The position numbers and the translations under genes are program-made. Shown here one piece after another: positions 1-40,240 of a stretch of 40,240 bases of DNA. Positions within the stretch are counted from its first letter, which is position 1. Each line of letters starts with the position of its first letter. The stretch is from Pollutimonas subterranea. GTDB taxonomy: Bacteria; Pseudomonadota; Gammaproteobacteria; Burkholderiales; Burkholderiaceae_B. The notes below the pieces were generated by a model. The model worked only from the letters and a program-made list of their open reading frames with translations. It was not told the origin of the DNA and did not search any database. The DNA lies in NCBI RefSeq assembly GCF_002849655.1, contig NZ_PDNW01000026.1:1-40240 (forward strand), written 5' to 3'.

Positions 1-63
1 GCCGGCTTCGGCTTGTTTGAGGATCGCCATGATCTGGCTGTCGGTAAATCGGGATTGCTTCAT
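1..63 (-). CDS. IS3-family transposase OrfA, N-terminal fragment cut by the window edge
   Basis: Reading from the ATG at 63 down to 1 gives 21 residues beginning MKQSRFTDSQIMAILKQAE. This is the characteristic N-terminus of IS3-family OrfA proteins, where a small helix-turn-helix domain binds the IS ends. A purine-rich stretch (AAGGAAATT, minus strand, near 71-79) precedes the start and can act as ribosome binding site. The rest of OrfA and all of OrfB would lie left of the window. The N-terminus differs from that of the element at the right edge, so the two are different elements. Confidence 0.85.
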   Translation of the reverse strand, partial: MKQSRFTDSQIMAILKQAEAG

Positions 64-125
64 TGCTCGAATTTCCTTGTTGTGGAAATTCTACTTCAGC
101 TCACTGCGGTTCTATGGGGGGATTA
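1..125 (-). mobile_element. End of an IS3-family insertion sequence
   Basis: The minus strand carries the first codons of an IS3-family OrfA, and between that start codon and about position 125 lies a leader ending in a run of C residues (read on the minus strand), typical of an IS terminus. The element continues leftwards outside the window, so only its transposase-proximal end is present. The exact boundary is uncertain: no target duplication can be seen with one end missing, and I place it at 117-126. It lies about 40 bases downstream of the acyl-CoA dehydrogenase stop codon, so that gene is not damaged. Confidence 0.75.
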
Positions 126-166
126 CCTATCCTCTTCAGCTGGTGCTATTTCTTCGCCCGCGCCGC

Positions 167-1333
167 CTAATACGACTTAGGTAGTCCCAGCACCTTTTCC
201 GCAATAAAACACATGATCAACTGCGGACTCACCGGCGCGATCCGGGGGATAAAGCTCTCGCGCAAATACCGCTCGACATGGTATTCCTTCGCGTACCCCA
301 TGCCGCCCAGTGTCAGGATAGCCGTCTGGCATGCATTGAACGCCGCCTCGGCCGCCAGGTACTTGGCGGAGTTAGCGTACTCGCCACAAGGCAGGCCTTC
401 GTCGTAGAGATACGCCGCCTTCTGCACCATCAGGTCTGCGGCTTCCAGCTGCATCCATGCTTGTGCCAGCGGATGCTGTATGCCCTGGTTCTGGCCTATG
501 GCGCGTCCGAATACGCTGCGCTCTTTTGCGTATTCGACGGCGCGATCCAGGGCTGCACGGCCCAGGCCCACGGCCTCGGCGGCGATCAGGATGCGTTCGG
601 GATTCAGGCCGTGCAGGATGTACTTAAAACCTTCGCCTTCATCACCAATGCGATCGGCTACGGGGATACGCAGGCCGTCGATGAACAGCATATTCGAATC
701 CACGCACTTGCGGCCCATCTTTTCGATTTCGCGCACTTCGATCTTGCTGCGATCCAGGTCGGTATAGAACAGCGACAAGCCTTGCGTGGGTTTCTTCACT
801 TCCGACAGCGGCGTCGTGCGCGCCAGCAGCAGCATCTTGTTGGCGACTTGTGCCGTGGAGATCCAGATCTTTCGCCCGTGCACCACGTAATGATCGCCAT
901 CGCGCACAGCGCGAGTGGTCAGCTTGGTGGTGTCCAGGCCCGCATCGGGCTCGGTCACGGCAAAGCAAGCTTTGTGTTCGCCGCTGATGAGGGGAGGCAG
1001 CGCTTTGGCGCGTTGCTCGGGTGAGCCGAATACCACCACGGGGTTCAGGCCGAAAATATTCATGTGTACCGCGGATGCACCCGAGAATCCGGCGCCGGAG
1101 CGCGAAATCGTATGCATCATGAGCGCGGCTTCGGTCATGCCCAGACCCGATCCGCCGTACTCTTCGGGCATGGCAATGCCCAGCCAGCCGGCCTGTGCCA
1201 GATCGCGATGAAATTCATGTGGGTATTCGCCGTCGCGGTCGCGCTCCAGCCAATAGTCGTTGGGGTATTGCTCGCACAAGGCTTCCACCCCGGCGACCAA
1301 TGCCTTGCGATCCTCTGTCAATACGAAACTCAC
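167..1333 (-). CDS. Acyl-CoA dehydrogenase
   Basis: A 388-residue flavoprotein of normal family length that would oxidise an acyl-CoA to the 2,3-enoyl-CoA, passing electrons to electron-transfer flavoprotein. Family features visible are the FAVTEPDAG segment near residue 125, the R-SVFGRAIGQNQGIQ flavin-binding stretch near residue 270, and the C-terminal GGMGYAKEYHVERYLRES block whose Glu occupies the place of the catalytic base. The start is GTG at 1333, which overlaps the stop of the upstream CoA-transferase gene (GTGA), indicating translational coupling. It is the last gene of the operon with the CoA-transferase, Bug protein and cupin. The substrate cannot be told from sequence; activation by the neighbouring CoA-transferase followed by dehydrogenation is the natural reading. 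Confidence 0.93.
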   Translation of the reverse strand: MSFVLTEDRKALVAGVEALCEQYPNDYWLERDRDGEYPHEFHRDLAQAGWLGIAMPEEYGGSGLGMTEAALMMHTISRSGAGFSGASAVHMNIFGLNPVVVFGSPEQRAKALPPLISGEHKACFAVTEPDAGLDTTKLTTRAVRDGDHYVVHGRKIWISTAQVANKMLLLARTTPLSEVKKPTQGLSLFYTDLDRSKIEVREIEKMGRKCVDSNMLFIDGLRIPVADRIGDEGEGFKYILHGLNPERILIAAEAVGLGRAALDRAVEYAKERSVFGRAIGQNQGIQHPLAQAWMQLEAADLMVQKAAYLYDEGLPCGEYANSAKYLAAEAAFNACQTAILTLGGMGYAKEYHVERYLRESFIPRIAPVSPQLIMCFIAEKVLGLPKSY

Positions 1334-2562
1334 GATAGCTTCCCGTTGTTGGTTGTGCCTGTTGACGTGGGGTCCATCACTTTGTCGATGGCGGTTGTGG
1401 CCAGCCCCGCTTCACGCAGCACCTCTTCGGTGTGCTCGCCCAGGCGCGGTGCGTTGCGCCGTATGCTCAAGGGTGTTCTGGAATAATTGCCCACCGGCGC
1501 CGGCGACCGTATGGCGCCTTCGGACGGGTGTTGCAGGTCTTTCAGCATGCCGACCTGCTTCAGATGAGGATCGGCAATCAGGTCATCGACGCTGTACAGC
1601 GGCGCCGAGGGGATGTCGGCGTCGTTGAACGCCTGCAGCCAGTATTCGCTGGTGTTTGTCGCCAGGGTTTCGGACACGAAGCAATAGGCTTCATCAATAT
1701 GTCGGGCCCGGGCGGTATGGGTACTGAAGCGAGGGTCTTGCAGCAAGTCGCTGCGACCGATGATCTCGAAGAATCGGGCCCAGTGCTTGTCGTTGTAGAT
1801 CAGGACGCTGACATAACCGTTGGCGGTGGCATAGGGCCGACGGTACGACACCAGCAGGCGGGCGTAGCCGGTGGCGCCTTCGGACGGGCTGAAGGTTTCG
1901 CCGCCCAAGTGGTCGCCCAGCACCAGCTGCGCCATGGCTTCGAACATGGGAACTTCGATGGCTTGCCCCTGGCCCGAGGCACGGGCCTGGATGACGCCGG
2001 CCAGCATGGCGATGGCTACTTGCATGCCCACGGCGCGATCCGCCAGGGTCAGCGGCGCATACCGCGGGACGTCGCCCGAGTTCTGCTGATAAAGCGAGGC
2101 AATGGCGGTCATTCCCTGGATCAGGTCATCGTAGGCGGGCTTGCCGGCATACGGACCGTTGCTGCCAAAGCCGTAAGCGCCCACGTAGACCAGCTTGGGG
2201 TTGGCCTGTGCGACCTCTTCATAGCTCAAGCCCAGCCGGGCCATGGCCTGGGGGCGCACGTTATACAGCAACACATCGACGGTCTTGGCCAAATCCAGGC
2301 AGGCTTGCCGGCCTTCGGGGGTTTTCAGGTCCAGCACAATCGAGCGCTTGTTGCGGTTTAGGTGCAGGTAGATGGCGCCCATGCCGGGGTTGCGCATGGG
2401 GCCGACCGCGCGCATGTTGTCGCCTGTGGGCGACTCCAGCTTGATCACGTCGGCGCCCAGGTCGCCCAGAATTTGCGTGGCATAGGGCCCCATGACCACG
2501 GAGCTGAGGTCGAGGATACGTATACCCTCGAGCGGACCGGCGGAAGCTTGTGCTGTAGTCAC
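1330..2562 (-). CDS. Class III CoA-transferase (CaiB/BaiF family)
   Basis: A 410-residue protein that would move CoA between a donor acyl-CoA and a free carboxylic acid. The N-terminal GIRILDLSSVVMGPYATQIL block, the GADVIKLE motif and the central PAYDDLIQGMTA segment are typical; the first Asp of YDD is the expected nucleophile that forms the aspartyl-CoA anhydride. The likely start is GTG at 2562, only 10 bases after the Bug gene stop; no convincing Shine-Dalgarno is visible, so coupling to the upstream gene is likely. It overlaps the acyl-CoA dehydrogenase start by four bases. In this operon it probably activates the acid captured by the Bug protein; that is inference. Confidence 0.93.
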   Translation of the reverse strand: MTTAQASAGPLEGIRILDLSSVVMGPYATQILGDLGADVIKLESPTGDNMRAVGPMRNPGMGAIYLHLNRNKRSIVLDLKTPEGRQACLDLAKTVDVLLYNVRPQAMARLGLSYEEVAQANPKLVYVGAYGFGSNGPYAGKPAYDDLIQGMTAIASLYQQNSGDVPRYAPLTLADRAVGMQVAIAMLAGVIQARASGQGQAIEVPMFEAMAQLVLGDHLGGETFSPSEGATGYARLLVSYRRPYATANGYVSVLIYNDKHWARFFEIIGRSDLLQDPRFSTHTARARHIDEAYCFVSETLATNTSEYWLQAFNDADIPSAPLYSVDDLIADPHLKQVGMLKDLQHPSEGAIRSPAPVGNYSRTPLSIRRNAPRLGEHTEEVLREAGLATTAIDKVMDPTSTGTTNNGKLS

Positions 2563-2572
2563 ATCGTTACCA

Positions 2573-3583
2573 TTATTGTGGAGCGATTTTGGCAGCTTTG
2601 ATCAGGTCGCCCCAAAGCACGTACTGATCTTGCACGAAAGTGGAAAATTCTTCGGGCGTGCCGCTGAAGGCGTCGAAGCCCAGGTCGGCCAGGCGTTTCT
2701 TGGTGGCGGGATCGTTAACGATTTTATTGATGGCGGTATTCAGCACCTTCACGATCTCGGGTGACATGCCGGCCGGACCGAAATAGCCATTCCAGGAATT
2801 GATGTCGAAGTTGGGCACGCCCGCTTCTTCCATGGATGGCAAGTCGGGGACGAGATCACTGCGCTTGGCGGTGGATACGGCCATGGCGTGCAGGCGGCCG
2901 GACGTCACGAAAGGCATGCCCGACGTGAAATCGGTAAACATGAAATCGACTTGGCCGCCAACCAGGTCGGTCAAGGCTTGCGGCGTGCCTTTGTAGGGAA
3001 TGTGCAGGATATCTATGCCTGCTACCGCGCCTAGCGTGCCGCCGGCCACGATGCCGGTGCTGTTGCCGGTGGCGTAGGTAACGTTACCCGGGTTCGCCTT
3101 GGCGTAATCGACCAGTTCCTTCACCGTCTTGTATGGCCTGGACGGATTGGTGACCAACAGGAAGGGAAGATTGCCGCCACGTGCGATAGGGGTGAAGTCC
3201 TTGACCGGATCGTACGACACGTTCTTCATCAGCCATGGTGCGGCCGAGTGCGAGGTATTGGTCGTGACAAACAGGGTGTAGCCATCGGGCTTGGCCTTGG
3301 CCACGTAATTGGCGGCAATGGTGGCGTTGGCGCCCGGCTTGTTTTCCACGATGACGGTCTGGCCCAGCATTTTGCCGAGCTCATCGGCAAAGATGCGTCC
3401 GACGGCGTCGGTGCCCGATCCGGCGGGAAACGGAACGATCAGGTTGATGGGTTTTTCCGGATAAGCGGCCAAGGCGCTGGTGGCGCACAGCGCCAGGCCC
3501 AGCAAGGAAGTGCCCAGCACGCGCTTGGCGGAACGGGCGGCGGATACGCGGGGCGACGCGTTCAGGGTCGGGAATAATTTCAT
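2573..3583 (-). CDS. Bug/TctC-family periplasmic solute-binding protein
   Basis: A 336-residue secreted binding protein of the tripartite tricarboxylate receptor family, greatly expanded in Bordetella and its relatives. A basic N-terminus and a hydrophobic stretch ending ATSALA near residue 39 form a signal peptide. The mature part opens with the family pattern YPEKPINLIVPFPAGSGTD, and also shows VENKPGANATIAANYVAKA and the IPYKGTPQALTDLVGGQVD region. No TctA or TctB membrane components are encoded nearby, which is common for this family; it may use remote membrane partners or serve in sensing. Location directly upstream of the CoA-transferase suggests that its ligand is the acid degraded by this operon. 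Confidence 0.93.
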   Translation of the reverse strand: MKLFPTLNASPRVSAARSAKRVLGTSLLGLALCATSALAAYPEKPINLIVPFPAGSGTDAVGRIFADELGKMLGQTVIVENKPGANATIAANYVAKAKPDGYTLFVTTNTSHSAAPWLMKNVSYDPVKDFTPIARGGNLPFLLVTNPSRPYKTVKELVDYAKANPGNVTYATGNSTGIVAGGTLGAVAGIDILHIPYKGTPQALTDLVGGQVDFMFTDFTSGMPFVTSGRLHAMAVSTAKRSDLVPDLPSMEEAGVPNFDINSWNGYFGPAGMSPEIVKVLNTAINKIVNDPATKKRLADLGFDAFSGTPEEFSTFVQDQYVLWGDLIKAAKIAPQ

Positions 3584-3652
3584 GGTGGAGTCTCCGGTGC
3601 CGCGATCTGAATCAGCGGCTGTTGTTGTTTAGGGTGTGGGTGAATGTCGTGC

Positions 3653-4033
3653 TTAACGAATAACGCGATCGGGGTTTTCTTCGTAGGGCGGTGAGTAAAT
3701 AACAAGCAGGCGCGCGGGCTCTTCGCTGGTTACGGTGAAGACATGCTTCTTGTCTGGCGGAAAGTAGCAGCAGTCGCCGGGCAGCAATTCGCCACGTTCG
3801 CCTTCCACTTCGACGATGGCGGAACCCGACAGCAAGTAGCATACTTGCTCTATGCCGGGATGCGCATGCGGAAGCGCGCCCTGGTTTTTCTCGATGGTGC
3901 CGACCAGCACTTCAACGTGCTGCGCGCCCACGGTTTCGCGGCTGATGATGCGGCGATTGACGGTGCCGCTGTGATTGGCGGGGGAGTATCCCGCAACGTC
4001 CGATTCGCGGATGATCCAAGAGGGTTTAGGCAT
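3653..4033 (-). CDS. Small cupin-domain protein
   Basis: A 126-residue single-domain cupin. The two cupin motifs are visible: the first includes ALPHAHPGIEQVCYLLSG (two His and a Glu that would hold a metal), the second LLPGDCCYFPPDKKHVF with the third His. An open frame extends 18 codons further upstream to 4087, but the ATG at 4033 has a good ribosome binding site (CAGGAAAC about 8 bases upstream) and begins MPKPSWIIRES, so I choose it. It is the first gene of the minus-strand operon leading to the Bug protein. Its role is unknown; cupins in such operons are often small isomerases, dioxygenase-like enzymes or sensors. Confidence 0.85.
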   Translation of the reverse strand: MPKPSWIIRESDVAGYSPANHSGTVNRRIISRETVGAQHVEVLVGTIEKNQGALPHAHPGIEQVCYLLSGSAIVEVEGERGELLPGDCCYFPPDKKHVFTVTSEEPARLLVIYSPPYEENPDRVIR

Positions 4034-4201
4034 GATAATGTTTCCTGTATATGAAAAGAGTTTTACACACATGAAATATAGCCGCAACTAGGGTTTGCAC
4101 GGACTTCGGTCGAGCGATGACGTTCATGTGGCGTTAAAGCCGTGTAGCGCTGGCGCGAAGCCGGATATATACTGTGGTATCCACCATGTCAGGAGCCAGT
4201 G

Positions 4202-4462
4202 ATGAGCCAAACAGCCAAACTGTTCAGCAATGGTCGCAGCCAAGCCGTGCGTCTGCCGGCTGCTTATCGATTCGATACTAAGGAGGTCTTTATTCGTAAA
4301 GACCCGGAAACAGGCGACATAATCCTGTCCCGCAAGCCGGAAACGTGGAGCGATTTTTTCGACGCGATCAAAGACCTTGACGTTCCCGTTGACTTTCTCG
4401 ATGTGGATGAGCGCAGGCAAGATGTTTGCGACCGCGATCCATTCGATGAAGGAAAGCCATGA
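4202..4462 (+). CDS. vapB: VapB/VagC-type antitoxin
   Basis: An 86-residue antitoxin with an N-terminal AbrB/MazE-like swapped-hairpin DNA-binding domain (AKLFSNGRSQAVRLPAAYRF, about residues 5-24) and an acidic C-terminal tail (PVDFLDVDERRQDVCDRDPFDE) of the kind that wraps the cognate PIN toxin. The reading frame has a GTG at 4199, but the ATG at 4202 is placed properly behind AGGAG (4191-4195). It ends in a four-base ATGA overlap with the vapC start. The pair is expected to repress its own promoter just upstream. Confidence 0.93.
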   Translation: MSQTAKLFSNGRSQAVRLPAAYRFDTKEVFIRKDPETGDIILSRKPETWSDFFDAIKDLDVPVDFLDVDERRQDVCDRDPFDEGKP

Positions 4463-4881
4463 AGCGGTACATGCTCGATACAAACATGGTAAGTCACTTG
4501 ATAAAAGGGCATGAAGTCGTGGCCGGGGGCGTCGCGTCAATGCCAATGACGTCGTTATGTATTTCAGCGGTTACTGAAGGCGAGCTGCATTTCGGACTGG
4601 CAAAAAGACCCGAGGCCAAGCGCCTTCATAGGGCCGTTAACGAGCTTCTCAAGTGTGTCGATGTGCTTCCCTGGGACAGCGCCGTCGCGCAAACATATGG
4701 ACTCGTGCGGGCCGGCCCGGAAAGCCGCGGCAGGCCATTAGGATCGCTCGATATGATGATCGCAGCCCATGCTGTATGTACCGACTCCATACTGGTGACC
4801 AACGATTCTGCTTTTCATCAGGTGCCGCGCCTGAATGTCGAAGACTGGCTAAGGCCCGCCAACTACTCTTCCGACCGTTAG
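4459..4881 (+). CDS. vapC: VapC-type PIN-domain ribonuclease toxin
   Basis: A 140-residue PIN-domain toxin. The acidic residues that hold magnesium in this family are visible: Asp7 in YMLDTNMVSHLI, a Glu in VTEGELHFGLAKR (residues 40-42), Asp98 in GSLDMMIAAHA, and a final Asp in VTNDSAFH (residue 116). VapC proteins cut tRNA or rRNA when freed from VapB. The start ATG overlaps the vapB stop, and GGAAAG precedes it. The gene looks intact and of normal length. Together with the RES pair at 14.2-15.2 kb and the HigA orphan at 22.4 kb it marks a region rich in toxin-antitoxin genes. Confidence 0.94.
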   Translation: MKRYMLDTNMVSHLIKGHEVVAGGVASMPMTSLCISAVTEGELHFGLAKRPEAKRLHRAVNELLKCVDVLPWDSAVAQTYGLVRAGPESRGRPLGSLDMMIAAHAVCTDSILVTNDSAFHQVPRLNVEDWLRPANYSSDR

Positions 4882-4934
4882 CTGTGCTCGTCCAAGGGGC
4901 GTCCTTGATACTTTGGCTTCGCCCGCATCCAGCG

Positions 4935-5888
4935 TTACCGTAGCGTCTTCAGCCAGATATCGCGGACGTGCTGGAACTGTTTGCTTTCGCGGTTCAGCCA
5001 GTCTTCGATGATGCTTATGTTTTCCATGCCTTGGCTGGTGGAAATAAAGTAATAAGATGCTTTTGACCGAACCGGTGTGGCAAAAAAGGGCGCCAGGCGT
5101 CCCTTGATCAAATCGTCCAGCACCAGCGCCATTCGGCCCATGGCAACGCCTTGGCCGGTCAGGGCCGCAGTGACGGCCAACTGAGACAAATTAAAGAGTT
5201 GCCCGTCGTGCGTGGCTGGCACCGGTGAGCCCACCCCTTCCAGCCACGTATTCCACTCCGTATATTCTTCGGCTCTATCCCAAGGCATGGCGTCGTGCAG
5301 CATAAATGCGCTGGGTAAGTCAGCCGGTTTTTTTAGTTCCGGGTGGGCAGCCATGAAGGCCGGGCTGGCGACGGGGATCAGCCACTCGTCCAAAAGCTTT
5401 TCTGCGTACAGGTCGGAATAGCGGCCCAAATCGAAACGTATGCCGGCCTGAATGTGTTCCTGATCCATGCGGGATCGGTCCAGGGCTTGAAACTCGCCAT
5501 GGACCCGGACAGATAGTTCGGGGTTTTCCCTTAGTAGCTGTCCCAGCCGTGGTGTCAGCCATACCATCGCGAACGATGGCGAGCAGCTAAGGCTAAGGGC
5601 CTGGTTTCGTCCGCTTCCATGTATTTGTCCTAGCGCATCGTCCAGCACCTGGAATGACTGGCTGACTGCGATGGCCAGTCGGAGCCCTTCCTGCGAAAGC
5701 TCGAGATTACGCCGTGCGCGGTGGAATAGGGCCACTCCCAGGTGGTCTTCCAAACGCTTTACTTGCTGGCTGACGGAGCCCTGTGTCACATGCAATTCTG
5801 CAGCGGCCTTGGTGAAGCTGTTGTTGCGCGCGGCGGCATCAAAGCAGCGCAACCAGGTAAGCAGGGACGGTGAGAGCTTGTGTTTCAT
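4935..5888 (-). CDS. LysR-family regulator divergent from dsdA
   Basis: A 317-residue LysR-type regulator. The N-terminal winged helix-turn-helix (about residues 7-66) contains NSFTKAAAELHVTQGSVSQQVKRLE, closest in style to the GcvA subgroup; the remaining residues form the two-lobed effector-binding domain. It is transcribed divergently from the D-serine dehydratase gene with 125 bases between start codons, the classical arrangement for a LysR regulator controlling its neighbour and itself; a perfect palindrome overlaps its own start codon. The likely target is dsdA and perhaps the peptide transporter downstream; the effector could be D-serine or a peptide, which is inference. Confidence 0.92.
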   Translation of the reverse strand: MKHKLSPSLLTWLRCFDAAARNNSFTKAAAELHVTQGSVSQQVKRLEDHLGVALFHRARRNLELSQEGLRLAIAVSQSFQVLDDALGQIHGSGRNQALSLSCSPSFAMVWLTPRLGQLLRENPELSVRVHGEFQALDRSRMDQEHIQAGIRFDLGRYSDLYAEKLLDEWLIPVASPAFMAAHPELKKPADLPSAFMLHDAMPWDRAEEYTEWNTWLEGVGSPVPATHDGQLFNLSQLAVTAALTGQGVAMGRMALVLDDLIKGRLAPFFATPVRSKASYYFISTSQGMENISIIEDWLNRESKQFQHVRDIWLKTLR

Positions 5889-5901
5889 TAGTATTACTAA
5901 T
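5887..5901. promoter_or_regulatory. Perfect palindrome overlapping the LysR start codon, likely operator
   Basis: ATTAGTA-T-TACTAAT is a perfect 7+1+7 palindrome. It has the T-N11-A geometry of LysR binding sites (T at 5888, A at 5900) and overlaps the start codon of the minus-strand LysR gene. Its place suggests an autorepression site in the lysR-dsdA divergent region. A second, weaker inverted repeat (CCATA at 5956-5960, TATGG at 5980-5984) lies nearer dsdA and could be an activation site. Confidence 0.5.
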
Positions 5902-6013
5902 AAGGAAGTTAATATAAATGGCTTGCGGTATCAGTGTGCCACGGCCAGAATAAGTCCATAGACATGTCCATGTGATGAGTATGGATTAGGCGTAAATCTT
6001 AGGGAAAACACTG

Positions 6014-7360
6014 ATGCGTACTGATGGGCCACAACAAATAATGAAGTTGCCGCAGCTGTGGCTGAATCAGGATATAAACGTTTATCCGGACGCCGATTCG
6101 GATGCTCGCATTACTATAAGCAATGTAAAAGAAGCCGAGCTGCGTTTGGCCAGGTTTGCGCCTTTACTGATGGAGCTGTTTCCGGAACTGGTTGCCAGCC
6201 AGGGCATCATCGAGTCTGAATTGATCGAACTGCCGTCGATCGCCGGTATCGACAATATCAATGGCCGTTACGGAAAATTCTGGGACAAGGCGGATCATGC
6301 GCTGCCCATTGCCGGGTCCATCAAGGCAAGGGGCGGCATTCACGAAGTGCTTGAATTTGCCGAATCGCTGGCGCGCCGCCATGGCTTGCTGGACAGCTCG
6401 AACGACTATTGTCAGTTGTCATCCTCGACCAGCCGCTCCCTCTTTAGCCAGTACGAAGTGTCGGTCGGGTCTACCGGCAATCTGGGGCTGAGCATAGGCA
6501 TTATGTCGGCTGCCTTAGGCTTTCGCGCCACGGTGCATATGTCGGCCGAGGCCAAGCAATGGAAGAAAGACCGGCTGCGCCGCCATGGCGTCACCGTGGT
6601 GGAGTATTCCGGCGACTATGCCCAGGCCGTCGAGGCGGGGCGGCAGCGCGCCAGCGCTGATCCACACAGCTATTTCGTTGACGACGAGCAATCCCATTCC
6701 CTGTTCATGGGCTACGCAGTGGCTGCCTTCCGGCTGCAAGCGCAGCTCAAGTCCGCAAACGTCAAGGTCGATGCCGAGCATCCCTTGTTTGTTTACCTGC
6801 CTTGCGGCGTAGGGGGCGCGCCGGCTGGGGTCACCTTTGGCCTTAAACATATCTTCGGTAAAGCGGTGCATTGCTTTTTTGTCGAGCCCACCACTTCGCC
6901 ATGCTTTCTGGCCCAAATGCAAAACCCTGACCGGCCCGGCATCACGGTCTACGACGTCGGACTCGATAACGTCACCGAAGCCGACGGCCTCGCCGTTCCG
7001 GCCGCATCCGCGCTGGCGATCAAGGAAATGCGCCCCTTGCTCTCGGGCATTGCGACCACCGCCGACGACACCCTGTTCGCCGACCTGGCCTGGCTGCATG
7101 ACCAGGAGAATATCCGCATCGAACCGTCCGCCGCCGCGGCATTCAGCGGGCCGCGCATGGTGTTGGGAAGTGAAGCCGGGCGGTCTTACCTGAGCCAGCA
7201 AGGCCTGCTGCCACATATGCAGCAGGCCAATCACATTGTCTGGACCACCGGCGGACTGTTCGTGCCGGATGACGAATATGCCGGCTTCCTCGACCGCGGC
7301 AGAAGCGTGATTCGCAAACAGGCCAAGCCCCAGGCCCACCCCGGTGTCAACAACAGTTAG
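6014..7360 (+). CDS. dsdA: D-serine dehydratase (D-serine ammonia-lyase)
   Basis: A 448-residue PLP enzyme that converts D-serine to pyruvate and ammonia in the cytoplasm. It follows the E. coli DsdA pattern closely: SQGIIESEL near residue 63, the PLP lysine in GSIKARGGIHEVL (Lys104), GSTGNLGLSIGIMSAALGF near 151, KKDRLRRHGVTVVEY, the glycine-rich PLP phosphate loop PCGVGGAPAGVTFGLK, and the C-terminal WTTGG. The ATG at 6014 is preceded by AGGGA at a good distance. It is divergent from the LysR gene and 68 bases upstream of the peptide-transporter operon, so it may be co-transcribed with it. Its presence next to a peptide importer and M81 peptidase suggests that D-serine is released from imported peptides. 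Confidence 0.95.
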   Translation: MRTDGPQQIMKLPQLWLNQDINVYPDADSDARITISNVKEAELRLARFAPLLMELFPELVASQGIIESELIELPSIAGIDNINGRYGKFWDKADHALPIAGSIKARGGIHEVLEFAESLARRHGLLDSSNDYCQLSSSTSRSLFSQYEVSVGSTGNLGLSIGIMSAALGFRATVHMSAEAKQWKKDRLRRHGVTVVEYSGDYAQAVEAGRQRASADPHSYFVDDEQSHSLFMGYAVAAFRLQAQLKSANVKVDAEHPLFVYLPCGVGGAPAGVTFGLKHIFGKAVHCFFVEPTTSPCFLAQMQNPDRPGITVYDVGLDNVTEADGLAVPAASALAIKEMRPLLSGIATTADDTLFADLAWLHDQENIRIEPSAAAAFSGPRMVLGSEAGRSYLSQQGLLPHMQQANHIVWTTGGLFVPDDEYAGFLDRGRSVIRKQAKPQAHPGVNNS

Positions 7361-7428
7361 TCGTTTTCTTGTAGCGTCATACCGGCCTCTCGTCTGGCCA
7401 CTTTTCATCCACTAAAGCAAGGTAACCC

Positions 7429-9018
7429 ATGTCGAAACAACAATTATTCTCGCCACGAAAACTTTTACTGGCTGCCGCCCTTGCCAGCGCAGCCATCGCA
7501 CCGTCGCTGCAGGCGCAAACCATTACCGCGGTCATGCACTCCAGCTTGCGCGTGCTCGACCCCATCATGACCACCGCGCATATCACGCGTAACCACGGCT
7601 ACATGATTTACGACACCCTGTTGGCGACCGACGCCGACAACAAAATCCAGCCGCAAATGGTCGAGAAATGGGAAGCCTCCGCCGACGGCAAGTCCTATAC
7701 CTTCACCTTGCGCGACGGCCTGAAATGGCATGACGGCCAGCCGGTCACCGCCGATGATTGCGTCGCATCCATCAAGCGCTGGGCAGCACAAGACAAGATG
7801 GGTCAGATGATGAACTCCCAGATGACCGAAATGAAAGTCGTGGATGCCACGAGCTTCGTCATGACATTCAAGAGCCCGACGGATCTGGCCGTGCGCGCGC
7901 TGGCCAAGCCCAGCGGTATTGCCCCTTTCATGATGCCCAAGCGCATTGCCGATACCCCTCCCAACCAGCCGATCAAAGAATATATCGGCTCGGGACCGTT
8001 CAAGATGGTCACCGCCGAATTCAGGCCTGGCCTGCAGGCGGTTTATGAAAAGAACACCGATTACCTGCCGCGCAAGGAGGCCGCCAGCGGTACCGCCGGT
8101 GGCAAGAATGTGTATGTCGATCGCGTGAAGTGGATCGCCACGCCCGACGCCATGACGTCCGTCAACGCCCTGGTCAGCGGCGAGATCGACTATCTGGAAC
8201 AGCTGCCTTTCGACCTTGCGCCAATTGTCGAAAGCAATACCGACATCAACATCAAGGTTCTGGATCCACAGGGCTACCAGACCGTAATGCGCATGAACCA
8301 CTTGCATGCTCCGTTCAACGACAAGAAGATTCGCCAGGCCGCGATGTACGCGGTGGATCAGACCAGCGTCCTGCAGGCACTGATTGGTAATCCCAAGTAC
8401 TTTAAGACCTGCGCCGCCTTGTTCGGTTGTGGCCTGCCCTATGACAGCCAGGCCGGTGCCGAAGTGACCGTCAAGGGCAATATTGAAAAGGCCAAGGCAT
8501 TGCTGAAAGAGGCTGGCTACGACAATACCCCGGTCGTGATCCTGCAGCCCACCGACACCCCATCGGTCAATGCCCAGCCCGTGGTTATCGCCCAGGCCCT
8601 GCGCGCCGCGGGCTTCAAGGTCGACATGCAAGCCATGGATTGGCAGACCGTCGTGACTCGCCGTGCGGTTCAGACCGAACCCAAGGCAGGCGGCTGGAAC
8701 ATATTTGCCACCAATAACGTGATGGCCGAAGCGCTGGACCCCTTGCGTGCCTTTGGCGTCGCCGCCAACGGGACACAGGCCTGGTTCGGCTGGCCTGACG
8801 TGCCCAAGATCGAAGAGCTGCGTGTCGAGTTTTCAGGCACCACCGACGAAGCCAAGCGCAAGCAATTGGCCGGTGAAATCCAGCAACTGGTGATCGACGA
8901 AGGCGTGCTCTTACCCATGGGCCAGTATTTTGTGCCCGGCGCTTTCCGCAAAAACCTGACAGGTATGCTGGAGTCGCCCGCACCGATCTTCTGGAACATC
9001 AAGAAATCTGCAAGCTGA
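7429..9018 (+). CDS. Peptide ABC transporter, periplasmic binding protein (SBP family 5)
   Basis: A 529-residue extracytoplasmic solute-binding protein of the DppA/OppA family. A signal peptide covers about residues 1-29 (basic start, then LLLAAALASAAIAPSLQAQ). Family signatures include the WEASADGKSYTFTLRDGLKWHDGQPVTADD region (about residues 82-111), where substrate-binding proteins of this family are most conserved. Two cysteines in KTCAALFGCGLPYD may form a disulfide. It is the first gene of a complete dipeptide-type transporter operon (binding protein, two permeases, fused ATPase) ending in an M81 peptidase, so the ligand is probably a short peptide. Confidence 0.94.
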   Translation: MSKQQLFSPRKLLLAAALASAAIAPSLQAQTITAVMHSSLRVLDPIMTTAHITRNHGYMIYDTLLATDADNKIQPQMVEKWEASADGKSYTFTLRDGLKWHDGQPVTADDCVASIKRWAAQDKMGQMMNSQMTEMKVVDATSFVMTFKSPTDLAVRALAKPSGIAPFMMPKRIADTPPNQPIKEYIGSGPFKMVTAEFRPGLQAVYEKNTDYLPRKEAASGTAGGKNVYVDRVKWIATPDAMTSVNALVSGEIDYLEQLPFDLAPIVESNTDINIKVLDPQGYQTVMRMNHLHAPFNDKKIRQAAMYAVDQTSVLQALIGNPKYFKTCAALFGCGLPYDSQAGAEVTVKGNIEKAKALLKEAGYDNTPVVILQPTDTPSVNAQPVVIAQALRAAGFKVDMQAMDWQTVVTRRAVQTEPKAGGWNIFATNNVMAEALDPLRAFGVAANGTQAWFGWPDVPKIEELRVEFSGTTDEAKRKQLAGEIQQLVIDEGVLLPMGQYFVPGAFRKNLTGMLESPAPIFWNIKKSAS

Positions 9019-9025
9019 GCTGACT

Positions 9026-9967
9026 ATGTTTAACTTCATCCTACGGCGTGCCGCAGCATCGATCCCTGTTATGGCCATGGTGGCGGCGGTGGTGTTCGCC
9101 ATCCTCAGGCTCACTCCGGGCGACCCGGCTGCGATTATCGCGGGCGACTCGGCCACACCGCAGCAGCTTGCTGAGATACGCCAGACGATGGGGTTGGACG
9201 AACCAATCTATACCCAGTTCTTTATGTGGATATGGCGCCTGCTTCAAGGCGACCTGGGCACATCACTGCTTTCCGGTGTGCCCGTCGCCGAAATGATAGG
9301 GCAGCGCATGGGGCCGTCGCTGGCCCTATCCCTGAGCACGATCACCTTGTCGGTCATCGTCGCCATTCCGTTGGGGATTCTGGCAGCCCGGCGCCAAGGC
9401 AAACTCCTGGACCGGGTGGTCATGGCCGCGTCGGTGCTGGGTTTTTCGGTACCGGTCTTCGTGACCGCCTATGTCATGATCCTGGTCTTTTCCCTGAAGC
9501 TGGGCTGGTTTCCCGTACAGGGCTATAAGCCTCTTTCGGCAGGCGTGTGGCCATTTGTCCAGGCCCTGGTCCTGCCCACGGTTGCACTCAGCACCGTGTA
9601 CGTCGCGCTGATCGCGCGCATTACCCGAACCAGCATCATCGAAATCATGGGCGAAGACTTCATTCGCACGGCGCGGGCCAAAGGGCTGCGCGAGCGCAGC
9701 GTACTGACCGGGCATGCCTTGCGCAATGCCGCGGTACCCATCGTGACGATTATCGGTGTGGGCGTGGCCATGTTGATCAGCGGCGTGGTGGTGACCGAGT
9801 CGGTTTTCAATCTTCCGGGCCTGGGACGGCTAGTGGTCGAAGCGGTACTGGCTCGCGATTATCCGGTCATACAGGCTCTGATACTGCTGTTCGCATTTGT
9901 CTACGTTCTTATCAATCTTGTTGTCGACGCGCTCTACACCGTGTTCGATCCCCGTATCCGTTACTGA
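9026..9967 (+). CDS. Peptide ABC transporter permease (DppB-like)
   Basis: A 313-residue inner-membrane permease with the usual six membrane segments of the DppB/OppB type. The N-terminus FILRRAAASIPVMAMVAAVVF is the first membrane segment, GDPAAIIAG follows, and the ATPase-coupling EAA loop is seen as DFIRTARAKGLRERSVLTGHALRNA (about residues 210-234). The start lies seven bases after the stop of the binding protein. It forms the translocation pore together with the next gene. Confidence 0.94.
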   Translation: MFNFILRRAAASIPVMAMVAAVVFAILRLTPGDPAAIIAGDSATPQQLAEIRQTMGLDEPIYTQFFMWIWRLLQGDLGTSLLSGVPVAEMIGQRMGPSLALSLSTITLSVIVAIPLGILAARRQGKLLDRVVMAASVLGFSVPVFVTAYVMILVFSLKLGWFPVQGYKPLSAGVWPFVQALVLPTVALSTVYVALIARITRTSIIEIMGEDFIRTARAKGLRERSVLTGHALRNAAVPIVTIIGVGVAMLISGVVVTESVFNLPGLGRLVVEAVLARDYPVIQALILLFAFVYVLINLVVDALYTVFDPRIRY

Positions 9968-9974
9968 GGCCGAC

Positions 9975-10877
9975 ATGACAAACGCTACTACTACACTGCC
10001 TGCCGCCTCAGCGCCCGGCGATGCAGGCATTGCCCCGGCCAAAATTCAGTCCGCACTGCTCCAGACCCTCAAGGGCGGGCCGGTCCTGATATCGCTTTTC
10101 GTTCTGGCCCTGGTGGTCTTCATTGCCTTTTTCGCACCTTGGTTGCACACGGTAGACCCTACCGCCATCGACCCCAGCGTGCGGCTAAAACCCATCTCGG
10201 CCGAACACTGGCTGGGCACCGATGCCTATGGCCGGGACGTGTTCTCGCGGGTGCTGTATGGCGCACGGGTGTCGCTGGTGGTGGGCCTGGGCGTCGCCGC
10301 GTTCAGCATGGTCATAGGCCTGGCGATAGGCGTGGTCGCCGGCTATTTTCGCTGGATCGACGGCATCGTCATGCGCATCATGGACGGCTTGATGGCCATT
10401 CCCGGCATCCTGCTGGCGATCGCTTTGGTGTCTATTTCGGGTGCCAGCTTGTTGACCGTCATGATCGCCATCACGGTGCCTGAAGTGCCGCGGGTTGTGC
10501 GGCTGGTGCGCAGCGTCATCCTAAGCGTGCGCAACGAACCTTACGTTGAAGCCGCCGTGGCATTGGGCACGCCCACCTTTACGCTAATGATGCGCCATCT
10601 GGTGCCCAACACCATGGCGCCGCTGGTCGTGCAAGGTACGTATGTATTTGCCTCCGCCATCCTTACCGAAGCCATTCTTAGCTTCCTGGGCGCGGGCGTG
10701 CCGCCTGAAACGTCGTCATGGGGCAACATCATGGCCGAAGGCCGTGCCTACTTTCAGCTGTTGCCCGGCTTGGTGTTGTACCCCGGCATCTTGCTGTCGC
10801 TCACTGTACTAAGCGTCAATGTCCTGGGCGATGCCATGCGCGATGCGCTGGACCCGCGCATGTCGCGTCGACTGTAA
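9975..10877 (+). CDS. Peptide ABC transporter permease (DppC-like)
   Basis: A 300-residue permease paired with the DppB-like protein. The frame is open back to 9897 inside the upstream gene, but the ATG at 9975 follows GAGG at the right distance and lies seven bases after the upstream stop, so I choose it. Features are a cytoplasmic N-terminal tail, the first membrane segment VLISLFVLALVVFIAFFAPW, the conserved HWLGTDAYGRDVFSRVLYGARVSL segment typical of DppC/OppC, and the EAA loop PYVEAAVALGTPTFTLMMRHLVPNT. Confidence 0.94.
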   Translation: MTNATTTLPAASAPGDAGIAPAKIQSALLQTLKGGPVLISLFVLALVVFIAFFAPWLHTVDPTAIDPSVRLKPISAEHWLGTDAYGRDVFSRVLYGARVSLVVGLGVAAFSMVIGLAIGVVAGYFRWIDGIVMRIMDGLMAIPGILLAIALVSISGASLLTVMIAITVPEVPRVVRLVRSVILSVRNEPYVEAAVALGTPTFTLMMRHLVPNTMAPLVVQGTYVFASAILTEAILSFLGAGVPPETSSWGNIMAEGRAYFQLLPGLVLYPGILLSLTVLSVNVLGDAMRDALDPRMSRRL

Positions 10878-10911
10878 GGCAGCTGCCTTGAACGAATATC
10901 AGGAAATAATC

Positions 10912-12597
10912 ATGACTCCGTCCGCACACGAATCCGCCGGCGCCCGCGGCGATGCTCCGGTATTGACCATAAAGGAACTATCCGTCAATGTAAGCAGTGG
11001 CCCTGCCAAGTCCGAGGCCGCTCCTGGCCGTCCAGTCGTCAAGAGCATGAGCCTGGAAGTCTTTGCCGGCGAGACACTTTGCATCGTGGGCGAATCCGGT
11101 TCAGGTAAATCGGTGACCTCGCTCGCGGTAATGGGCTTGCTGCCCAAAGACGCATTGACGGCCACGGCCGGACAAATAGAAATCGACGGCGAGGACATCC
11201 TGAAGGTCAGCGCCGGGCGCATGCGCGAACTGCGCGCTTCCAAAATCGCCATGGTGTTCCAGGAGCCCATGACGGCGCTTAACCCGGTGCATCGGGTTGG
11301 CGCCCAGATTGAAGAGGTACTTAAACTGCACACAAAAGTCGGCGCGGCGGAAAGGCGTCGGCAGGTGTTGGCGATGCTGGAATCCGTGCATCTGCCCGAC
11401 ATCGAGCGTATGTACGATTCTTACCCGCATCAGTTGTCCGGTGGTCAGCGCCAGCGGATTGTCATTGCGATGGCATTGATCTTGAAGCCCAAGCTGCTTA
11501 TTGCCGACGAGCCCACCACGGCGCTTGACGTGACGACGCAAAAGCAAATTCTGTCCTTGATTCGCGAACTGCAAACCAAACATGGCACCGCCGTTATCTT
11601 CATCACCCACGACTTCGGGGTGGTAGCCGAAATTGCCGATCGTATCCTGGTCATGAACCAGGGTAGCGTGGTTGAAACTGGTACCCGTGATCAAGTGCTT
11701 GCGAATCCCGCGCAAGACTACACCCGCATGCTGGTTTCATCGGTGCCCAGCCTGACGCCCCACACGCGTGCCGCGCCCGATGGTGAAATCATTCTTAACG
11801 TCCGCGGCCTTAACAAGTTTTACGACAAGGCCAAGCGCTTATTCAAAAAGACGGAACGAGTGGCGGCCGCCAGCGATGTCACCCTGACTTTGCGTCGCGG
11901 CGAAATCCTGGGCATTGTGGGCGAGTCGGGCTCGGGGAAATCCACGGTGGCGCGCTGCGTCGTGCGATTGATCGACCCCAGCTCGGGTGAAATCCGCCTG
12001 CACGATGACGATATTACCGTTCTGGGCCGCAGCCGGCTGATGCCCATACGCAAGCGCATCCAGATCATTTTCCAGGACCCCTATCGCAGCCTGAACCCCA
12101 GGCGGCGCGTCGGCGATTCAATCATCGAAGGTTTGCTCAACTACGGCACCGCGCGCGGCGATGCCATCAAGCAGGCGTTGCGGGCAATGGAACTGGTGGG
12201 CCTGCCGGCCGATACGCTGGACCGCTATCCGCATCAATTTTCCGGAGGCCAGCGTCAGCGTATTTGCATCGCGCGCGCATTGGTCATGGAGCCCGATGTC
12301 CTGGTCGCCGACGAAGCCGTGTCGGCGCTTGATGTTTCCGTTCAGGCCCAGGTGCTGGACCTGCTCGAGGAAGTGCGCCAGCGCGTTGGCGTGGGGGTGC
12401 TGTTCATCACCCACGACCTGCGGGTCGCCGCGCAGATCTGCGACACCATTCTGGTGATGCAGCAAGGCAGAGTCGTGGAATCCGGCAGCGCCAGCCAGGT
12501 GCTGAGCCAGCCGCAGGAAAGCTACACCAAGGCCCTGATCAATGCGGCGCCCGGTCGCGGCTGGGATTTCCAAAACTTCCGACCGGTTCCGGCGTAA
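10912..12597 (+). CDS. Peptide ABC transporter, fused DppD-DppF ATPase
   Basis: A 561-residue protein containing both nucleotide-binding domains that are separate in DppD and DppF. Each half has a full set of motifs: Walker A GESGSGKS near residues 60 and 336, signature SGGQRQR near 174 and 443, Walker B with ADEP near 197 and ADEA near 464, and the His switch ITHD in both. The first half retains the DppD-like Q-loop region FQEPMTALNPVH, the second FQDPYRSLNPRR. An open frame extends upstream to 10819, but the ATG at 10912 follows AGGAAATAAT and avoids overlap with the permease. Fusion guarantees a one-to-one heterodimer; such fusions are common in this transporter class. Confidence 0.94.
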   Translation: MTPSAHESAGARGDAPVLTIKELSVNVSSGPAKSEAAPGRPVVKSMSLEVFAGETLCIVGESGSGKSVTSLAVMGLLPKDALTATAGQIEIDGEDILKVSAGRMRELRASKIAMVFQEPMTALNPVHRVGAQIEEVLKLHTKVGAAERRRQVLAMLESVHLPDIERMYDSYPHQLSGGQRQRIVIAMALILKPKLLIADEPTTALDVTTQKQILSLIRELQTKHGTAVIFITHDFGVVAEIADRILVMNQGSVVETGTRDQVLANPAQDYTRMLVSSVPSLTPHTRAAPDGEIILNVRGLNKFYDKAKRLFKKTERVAAASDVTLTLRRGEILGIVGESGSGKSTVARCVVRLIDPSSGEIRLHDDDITVLGRSRLMPIRKRIQIIFQDPYRSLNPRRRVGDSIIEGLLNYGTARGDAIKQALRAMELVGLPADTLDRYPHQFSGGQRQRICIARALVMEPDVLVADEAVSALDVSVQAQVLDLLEEVRQRVGVGVLFITHDLRVAAQICDTILVMQQGRVVESGSASQVLSQPQESYTKALINAAPGRGWDFQNFRPVPA

Positions 12598-12679
12598 GCG
12601 GATTGACTGACGCTGTTCAACAATTTGAAGCGCGCCGGCATACGGTGCAAACACACACTCACGAGAGGCAGATATAACC

Positions 12680-14179
12680 ATGCTACGTATCGTTTACGGC
12701 GGTTTCCAACACGAAACAAATACCTTTGCGCCTGATTTGGCCGATTGGGACGCCTTCCTGGCCGGTGGCGGCTGGCCAGGCCTGATGTCGGGTGACGCCA
12801 TTTGGCCCGCGATTGCGGGCGCCAATATTCCCGCCGCCGGTTTTGTGAAATGCGCACAAGATGCAGGCGACACCGTCATTCCTACGACCTGGTGCGCAGC
12901 CAGCCCATCGGCGCACGTTGCCGCCGACACGTACGAACGCATCGCCTCGATGATTGTCGACGGCATCAGTGCCGCTTTGCCGGTGGATGCCGTGTATCTG
13001 GACTTGCATGGTGCCATGGTGGCCCAGACTTTCGATGATGGCGAAGGCGAACTATTGCGCCGGGTGCGCGCGGTTGTCGGGCCCGACGTGCCTATCGTGG
13101 CCAGCCTGGACCTGCATGCCAACGTGACTGCACAGATGCTGCACGAGGCCGACATACTTGTCGCCTATCGCACCTATCCCCATGTCGACATGGCCGAAAC
13201 CGGCGCCCGGGCGTACCAGCAACTGCAACATCGGCTTGCCAAGGGCGTACGGCCCAAGGTTGCCGTACGCCGTTTGCCCTTCCTGATTCCCATCTGCTGG
13301 CAATGTACCGACATACAGCCATCCAAAGGCCTGTATCAGCAACTCGCGCAGATCGAGAACGACGTCACTCATGTGTCGTTCACCACAGGGTTTCCAGCGG
13401 CAGACTTTAAAGAATGCTCACCGGTGATCTGGGCGTATGCCGACGATCAAGCCAGCGCCGACGCAGCCGCCGACCAGCTGGAAGCCGCCGTCAATGCAGC
13501 GGAGTCATCGTTCGCCGGCAAGCTCTACAGCCCCGACGAAGCCGTGCAGTACGCCATGCAAAAATCATTGACCAGTTCCAAACCCATCGTCATTGCCGAT
13601 GCCCAGGACAACCCGGGCGCTGGCAGTAATTCGGACACTACCGGCATGCTGCGCGCCTTATTGCGTAACAAGGCCCAGCGTGCCGCTATCGGCCTGATCA
13701 TCGACCCCGCTGCGGCCGCGAAAATACATGAAGCCGGAGAAGGGCAGCGCATTCGCATTGCCATCGGTGGCAACGCGGGCCTTCCTGACGACCAGCCCTT
13801 TGAAGGCGATTTTCTTATCGAGCGCCTGTCGGACGGCAAGACCGCCGCGACGGGGCCTTATTACCACGGGTTCAACCTCGATATGGGCTTGTCCGCATGC
13901 CTGCTGATCGACGGTGTGCGCGTGGTCCTGGCCTCGCAGAAAGTACAAATGGCGGATCAGGCCATGTTCCGCTTTGTGGGCGTTGAGCCAACCGAGCAAG
14001 CCATTTTGGTCGTGAAAAGCGCGGTGCACTTTCGTGCCGACTTCACCCCCATTGCCGAAGAAATCATCGTAGGCGCCGCGCCTGGCTCCATGCCCATGAT
14101 CCTGAAGCAATTGCCTTGGAAGAACTTGCCGGTGGGAATACGGCTGGATCCTTGCGGGGAAGCCTTCCAGGTGGCGTAA
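12680..14179 (+). CDS. M81-family metallopeptidase (MlrC-like)
   Basis: A 499-residue protein of the M81/MlrC family, named for the microcystin-degradation enzyme MlrC of Sphingomonas. Motifs associated with the zinc site are present in order: FQHETNTFAPD near residue 9, YLDLHGAMVAQ near 106, SLDLHANVTAQM near 143, and YPHVDMAETGARAYQ near 167; DAQDNPGAGSNSDTT is another family hallmark in the second half. GAGAGG precedes the start. The gene follows the peptide ABC transporter after 82 bases. MlrC homologues cleave small linear peptides including bonds next to D-isoglutamate; here it may hydrolyse peptides brought in by the transporter. The exact substrate is unknown. Confidence 0.9.
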   Translation: MLRIVYGGFQHETNTFAPDLADWDAFLAGGGWPGLMSGDAIWPAIAGANIPAAGFVKCAQDAGDTVIPTTWCAASPSAHVAADTYERIASMIVDGISAALPVDAVYLDLHGAMVAQTFDDGEGELLRRVRAVVGPDVPIVASLDLHANVTAQMLHEADILVAYRTYPHVDMAETGARAYQQLQHRLAKGVRPKVAVRRLPFLIPICWQCTDIQPSKGLYQQLAQIENDVTHVSFTTGFPAADFKECSPVIWAYADDQASADAAADQLEAAVNAAESSFAGKLYSPDEAVQYAMQKSLTSSKPIVIADAQDNPGAGSNSDTTGMLRALLRNKAQRAAIGLIIDPAAAAKIHEAGEGQRIRIAIGGNAGLPDDQPFEGDFLIERLSDGKTAATGPYYHGFNLDMGLSACLLIDGVRVVLASQKVQMADQAMFRFVGVEPTEQAILVVKSAVHFRADFTPIAEEIIVGAAPGSMPMILKQLPWKNLPVGIRLDPCGEAFQVA

Positions 14180-14212
14180 GTCTGCCGCCTTCGTGGCCGG
14201 CCAGGCTGGTGT

Positions 14213-14695
14213 TCATGAAATGCCAGGCCTGAAAACGCGGTTGTATTCGAACCGGCGTACTGTTTTCGCGGTAATCGATCTGGATTGTGGGTGTAAGGGA
14301 TTGATGAGAACGGTTAGCTCCTCGGGTACGATCACGGAAGGCACAAGCAGTATGGGCGAACGCTTGGACAGCAACCACGCCGAGCCCAATCTCACACTGG
14401 CGTTTCCGGCGGGGATGGCAGCCCAGGTCACGGGAAGATCGTCTGTCGCGAACTCTTCCCTGGCTGCCCAGACAAGGGCGGGGACATCAAGTTCGATCAG
14501 ATAGCGATTCAACGGAAAACCACCGTCATCGATGTAAGCGGCCGTCTCAAGTACGGCAAGTGATACCGTCGAGGCGCAATATACGACCGCCTGACCGAAG
14601 TCGTTCCAGCGGCCGGGATGAATTGCCGCACCGGTGCCGCCGATGTCCGCAGCCGAGTAGCCGCGCGTTTCTGCGGCGATGCGCCATAATTTCAC
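14213..14695 (-). CDS. RES-domain toxin
   Basis: A 160-residue RES-domain protein. The family pattern is GRWNDFGQAVVYCASTVSLA followed by LET: the Arg of GRWN (residue 29) and Glu50 are expected active-site residues, with a Ser in the GSAWL region completing the R-E-S set. RES toxins deplete NAD+. The start is a GTG at 14695 that overlaps the antitoxin stop (GTGA), so translation is coupled to and probably weaker than that of the antitoxin. The gene is intact and convergent with the M81 peptidase gene, with 33 bases between them. Confidence 0.92.
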   Translation of the reverse strand: MKLWRIAAETRGYSAADIGGTGAAIHPGRWNDFGQAVVYCASTVSLAVLETAAYIDDGGFPLNRYLIELDVPALVWAAREEFATDDLPVTWAAIPAGNASVRLGSAWLLSKRSPILLVPSVIVPEELTVLINPLHPQSRSITAKTVRRFEYNRVFRPGIS

Positions 14696-15207
14696 TGATA
14701 AGCGCCGCTTTCTATAGCGCCTAGCAGTCTGGCAACGATATCAATGCCGGTGGGCGTGTCGATAAGATCGGCAGGCTTTCGTCCACCAAGTGCCGACTGT
14801 GGCAGCTCTATCCACTGCCCCAGCCATTTACTGGCATCGAAATCTTTCGCTACTTCGGCTGTGCTGTTTTCTGCCATGTTTTGCGCGATTCCCAGCAATC
14901 GGATCATGCCGATGGCAGCATGTCCGCTGCTTCCGGTGACGAATTCGCCAGCGCCCATTTTTTTTTCTGCGGTAGCCTTGGGCACGCCAAGAATCTTGTA
15001 CATGTACGAGATCGGGACCGACATTTTTCTTGATAGGCTCTTCAGGACTGCACCGTGCACGCCTTGTCGCTCGATTTCCACGAGTTCCAGCGGCGTGGCC
15101 GTGGAAACGTCGCGTACATAATCGTCGACCGAATAGGCAGCGGACGCCTGCCGGGCAAGGGTTCGTCTGGCTTCGCTGGTTTTGGGGTCATTCATCGGAG
15201 TTCGCAT
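14692..15207 (-). CDS. Xre/MbcA/ParS-type antitoxin (DUF2384) of the RES toxin
   Basis: The antitoxin partner of the RES protein. The N-terminal half holds a helical DNA-binding-like region (VEIERQGVHGAVLKSLSRKM and the following IGVPKATAEKK-like stretch), and the C-terminal DUF2384 part is seen as GHAAIGMIRLLGIAQNMAENS, then DASKWLGQWIELPQSALGGRKPADLIDTPTG, ending with the toxin-neutralising tail. The frame is open to 15240; in-frame ATG codons lie at 15207 and 15195 and none has an obvious ribosome binding site, so the start is uncertain. The spacing to the toxin is a four-base overlap. Confidence 0.88.
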   Translation of the reverse strand: MRTPMNDPKTSEARRTLARQASAAYSVDDYVRDVSTATPLELVEIERQGVHGAVLKSLSRKMSVPISYMYKILGVPKATAEKKMGAGEFVTGSSGHAAIGMIRLLGIAQNMAENSTAEVAKDFDASKWLGQWIELPQSALGGRKPADLIDTPTGIDIVARLLGAIESGAYQ

Positions 15208-15325
15208 GGCACGGTCCGTGTCGTCTATATATGAACACATATTAGTCTATAAATATACGCAACGGATCGAAACAGCATTGCGGACAAGTACCGTGGAGCG
15301 CTACCCCAGGCCTTACAATCCTGGC

Positions 15326-15853
15326 ATGAAATACCTGAAGGGCTATTCCCCCGACACACGCAATAAAGTCCAGCTGCTGCTTGATCGCGGGCAGCTGGCC
15401 GATGTGCTGCGCAGCCGGTATCCGAAGGCCCATGGCGTGCGTACCGACAAGGCCTTGTACGACTACGTCGTCGATTTGAAAAACAGCTATATCCGCAATG
15501 GCGCGCCCATCAGCAAGGTGGCGTTCGACAGCAAGATGCAGGTGATCGCCCACGCGCTGGGCACGCACACCACCATTTCGCGCGTGCAGGGTATGAAACT
15601 CAAAACCAAGCACGAAATCCGCATTGCCACGATATTCCGGTCGGCGCCGGAAGCGTTCCTGAGAATGATTGCCGTGCACGAGCTAGCTCACTTGAAGGAA
15701 AGAGAGCACGACAAGGCTTTCTACAATCTTTGCGAACGCATGGAGCCGAATTATCATCAGTACGAGTTCGACCTGCGCCTGTACCTGACGCATCTGGATC
15801 AGCCGGGCGGCGCCAATTTGTGGGACATGACCCGCACTTTGCCAGAGGCCTGA
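15326..15853 (+). CDS. YgjP-like zinc metallopeptidase-domain protein
   Basis: A protein of about 175 residues with the zinc-protease motif HELAHLKEREHDKAFY (HExxH followed by a third ligand region), the signature of the YgjP/DUF45 (WLM-related) family. The preceding segment includes a FRSAPEAFLRMIAVHELAH helix. The frame is open back to 15182 but the first 48 codons run through the divergent antitoxin promoter region and look non-coding; the ATG at 15326 starts MKYLKGYSPDTRNKV. No clear Shine-Dalgarno is seen. The cellular role of this family is not well established. It is upstream of, and may be separate from, the SDR gene 42 bases downstream. Confidence 0.82.
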   Translation: MKYLKGYSPDTRNKVQLLLDRGQLADVLRSRYPKAHGVRTDKALYDYVVDLKNSYIRNGAPISKVAFDSKMQVIAHALGTHTTISRVQGMKLKTKHEIRIATIFRSAPEAFLRMIAVHELAHLKEREHDKAFYNLCERMEPNYHQYEFDLRLYLTHLDQPGGANLWDMTRTLPEA

Positions 15854-15895
15854 CCTACACTGCCCATTAAATCAATCAACCAACACGAGGCATTC

Positions 15896-16675
15896 ATGGA
15901 CTTACAGTTGCAAGGAAAAAGCGCGCTGGTTTGCGGTTCAAGCAAGGGGCTGGGCTACGCCTGCGCCATGTCTTTGGCCCGCGAAGGGGTCGACTTGACG
16001 CTCGTTGCCCGGACAGCCGACTTGCTCGAGCAATCGGCCGAAACCATACGGCAGGCGATGGGTGTGAAGGTGTCGACGGTGGCGGCGGACATTACTACGG
16101 TCGAAGGCCGCGAACAGGCCTTTGCTGTGGCGGGCATGCCCGACATCCTGGTGACTAATGCCGGCGGCCCCAAGCCGGGCGACTTTCGCGACTGGTCCAA
16201 GGACGACTGGATGGCGGCCGTGAATGCCAATATGTATACGCCTATTGCGCTGATCCAGCATGTGATCGACGCGATGATCAGCCAGCGTTACGGGCGCATC
16301 GTGAACATCACCTCGGCGGCGGTGAAGATGCCCATCGACATCCTCGGCCTGTCCAATGGCGCGCGCAGCGGCCTGACCGGCTTCGTGGCCGGCTTGGCAC
16401 GGCAGGTGGTGGAGCACAACGTGACCATCAATAATCTGTTGCCCGGCCCCTTCGAGACCGACAGGCTGAAGGAAACGGCCGCCAAGACGGCGCAGAATAC
16501 CGGGAAGCCCATCGAAGACATCATGCAGGCGCGCCTGAAATCCATACCCGCCAAGCGCTACGGCCAGCCTTATGAGCTGGGTGATGCCTGCGCCTTTTTA
16601 TGCAGCGCGCAGGCCGGCTTTATGACGGGACAGAACCTGGTCCTGGACGGCGGCAGCTACCCGGGCATGCTATAG
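15896..16675 (+). CDS. SDR-family protein lacking the usual catalytic Tyr and Lys
   Basis: A 259-residue Rossmann-fold SDR. The nucleotide-binding motif is GSSKGLGYA near residue 14, NAGG near 89, and the C-terminal GQNLVLDGGSYPGML is FabG-like. The catalytic region departs from the classical pattern: after the Ser of NITSAAVKMP the position of the catalytic Tyr (Ser+13) is Ser, and the Lys four residues later is Arg (SNGAR in place of YxxxK). Related SDRs with the same SNxxR arrangement exist, so this is probably a subfamily trait and not decay. The substrate is unknown. Its stop overlaps the stop of the opposing LysR gene by six bases. Confidence 0.88.
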   Translation: MDLQLQGKSALVCGSSKGLGYACAMSLAREGVDLTLVARTADLLEQSAETIRQAMGVKVSTVAADITTVEGREQAFAVAGMPDILVTNAGGPKPGDFRDWSKDDWMAAVNANMYTPIALIQHVIDAMISQRYGRIVNITSAAVKMPIDILGLSNGARSGLTGFVAGLARQVVEHNVTINNLLPGPFETDRLKETAAKTAQNTGKPIEDIMQARLKSIPAKRYGQPYELGDACAFLCSAQAGFMTGQNLVLDGGSYPGML

Positions 16676-17644
16676 GACTGAAGGTCCCGGCCCGGTGCTG
16701 CGGCCCGGCGACGGCTCCGGGTCATCACGAAACGACTGCATGAACAATTGCGCCGCGCGCGACAGTACGGCGCCGCGGCGCGTCACCAGTTGATACGGCT
16801 CGCTGCGCGATTTCAACGCCAGCGGCAGGATGCGCATGACGCCCATCGAGGCAAAGAACTCGGCCACGTCCAGGGCCAGCAGTGCCACAATATCCGGCTG
16901 GCGACGCAGCAGGGCCAGCGTGGCAAAGGCCGAGGTGGTTTCAAAAAGCCGGTGTGGAAAGCGCAAGCCGGCTTCATGGAATTCACGTTCCAGCAGGCGG
17001 CGCATTGGCATGTTGGCCGAATACACGACCCAGCGCGATGCATCCAGGTCGGCCAGCTCCAGATGGCTGCGGCCCGCCATGGGATGGTCGATGCTGCTGA
17101 CCACCGCCAGGGTTTCGTGGTGTATGTCGATGCTGTCGTACAGTTGCGGCTGCGCGCTGACGGAACGCCGGCAGATGGCCACGTCCAACCGGCCGCGATC
17201 CAGCAGATGCAGCAGCCGTGCGCTGGTGTCTTCGACGATTTCCACGGCCACGTCGGGATATTGCGCCAGCAGCCGTGTAATTTCTTCCGTCAGCAAAGGC
17301 ACTGCGCCCATGATCACGCCCACATTCAACCGTCCGCCTTGTCCTTGCAGGATATCTTCCATTTCGCCGCGCAGGTGGGCCAGGTCGGTCTGCATGAGCC
17401 GGGCGTAGCGTATGGCGCAATGGCCCATTTCAGTGGCGACCAGTCCGCGCGAGCTGCGGGCAAACAGCGGCACGCCAAAAATGGCTTCGATTTCCTGCAA
17501 GGCCTTGCTGGCTCCGGGTTGCGTCAGGGAAACTTTCTCGGCGGCTTTCAGCAAAGAGCCGTGATCGGCCAGGGCGCTGAGCAAATGCAACTGCTTGAGC
17601 CTGAGCCTTGCGGTCATTTGTTCCAGTGAGGGCAGTGTTGGCAT
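16670..17644 (-). CDS. LysR-family regulator divergent from the alcohol/aldehyde dehydrogenases
   Basis: A 324-residue LysR-type regulator. The helix-turn-helix is near residues 15-70 (LKQLHLLSALADHGSLLKAAEKVSLTQ as separate pieces, followed by PGASKALQEIEAIFGVPLF), which resembles the GbpR/PcaQ-like subgroup. The effector domain follows, with a Pro/Gly-rich tail of about 15 residues. It is divergent from the iron-type alcohol dehydrogenase gene with 117 bases between starts, and convergent with the SDR gene. It probably regulates the dehydrogenase pair; effector unknown. Confidence 0.92.
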   Translation of the reverse strand: MPTLPSLEQMTARLRLKQLHLLSALADHGSLLKAAEKVSLTQPGASKALQEIEAIFGVPLFARSSRGLVATEMGHCAIRYARLMQTDLAHLRGEMEDILQGQGGRLNVGVIMGAVPLLTEEITRLLAQYPDVAVEIVEDTSARLLHLLDRGRLDVAICRRSVSAQPQLYDSIDIHHETLAVVSSIDHPMAGRSHLELADLDASRWVVYSANMPMRRLLEREFHEAGLRFPHRLFETTSAFATLALLRRQPDIVALLALDVAEFFASMGVMRILPLALKSRSEPYQLVTRRGAVLSRAAQLFMQSFRDDPEPSPGRSTGPGPSVL

Positions 17645-17728
17645 GAATAAAACTTATACCTGTATGTGCGCCGCTTAGTTTTCAAAGTGGCGCGATTATC
17701 GTAAATTGCTGGAAGAACACATCCGGCA

Positions 17729-17751
17729 CTTTTCCAAACTATAACGAAAAG
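17729..17751. promoter_or_regulatory. Inverted repeat CTTTTC-N11-GAAAAG before the alcohol dehydrogenase gene
   Basis: A perfect six-base inverted repeat separated by 11 bases, centred about 22 bases upstream of the alcohol dehydrogenase ATG. The spacing suits two adjacent major-groove contacts by a dimeric regulator such as the divergently encoded LysR protein. Its closeness to the start codon would fit a repressor or an RNA polymerase-proximal activation site. The assignment is positional only. Confidence 0.35.
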
Positions 17752-17761
17752 CGATACAACC

Positions 17762-18907
17762 ATGGCACTCATCAACTACATCACCCAGGTCCAGTTCGGC
17801 TACGACGCCCTGGCCACCGTGCAGCAGGAATGTGATCGTATCGGCATAACGCGTCCCCTGATCGTCACCGACGCCGGGGTGAGGAAGGCGGGGCTGGTCG
17901 ATCGGGTGTTGGCGCAGCTGGACCATGCCGATCCCGCCGCGGTGTTCGACGGCACGCCGTCCAATCCGAACGAGGCTGCGGTGCAGGCCGCCGTGCAGGT
18001 ATATCGGCAGGGCGGCTTTGACGGCATTATTGCCGTCGGGGGCGGTTCGTCCATCGACTTGGCGAAGGGCGTGGCTGTGTGCGCGACGCATCCGGGCGAG
18101 CTCAAGACCTTTGCCGTGATCGAAGGCGGTGCGGCGCGCATCACGGCGGCGACCGCTCCTGTCATTGCCATTCCCACCACGGCCGGCACGGGCAGCGAAG
18201 TCGGGCGCGGCGCCATCCTTATCTTGAACGACGGACGCAAGGTGGGCGTGCTTTCGCCGTATCTGGTGCCCCGTTCCGCCATTTGCGATCCGTCCATGAC
18301 GCTGGCACTACCTGCCATGCTGACGGCCGCCACCGGCATGGATGCCATTGCGCATTGCATGGAAACCTTTATGTCATCGGCCTTCAATCCACCGGCCGAC
18401 GGCATTGCCCTGGACGGCTTGCGCCGCGCATGGCGCCATATTGAAACCGCTACCACCCATCCCCAAGACCGCGAGGCGCGCCTGAACATGATGAGCGCTT
18501 CCATGCAGGGCGCCATGGCCTTCCAGAAAGGCCTGGGCTGTGTGCACAGCCTCAGCCATTCGCTGGGCGGTATCGATCCGCGCCTGCACCACGGCACGTT
18601 GAATGCTGTCTTTCTTCCCGCGGTCATCGAATTCAATGCGGCATCGCCCTCGATGCTGCAGGAACAAAAGCTGGAACGCATGGCGCAGGCCATGCAGCTG
18701 CCCGATGCCAGCGCACAGGCCATAGGCGCGGCGATAGTCGAAATGAGCAAGCGGCTGGGCCTGCCAGCGGGCCTGGCTGAAATGGGTGTGTCGCGCGACC
18801 AGTTTGCACGCATCGTCCAGGGTGCGTTGGCCGATCACAGCCACAAGACAAATCCCCGTGAGGCATCGCAAGACGATTACGTCCAGATGCTGGAACGGTC
18901 CATGTAA
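17762..18907 (+). CDS. Iron-containing (group III) alcohol dehydrogenase
   Basis: A 381-residue NAD(P)-dependent dehydrogenase of the iron-type family. Dinucleotide-binding GGGSSID lies near residue 97 and IPTTAGTGSE near 139. The four metal ligands are all present at the spacing of E. coli FucO: Asp194 and His198 in GMDAIAHCME, His262 in VHSLSHSLGG, and His276 in RLHHGTLN. It is followed after 21 bases by an aldehyde dehydrogenase, so the pair could carry an alcohol through the aldehyde to an acid. Related proteins include 4-hydroxybutyrate dehydrogenases and maleylacetate reductases; the actual substrate is not clear. Confidence 0.92.
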   Translation: MALINYITQVQFGYDALATVQQECDRIGITRPLIVTDAGVRKAGLVDRVLAQLDHADPAAVFDGTPSNPNEAAVQAAVQVYRQGGFDGIIAVGGGSSIDLAKGVAVCATHPGELKTFAVIEGGAARITAATAPVIAIPTTAGTGSEVGRGAILILNDGRKVGVLSPYLVPRSAICDPSMTLALPAMLTAATGMDAIAHCMETFMSSAFNPPADGIALDGLRRAWRHIETATTHPQDREARLNMMSASMQGAMAFQKGLGCVHSLSHSLGGIDPRLHHGTLNAVFLPAVIEFNAASPSMLQEQKLERMAQAMQLPDASAQAIGAAIVEMSKRLGLPAGLAEMGVSRDQFARIVQGALADHSHKTNPREASQDDYVQMLERSM

Positions 18908-18928
18908 ACTCGTTAGGGAAATCTAGAA

Positions 18929-20527
18929 ATGAATGACTTCGTCAGCGCCCAGATCCTGGGACACAACTACATAGGCGGACGCCGCAGCGCGCGTGGGAAA
19001 GCCACACAGCAAAGCATCGGCGCCGACACCGGGCAGCCCTACCACGTCAGTTTCTCGCAAGCCACGCCGGAAGAAATCGACGAGGCCGTGCAGGCTGCCA
19101 GCGACGCCTATCGCGAATACCGCAACCTCTCCATCGACCGGCGCGCCGAATTCCTCGAGCAGATCGCCGAAGAACTTGACGCGCTGGGCGACGACTTCAT
19201 CGCCGAAGTCTCGAACGAAACCGCACTGCCCGCGGGCCGCCTGCAAGGCGAACGATCACGCACCAGCAACCAGATGCGCCTTTTTGCGCGCGTGCTGCGC
19301 CGCGGCGACTTCCATGGTGCGCGCATCGATACCGCCTTGCCGGAACGCAAGCCGATGCCGCGTGTCGACCTGCGCGTGTGCCGCATCGGCATGGGGCCGG
19401 TCGCGGTGTTCGGCGCCAGCAATTTCCCTCTGGCATTCTCGGTGGCCGGCGGCGATACGGCCGCAGCGCTGGCCGCGGGCTGCCCGGTCGTCGTCAAGGC
19501 CCATACCGGCCACATGGTGACGTCGGAGCGCGTGGCGGACGCCATCGAACGGGCACGCGAACGTTGCGGCATCCCGGCGGGCGTGTTCAACATGATCTAC
19601 GGCACGGGCGTGGGTGCCCGTCTGGTGCAGGCGCCCGGCATCAAGGCCGTGGGCTTTACCGGTTCGCTGAAAGGCGGTCGCGCCCTGTGCGACCTGGCTG
19701 CGAATCGCCCCGACCCGATTCCCGTTTTCGCCGAGATGTCCAGCATCAACCCCATCGTCTTGCTGCCGGGCGCCTTGCAGGAACGCGGTGCCGCGATCGC
19801 CCGCGACCTGGCCGCATCGGTTGCGGGGAGTTGTGGCCAGTTGTGCACCAGCCCCGGACTGGTGCTGGGCGTGCAATCACCCGAACTGACCGCCTTCACC
19901 AAAGAGCTGGAGCAGGCCTTCACCGCAACGCCCGCCCAAACCATGCTCAACCGTGGCGCGCTGGACAGCTACGAAGCCGGCATCAAGCGCCTGAAAGCGC
20001 TGAAGGGCATCGAGGTGCTGGCCAAAGGCACGGCCAACGACGGCAAGGCAAGCGCCTATGTGTTCAAGGCCAAGCCCAGCCTGCTTCTCGACCATGACGA
20101 CGCACCACTGGAAGAAGAAGTGTTCGGGCCATCCACCGTGCTGGTTACGTTCGAAAGCCAGGAGCAATTGACCTCCTTCCTCAGCGCCATGCATGGCCAG
20201 CTGACCGCCACCCTGATCGCCACCGAGGCCGAGGTGGTCAACCATTCAGCCGTGGTGTCCATCCTGGAAGAGAAGGCAGGCCGTCTTTTGCTTAATGGCT
20301 TTCCGACTGGCGTTGAAGTGTGCGACGCCATGGTGCACGGCGGCCCGTATCCGGCAACGTCCGATGCGCGTGGCACGTCAGTAGGCAGCCTGGCCATCGA
20401 CCGCTACCTGCGTCCGGTGTGCTATCAGAACTATCCCGATGCACTGCTGCCGCCTGTGCTGCAGAATGCGAATCCGCTGAAGGTGCTGCGACTGGTCAAC
20501 GGCGAATTCACCAAAGACGCTATCTAG
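18929..20527 (+). CDS. Aldehyde dehydrogenase of the alpha-ketoglutarate-semialdehyde type
   Basis: A 532-residue NADP-type aldehyde dehydrogenase. The longer length, the N-terminal GHNYIGGRRSARG, the ETALPAGRLQGERSRTSNQM segment and GQLCTSPG around the catalytic Cys306 are the pattern of the alpha-ketoglutarate semialdehyde dehydrogenase branch; Glu269 lies in FAEMSSINP. Members oxidise 2,5-dioxopentanoate in sugar-acid or hydroxyproline breakdown. No sugar dehydratases are adjacent, so the physiological aldehyde may instead be the product of the upstream alcohol dehydrogenase. The 3' end overlaps the opposing YdcF-type gene by eight bases. Confidence 0.92.
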   Translation: MNDFVSAQILGHNYIGGRRSARGKATQQSIGADTGQPYHVSFSQATPEEIDEAVQAASDAYREYRNLSIDRRAEFLEQIAEELDALGDDFIAEVSNETALPAGRLQGERSRTSNQMRLFARVLRRGDFHGARIDTALPERKPMPRVDLRVCRIGMGPVAVFGASNFPLAFSVAGGDTAAALAAGCPVVVKAHTGHMVTSERVADAIERARERCGIPAGVFNMIYGTGVGARLVQAPGIKAVGFTGSLKGGRALCDLAANRPDPIPVFAEMSSINPIVLLPGALQERGAAIARDLAASVAGSCGQLCTSPGLVLGVQSPELTAFTKELEQAFTATPAQTMLNRGALDSYEAGIKRLKALKGIEVLAKGTANDGKASAYVFKAKPSLLLDHDDAPLEEEVFGPSTVLVTFESQEQLTSFLSAMHGQLTATLIATEAEVVNHSAVVSILEEKAGRLLLNGFPTGVEVCDAMVHGGPYPATSDARGTSVGSLAIDRYLRPVCYQNYPDALLPPVLQNANPLKVLRLVNGEFTKDAI

Positions 20528-21269
20528 GCAGCCGATACCAGACCATCCCCACCCACTCGTGGAGCGCCTTGTTGGACAGGCTTAGGTAATCGGCCTGGGG
20601 GATGAAATTCATGATGCCCTGCACCGGCTCAATGTGAAACACGGTGGGCGCGGCAATCACGGTGAAGCCCGCGCGCTCGAAGGCCTTCTTGGCGCGCGGC
20701 ATATGCCAGGCATGCGTCAGCAGCGCAATCGTATTCACGCCCTCAGGCTCCAGAACCCGCCGGGCAAACTCGGCATTTTCCGCCGTGTTGGTCGATTCTG
20801 TTTCCTGCCAACGCACCGGGGCGTCGAACACGGTTTCCAGCTCGCGTTTCATGACCCAGCCCTCGGCCTCTCCGCCGGAAGGGTTGCCGCCCGTCACCAT
20901 GATCGGCAGATTATGCTGATGGTGCAGAAAGGCCGCATAACGCACCCGTTCCAGCGTCGCGCTATTGGACACGTCGGAGGCATACTCCGGCTGGCTATGC
21001 CGCACGCCTCCGCTTAATAGTACGATGGCCTGCGCTTTGCTGAGTTCCCGCGGATCCACCGCGCCGGCGGATTCCAGGCTGCGTATCATCTTATAAGCCG
21101 TCACCGGCATGCTTAGAACGGCCAAGCTGCCTATGCCGATGACAAGCAGCGTCCAGCCCGCCCGGCGCCAGCGTGCCGTCAATAGAATGCAGCCGATGAT
21201 CATGAGCAGCAGCAGGCTGCCCGGCAACAGCACGATTTGCGAAACTGTGGAATTGAACGTGGGATACAT
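20520..21269 (-). CDS. YdcF/ElyC-type (DUF218) membrane protein
   Basis: A 249-residue protein with two N-terminal membrane segments (about residues 11-31 and 37-55) followed by a soluble DUF218 domain. The domain shows AIVLLSGGVRHSQPEY, then NLPIMVTGGNPSGGEAE and EESTNTAEN-like ETESTNTAENAEF, and LLTHAWHMPRAKKAFE, all typical of the SanA/ElyC/YdcF group. ElyC in E. coli affects envelope polysaccharide and peptidoglycan precursor (undecaprenyl phosphate) metabolism. Its ATG lies within the CATG that also contains the first galE ATG on the other strand. No good Shine-Dalgarno is seen. Confidence 0.9.
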   Translation of the reverse strand: MYPTFNSTVSQIVLLPGSLLLLMIIGCILLTARWRRAGWTLLVIGIGSLAVLSMPVTAYKMIRSLESAGAVDPRELSKAQAIVLLSGGVRHSQPEYASDVSNSATLERVRYAAFLHHQHNLPIMVTGGNPSGGEAEGWVMKRELETVFDAPVRWQETESTNTAENAEFARRVLEPEGVNTIALLTHAWHMPRAKKAFERAGFTVIAAPTVFHIEPVQGIMNFIPQADYLSLSNKALHEWVGMVWYRLPR

Positions 21270-22281
21270 GATGACTCAAACTATACTCGTTACGGGTGGC
21301 ACCGGATTCATAGGCAGCCACGCCACAGTGGCCTTGCAGCAGGCCGGATACCGCGTCATTATCATTGATAATCTTGGCAATAGTTCGCTGGCCGTCCTGG
21401 ATGCCATTGCCCACATTACCGGCATCCGCCCGGAATTCGCGCAAGGCGATATTCGCGACCCCGAGACCCTGCAGCTGCTGTTCCGCGCCCACAAGATCAC
21501 CGCCGTGCTGCACTTCGCAGGCCTGAAGGCAGTAGGGGAGTCGACGCAGATGCCGCTGGCTTATTACGACAACAACGTACACGGTACCGTTCAGCTGCTA
21601 ACGGCCATGCAGCAGGCGGGCGTGCGCAGCATCGTGTTCTCGTCGTCGGCCACCGTCTACGGCGACCCGCAGAAACTGCCGCTTACCGAAGATCATCCAC
21701 GCTCTGCCACCAATCCTTACGGGCACACAAAACTCGTGGTGGAAGATATGCTGGAGAACCTGTACCGCAGCGAACCCGACTGGCGCATTGCCCGCCTGCG
21801 CTATTTCAATCCGGTCGGCGCGCATCCCAGCGGCCTGATCGGCGAGGCGCCACAAGGCATACCCAATAACCTCATGCCCTACGTGGCGCAGGTAGCTACC
21901 GGCCAACGGCCCAAAGTGCAGGTGTTCGGCAACGACTACAACACGCCCGACGGCACCGGCGTGCGCGACTACATTCACGTCATGGATTTGGCGCAAGGCC
22001 ATGTGCAGGCCTTGCGCTATTGCCTGGAAAAAGAGCCGGAATTGTTGACGGTGAATTTGGGCACGGGCACCGGGTACTCGGTGCTGGACATGATACGGGC
22101 CTTCGAGCAAGCCAGCGGCAAGACCATACCCTACGACCTGGTGGCACGTCGCCCGGGCGACATTGCCGCCTGCTGGGCCGATACCGAAATGGCGTACCAG
22201 AAGTTGGGGTGGCGGGCCGAGAAAGGCATACAGGAAATGTGCGATGACGCCTGGCGGTGGGAGATGACGCGCACATCTTAA
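21268..22281 (+). CDS. galE: UDP-glucose 4-epimerase
   Basis: A protein of 336 or 337 residues that interconverts UDP-glucose and UDP-galactose for surface polysaccharide synthesis. It shows LVTGGTGFIGSH at the N-terminus, the catalytic Ser in VFSSSATVYG, and NPYGHTK (Tyr and Lys of YxxxK), plus the GTGVRDYIHVMDLAQGHV motif diagnostic of GalE. Two adjacent ATG codons (21268 and 21271) are possible starts. The frame is open much further upstream on the opposite strand of the YdcF gene, but homology begins only here. The gene belongs with the glycan genes at 25-31 kb functionally, although an accessory patch lies between. Confidence 0.95.
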   Translation: MMTQTILVTGGTGFIGSHATVALQQAGYRVIIIDNLGNSSLAVLDAIAHITGIRPEFAQGDIRDPETLQLLFRAHKITAVLHFAGLKAVGESTQMPLAYYDNNVHGTVQLLTAMQQAGVRSIVFSSSATVYGDPQKLPLTEDHPRSATNPYGHTKLVVEDMLENLYRSEPDWRIARLRYFNPVGAHPSGLIGEAPQGIPNNLMPYVAQVATGQRPKVQVFGNDYNTPDGTGVRDYIHVMDLAQGHVQALRYCLEKEPELLTVNLGTGTGYSVLDMIRAFEQASGKTIPYDLVARRPGDIAACWADTEMAYQKLGWRAEKGIQEMCDDAWRWEMTRTS

Positions 22282-22282
22282 A

Positions 22283-22384
22283 ATGAAGCTTTTCGACGCG
22301 TTTGAAACTATGATTTGTCAAATTGTGTATATCAAAGCGGTGCTTACTCATCGGGACTACGACAAAGGAGCTTGGAAATCATGA
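22283..22384 (+). pseudogene. Remnant of a HigB-type toxin gene (C-terminal end only)
   Basis: A 33-codon reading frame begins with ATG at 22283, right after the galE stop, and ends with a TGA that overlaps the higA start (ATGA). Its last 20 or so residues, including IVYIKAVLTHRDYDKGAW, match the C-terminal strand and tail of RelE/HigB-like toxins, whereas the first dozen residues do not. The fold and nuclease residues of HigB lie in the missing part, so the toxin must be inactive. A deletion appears to have joined the end of the toxin gene to the end of galE. Confidence 0.75.
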
Positions 22385-22794
22385 ACGCACACATCGACGT
22401 AAAGCGCCTGCTTCCGATATGGGAACAGTTTCGTAGTACCACGGACATCGCACCCATTCGCGACGACGCTCATTATGCACGGATGACCGCGCTACTCGAA
22501 GCGCTTCTTGATGAGGCTGCTGGTGATGAAAGCCATCCTGCGATGGAGCTGGTTGATATCGTTGGCGACCTTATTGAAGACTTTGAGGCTGACCACTACC
22601 CCTTGCCTGAGGCTACGGGTGTGCAGGCTCTGCAGTTTCTACTAGAGCAGCACGGCTTGAAGCAAAGTGACTTGCCGGAGATCGGGAGTCAGGGCGTTGT
22701 CTCTGAAATCCTGGCTGGCAAGCGTGACCTCAACATCCGCCAAGTACGGGCGCTCAGCGAACGTTTCGGAGTCGCGGTTGCGACTTTTGTATAA
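22381..22794 (+). CDS. higA: HigA-type antitoxin, orphaned
   Basis: A 137-residue antitoxin of the HigA/YgjM class. The N-terminal portion is a helical toxin-binding segment (MTALLEALLDEAAGDESHP); the C-terminal Xre-type helix-turn-helix is ALQFLLEQHGLKQSDLPEI followed by GSQGVVSEILAGKRDLN. The ATG at 22381 is preceded by AAGGAG (22365-22370). The frame is open back to 22315 but homology and the ribosome binding site support 22381. The gene is intact, whereas its partner toxin upstream is reduced to a remnant, so HigA can act only as a DNA-binding protein or neutralise other toxins. Confidence 0.9.
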   Translation: MNAHIDVKRLLPIWEQFRSTTDIAPIRDDAHYARMTALLEALLDEAAGDESHPAMELVDIVGDLIEDFEADHYPLPEATGVQALQFLLEQHGLKQSDLPEIGSQGVVSEILAGKRDLNIRQVRALSERFGVAVATFV

Positions 22795-22857
22795 AACCGG
22801 CGCCCACGCCGTCTTCCCCAGCAACTCCGGGCGGGCACACGAAATATAACGCTTGCT

Positions 22858-23631
22858 TTAGGCCGCAAATACGTCATCCAGTGTTTCGGCATCCAGGATG
22901 TTCAGCGACCAGGTTTCCAGCTGTTCGGGCGTTGCGGCCCAAATACGCTGCTTTTGGGCCTCTGGAAGAGGGCCGGACTTACGGCTAAGTTGACGTTGCA
23001 GCATCAGGGCTTCGCCTTCGCGCAGGCCTTTGTACCTACCTTGTTCTATGCCTTGTTCCAGACCTTTCTCTAGTCCACGCCTCTCACTCAGGCGTTCTAT
23101 GCTAGTGACAAATGCCATTTTGTGCTCCTGTTCTATCGTGATCATTGCCTGTTCGAAGGCGGGTTCCAGTTCGGCGGGAAGCGCCATCATCCAGTCGATT
23201 AGGCGAAATAGCTGCAAGACATTTTTACGGTCGTATTGATGGCGTACATCAGCCGCGCAATTTTGGTCTTGGACACCAGACGCTGTAAGCCATTCTTACG
23301 GGTTTGCTGGGCTTGCAATTGCGCCATTACCACCAGCGCAAAAGGGTTGCTCGCGGCCCGCTGTTCCAGTTCGCTCCAGCGCTGCAGCCACGACGCTGAG
23401 TGTACGACAGGAAAGCGAAAGTGCATGCACACGCACCAGCTTGTCGGCGTAGCGCCGTCGGGAACTCGCGCCGCGCGAGACGGCTTGCAATTCTTTGTTT
23501 AAAAACACGAGTGGCTCGTCCCAATTGATCTGTTCGTGCAGCCATGGGGCGAGCTGGACCAGGAAGCCGTCAAAGTAGTATTCCAGCGCTTCTTTCCAGG
23601 GGCTGTCTTAGTCGGTAGGCGGAGCGGCCAT
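22858..23631 (-). pseudogene. Disrupted Rpn-family (recombination-promoting nuclease/putative transposase) gene
   Basis: Pieces of one Rpn/YhgA-like protein can be read in order on the minus strand. From the ATG at 23631 the frame gives MAAPPTD and then a TAA (23610-23608), after which the same frame continues DSPWKEALEYYFDGF through ELQAVSRGASSRRRYADKLV. Near 23430 the match jumps to another frame (FRFPVVHSASWLQRW through MAQLQAQQTRK), with roughly 60-70 residues of the nuclease core apparently deleted. Near 23240 it jumps back (YDRKNVLQLFRLIDWMMALP) and runs to the normal C-terminus ending DDVFAA. The Glu/Gly/Lys-rich RRGLEKGLEQGIEQGRYKG stretch is typical of the family. One nonsense codon, one deletion and one frameshift make it non-functional. 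Confidence 0.85.
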
Positions 23632-23858
23632 GGGAATGACCCTGAATAACATTCGAATCAGTACTTTAATGCGTGCGGCTTCCGATTAATACTTGTAGTT
23701 TCAGCAGATATCTATGCGGAGAATCCAGAAATGTCAGGAAAAACCACAGCTACCTCCTATGTTCATGCCGCGATAAACGACGCTTTGTTCCCGAATTTAC
23801 ATTAATAAATTCCGGAATTTACGTTGAATCATTCCGAGATTTACGATATCGTTAGCAT
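23632..23858. other. AT-rich non-coding stretch before the AAA ATPase gene
   Basis: No convincing gene is found here; short open frames lack coding character. The last 70 bases hold three 22-bp direct repeats (separate entry). The stretch is clearly richer in A and T than the genes around it. Confidence 0.6.
23788..23853. repeat. Three tandem 22-bp repeats upstream of the AAA/DUF4143 gene
   Basis: Copies start at 23788, 23810 and 23832, exactly 22 bases apart. Each opens with TTCC, continues with two or three variable G/C/A bases, and then shares ATTTAC at the same offset (TTCCCGAATTTAC, TTCCGGAATTTAC, TTCCGAGATTTAC). The remaining nine bases of each unit diverge. The last unit ends six bases before the ATPase start codon. 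A two-helical-turn period would place repeated binding sites on one DNA face, so these look like operator or iteron-like sites. Confidence 0.7.
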
Positions 23859-25100
23859 ATGGACATGACATCTTTGTACCCACGAAGAATCGAGCTACGC
23901 ACAGCTGAAGCCTTGCAGGACACGCCAGTAGTCCTACTGGTCGGCCCTCGCCAAGCGGGTAAGACGACTCTGGTGCGTCAAATAGCAGAGCAGCGGGGCC
24001 TGCGCTACCTGACCATGGACGATGAGCTGACGCTGTTATCAGCGCGGGAAGACCCGGTTGGCATGATACGCAGCCTGGATCGGGCAGTGATCGATGAGAT
24101 CCAGCGTGCCCCTCAATTGCTGTTGGCCATCAAGAAAAGCGTGGATGAAGATCGACGTCCCGGGCGTTTTCTGTTGACCGGCTCGGCCAACCTGATGGCG
24201 CTGCCGACCGTCGCTGATTCGTTGGCTGGCCGGATGGAAACCTTGTCGCTGTTGCCCCTATCGCAAAGCGAAATCCGATTCAGCTCTGCGAACTGGATAG
24301 AAAGCGCATTCGCAGGACAGATTCTCAAGGCAGATCAACCTTCCGTGGGCAGCGATCTGATTGATCGAGTGTTGCGTGGCGGCTACCCTGAAGCAATTAC
24401 GAGAGCATCTGCCAAGCGGCGAGTGGCGTGGGCACGCCAGTACATCGACGCCATAATCCAGCGTGATGTCCGCGACGTGGCGGGCATCGAGAAACTGGAC
24501 CATCTGCCGCGCTTTCTGCGTGCACTGGCGCAGACGGCAGGCCAGATGTGCAATTACACCCAACTCGGCGGCCAGGTGGGACTGGATGGCAAGACAGCTT
24601 CTCGGTATGTCAGTGTCTTTGAGCAGATGTACTTGCTCAAGCGCATCGATGTCTGGGCGCGCAACCGGCTCAATCGCGTGGTAAAGACGCCGAAGCTGCA
24701 GTTCATCGATTCTGGCTTGCTTGCGACGCTGCTCGATTTGAGCGGTGATGAGGTTCAGCAGGATCGCACGCGGTTTGGCAATGTGCTGGAGACGTTCGTT
24801 TTTAGCGAGCTGCTCAAGCACACGACCACTGCAGACGGCGACTATCGCTTGATGTACTACCGGGATGCCGACAAGTTCGAGGTCGATGTCGTGATCGAGA
24901 ATGCCGCGGGAAACTTGGTATGCGTCGAGGTGAAAGCCGCAGCCACCGTCAGGGAGAGCGATCTGCGCGGCCTGAAAAAACTGGCCGGCATCGCGGGTGA
25001 TCAATTCAGGATGGGGGTGTTGCTGTACGACGGCACAGAGACGATGCCATTGGGAGATCGGATCTGGGCCGCTCCTCTGTCGTCGCTATGGGGTAATTGA
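23859..25100 (+). CDS. AAA+ ATPase with DUF4143 domain
   Basis: A 413-residue protein. The N-terminal AAA domain has Walker A GPRQAGKTT near residue 31, Walker B AVIDEIQRAP near 75, and sensor-like FLLTGSANLM near 105. The C-terminal DUF4143 region follows a winged-helix-like stretch (NYTQLGGQVGLDGKTASRYVS in two pieces) and ends in FEVDVVIENAAGNLVCVEVKAA, an Asp...Glu-x-Lys pattern like that of PD-(D/E)XK nucleases. Such ATPases are widespread in bacteria and archaea, scattered and often horizontally acquired; their function is poorly defined. The start ATG lies right after the 22-bp repeats with no clear ribosome binding site. Rpn relics lie on both sides. Confidence 0.9.
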   Translation: MDMTSLYPRRIELRTAEALQDTPVVLLVGPRQAGKTTLVRQIAEQRGLRYLTMDDELTLLSAREDPVGMIRSLDRAVIDEIQRAPQLLLAIKKSVDEDRRPGRFLLTGSANLMALPTVADSLAGRMETLSLLPLSQSEIRFSSANWIESAFAGQILKADQPSVGSDLIDRVLRGGYPEAITRASAKRRVAWARQYIDAIIQRDVRDVAGIEKLDHLPRFLRALAQTAGQMCNYTQLGGQVGLDGKTASRYVSVFEQMYLLKRIDVWARNRLNRVVKTPKLQFIDSGLLATLLDLSGDEVQQDRTRFGNVLETFVFSELLKHTTTADGDYRLMYYRDADKFEVDVVIENAAGNLVCVEVKAAATVRESDLRGLKKLAGIAGDQFRMGVLLYDGTETMPLGDRIWAAPLSSLWGN

Positions 25101-25111
25101 GTTACGTCTGC

Positions 25112-25149
25112 GCCGTAAAGACGTCATCCCATTGCCTGCTCGAAGGCGG
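25112..25149 (-). pseudogene. Second, tiny relic of an Rpn-type gene
   Basis: Bases 25112-25129 match 22862-22879 (the 3' end of the Rpn pseudogene) with two mismatches, and the directly adjoining bases 25130-25149 match 23143-23162 of the same pseudogene with one mismatch. In an intact gene these two segments are about 265 bases apart, so this is a second copy with a clean internal deletion. On the minus strand it reads AFEQAM joined to a DDVFTA-like end. It lies just after the ATPase stop, so the ATPase gene is framed by Rpn-derived DNA on both sides. Confidence 0.75.
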
Positions 25150-25157
25150 AAGTGACC

Positions 25158-26441
25158 TCAAGCGTCCAATCGTTGGCTTGGTGCACCGGCCTCGGCATTC
25201 CGCATACACGCCCACACAATCACCATCGTCAACACAAAGAAAATAATCCCGTTATTGCGCCCCAAGATCACCTGGCTCATGCCAAACATGAAGTACGACG
25301 CCAGGAGCGTGGACCCGCACAAGGCCAGTGCCTTCACCGCGATATCGGGCGAGCGCAGCCGCTTACAGAAGTACCAGAAGGGCAGCAGGTACATCGCCAG
25401 CAGCAGCACCAAGCCGATCGCGCCCTGGAACAACAGCACCTCAAGATAATTATTGTGCGTGTTCGCCATTTCCAGCATGTAGGGGTCGACCTTCTTTTCC
25501 GCCACCAGCCGCTCGATCTCAGCCCGGGCTTCCTGGTGGCTCCAGCCGAGCAGCGGCCGCTGGGGTATAAGGATGAAGGCGGTGCGCCAGATTTCCAGGC
25601 GTGCACCCACCGACGATACCGCGGCGTCCTTGCCGACGTATTTCGTGGTCATGTACTTGTCGACTTCGGTCACCGCCAGGTCGTAGCGTTCTTGCACGCC
25701 GGTTTCCGGTACCGAAAACACCACGCCCACCACAACCACCACGCCGGCAAGCCCCATCAATGCATGCTTGATGTTGCGTCGATGCATGAAGGCATACAGG
25801 AAGACCAGCGCAACCGGCGGAATAGCCAGCCAGCTGCCGCGGCTGCCAGACGCCATGACGGTATAGATGCTGGCCAGGACGCCGACCGCAAAGGCGACAC
25901 GCCAGTGCTTGGCATACCGGCCCTGCGTACCGGCCCACAGCATGCCGGCGATGCAGAACAAGCCGAATACCAGGCCAATATTGCCAAAATGAATGATGTT
26001 AAGAAAGCCCGCGGCCCGGTTATCCCCCAGCCAGTGCAACTGCCACACGGCAATGCCATTGGACAGCACGATGCCAATGACTACGCTGGCCCATAGCAGC
26101 GGCAGCCGGGGCGGCATGGCCCGCAGCATCAGCAATATAGGAATCGCCATGATCAAGCGGCTGGTCTGGTCCAGCGGCTTGGGGCTGTTGTCGTGCAGCA
26201 AGACCATGAGCACCGACCACAGGAATACGGCCAGCAGCGAAAAGATGATGGTCTTTTCTTCGCGGGTCAGTGTGGGCAAAGGATGCCGGGCCATGAAGTA
26301 CACGCCGCTTAGCAGCAGCGTCATCGCCCCATAGGAATAACCCGAAGGAATGGCAAACATCAGCGAGAAGTACAGGAATACGCCCGACGACGCCAGTATG
26401 GGTAAAGCGCTACCTTGGAAACGGCTTTCGGTTATTGCCAT
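25158..26441 (-). CDS. O-antigen ligase / polymerase-type membrane protein (Wzy_C domain)
   Basis: An integral membrane protein of about 427 residues with roughly ten or more membrane segments. The large periplasmic loop of the Wzy_C fold lies in the second half, with SRGSWLAIPPVALVF before it and RPLLGWSHQEARAEIERL then ANTHNNYLEVLLFQGAIGL within it; the His in THNNYLE is the conserved catalytic-type residue of WaaL-like ligases. It would join O-antigen (or another undecaprenyl-linked glycan) to lipid A-core or to protein. The frame begins at a GTG at 26447; I prefer the ATG at 26441. It starts the glycan block running to 31 kb. Confidence 0.88.
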   Translation of the reverse strand: MAITESRFQGSALPILASSGVFLYFSLMFAIPSGYSYGAMTLLLSGVYFMARHPLPTLTREEKTIIFSLLAVFLWSVLMVLLHDNSPKPLDQTSRLIMAIPILLMLRAMPPRLPLLWASVVIGIVLSNGIAVWQLHWLGDNRAAGFLNIIHFGNIGLVFGLFCIAGMLWAGTQGRYAKHWRVAFAVGVLASIYTVMASGSRGSWLAIPPVALVFLYAFMHRRNIKHALMGLAGVVVVVGVVFSVPETGVQERYDLAVTEVDKYMTTKYVGKDAAVSSVGARLEIWRTAFILIPQRPLLGWSHQEARAEIERLVAEKKVDPYMLEMANTHNNYLEVLLFQGAIGLVLLLAMYLLPFWYFCKRLRSPDIAVKALALCGSTLLASYFMFGMSQVILGRNNGIIFFVLTMVIVWACMRNAEAGAPSQRLDA

Positions 26442-26557
26442 TCGCACAATGATATGAGTGATTAAGGGTTGTGATTATAGTCAGGGCGCCAATACGTAAC
26501 ATGCTACGCTTACCGGCTGGGTAACAACCCCGCCATTTTGCCTAATTCACCCATATT

Positions 26558-26959
26558 ATGAAAACCATCCGTGAATTCCTGCTTTTCGGCATGGCGGGCC
26601 TGTGCGGCTTTGCCGTCGATACCGCGGTCTTGTATGCGCTGCACGAAATACTGGGCCCGTTCTACGCGCGCGGCGTGTCCTTCCTGGCCGCCGTGCTTGC
26701 CACCTGGCTCATCAACAGGGCATTTGCTTTCCGCAAGCGCAGGTCCGAGTTGTCCAGGAAGCGGGAATTTCTTTTCTACCTGGCGCTGATGTTGGCCGGT
26801 GGGGCGGTCAATTACGCCGTATATAGTTGGCTGGTCATTTCCTACCCGCTGGTGCAGCAGCATTTGGTCATCGGCGTGGGGGCGGGCAGTGTAGCGGGCA
26901 TGCTCATCAATTTCCTGGTGTCGCGCTACCTGCTGTACCGGTTTGCGGCTGGCCAGTAA
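26558..26959 (+). CDS. GtrA-family membrane protein (putative undecaprenyl-phosphate-sugar flippase)
   Basis: A 133-residue protein with four predicted membrane segments, of the usual length of GtrA. The pattern FLLFGMAGLCGFAVDTAVLYAL at the start, then FLAAVLATWLINRAFAFRKR and the C-terminal GMLINFLVSRYLLYRF are typical. GtrA proteins are thought to flip undecaprenyl-phosphate-linked sugars across the inner membrane. The gene is convergent with the GT2 gene and the two overlap by 53 bases at their 3' ends. Its partners are the GT2 and GT-C proteins beside it. Confidence 0.9.
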   Translation: MKTIREFLLFGMAGLCGFAVDTAVLYALHEILGPFYARGVSFLAAVLATWLINRAFAFRKRRSELSRKREFLFYLALMLAGGAVNYAVYSWLVISYPLVQQHLVIGVGAGSVAGMLINFLVSRYLLYRFAAGQ

Positions 26960-27923
26960 ACCGCGACTCATCCGCAACCGAGCGCCGATGCACGTCCAGG
27001 TAATGCAGCTCGGCCTTGAGTTTTTCGTGATGGGTGATGGAATCAAGAATCACGCCCACCGCCAGCAACAGGAAGGCTACGGTTTCCAGCGCCGCCGCCA
27101 GCACAGCCGACGGTACGTGCGAGATATATTGCGAGCCGAACCATTCTTCGAATACGGGCACGGCCACCACCACGCCGGCCACGGCAAACAACATGCTGAG
27201 CGCCATGAAAAAGACCATGGGCCGGTAGTAGCGCAGAATCTGGGCAATCGTGAAGATGACGCTGGCGCCATCTGAAAACGTATTCAGCTTGGACACACTG
27301 CCAACCGGACGATCACGATATTCCACCGGCAGCTCAACGATGCGCATCCGGCGATGCAAGGCGTGCAGCGTCATGTCGGTTTCGATCTGGAAGCCTTCCA
27401 CCAGAATCGGGTAAGTCTTTACAAACGACCTGTTGAACGCCCGATAGCCGCTCATGATGTCGACCAGCCGCGCGCCGAACAACCAATTGACCAAGCGTTG
27501 AACCAGGGTGTTGCCAAAGCTGTGCAAGGCGCGCTTGTTCTCCAATGCGTAGTGCCCGCCCGAGTGGCGGTCGCCCACCACCATGTCCGCATCGCCATTC
27601 AAAATGGGGCGCACCAGGTCGTGGATGCGTTGGGCCGGGTAGGTCAGGTCGGCATCGGCAAGCACGTAGACGTCCGCCTCGATGTCCAGAAAGGCGCGGC
27701 GCACCGCATTGCCTTTGCCTTGGCGTGGCTCGTGCAGGACAGTGCCGTTGGCGCCCAGCCGCTCCAGCGTATCAGCCGCGATCCGGCCGGTGGCGTCTCG
27801 CGAATTATTGTCGACCACCACGATGCGGGCATCCGGCATTTCGGCATGAAAGGCTTCAATGGTGGCGGCAATGGTCTGTTCTTCGTTGTAGGCAGGTAAA
27901 ACGATAGCGATTCTAGGCAACAT
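26907..27923 (-). CDS. Membrane-anchored GT2 glycosyltransferase (GtrB/DPM1-like)
   Basis: About 338 residues. The N-terminal GT-A domain begins RIAIVLPAYNEEQTIAATI and has the metal-binding DADLTYP motif near residue 93, plus DIMSGYRAFNRSF; two membrane segments lie at about residues 228-290. This layout is that of enzymes transferring a sugar from a nucleotide sugar to undecaprenyl phosphate (GtrB, DPM synthase). The longest frame starts with a TTG at 27932; the ATG at 27923 is more likely. It is divergent from the GT-C-type gene, with about 80 bases between, and overlaps gtrA at its 3' end. Confidence 0.9.
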   Translation of the reverse strand: MLPRIAIVLPAYNEEQTIAATIEAFHAEMPDARIVVVDNNSRDATGRIAADTLERLGANGTVLHEPRQGKGNAVRRAFLDIEADVYVLADADLTYPAQRIHDLVRPILNGDADMVVGDRHSGGHYALENKRALHSFGNTLVQRLVNWLFGARLVDIMSGYRAFNRSFVKTYPILVEGFQIETDMTLHALHRRMRIVELPVEYRDRPVGSVSKLNTFSDGASVIFTIAQILRYYRPMVFFMALSMLFAVAGVVVAVPVFEEWFGSQYISHVPSAVLAAALETVAFLLLAVGVILDSITHHEKLKAELHYLDVHRRSVADESRFTGQPQTGTAGSATPGN

Positions 27924-28004
27924 TGATTTCAATCATTTAGGCATTCCGGGACAAAAGCCAACTGATAGAATTGTAGCCCCTTACCTTGCTGGATCAGGCG
28001 CCCC

Positions 28005-29813
28005 ATGGTTTTCGATTTGATCAGGGTACACGCGGCGGCAAGCCTGTTCCTGTTGCACTGCGCCGTCCTCGGATTCGCCTTGTTCAAGCCCATGGGTTTA
28101 TGGACGTCGTCACCTGCGCCAGACAGCAACCGTTACCTTAAATGGTTTTTTGCCATCAGCCTGGGCTGCCTGGCAAATATTGCGGCGCTCTTCGTGCTGG
28201 GTTTAATCGGTTGGTTTAGCGGCATTGCCGTGTTGATCACCGGCCTGGTATTGGTAATGGCGGCTCTACCCATCGCCATGAAGCAAGCCCGAGTCTTGCA
28301 TCTCTTTCATATTACGAGCCGCAGTGCAGCCGTGCTTGACGTGCTGATGGTGCTCGTGCTGTTGTTTACGGCAATGATCGTTGCCTTTCATCCGCCTGGG
28401 CACTGGGACGATACGATGTATCAGCTTCCCCTGGCACGGGACACCTTGCAGCATCAGGGCTTCGTCCTTAACGAGTATCTGCGCTTTCCGCTCTTTCCTC
28501 AGAATATCAACCTGTTGCTGGCATTGGGCTTGATGCTGGGCGGCGACCTGATGGCGCAGACCTTCGCGTCCATTCCCTTGTTTATCATGGCGCTCGGGTC
28601 GATAGGCGCATCAGTCTGGATCATGGGTACGCCATTGCCCGGCGCCATCGCCTCGGTCCTGCTTTTTACCCTGGGGCCGATCAAGCCGTCGTTGGGCTAC
28701 GCCTATATCGATAATGGATTGGCCTTGTTCTGCTGGGGGGCGACGCTGGCGTTTGCGCTGTGGCTCAGCCAAGACAGGGGCAAGCGATCCTATGGCTGGC
28801 TGATCGCTGCCGGCTTGCTGGCCGGAGCCGCCGCGGGAAGCAAGTATTTTGGCGGTGCATTCGCGTTCCTGCTGGGTGTCTGCGTGGTGCTCGCGCGCCG
28901 CGATGGCAAGGCGTCCGTCGTCTATGGGCTTGCCGTGCTGCTGACGGGAAGTTGGTGGTACCTGCGCAGTTTTGTGAATTCGGGCGACCCCGTGCACCCG
29001 GCAGGCGGCAATTACTTCGGCTTTTTCCTGTGGAATGCAGACGACTTGCTACGCCAGAAAGCGGAACAAGCCACGCATGGCGTTTCGCTGAATCCCCTTT
29101 ACCTTTGGTCGACGCTGAAGGAAGCCAACGTTATTGTATGGATGTTGGCCTTCATCGGCTTGGTCTTGCCAAGGACGCCCGCGCCGGTGCGGGCCCTGCA
29201 ATTCGTCTTTCTTGCCTACTTTGTCTTCTGGTTTTTCGTGACGCAGGTCACGCGTTACCTGGCGCCCATCTCCGCTGTTGGCACTTTGCTGTCTTTCTAT
29301 ACCTTGTATCGCTGCGTCGGGCTGCTACCGCTTGCGGCAAATAATAAGCTGGCCCTGAACCGAAGAGGCGCCATCGCCAGTTATATAGTGCTGGCCATGA
29401 TGGTGATCTTCGCGGCCAACCGCTACGACAAGTACCACAAGGAAACGGTGCAGTGGGACGCGATACTCAGTCAAAAGCCGGGTTACACGCTCTTTAAGAA
29501 AGCGAATACGCTGATTCCCGAATACGGGGATCGACTGGTCCAGCTGGGCTTTGAAAACGCGGTGTACTACTTTGATGGTGTCGTAATCGGAGACTGGTTC
29601 GGGCCGGGTAGGTATAGCAGCATGCTGGATTGCAATGCCCAGCGGTGCACACCCGTCGAAGCAGAAGCCATGAAACAGCAGCTGGAAAAATTCGGCAGTC
29701 GCATGCTGGTCGTGTCCACCCAGCAGTATCCCGACTTCAATCCAGCGGCTTACGCGCACTATTTCGACGTCGTCCTGCAGGCCGACGATGGTGTGCTCCT
29801 GATACTGCGGTGA
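28005..29813 (+). CDS. Large integral-membrane glycosyltransferase-like protein (GT-C type)
   Basis: A 602-residue protein with about 12 membrane segments and a soluble C-terminal part of about 110 residues. An acidic pair in PPGHWDDTMYQLPLARDTL (near residue 130) sits in the first periplasmic loop, where GT-C enzymes that use polyprenyl-phosphate sugars keep their catalytic Asp. It resembles ArnT/PMT-like (GT39-type) proteins only in layout, so a specific reaction cannot be named. Beside GtrA and a GtrB-like GT2 it would be the third member of a three-component system that decorates a periplasmic glycan. Confidence 0.75.
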   Translation: MVFDLIRVHAAASLFLLHCAVLGFALFKPMGLWTSSPAPDSNRYLKWFFAISLGCLANIAALFVLGLIGWFSGIAVLITGLVLVMAALPIAMKQARVLHLFHITSRSAAVLDVLMVLVLLFTAMIVAFHPPGHWDDTMYQLPLARDTLQHQGFVLNEYLRFPLFPQNINLLLALGLMLGGDLMAQTFASIPLFIMALGSIGASVWIMGTPLPGAIASVLLFTLGPIKPSLGYAYIDNGLALFCWGATLAFALWLSQDRGKRSYGWLIAAGLLAGAAAGSKYFGGAFAFLLGVCVVLARRDGKASVVYGLAVLLTGSWWYLRSFVNSGDPVHPAGGNYFGFFLWNADDLLRQKAEQATHGVSLNPLYLWSTLKEANVIVWMLAFIGLVLPRTPAPVRALQFVFLAYFVFWFFVTQVTRYLAPISAVGTLLSFYTLYRCVGLLPLAANNKLALNRRGAIASYIVLAMMVIFAANRYDKYHKETVQWDAILSQKPGYTLFKKANTLIPEYGDRLVQLGFENAVYYFDGVVIGDWFGPGRYSSMLDCNAQRCTPVEAEAMKQQLEKFGSRMLVVSTQQYPDFNPAAYAHYFDVVLQADDGVLLILR

Positions 29814-29898
29814 TTATCCGCCACAAAGCCGGGGCGCCATCGTCCAGCCGATGCCTATGCTAAATTGTTGAATTCGCCTCCTTGAACGTTTACGCTCT

Positions 29899-30972
29899 AT
29901 GAAAATCCTTATTACCGGCGGTGCCGGCTTTATTGGCTCGGCCTTGACGCGCTATGTAGTGGCCGACACGACTGATGCGGTCGTCAATGTAGACAAGCTG
30001 ACCTATGCCGGTAACCTGGAGTCGCTGGCCGACGTGGCAAACAGCGATCGCTATGCCTTCGAGCAGGTCGACATCTGCAATCGTGCCGAGCTGGACCGCG
30101 TGTTTGCCCAGCATCAGCCTGATGCCGTCATGCACCTGGCCGCCGAATCGCATGTGGACCGTTCCATCGACGGACCTGCGGCGTTCATAGAAACCAATAT
30201 TGTGGGCACCTATACTTTGCTGGAAGCCGCGCGCCAATATTGGCTGGGCCTGGACGAAACGCGCAAAGTGGCGTTTCGCTTCCACCATATATCGACCGAT
30301 GAAGTCTATGGCGACCTGGAAGACCCCAGCGAACTATTCATCGAAAGTACACCTTACGATCCCAGTTCGCCGTACTCGGCAAGCAAGGCCAGCTCCGATC
30401 ACTTGGTACGCGCGTGGCGCCGCACTTATGGCTTGCCCACGCTCATCACCAATTGCTCGAATAACTACGGCCCCTATCACTTCCCGGAAAAACTCATACC
30501 GCTGGTCATACTGAACGCGCTCGACGGAAAACCGCTGCCGGTATATGGTGCGGGCAACCAGGTTCGCGACTGGCTATATGTGGAAGACCATGCGCGGGCG
30601 TTATATGAAGTTGTCACAAAGGGTGAAATAGGCGAAACCTACAACATCGGCGGCCATAACGAGAAAAGGAACATTCAAGTCGTACACACCATCTGCGAGT
30701 TGCTGGATGAGCTGCGGCCCATGCCGGCGGACGCCAATGGCCAGGCTGTTTTCTACAAAAGCCTGATCACCCATGTACCCGATCGTCCCGGCCACGACCT
30801 GCGCTACGCCATAGACGCCTCCAAGATTCAGCGCGACCTTGGTTGGAAGCCAGAAGAAACCTTCGAATCCGGCATACGCAAAACGGTGGAATGGTATTTG
30901 GCCAACCTGCCATGGTGCCGTCACGTGCAGGATGGCAGCTATCAACGTGAACGTCTGGGCGTCAAGGCATGA
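29899..30972 (+). CDS. rfbB: dTDP-glucose 4,6-dehydratase
   Basis: A 357-residue extended SDR that converts dTDP-glucose to dTDP-4-keto-6-deoxyglucose, the first committed step to rhamnose and other deoxysugars. Visible are [12 protein letters not shown] at the N-terminus, [18 protein letters not shown], the catalytic [11 protein letters not shown] (Asp-Glu pair), [16 protein letters not shown] (YxxxK), and [15 protein letters not shown]. The other rhamnose genes (rfbA, rfbC, rfbD) are not in the window and would have to be elsewhere, unless the product feeds another sugar. No clear ribosome binding site precedes the ATG. A gap of 43 bases separates it from the next gene. Confidence 0.95.
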
Positions 30973-31015
30973 GCTCATTCCAACCGCCACGCAACGCACA
31001 TAAGGCTGGAAACAC

Positions 31016-31651
31016 ATGACAGACTCTACCCAAACCGATACCACCTACTGGCTAAGCCAGCAGTTCAAGATCACCTTCGGCGCCTATGAAGACCGGCTGA
31101 TCGTCACGGCCAATCGCGGTGAGCACGGCCCCGTCAATTTGCTGTTGACGCGTCGTATGGTCATGATCGTTTTGCACGAACTGCTGTCCAAGCTGGCCGA
31201 CCTGACCGGCCTTAGCAAGACGCCTGCGCAGCATTGGCAGGAAGTATTGCAGATGGCACATCAGCAAGCCATGCAAGCCAAGCAAGACGCCGACCAAGCC
31301 GCGGAGCCTTCCGTCGCCGATACGCCGCCGACGCTGGCCGACGTATCGCAAGCCGCAGCGGCCTCGGTTGCTCCCCCGCCCGAACTCTATCTGGCCACCG
31401 AACTGGTCATCCAATTGGAAGACAAGCAGCTGACCATGGCATTCAAGGGATTGCCCATGCCCAAGGCGATGGTCACGGCCAGTGCACACGAGCCAGTCCT
31501 TGCGATTAGTTTGCAGCCCGAACACGTACATCAATTGATCCAGTTGCTGATCACCAAGTCGCAAGAGGCGCAGTGGCATTTACCCTTGAGCCTGCCTTGG
31601 CTCGAAAATCCACAGTCGCAGCCGACCAGCCTGGGCACTCTTATCCATTAG
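31016..31651 (+). CDS. Uncharacterised 211-residue protein upstream of SapC
   Basis: I do not recognise this protein. It has no signal peptide or membrane segment. It falls into two halves joined by an Ala/Gln/Pro-rich linker (about residues 78-123). Each half has short strands followed by a hydrophobic helix that begins after a similar turn: VNLLLTRRMVMIVLHELLSKL in the first (given in part: LLLTRRMVMIVLHELL) and ISLQPEHVHQLIQLLITK in the second, suggesting an internal duplication. GGA lies about six bases upstream of the ATG. Its place between rfbB and the SapC/type I secretion genes suggests a cytoplasmic role in surface-protein production, for example as chaperone or regulator; this is inference from position only. 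Confidence 0.8.
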   Translation: MTDSTQTDTTYWLSQQFKITFGAYEDRLIVTANRGEHGPVNLLLTRRMVMIVLHELLSKLADLTGLSKTPAQHWQEVLQMAHQQAMQAKQDADQAAEPSVADTPPTLADVSQAAAASVAPPPELYLATELVIQLEDKQLTMAFKGLPMPKAMVTASAHEPVLAISLQPEHVHQLIQLLITKSQEAQWHLPLSLPWLENPQSQPTSLGTLIH

Positions 31652-31702
31652 ACGCCTTAGGGGCGACGAAGTCGTTTGAAGTCGGCTGAAGAGGGTGTCT
31701 CC

Positions 31703-31708
31703 TATAAT
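31703..31708 (+). promoter_or_regulatory. Perfect TATAAT -10 box upstream of sapC
   Basis: A consensus TATAAT lies 31 bases upstream of the sapC ATG, giving a leader of about 25 bases that includes the AGGAAG ribosome binding site. A TTGAAG at 31676-31681 could be a -35 box but its 21-base spacing is too long, so activation by a factor may be needed. If real, it allows the SapC gene to be transcribed apart from rfbB and the 211-residue protein. Confidence 0.35.
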
Positions 31709-31738
31709 TGGATACTCCTTCGCCATACAGGAAGATCA

Positions 31739-32527
31739 ATGCCCGCTTTACAAGTCATTTCCCAAGAAAACCATGCCGGCAAACGTTGGCAACGCTACAC
31801 CTCATATTCATTTGCCGCAGGCGACGCTGTTGCACAATTGGTCGCACAAGAACTGCCCAAGGCCGCCATGGTAATTCCGGTGGGCTTTATCGAGGTCGAC
31901 GGTGGGTTTATGCCCGTGGCGGTGCAGGGCTTGCAGCCCGGCCAGAACCTGTATGTCGCCCCCGACGGCCGCTGGCTAGCGCAATACATACCGGCCGCGT
32001 ATCGCGGCTATCCCTTCGCGCTGGCCAACACGCAGGATGGCCAGCAGGTCATGTGCTTCATCGAAGACAGCGGTCTACTTTCGGACACCGACGGCGAGCT
32101 TTTCTTTGATGAAGCCGGCGAACCGGCGCAGCCGTTGAAGGATGTGCTCGGCTTCTTGTCGCAGGTCAGCGAAAATCGCCAGACCACCCAGCGCATGTGC
32201 GCGGTCTTGCAGCAGCATGGCCTCATACAGCCTTGGCCGATCAAACTGCAGAACGAAGCGGGCGAACAGAGTATAGAAGGCTTGCATCGTATCGACGAAG
32301 CGACCTTGAACAAGTTGTCTGCCGAGGCTTTCGAAGAAGTCCGCCAGTCTGGCGCGCTGCCAATCATCTACTGCCAATTGCTGTCCATGCAGCATTTGCA
32401 GAAACTCGGCCAGCTGGCCCAGGCGCATGCCGCCCAGCCGACCGCGCTTCCGCAGACCGCCAGCGGCGAATTGGACCTCGAATTCCTGAACGATAGCGGC
32501 ACAATCAGCTTCGGCGGCTTGCGTTAA
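31739..32527 (+). CDS. SapC-family protein
   Basis: A 262-residue protein of the SapC family, named after a gene of the Campylobacter fetus S-layer locus. Features seen are KRWQRYTSYSFAAGD near the start, then AAMVIPVGFIEVDGGFMPVAV, GRWLAQYIPAAYRGYPFAL and FCIED-like CFIEDSGLL, all in the order usual for SapC proteins, and a Ser/Gly-rich tail. The frame is open to 31676, but the ATG at 31739 follows AGGAAG (31729-31734). No signal peptide is visible. Biochemical function is unknown; members sit repeatedly next to S-layer or type I secretion genes. Here it is directly upstream of the secretion system. Confidence 0.88.
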   Translation: MPALQVISQENHAGKRWQRYTSYSFAAGDAVAQLVAQELPKAAMVIPVGFIEVDGGFMPVAVQGLQPGQNLYVAPDGRWLAQYIPAAYRGYPFALANTQDGQQVMCFIEDSGLLSDTDGELFFDEAGEPAQPLKDVLGFLSQVSENRQTTQRMCAVLQQHGLIQPWPIKLQNEAGEQSIEGLHRIDEATLNKLSAEAFEEVRQSGALPIIYCQLLSMQHLQKLGQLAQAHAAQPTALPQTASGELDLEFLNDSGTISFGGLR

Positions 32528-32704
32528 ACACGGTTTATAGTTTGCAGACAGTACGCAACAATGCCCGCAGATCGCGGGCGTTCAACCATTTGTAGGGGGG
32601 CAACGTGATATAGTAAAAGGCTTTTTCATAAAAAGACTAAACCTTTTTCACTATCGTTTTGCACTCGCTATGCTGCTAGCCATGTGCCGCCTACAGGTCC
32701 ACCC
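32528..32704. other. Intergenic region between sapC and the secretion operon
   Basis: It contains a GC-rich hairpin GCCCGC-AGATC-GCGGGC (32563-32579) just after sapC, not followed by a T run, so at best a weak or Rho-assisted terminator. Further on are CTTTTTCATAAAAAG (32621 onwards) and a TATAGT (32609-32614) that could be a -10 box, without a good -35. The region could contain the promoter of the type I secretion operon. Confidence 0.4.
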
Positions 32705-34447
32705 ATGAAGTCATCCCGTCGCACCGAGTTGGGCGAAGTACTCTACCGATTCCGCAAGACGTTCTACAGTTTGGCTGCATTCAGCTGTGTCATCAACCTG
32801 CTTGCGCTTACGCCTTCGCTGTATATGCTGCAGGTGTATGACCGCGTGCTGGCCAGCGGCAACAAGACCACCTTGTTGATGCTCACCATATTGGTGTTGG
32901 GCGTTTACCTGCTGTCGGGCTTGCTGGAATTTGCCCGCTCTTCGGTACTGATTCGCGTCGGCAACCGTTTCGATATGCTGCTGAACAAGCGCGTATTCAC
33001 GGCATCGTTCGAACAGAACCTGGTACGAGCCGGTGGCAACCCGTCGCAAGCCATCCACGACCTGACCAATTTGCGCCAATTCCTGACCGGTAATGCGCTA
33101 TTCGCGTTTTTTGATGCACCGTGGACGCCTATTTACATCGCCGTCACCTTCATGGTCCATCCGCTATTGGGCCTGATTACACTGGTTGGTTCGATTCTGT
33201 TGTTCGTGCTTGCCTACATCACCAATATCGCCACGCAAAAGCCATTGGCCGAGGCCAATCAGGCTTCTATCGTGGCCGGTAACTTTGCCAACAACCACCT
33301 GCGCAACGCCGAAGTGATCGAAGCCATGGGCATGCTGCCCGGCCTGCGCGAACGTTGGTTTGGTCAGCATCGCCGCGTGTTGTCGCTGCAAACAGTGGCT
33401 TCCGACCGCGCTGCGCGTATCAGCACGGTTACGCGATTCGTGCGTATTTCACTGCAGTCCCTTATCCTTGGTGCGGGTGCGCTGCTGGTTATCGACGGTA
33501 CCATTACCGCCGGTATGATGATTGTCTGCTCAATACTCATGGGCAAAGCGCTGGGGCCGGTCGAGCTTGCCATTGGCACCTGGAAGAACATGCTGTCTTC
33601 GCGCGTGGCCTATGGCCGCCTGGACGAAATGTTGAAAGAAGCGCCGCCGCGCGGCGAGAAAATTACCTTGCCTGCTCCGAAAGGCGACCTTCTGCTTGAA
33701 AACGTCTTCGCCAGCGCGCCCGGCGCGCCGGTCTCCATCTTGAAAGGCCTTTCCTTCGCAGTCAGTTCCGGCGAGGTGGTAGGCGTTATCGGACCCTCGG
33801 CTTCGGGCAAATCCACGCTGGCACGATTGCTGGTCGGCGTGTGGCAGGCTCGGGCAGGGCACGTGCGCCTGGACGGCGCCGACGTATTCCACTGGAATAA
33901 AGACGAACTGGGCCCGCACCTAGGCTATTTGCCGCAGGAAATCGAGCTGTTTGAAGGCACGATTGCAGAAAACATCGCCCGCTTCGGCGAACCTGACGAT
34001 GCCAAGGTGATCCTGGCCGCCCAGCGAGCTGGCGTGCACGACATGATCCTGCGCTTGCCGCAAGGCTATGACACGCGCTTGGGCGTAGGCGGTGCTTCCT
34101 TGTCTGGCGGACAAAAGCAGCGTGTAGGGCTGGCGCGTGCCATTTATGGCGATCCGGCGCTGGTGGTGCTGGACGAACCCAATTCCAACCTGGACGACGT
34201 CGGCGAAGCCGCGCTGGTCCAGACGGTGAACGACTTGAAGCGGCGCGGCACAACAGTCATCGTTATTACACACCGCATGAATATTCTGAATGCAGTGGAC
34301 AAGCTGCTGGTCTTGCGCGAGGGTGTCATGACCTTGTACGGCCCGCGCGAAGATGTGCTGAAGGCATTGCGCCAGCAACAGGCGCAAATCGCCGCTGCGG
34401 CCAGCGGCCCCACGCCTCTGCAAATCGTAGCGAAAGGGCAGGCCTGA
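32705..34447 (+). CDS. Type I secretion ABC transporter (PrtD/RsaD-like)
   Basis: About 580 residues: an N-terminal six-helix membrane domain (LALTPSLYMLQVYDRVLASGNKTTL near residue 35, split here as LYMLQVYDRVLASGNKTT) and a C-terminal ATPase with Walker A GPSASGKST near residue 362, signature SLSGGQKQRVGLARA near 464, Walker B LVVLDEPNSNLD, and the His of ITHRMN. It lacks the N-terminal C39-like domain of HlyB, matching the PrtD/AprD/RsaD class that exports proteases and S-layer proteins. A GTG at 32684 is possible, but the ATG at 32705 has a nearby CAGG. It is the first of three tightly packed genes. Confidence 0.94.
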   Translation: MKSSRRTELGEVLYRFRKTFYSLAAFSCVINLLALTPSLYMLQVYDRVLASGNKTTLLMLTILVLGVYLLSGLLEFARSSVLIRVGNRFDMLLNKRVFTASFEQNLVRAGGNPSQAIHDLTNLRQFLTGNALFAFFDAPWTPIYIAVTFMVHPLLGLITLVGSILLFVLAYITNIATQKPLAEANQASIVAGNFANNHLRNAEVIEAMGMLPGLRERWFGQHRRVLSLQTVASDRAARISTVTRFVRISLQSLILGAGALLVIDGTITAGMMIVCSILMGKALGPVELAIGTWKNMLSSRVAYGRLDEMLKEAPPRGEKITLPAPKGDLLLENVFASAPGAPVSILKGLSFAVSSGEVVGVIGPSASGKSTLARLLVGVWQARAGHVRLDGADVFHWNKDELGPHLGYLPQEIELFEGTIAENIARFGEPDDAKVILAAQRAGVHDMILRLPQGYDTRLGVGGASLSGGQKQRVGLARAIYGDPALVVLDEPNSNLDDVGEAALVQTVNDLKRRGTTVIVITHRMNILNAVDKLLVLREGVMTLYGPREDVLKALRQQQAQIAAAASGPTPLQIVAKGQA

Positions 34448-34448
34448 C

Positions 34449-35792
34449 ATGAGTTGGTTCAAGAAGAATAAATCCTCCGACGTCACCGACGTGGTGGACT
34501 TGGTCGATACAAATTCCCAGGCGCCCATGCGCTGGGGCATGGCCGTGCTGCTGATCGGTTTTGGTGGCTTTGCCTTGTGGGCGGGGTTTGCGCCGCTGGA
34601 CGCCGGTATTCCGGCCAACGCCACCGTGGAGGTCGCGGGCAACCGCAAGACCATCCAGCATCTGGAAGGCGGCTCGGTGGACGAAATCCTGGTGCGCGAA
34701 GGCGATAAGGTAAGCGCCAACCAGGTGTTGGTGCGTCTTAACCCCACTCGCGCCGTTGCCGAGCAAGGGGTCATCAGTGCCCAGTACATCATGGCCAAGA
34801 CGACCGAAGCCCGGTTGCTGGCCGAACGCGACGAATTGCCCGCGGTCGTGAACGACCCGGACGTCGTCGAGCGCTTCAAGGACGACCCGCGTTTTGCGAG
34901 CGCCGTGCGCGCGCAGGCGCGTCTGTTTGAAACCCGGCGCGAGGCATTGAAGGGTGAAATCGCCATCCTCAAAGAAAACCAGCGTGGCGCTGAAGCGCAG
35001 CTTAAAGGTCTTACCCAGGTCCAGGGCAGCCGCAAGTCGCAGATCAACTTCATCAACCGCGAACTTACGGGTGTGCGCCAATTGGCCAAAGAAGGCTATC
35101 TGCCGCGCAATCGCATGTTCGAACTGGAACGCGACGCCGCCCAGTTGCAGGCGGCCTTGTCCAACGACATGGTCGAAGCAGGGCGCGTGCGCAACCAGGT
35201 CTCGGAACTGAAATTGCGTGTGATACAACGCAGCCAGGAATACCAGAAGGAAGTCCAGTCGCAACTGTCCGACGTGCAAAAAGAAGCCTCGGCCCTTGGC
35301 GACCGGCTGTCCGCGCTGGATTACACCGTTCGCGAAACGCAAATTCGGTCGCCGCTGGATGGCGTCGTGCAAAACCTTAAGGTACACACCCTGGGTGGCG
35401 TAATCGGCCCTGGAACGGTTTTGATGGAGGTCATCCCCGCCGATCACGCCTACCTGGTGCAGGCGCAGGTGCCCGTACAGGCCATCGACAAGGTGGCGCC
35501 CGGACTTCCCGTGGAAATCACCTTTCCGGCCTTTAACCACTCCAGCACGCCCAACATTCCCGGCACGGTACTCACGGTATCGGGGGACCGCCTGACCGAT
35601 GAGGCCACCAACATGCCTTACTATCGTGCGCAAATCGAAGTCACGCCAGAGGGCGTGGAGATGCTGGGCAATAATGTCATTCGGGCCGGCATGCCGGCTT
35701 CGGTGCTGATACGCACGGGCGAGCGCACGATGATGAGCTATCTGCTCAAGCCTTTGCTAGAGCGTCTGAACAAGTCCTTCAAGGAACAGTAA
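34449..35792 (+). CDS. Type I secretion membrane-fusion protein (HlyD/PrtE/RsaE-like)
   Basis: A 447-residue periplasmic adaptor: a cytoplasmic N-tail, a membrane segment at about residues 28-47, a barrel-hybrid region (GNRKTIQHLEGGSVDEILVREGD), long coiled-coil helices (about residues 95-290, rich in Glu, Arg, Gln and Ala), and the returning lipoyl half with IRSPLDGVVQNLKVHTLGGV. The P-motif-like stretch VEVIPADHAYLV-like MEVIPADHAYLVQAQV follows. It starts one base after the stop of the ATPase gene, so expression is coupled. It bridges the inner-membrane ABC protein and the outer-membrane channel. Confidence 0.94.
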   Translation: MSWFKKNKSSDVTDVVDLVDTNSQAPMRWGMAVLLIGFGGFALWAGFAPLDAGIPANATVEVAGNRKTIQHLEGGSVDEILVREGDKVSANQVLVRLNPTRAVAEQGVISAQYIMAKTTEARLLAERDELPAVVNDPDVVERFKDDPRFASAVRAQARLFETRREALKGEIAILKENQRGAEAQLKGLTQVQGSRKSQINFINRELTGVRQLAKEGYLPRNRMFELERDAAQLQAALSNDMVEAGRVRNQVSELKLRVIQRSQEYQKEVQSQLSDVQKEASALGDRLSALDYTVRETQIRSPLDGVVQNLKVHTLGGVIGPGTVLMEVIPADHAYLVQAQVPVQAIDKVAPGLPVEITFPAFNHSSTPNIPGTVLTVSGDRLTDEATNMPYYRAQIEVTPEGVEMLGNNVIRAGMPASVLIRTGERTMMSYLLKPLLERLNKSFKEQ

Positions 35793-35794
35793 CC

Positions 35795-37204
35795 ATGCGT
35801 GCGATCCTGGCTTCAGTAAGCGCGGCTGGACTGGTGGCGTTGCTTGCTGCCCCGGCATACGCGCAAGTCCAAACGAGCAGGGTGGAGGTGGCGCAAAAAG
35901 ACACGTCGCCCTCCGTCATGACGCTTAGCCACGCCTGGACGGCCGCGCTGGAGCACGATCCGACCTATCAGGCCGCCATCAGCGAGCGTGAAGCCGGTCA
36001 AACCAACAGGGCCATGGGCCGGGCCGGTTTGCTGCCCCAGGTCAGCGCCTCGCTGGGCCGCAACAAGGTGCGTGGCACGCTGGACAGCCCCACTGCGCGC
36101 GGCGACGTGGTACGCGAAGACCTGGACTATATGTCGCACACCAACGAGATCCGGGCCACACAGCCCATTTTCGACTGGGGCCGCATCGAGGAATACAGGC
36201 AGGGCCACGCCCGCGCTGACTACAGTCTGGCCGTGTTTGATACCAAAGCCACCGACACCTCCGAGCGCCTGATCAACCGCTACTTCCAAACACTGTTGTC
36301 ATACGAAAATGTGGTGCTGGCCGAGAGCAAGCTGCAAGCCAACGAAAAGCAGATCACCGCCGCCGAGCGCCGTTACGACAGTGGCGAAGGCACGGTGACC
36401 GACGTGCGCGAGTCCAAGTCGCGACGTGACCTGACCAAGGCCGATGTGATTCAGGCACAAGATGCCTTGATCGTGGCGCGTCGCGAGCTGGAGGAAATGA
36501 TAGGCAGTTCCCCCATCGCGTTGACGACGCTGAAGGCCGCCTTCCAGACCAAGCCCTTGGTGCCAGGTGCCTTGTCGGATTGGCAGTCCATGGCCATGGT
36601 TGGCAATGCAGAGATACGGGCAGCACAGCAAGGCTTGCGTATTTCCGACCTGGAAGTGGGCCGCACCTTCGGCGGCCACCTGCCAACGCTGAATATCGTG
36701 GCGTCGCGGCGCGACGTCTCCAGCGAGACGCTATCAACGCGCGATCAGGACAGTGCGACCAATTCCTTTGGCTTCCAGGTTTCCCTGCCTATTTTCTCCG
36801 GAGGACTGACCAGTGCACAGGTCAGCCAGTCGCGACATAACCGCGACCGTGCCGGCCAGGAACTGGCCGCCACGCGTGAGCGCATTTCCGTCGAGGTGAC
36901 GCGGCAATACCAGGGCGTGGTCAGTGGCACACAGCGGGTCAGGGCCTTGGTAACGGCGGTGGAGTCCACCGAAGCCGCGCTGAAGGCCATCGAAATGGGC
37001 TACCAGGCCGGTACGCGCAGCATCGTGGACATTCTGGATGCCCAGGACCAGCTTTATCGCTCACGCCTGGACCTGGTACAGGCCAGGCTGGAATACGTAC
37101 TGGCCAGGCTGATGTTGTCAGGCGCCGTAGGTGGGCTTGATGCCAATGTGATCAACGCGGTCAGCAAGACGTATTTCGGTCCGGAGAAAGTGGTGTTGGG
37201 CTAG
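35795..37204 (+). CDS. Type I secretion outer-membrane channel (TolC family, RsaF/PrtF-like)
   Basis: A 469-residue TolC-family protein with a signal peptide of about 24 residues ending AAPAYAQ. Two outer-membrane-efflux repeats are visible; the first begins LSHAWTAALEHDPTYQAAISE and contains AGLLPQVSASLGRNKV, the second begins near NAEIRAAQQGLRISDLEVG and contains GHLPTLNIVASRRD, ending with GTRSIVDILDAQDQLYRSRLD. It starts two bases after the adaptor gene. Together the three genes make a complete type I exporter. The stop overlaps the stop of a paralogous TolC-type gene on the other strand by four bases. Confidence 0.94.
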   Translation: MRAILASVSAAGLVALLAAPAYAQVQTSRVEVAQKDTSPSVMTLSHAWTAALEHDPTYQAAISEREAGQTNRAMGRAGLLPQVSASLGRNKVRGTLDSPTARGDVVREDLDYMSHTNEIRATQPIFDWGRIEEYRQGHARADYSLAVFDTKATDTSERLINRYFQTLLSYENVVLAESKLQANEKQITAAERRYDSGEGTVTDVRESKSRRDLTKADVIQAQDALIVARRELEEMIGSSPIALTTLKAAFQTKPLVPGALSDWQSMAMVGNAEIRAAQQGLRISDLEVGRTFGGHLPTLNIVASRRDVSSETLSTRDQDSATNSFGFQVSLPIFSGGLTSAQVSQSRHNRDRAGQELAATRERISVEVTRQYQGVVSGTQRVRALVTAVESTEAALKAIEMGYQAGTRSIVDILDAQDQLYRSRLDLVQARLEYVLARLMLSGAVGGLDANVINAVSKTYFGPEKVVLG

Positions 37205-38757
37205 TCCTGTTTGCCATTCAGTGAAATGGCCGGCCCCAGGTAGACATTGCTGATGCGGTCGAACTGAACACTTTCCAGCTCACCCACGGCGCTGGCCAGT
37301 TCCATGTGCGCCAATAAATACTCCAGACGCGCCTTTACCAACTGGTATTTGGCCTGATACAGCTTGTCTTGCGTCTTGAGCACATCAAGATTGCTAGTAG
37401 CGCCGTACAAAAAGCTTTTTTCCGCCGAGTCCAGGCTTAGCTGACTGGATTCCACCGCGGCTTGCAGGGCGCTGATGCGCTCGGCCCCCCCCTGCACATT
37501 GGTGTATTGGCGCGTAATGGTGGCCTGCACCCGTTCACGCGTCGCATCCAGTTCCTGCTGCAGCCGGCGCCAATCCAGGCGCGCCCGCGACACATTGGCC
37601 GTGTTGTAGCCGCCGGTGAAGATAGGGATGTTGACCTGGATTCCAATAATGAAGGTATTACTGCGCTGGCTTAACGTCGACAGATTTTCGCTATCGGCCT
37701 TGCCGTAGCTGGCTACCAGGTCCATGGTGGGAAAGTAGCGGCTTGCGGCCCGGTCCACTTCGGCATCGGCCACGCGCACCGCTTCCTGTGCGGACCGCAC
37801 GTCCGCATTGTTGACGGAGCGCTCCAGCCACTGCTGAAGGCTGGCCGGTATCAAGGGCAATACGGGGAAGTCTCGAGTGAGGGTAGCAACCGTGTCCACG
37901 GGCGCACCCACCAATGCCTGTAATTCGCGCGCGGCCACACGCAACTGATCGTCGGCAGCAATCACATCCGCGCGAGCCACGGCAAGCCGGGCTTGCGTTT
38001 CCTGCACGTCGGTGCTGGTTCCCTCGCTTTGTCGGTATCGTGCTTCCAGTGCTTTAGTCTGCGATTCCAGCGACTCAGTCAGCGAAACCTGCAAGCCCCA
38101 CTTGTCGTAAGCCAAAAGTAGGTTGAAATAAGCCGTCGCGAGGCGTATACCCGTTTGCTGCTGCTTGACGGCGAAGACCGCAGTGCCTTGCTGGGCCCGT
38201 GCCACGCCACGGCGATATTCCGCATAGCGCCCATAGTTCAACAGTGGTTGCTGCAGCTGGACATAGGCATTGGTAGAGTCGTAACTGACGTCCGAGGATA
38301 AGCGCCGCCCCATAGAGGGCTGTTCGACAGTACCCTTTACCTTGCTGCGCGAATAGCCGGCCTGCACCTGCGGCAGCAGGGCGGAACGCCCTTGTTGTCT
38401 TTGTGTCTGTGTCGCGGCTTGCTCGCTAATGGCGGCCAGATAAGTGTGGTCGTATTCAAGGGCCAGGCGCCAGGCGCGGGATAGGTCTACGACGCCCTGA
38501 ATAGAAGAGGGTGGTACGCCATGCTCGGCAGCGTCGGGGCTATCGTACTGCGCGTGCAGTAGATACTTATAAGGAATGGACGTGGCCTGCGCATGAACGG
38601 GCATACCGGCGAAACTGCTCAATGCAATAGTGGTGACCCATAATGCACGTAGACTGGATGTTTGGAGTCGCAACGTATGTGGTTGTTTGCTGGGGGCGAC
38701 GCGGGAAGTTTGGCCAGTGAGATTTGAAAGCGCCACAGGGTCGAGCGATACAGACAT
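37201..38757 (-). CDS. Second TolC-family outer-membrane channel, paralogue in opposite orientation
   Basis: A 518-residue TolC-family protein clearly related to the preceding one: SRAWRLALEYDHTYLAAISE matches the first-repeat start, and RSALLPQVQAGYSRSKVKGTV and ATSNLDVLKTQDKLYQAKYQL are equivalents of conserved segments. A hydrophobic stretch ending GMPVHAQ near residue 57 is the likely signal peptide, so the first 30 residues may be an over-extension; a downstream TTG near residue 28 is an alternative start. It could serve the same exporter or another. Caulobacter also uses two such channels, RsaFa and RsaFb, for its S-layer. Confidence 0.9.
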   Translation of the reverse strand: MSVSLDPVALSNLTGQTSRVAPSKQPHTLRLQTSSLRALWVTTIALSSFAGMPVHAQATSIPYKYLLHAQYDSPDAAEHGVPPSSIQGVVDLSRAWRLALEYDHTYLAAISEQAATQTQRQQGRSALLPQVQAGYSRSKVKGTVEQPSMGRRLSSDVSYDSTNAYVQLQQPLLNYGRYAEYRRGVARAQQGTAVFAVKQQQTGIRLATAYFNLLLAYDKWGLQVSLTESLESQTKALEARYRQSEGTSTDVQETQARLAVARADVIAADDQLRVAARELQALVGAPVDTVATLTRDFPVLPLIPASLQQWLERSVNNADVRSAQEAVRVADAEVDRAASRYFPTMDLVASYGKADSENLSTLSQRSNTFIIGIQVNIPIFTGGYNTANVSRARLDWRRLQQELDATRERVQATITRQYTNVQGGAERISALQAAVESSQLSLDSAEKSFLYGATSNLDVLKTQDKLYQAKYQLVKARLEYLLAHMELASAVGELESVQFDRISNVYLGPAISLNGKQD

Positions 38758-38905
38758 TGAATACCTTCACGACCAAGGTGTGCGTCACGCCGGTCCGGGA
38801 GAAAACCCTTATTCTACCAACTGTTTAGCCCCTTCTTGTCACAACAGCGCGCTTATCAACGAATTGAAACCGTGTTTATTATGGTAAAAAGCTGTCTGAG
38901 GCTGA

Positions 38906-38923
38906 ATGATGTGATTACATCAT
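38906..38923. promoter_or_regulatory. Perfect inverted repeat ATGATGT-N4-ACATCAT, possible operator
   Basis: Seven-base arms around GATT, extended outward by CTGA on the left and TTCAG two bases further out on the right. It lies about 225 bases before the S-layer-like ATG and about 150 bases upstream of the second TolC start. It is not followed by a T run in either direction, so operator rather than terminator is the better reading. Confidence 0.4.
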
Positions 38924-39080
38924 GCTTCAGAAATCCGGCCATGTGGCCGTATCGCGAGTGCTGTAGATCGTAACATATGTCGTTTTCAAGCATCAAAATC
39001 GCCCGAAAAGGCCCAAAAGCCTAAGGATGATAGTGTATGCTCCAACAATAACAAGCTGTAGCGACTTGTTTATTGTCGTA

Positions 39081-39116
39081 TACTGCGATCGATGTAACTA
39101 CTGCAATCGACGTAAG
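39081..39116. repeat. Tandem 18-bp repeat in the leader of the S-layer-like gene
   Basis: TACTGCGATCGATGTAAC (39081-39098) is followed at once by TACTGCAATCGACGTAAG (39099-39116), 15 of 18 bases identical. The first copy overlaps the putative -10 box TATACT, and the second ends about 30 bases before the ATG. It could bind a regulator at the transcription start or form part of a leader RNA structure that stabilises an abundant message. Confidence 0.6.
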
Positions 39117-39147
39117 TTTTATCCCTAATATTTCGGAGTGTTGAAGA

Positions 39148-40131
39148 ATGGCGAACCCAATCTGGTTTAATAAAGAAGACTACCTCACCAGCAAGCTAGC
39201 GCAATTGCGCGCCGCTGGCGACAATACATATAGCAACATCGTTACACTTGATGCTGCTCTTGTAAACGCAGGTTTCACTGCGTTCAGCCATTTCGAAGCC
39301 TTCGGCTCGATTGAACGCACCAGCCCTAACAAATATTTCAACGCAACAGAATACCTGGCAGCTAAAGCTGTTCAATTGAATAGTGTTGCCGGCAACACTA
39401 AGGTCTGGACCGCCGACAACGTCGCACTGGCCATTAAAGACGCGGGCATGACTGTTTGGGGCCACTATCAGGCGTTCGCTCTGACTGAAAACGTCAACCC
39501 ATCCAACAGCTTCGATGTCAGCTCGTACATGGCAGACAAGCTTGCGCAATTGCAAGCAGCTGAACCAGCAAAGGGCTGGACCGCAGAGCAAGTGAAAGAC
39601 GCTTTTGTCGCTGGCGGTCTTGATCCGATCTCCCACTATGTGGCTTTCGGTACAGCTGAATCGCTGACAGTTAAACCCGTTCCAGCTGGCGAGCAAGTAC
39701 CTTCGGATTCGTCGAGCGGCCAAGTTTTCACGCTTACTGCTGCTGCTCAGACTTTAGTCGGCACATCGGGTAACGATACGTTCGTTGGCGTGGTTGATGC
39801 AGTTACTACCGCTAACACGACGCTGAGTGTTATAGACAGCATTAATGGTGGTGCCGGCACAGATACCCTCGTTGTGACCACGGTCGGAACTGTAGACGTT
39901 CTCAATAATGCGCTGATTTCTAACATTGAAGCCGTCTCGATTCGTAATACTGAAGCCACTACTGGCGGTCTTGCCTCTATTTCCGCTACGGGACTAAGTT
40001 CGGGCGTAACTGCGACCGGAACCGGCGATATCACGGTTACCAACTTGGCAAACGGGGTCGCGTTCACGGCCAATGGCGCAACTGGCGCTCCGGTGATTAG
40101 CCAAGGCTACGTTCCCCCTCTGTCACAATAG
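39148..40131 (+). CDS. S-layer-like / large type I secreted surface protein, truncated by an IS element
   Basis: 327 codons, of which about the first 312 belong to the original gene. Residues 5-175 are three repeats of 57-58 residues: starts WFNKEDYL (6), YFNATEYL (63), SFDVSSYM (121); ends FSHFEAFG (46), WGHYQAFA (104), ISHYVAFG (161). Then come GQVFTLTAAAQTLVGTSGNDTFVG (given in part) and DSINGGAGTDTLVV, followed by ISNIEAVSIRN, in the same order as the equivalent region of Caulobacter RsaA. Thr/Ser/Ala/Val-rich beta-type sequence follows. No N-terminal signal peptide is present, as expected for type I export. GGAG (39135-39138) precedes the ATG. After about residue 312 the frame enters IS DNA and stops at a TAG. 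The C-terminal export signal and calcium-binding repeats expected are missing, so the product is probably not secreted. Confidence 0.85.
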   Translation: MANPIWFNKEDYLTSKLAQLRAAGDNTYSNIVTLDAALVNAGFTAFSHFEAFGSIERTSPNKYFNATEYLAAKAVQLNSVAGNTKVWTADNVALAIKDAGMTVWGHYQAFALTENVNPSNSFDVSSYMADKLAQLQAAEPAKGWTAEQVKDAFVAGGLDPISHYVAFGTAESLTVKPVPAGEQVPSDSSSGQVFTLTAAAQTLVGTSGNDTFVGVVDAVTTANTTLSVIDSINGGAGTDTLVVTTVGTVDVLNNALISNIEAVSIRNTEATTGGLASISATGLSSGVTATGTGDITVTNLANGVAFTANGATGAPVISQGYVPPLSQ

Positions 40132-40240
40132 ATGTCCGGTCACTTGAACCTAATAGATGAGGGGGCGGTTGGAGTGTTTTCATGTCCGCCTATAGCCCTG
40201 AGCTCAAAGAGCAAATCGTCAGGAAAATGATGCCACCTAA
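40094..40240 (+). mobile_element. IS3-family insertion sequence, left end, inserted in the S-layer-like gene
   Basis: The S-layer-like sequence stops resembling itself (loss of Thr/Ala/Gly composition) near 40080-40095, and a start of an IS3-family OrfA follows at 40182. A TG dinucleotide typical of IS3-family termini occurs at 40094 (TGATTAG), 40121 and 40133; I favour 40094 but cannot decide. The rest lies beyond the window, so neither the other end nor a target duplication can be checked. Confidence 0.75.
40182..40240 (+). CDS. IS3-family transposase OrfA, N-terminal fragment cut by the window edge
   Basis: The ATG at 40182 opens MSAYSPELKEQIVRKMMPP, a characteristic N-terminus of one group of IS3-family OrfA proteins (a helix-turn-helix domain follows in complete copies). 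GGAG (40170-40173) lies about eight bases upstream. The sequence runs off the window after 19 full codons. The N-terminus differs from the OrfA at the left edge, so this is a separate IS. Confidence 0.85.
   Translation, partial: MSAYSPELKEQIVRKMMPP

Follow-up and report, generated by a model that had tools for sequence, protein, structure and literature searches.

The window analysed here, a stretch of 40,240 nucleotides from Pollutimonas subterranea, breaks off inside the gene for a large repetitive protein that lies beside a type I exporter. This raises the question of whether the locus codes for an S-layer of the type formed by Caulobacter RsaA, and what its additional genes might contribute. 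RsaA-type S-layers are known from Caulobacter, methanotrophs and a few other bacteria, and the name SapC, given to one of the additional genes, also comes from an S-layer locus. The first-pass annotation had described a cluster of X211, SapC, an exporter operon, a second TolC-type gene and the start of the large protein (designated SLP). All of these features were found by open reading frame analysis and Pfam/NCBIfam searches, grouped at the contig end (Table 1). For SapC, the PF07277 match reached 227 bits against a cut-off of 28.9; its reading frame is open from 31676 (TTG), and the ATG at 31739 corresponds to a methionine that most rows of alignment A2 share. The RmlB-type gene ends 43 nt upstream of X211, and its product possibly supplies glycan for an anchoring O-antigen.

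Table 1. Genes and elements of the locus, with positions in the window.
Feature	Position	Strand	Remarks
O-antigen ligase-type protein (Wzy_C), in flanking glycan genes	25158..26447	-	PF04932, E 4e-22
RmlB-type dTDP-glucose 4,6-dehydratase	29899..30972	+	TIGR01181 above cut-off
X211	31016..31651	+	211 aa; no Pfam/NCBIfam match above cut-off; no strongly hydrophobic segment
SapC-family protein	31739..32527	+	PF07277, E 2.8e-67
Type I secretion ABC transporter/permease (RsaD/SapD position)	32684..34447	+	TIGR01842, 769 bits against cut-off 510
HlyD-type periplasmic adaptor (RsaE/SapE position)	34449..35792	+	TIGR01843 above cut-off
TolC1, outer-membrane channel of exporter operon	35795..37204	+	TIGR01844 above cut-off
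TolC2, second outer-membrane channel	37201..38757	-	TIGR01844 above cut-off
SLP gene, 5' part (322 aa), RsaA-like	39148..40113	+	domain picture taken from relative in genus-mate G001
Insertion sequence end, interrupts SLP gene; contig end	40114..40240	.	common to five other contig ends

The window ends with contig C18. The SLP coding sequence stops at 40113 and an insertion sequence begins at 40114, so that the last five residues of the listed open reading frame and its stop at 40131 come from the element, the end of which is common to five other contig ends over 127-132 nt. The 3' part of SLP (516 aa) was identified on contig C21, the first 127 nt of which represent the opposite end of the element and also occur on C31, C61 and C27. 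A 4-bp CGTT is present on both sides of the element, on C18 and C21; since C35 and C31 also carry CGTT, the pairing of C18 with C21 rests also on homology and reading frame. The two pieces (322 and 516 aa) match one uninterrupted gene for 850 aa in the genus-mate G001. By these comparisons, an insertion sequence divides the main SLP gene of the source strain, which is whole in close relatives. On C21, the source genome also contains an intact SLP paralogue of 618 aa.

Intact relatives of SLP comprise this paralogue, the 850-aa protein of G001 and a 956-aa protein of G004, an open reading frame with an uncertain N-terminal start. The profile built for the family (A4) matched the RsaA structures 6p5t, 5n97, 5n8p and 6z7p with E 2e-38 to 2e-33, in two significant stretches of which the main one reaches the C-terminus; the next matches were an antifreeze protein (1e-9) and serralysins (3e-8). 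The order of motifs after the repeats, which had been likened to RsaA from the fragment, was thus recovered in intact relatives as a colinear profile match up to the last residues. For the AlphaFold2 model of G001 SLP (pLDDT 74.9), Foldseek gave six matches at E<=0.001, all to RsaA (E 2.6e-11 to 4.3e-9) and five of them aligned over about 840 columns; the next match had E 3.7e-2. The TM-scores to RsaA were only 0.37-0.41 (0.32-0.41 when normalised to the target), and the fold match is to be read with the caveat that AlphaFold2 may have learnt RsaA. A profile or a gammaproteobacterial relative was needed for the RsaA link, because single-sequence searches with G001 SLP (E<=0.01) and with the window fragment (E<=1) did not retrieve RsaA; the gammaproteobacterial relative found it at 6e-14. 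The intact relatives therefore indicate that the SLP family is homologous to RsaA across the lattice region and the C-terminus, as judged by profile and model. In a phylum-wide search at E<=1e-20, the SLP profile matched one of 398 genomes, the source genome itself; as no more than two candidates from each genome were scored, this outcome was regarded as uninformative.

TolC2 adjoins an SLP gene in four genomes, the source genome (G000), G001, G004 and G021, and SLP, TolC2, SapC and the exporter are linked by their neighbourhoods. The sequence data place an RsaA-homologous, cysteine-free protein with a predicted pI of about 4 and no recognisable enzyme domain beside a complete type I exporter, accompanied by a gene for a second outer-membrane channel and by O-antigen genes.

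The distribution of X211 was compared among related genomes. X211 was counted in 12 of 14 listed genomes, G016 and G035 (matches at E about 5e-4) being dropped, and SapC was present in 12/12. Proteins with the N-terminal repeat of SLP were found in 11 of the 12 X211 genomes and in 2/138 others (p = 6e-14, a nominal value as the genomes are related); the 13 genomes with the repeat were chosen by hand from profile positions, with at most six candidates scored per genome. For the twelfth X211 genome, G102, repeat motifs lie in L122, the same place by coordinates. The genus-mate G003, with 87% DNA identity over 32661-38656 (ABC to TolC2), keeps the exporter and contains neither X211 nor SLP. The occurrence of X211 follows that of SLP and SapC, not that of the exporter. 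Structure searches gave no convincing relative for X211 or SapC; for SapC, the best match among solved structures (8rjx, E 0.0014 over 56 residues) was taken as chance. Handling roles of SapC and X211 are suggested by their co-occurrence.

A further gene probably lies just beyond the window. On C21, 0.7 kb after the 3' part of SLP, the source genome carries a PF10119 methyltransferase (E 3e-29), the copy of which is split over two frames, cut near its end and located beside IS66. The profile of this methyltransferase (A5) matched only PKMT1 and PKMT2 among PDB entries at E<=0.001. The match to PKMT1 (5dnk, E 4e-29) covers profile positions 25-498 of 518, corresponding to the AdoMet domain and the following domains; it supports PKMT-type homology for the relatives, the source copy being broken. 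Lysine methylation of the surface-layer protein is suggested by the gene neighbourhood. An open reading frame considered as a possible second methyltransferase (L123:2902-4437) was rejected as unrelated; it stayed in the A5 profile for the PDB search and was left out of a separate HMM.

What kind of surface or secreted protein SLP represents was weighed on these data. A secreted RTX enzyme, for example a protease or lipase, would be in keeping with the PrtD-subfamily exporter and with RTX repeats, which are located near the C-terminus in most of the SLP family: the 3' part of the window gene matched PF00353 with 58.5 bits against a cut-off of 23, and of ten proteins scanned with Pfam, five scored above the cut-off, three below it and two, including SLP2, showed none. 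One G004 relative gave a sub-cut-off match to the C-terminal (RTX) domain of serralysin. However, no catalytic domain above the Pfam cut-off was identified in ten full or partial proteins, and the matches to serralysins are limited to the part around the RTX stretch, so that an enzyme was rejected as highly improbable. It is less easy to set SLP apart from an RsaA-fold adhesin or biofilm-matrix protein, which would form a patchy, non-crystalline coat and use a general type I outlet and a shared N-terminal anchor. The window SLP starts with three helical repeats (about residues 1-175), followed by a linker and the start of a beta-rich region, and the same N-terminal repeat occurs in proteins otherwise not RsaA-like (the 847- and 827-aa proteins of G004), so the repeat by itself is no mark of an S-layer. 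Several proteins with this repeat and different middles can share a locus, with four open reading frames of 827-956 aa in G004 and three proteins in L122. Codon adaptation was ordinary (0.60-0.64) in the pieces of SLP and in SLP2, lower than in any of the ten ribosomal genes used (0.68-0.78), and gave no support for very high expression; together with the low TM-scores, this would suit an adhesin. Against it, the match of the 850-aa orthologue's family to RsaA begins with the first beta region and extends to the final residues, and the composition is S-layer-like: cysteine is absent from 9/9 SLP sequences or pieces, with pI values of 4.05-4.47, and S-layer RTX proteins are described as likewise cysteine-free and acidic (PMC3034196). 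An adhesin was considered unlikely on this balance.

The accessory genes also allow other explanations. X211 might act in feedback control of SLP synthesis, by binding SLP mRNA or sensing unexported SLP, rather than in export; the level of RsaA is described as tightly regulated against build-up in the cytoplasm (PMC11026435). The AlphaFold2 model of X211 (pLDDT 76) consists of two beta-beta-beta-alpha units, and its ten best Foldseek matches were all chains of Pur-alpha, a nucleic-acid binder (E 0.025 to 0.12; probability up to 0.72 and TM up to 0.42 among the matches listed), while one of 15 X211 family members weakly matched the N-terminus of an AraC-type regulator (E 4e-4). X211 itself, however, gave no Foldseek match at E<=0.001 and no significant sequence match; a Pur-alpha or whirly-like fold was rejected at a best E of 0.025, and a regulatory role was regarded as rather unlikely. 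For the methyltransferase, it is possible, although somewhat doubtful, that the enzyme is unrelated to SLP and owes its position to chance or to shared transfer. The broken source copy would agree with this, as would the weak association of the domain with SLP matches per genome (18/44 versus 18/106, p 0.002). Across genomes, PF10119 was not significantly linked to X211 (p 0.098). In the fetched stretches, no SLP-profile match lay near eight methyltransferases with 37-50% identity, more distant homologues mostly lie outside type I surface-protein loci, and in a class-wide draw of 369, nine genomes contained a homologue at E<=1e-30, only the source genome pairing it with an SLP-profile match. 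On the other side, the G001 enzyme and the seven homologues closest to it among those found (62-75% identity) come from two families of the order (f1 and f2) and from three gammaproteobacterial loci. All eight are encoded at loci for type I surface proteins, and four have a coat-type gene at a distance of 0.25-2 kb; in G086, the nearest coat-type gene in the fetched stretch is about 20 kb away. G001 and the gammaproteobacterial loci entered the sample via SLP or X211, and only G028, G086, G090 and G037 were sampled for the methyltransferase itself. The tree fork holding the eight had a support of 84/83, below the tool's mark for firm branches; its labels for a surface protein nearby were set by hand, and the G015 methyltransferase (4-kb contig) was dropped. 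Remote relatives directly follow an autotransporter in L155, with L157 looking alike, or end an RTX-ABC-HlyD run in L162, and PKMT1 and PKMT2 are the only solved relatives, which also speaks against an unrelated enzyme.

The reading as an S-layer system with extra components, put forward in the first-pass annotation, gains support from the RsaA homology, the predicted fold and the linkage to the exporter. The orthologues were neither short nor enzymes, with lengths of 618, 850 and 956 aa, no enzyme domain above the Pfam cut-off and RsaA as the best structural match, and the exporter linkage was not lacking. We assign a probability of about 0.7 to an RsaA-type S-layer locus with the following proposed steps taken jointly. 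SLP would be made in the cytoplasm and kept ready for export by the soluble, SLP-linked pair of SapC and X211, and in strains with a whole PKMT-like methyltransferase beside SLP, its lysines would be methylated before export. It would leave the cell unfolded via ABC-HlyD-TolC1, directed by a C-terminal signal, with TolC2 as an alternative or added channel, and fold on Ca2+ outside. Its three N-terminal helical repeats would anchor it to the cell surface, probably through O-antigen, and it would assemble into a coat there.

The RsaA/RsaD-RsaE-RsaF system of Caulobacter is alike in the homology and fold of RsaA and in the PrtD-subfamily exporter; there, too, at least two outer-membrane channels serve RsaA, and the rsaA locus adjoins O-antigen genes. 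In contrast, a helical repeat present three times would form the N-terminal anchor in the locus described here, which has TolC in the operon and includes SapC, X211 and a PKMT-like methyltransferase, to our knowledge absent from the rsaA locus. The Caulobacter genome does contain PF07277 and PF10119 genes; none of the other 13 of 14 control genomes had one of either kind. The order SapC, ABC, HlyD, TolC resembles sapCDEF of Campylobacter fetus, with which it is likened by gene order, D, E and F presumably being the ABC, HlyD and TolC components. The sapCDEF genes are described in the C. fetus S-layer locus (PMC4943207) and SapDEF as a type I system (PMC6374484); X211 and the methyltransferase, as well as RsaA-like SLPs, distinguish the locus described here. 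In the methanotrophs Methylotuvimicrobium and Methylomicrobium album BG8, an RsaA-like protein is adjoined by all three exporter genes, and an acid-adapted BG8 also lost its S-layer, the gene for which carried a frameshift (PMC11784148, PMC13274458); SapC and a methyltransferase are not mentioned in the main text of either paper. For Rickettsia, OmpB is described as required for the S-layer (PMC13337285) and as methylated mainly by PKMT1 (PMC9553169). OmpB is an autotransporter, whereas the methyltransferase here is encoded next to an RsaA-like protein that uses type I secretion. Literature searches found no published report of methylation of an RsaA-type coat, which the gene neighbourhood suggests for this locus.

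The analysis places a putative RsaA-type S-layer locus in the Alcaligenaceae, together with an accessory set in which X211 would be a partner for SapC. We know of no role assigned to the parts of this set. Tentatively, and at somewhat less than even odds, it is proposed that PKMT-like enzymes beyond Rickettsia methylate coat proteins in the cytoplasm prior to export, whether these are type I (RsaA-like) or type V (OmpB-like autotransporter) secreted, and that RsaA-type coats need SapC and X211, a dedicated pair that would handle or meter the coat protein in Alcaligenaceae and some Gammaproteobacteria. If this holds, coat-lysine methylation would occur outside pathogens, and it may be asked whether it serves assembly, protection from proteases or phages, or export in free-living bacteria.

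By homology, the locus belongs with the RsaA-type S-layer systems, and the first-pass annotation, which had proposed such an export system, was right in the main, the family of its large surface-layer protein (SLP) being homologous to RsaA of Caulobacter. In the PDB set, RsaA was found neither by the window fragment of SLP alone (E<=1) nor by SLP of the genus-mate G001 alone (E<=0.01). With a profile built from eight relatives, the top-ranked matches were RsaA entries at E 2e-38 to 2e-33; significant similarity fell into two stretches, of which the last reaches the end of RsaA. Below these, over shorter stretches, came an RTX antifreeze protein at 1e-9 and then serralysins at 3e-8. A single gammaproteobacterial relative as query reached RsaA at 6e-14. 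The AF2 model of G001 SLP (mean pLDDT 74.9) consists of nine helices arranged as three repeats, with beta structure after them, and its six Foldseek matches at E<=0.001 were all RsaA, at modest TM-scores of 0.37-0.41 (one target-normalised value 0.32); RsaA may also have been learnt by AF2. Cysteine is absent from all nine of the SLP sequences or pieces, and their pI is 4.05-4.47. Codon adaptation did not mark out SLP as a top-expressed gene. In the genus-mate G004 (L066, L067), multiple proteins were identified with a common N-terminal helical repeat and differing middles, one of them with weak likeness to NosD; the repeat may thus serve as a surface anchor for cargo of this exporter in general.

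The assembly holding the window (contig C18:1-40240) comprises 4.54 Mb in 68 contigs. The stretch from 40114 up to where the contig stops is identical to five other contig ends (127 to 132 nt in common) and is therefore one end of an insertion sequence. The first 127 nt of contig C21 are common to three other contig starts; they are followed by CGTT, a tetranucleotide found just ahead of the element in the window too, after which comes an RTX-rich reading frame (PF00353 E 6e-16; SLP profile E 4e-20). In the window's own genome, G001 SLP as query matched C18 and C21 only (E<=0.01), in pieces of 322 aa and 516 aa, respectively. The large protein, of which the first-pass annotation had seen only the start, is encoded in G001 by an uninterrupted gene (850 aa; 53% identity to the first part of the window SLP). 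As no sequence in the assembly physically links the two contigs, we infer, though strongly, that the two pieces adjoin as one split gene. With SLP interrupted and the adjoining methyltransferase frame-split, both are therefore damaged in this strain, while relatives hold intact copies. The paralogue SLP2 ends in the NCBIfam 'bluetail' surface-protein domain, over cut-off, and an RTX scan of it gave no match.

Features of the locus, of its continuation on C21 and of remote methyltransferase loci
Feature	Position	Strand	Remarks
MlrC-family metallopeptidase (M81; PF07364/PF07171)	12680-14179		far under NCBI cut-off for true MlrC
AAA_14/DUF4143 ATPase	23859-25100		adjoins glycan genes
602-aa ORF	from 28005, upstream of X211		no family over cut-off
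Family-2 glycosyltransferase	upstream of X211
O-antigen ligase-type protein	upstream of X211
RmlB	43 nt upstream of X211
X211 (211 aa), SapC, ABC, HlyD, TolC1	within 31016-38757	+
TolC2	within 31016-38757	-
PF10119 methyltransferase	C21, beyond SLP 3' piece		two overlapping frames, split near gene end; adjoins IS66 element
SLP2	C21, beyond methyltransferase	-	618 aa, intact
Glycan genes incl. Wzt-type transporter	C21, beyond SLP2
RTX protein, ABC, HlyD, remote PKMT-like methyltransferase	L162:2-11651 (G509)	one strand	RTX protein 2115 aa, open at fetched edge
Autotransporter, PKMT-like gene	L155:3957-10131 (G252)		1504-aa Cys-free ORF, beta-domain PF03797
Layout as L155	L157:4498-10672 (G368)		ORF of same length and start; domain scan on L155 only

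SapC, the exporter components and TolC2 passed curated cut-offs, X211 being the exception. The order X211-SapC-ABC-HlyD-TolC1 was found again in many Alcaligenaceae, and SLP adjoins TolC2 in four genomes: G000 (which is the own genome), G001, G004 and G021. Like the window, Campylobacter fetus sapCDEF has SapC in the lead and three exporter genes next. PMC4943207 gives sapCDEF as a conserved portion of the C. fetus S-layer locus. The MlrC family, represented elsewhere in the window, takes its name from microcystin degradation.

In G001, a 510-aa methyltransferase (METHYLTRANSFERASE) is encoded immediately upstream of X211 and carries PF10119 (E 6e-34); in the PDB set it matched only the Rickettsia protein lysine methyltransferases PKMT1/2 at E<=0.001, and a profile likewise matched these alone. 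The order SLP, methyltransferase, SapC, X211 was identified in three gammaproteobacterial loci (L113, L120, L123), with an additional SapC following SLP in L120. In a tree of 25 sequences, the G001 enzyme groups with those of G028, G086, G037, G090 and these three loci (62-75% identity to G001), with support of 84/83, which is not firm. All 8/8 of this group are situated at type I surface-protein loci. G001, L113, L120 and L123 have SLP-family genes as neighbours; G028 and G086 have N-terminal-repeat proteins (~20 kb away in the latter); G037 has an RTX protein together with an exporter; and in G090 the neighbours are Cys-free proteins, an SLP-profile match lying ~23 kb off. At 37-50% identity, such a locus was found for G000, G032 and G077 and not for eight others, and could not be told for G015. 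Below 30%, the methyltransferase closes the RTX-ABC-HlyD run in L162, lies directly 3' of the autotransporter in L155 and is near a 1464-aa Cys-free ORF in L161; L159 was too short to tell, and seven loci (L137, L141, L144, L156, L158, L160, L163) have no such neighbour. Surface-protein labels change 5 times on the tree vs 8.5 in shuffles (6/500 as low). Of 369 genomes drawn from across the class, 9 have a homologue (E<=1e-30), with an SLP-profile match beside it in the own genome only.

Rickettsial OmpB is methylated by PKMT1 (PMC9553169), and the rickettsial S-layer requires OmpB (PMC13337285). The autotransporter-methyltransferase pair of L155, from a different family within the class, resembles the pairing with OmpB. 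We infer that SLP would be methylated by the PF10119 enzyme here. No account of this combination was found among CC-licensed PMC papers: those on lysine methylation of S-layer proteins were rickettsial or archaeal by title and abstract, none brought an S-layer together with a methyltransferase, lysine, RTX and type I secretion, and the match for SapC with S-layer and type I secretion concerned Chromatium okenii.

X211 matched in 14/150 related genomes at E<=0.001, of which 12 (E<1e-20) were counted. SapC is present in 48/150, and the SLP profile has any match in 36/150 and one within the N-terminal repeats in 13/150. SapC accompanies X211 in 12/12 genomes, and repeat matches in 11/12 vs 2/138 without X211, where the p-value is nominal, the genomes being related. 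The sole exception, G102, has repeat motifs at its X211 locus (L122), so that its repeat protein was probably missed by the profile search. In the GTDB species set, 18 X211 loci were located by two short peptide patterns and are therefore only close relatives; 16 include SapC, 11 include the exporter, and 13 encode a protein matched by BLAST to the SLP set (weakly or as a fragment in L110, L112 and L115), the other five being fetched stretches of 8-13 kb. In the four gammaproteobacterial loci (two Pseudohongiella, Nitrincola, one MAG), the 20 kb retrieved contained no such exporter. In X211, a strongly hydrophobic stretch was not found; its model comprises two beta-beta-beta-alpha units. No fold matched it significantly; below significance, the top ten matches were all Pur-alpha. 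In G002 (L070-L073), two SapC paralogues, ~30% identical, adjoin ORFs of >4,500 codons.

The genus-mate G003 shares 87% DNA identity with the window across 32661-38656 and keeps SapC, the exporter (ABC protein 97% identical), TolC2 and glycan genes (L068, L069), with no match to X211, SLP or PF10119. Co-occurrence with SapC and repeat proteins, together with joint absence with SLP in G003, indicates that X211 tracks the coat protein and SapC, not the pump. Extra components with undescribed roles had already been supposed at first pass. In the putative S-layer locus the anchor is a variant one, and the accessory set is undescribed as far as the searched CC-licensed PMC papers go. With the pump kept and X211 and SLP absent, G003 is a natural contrast strain for this system.
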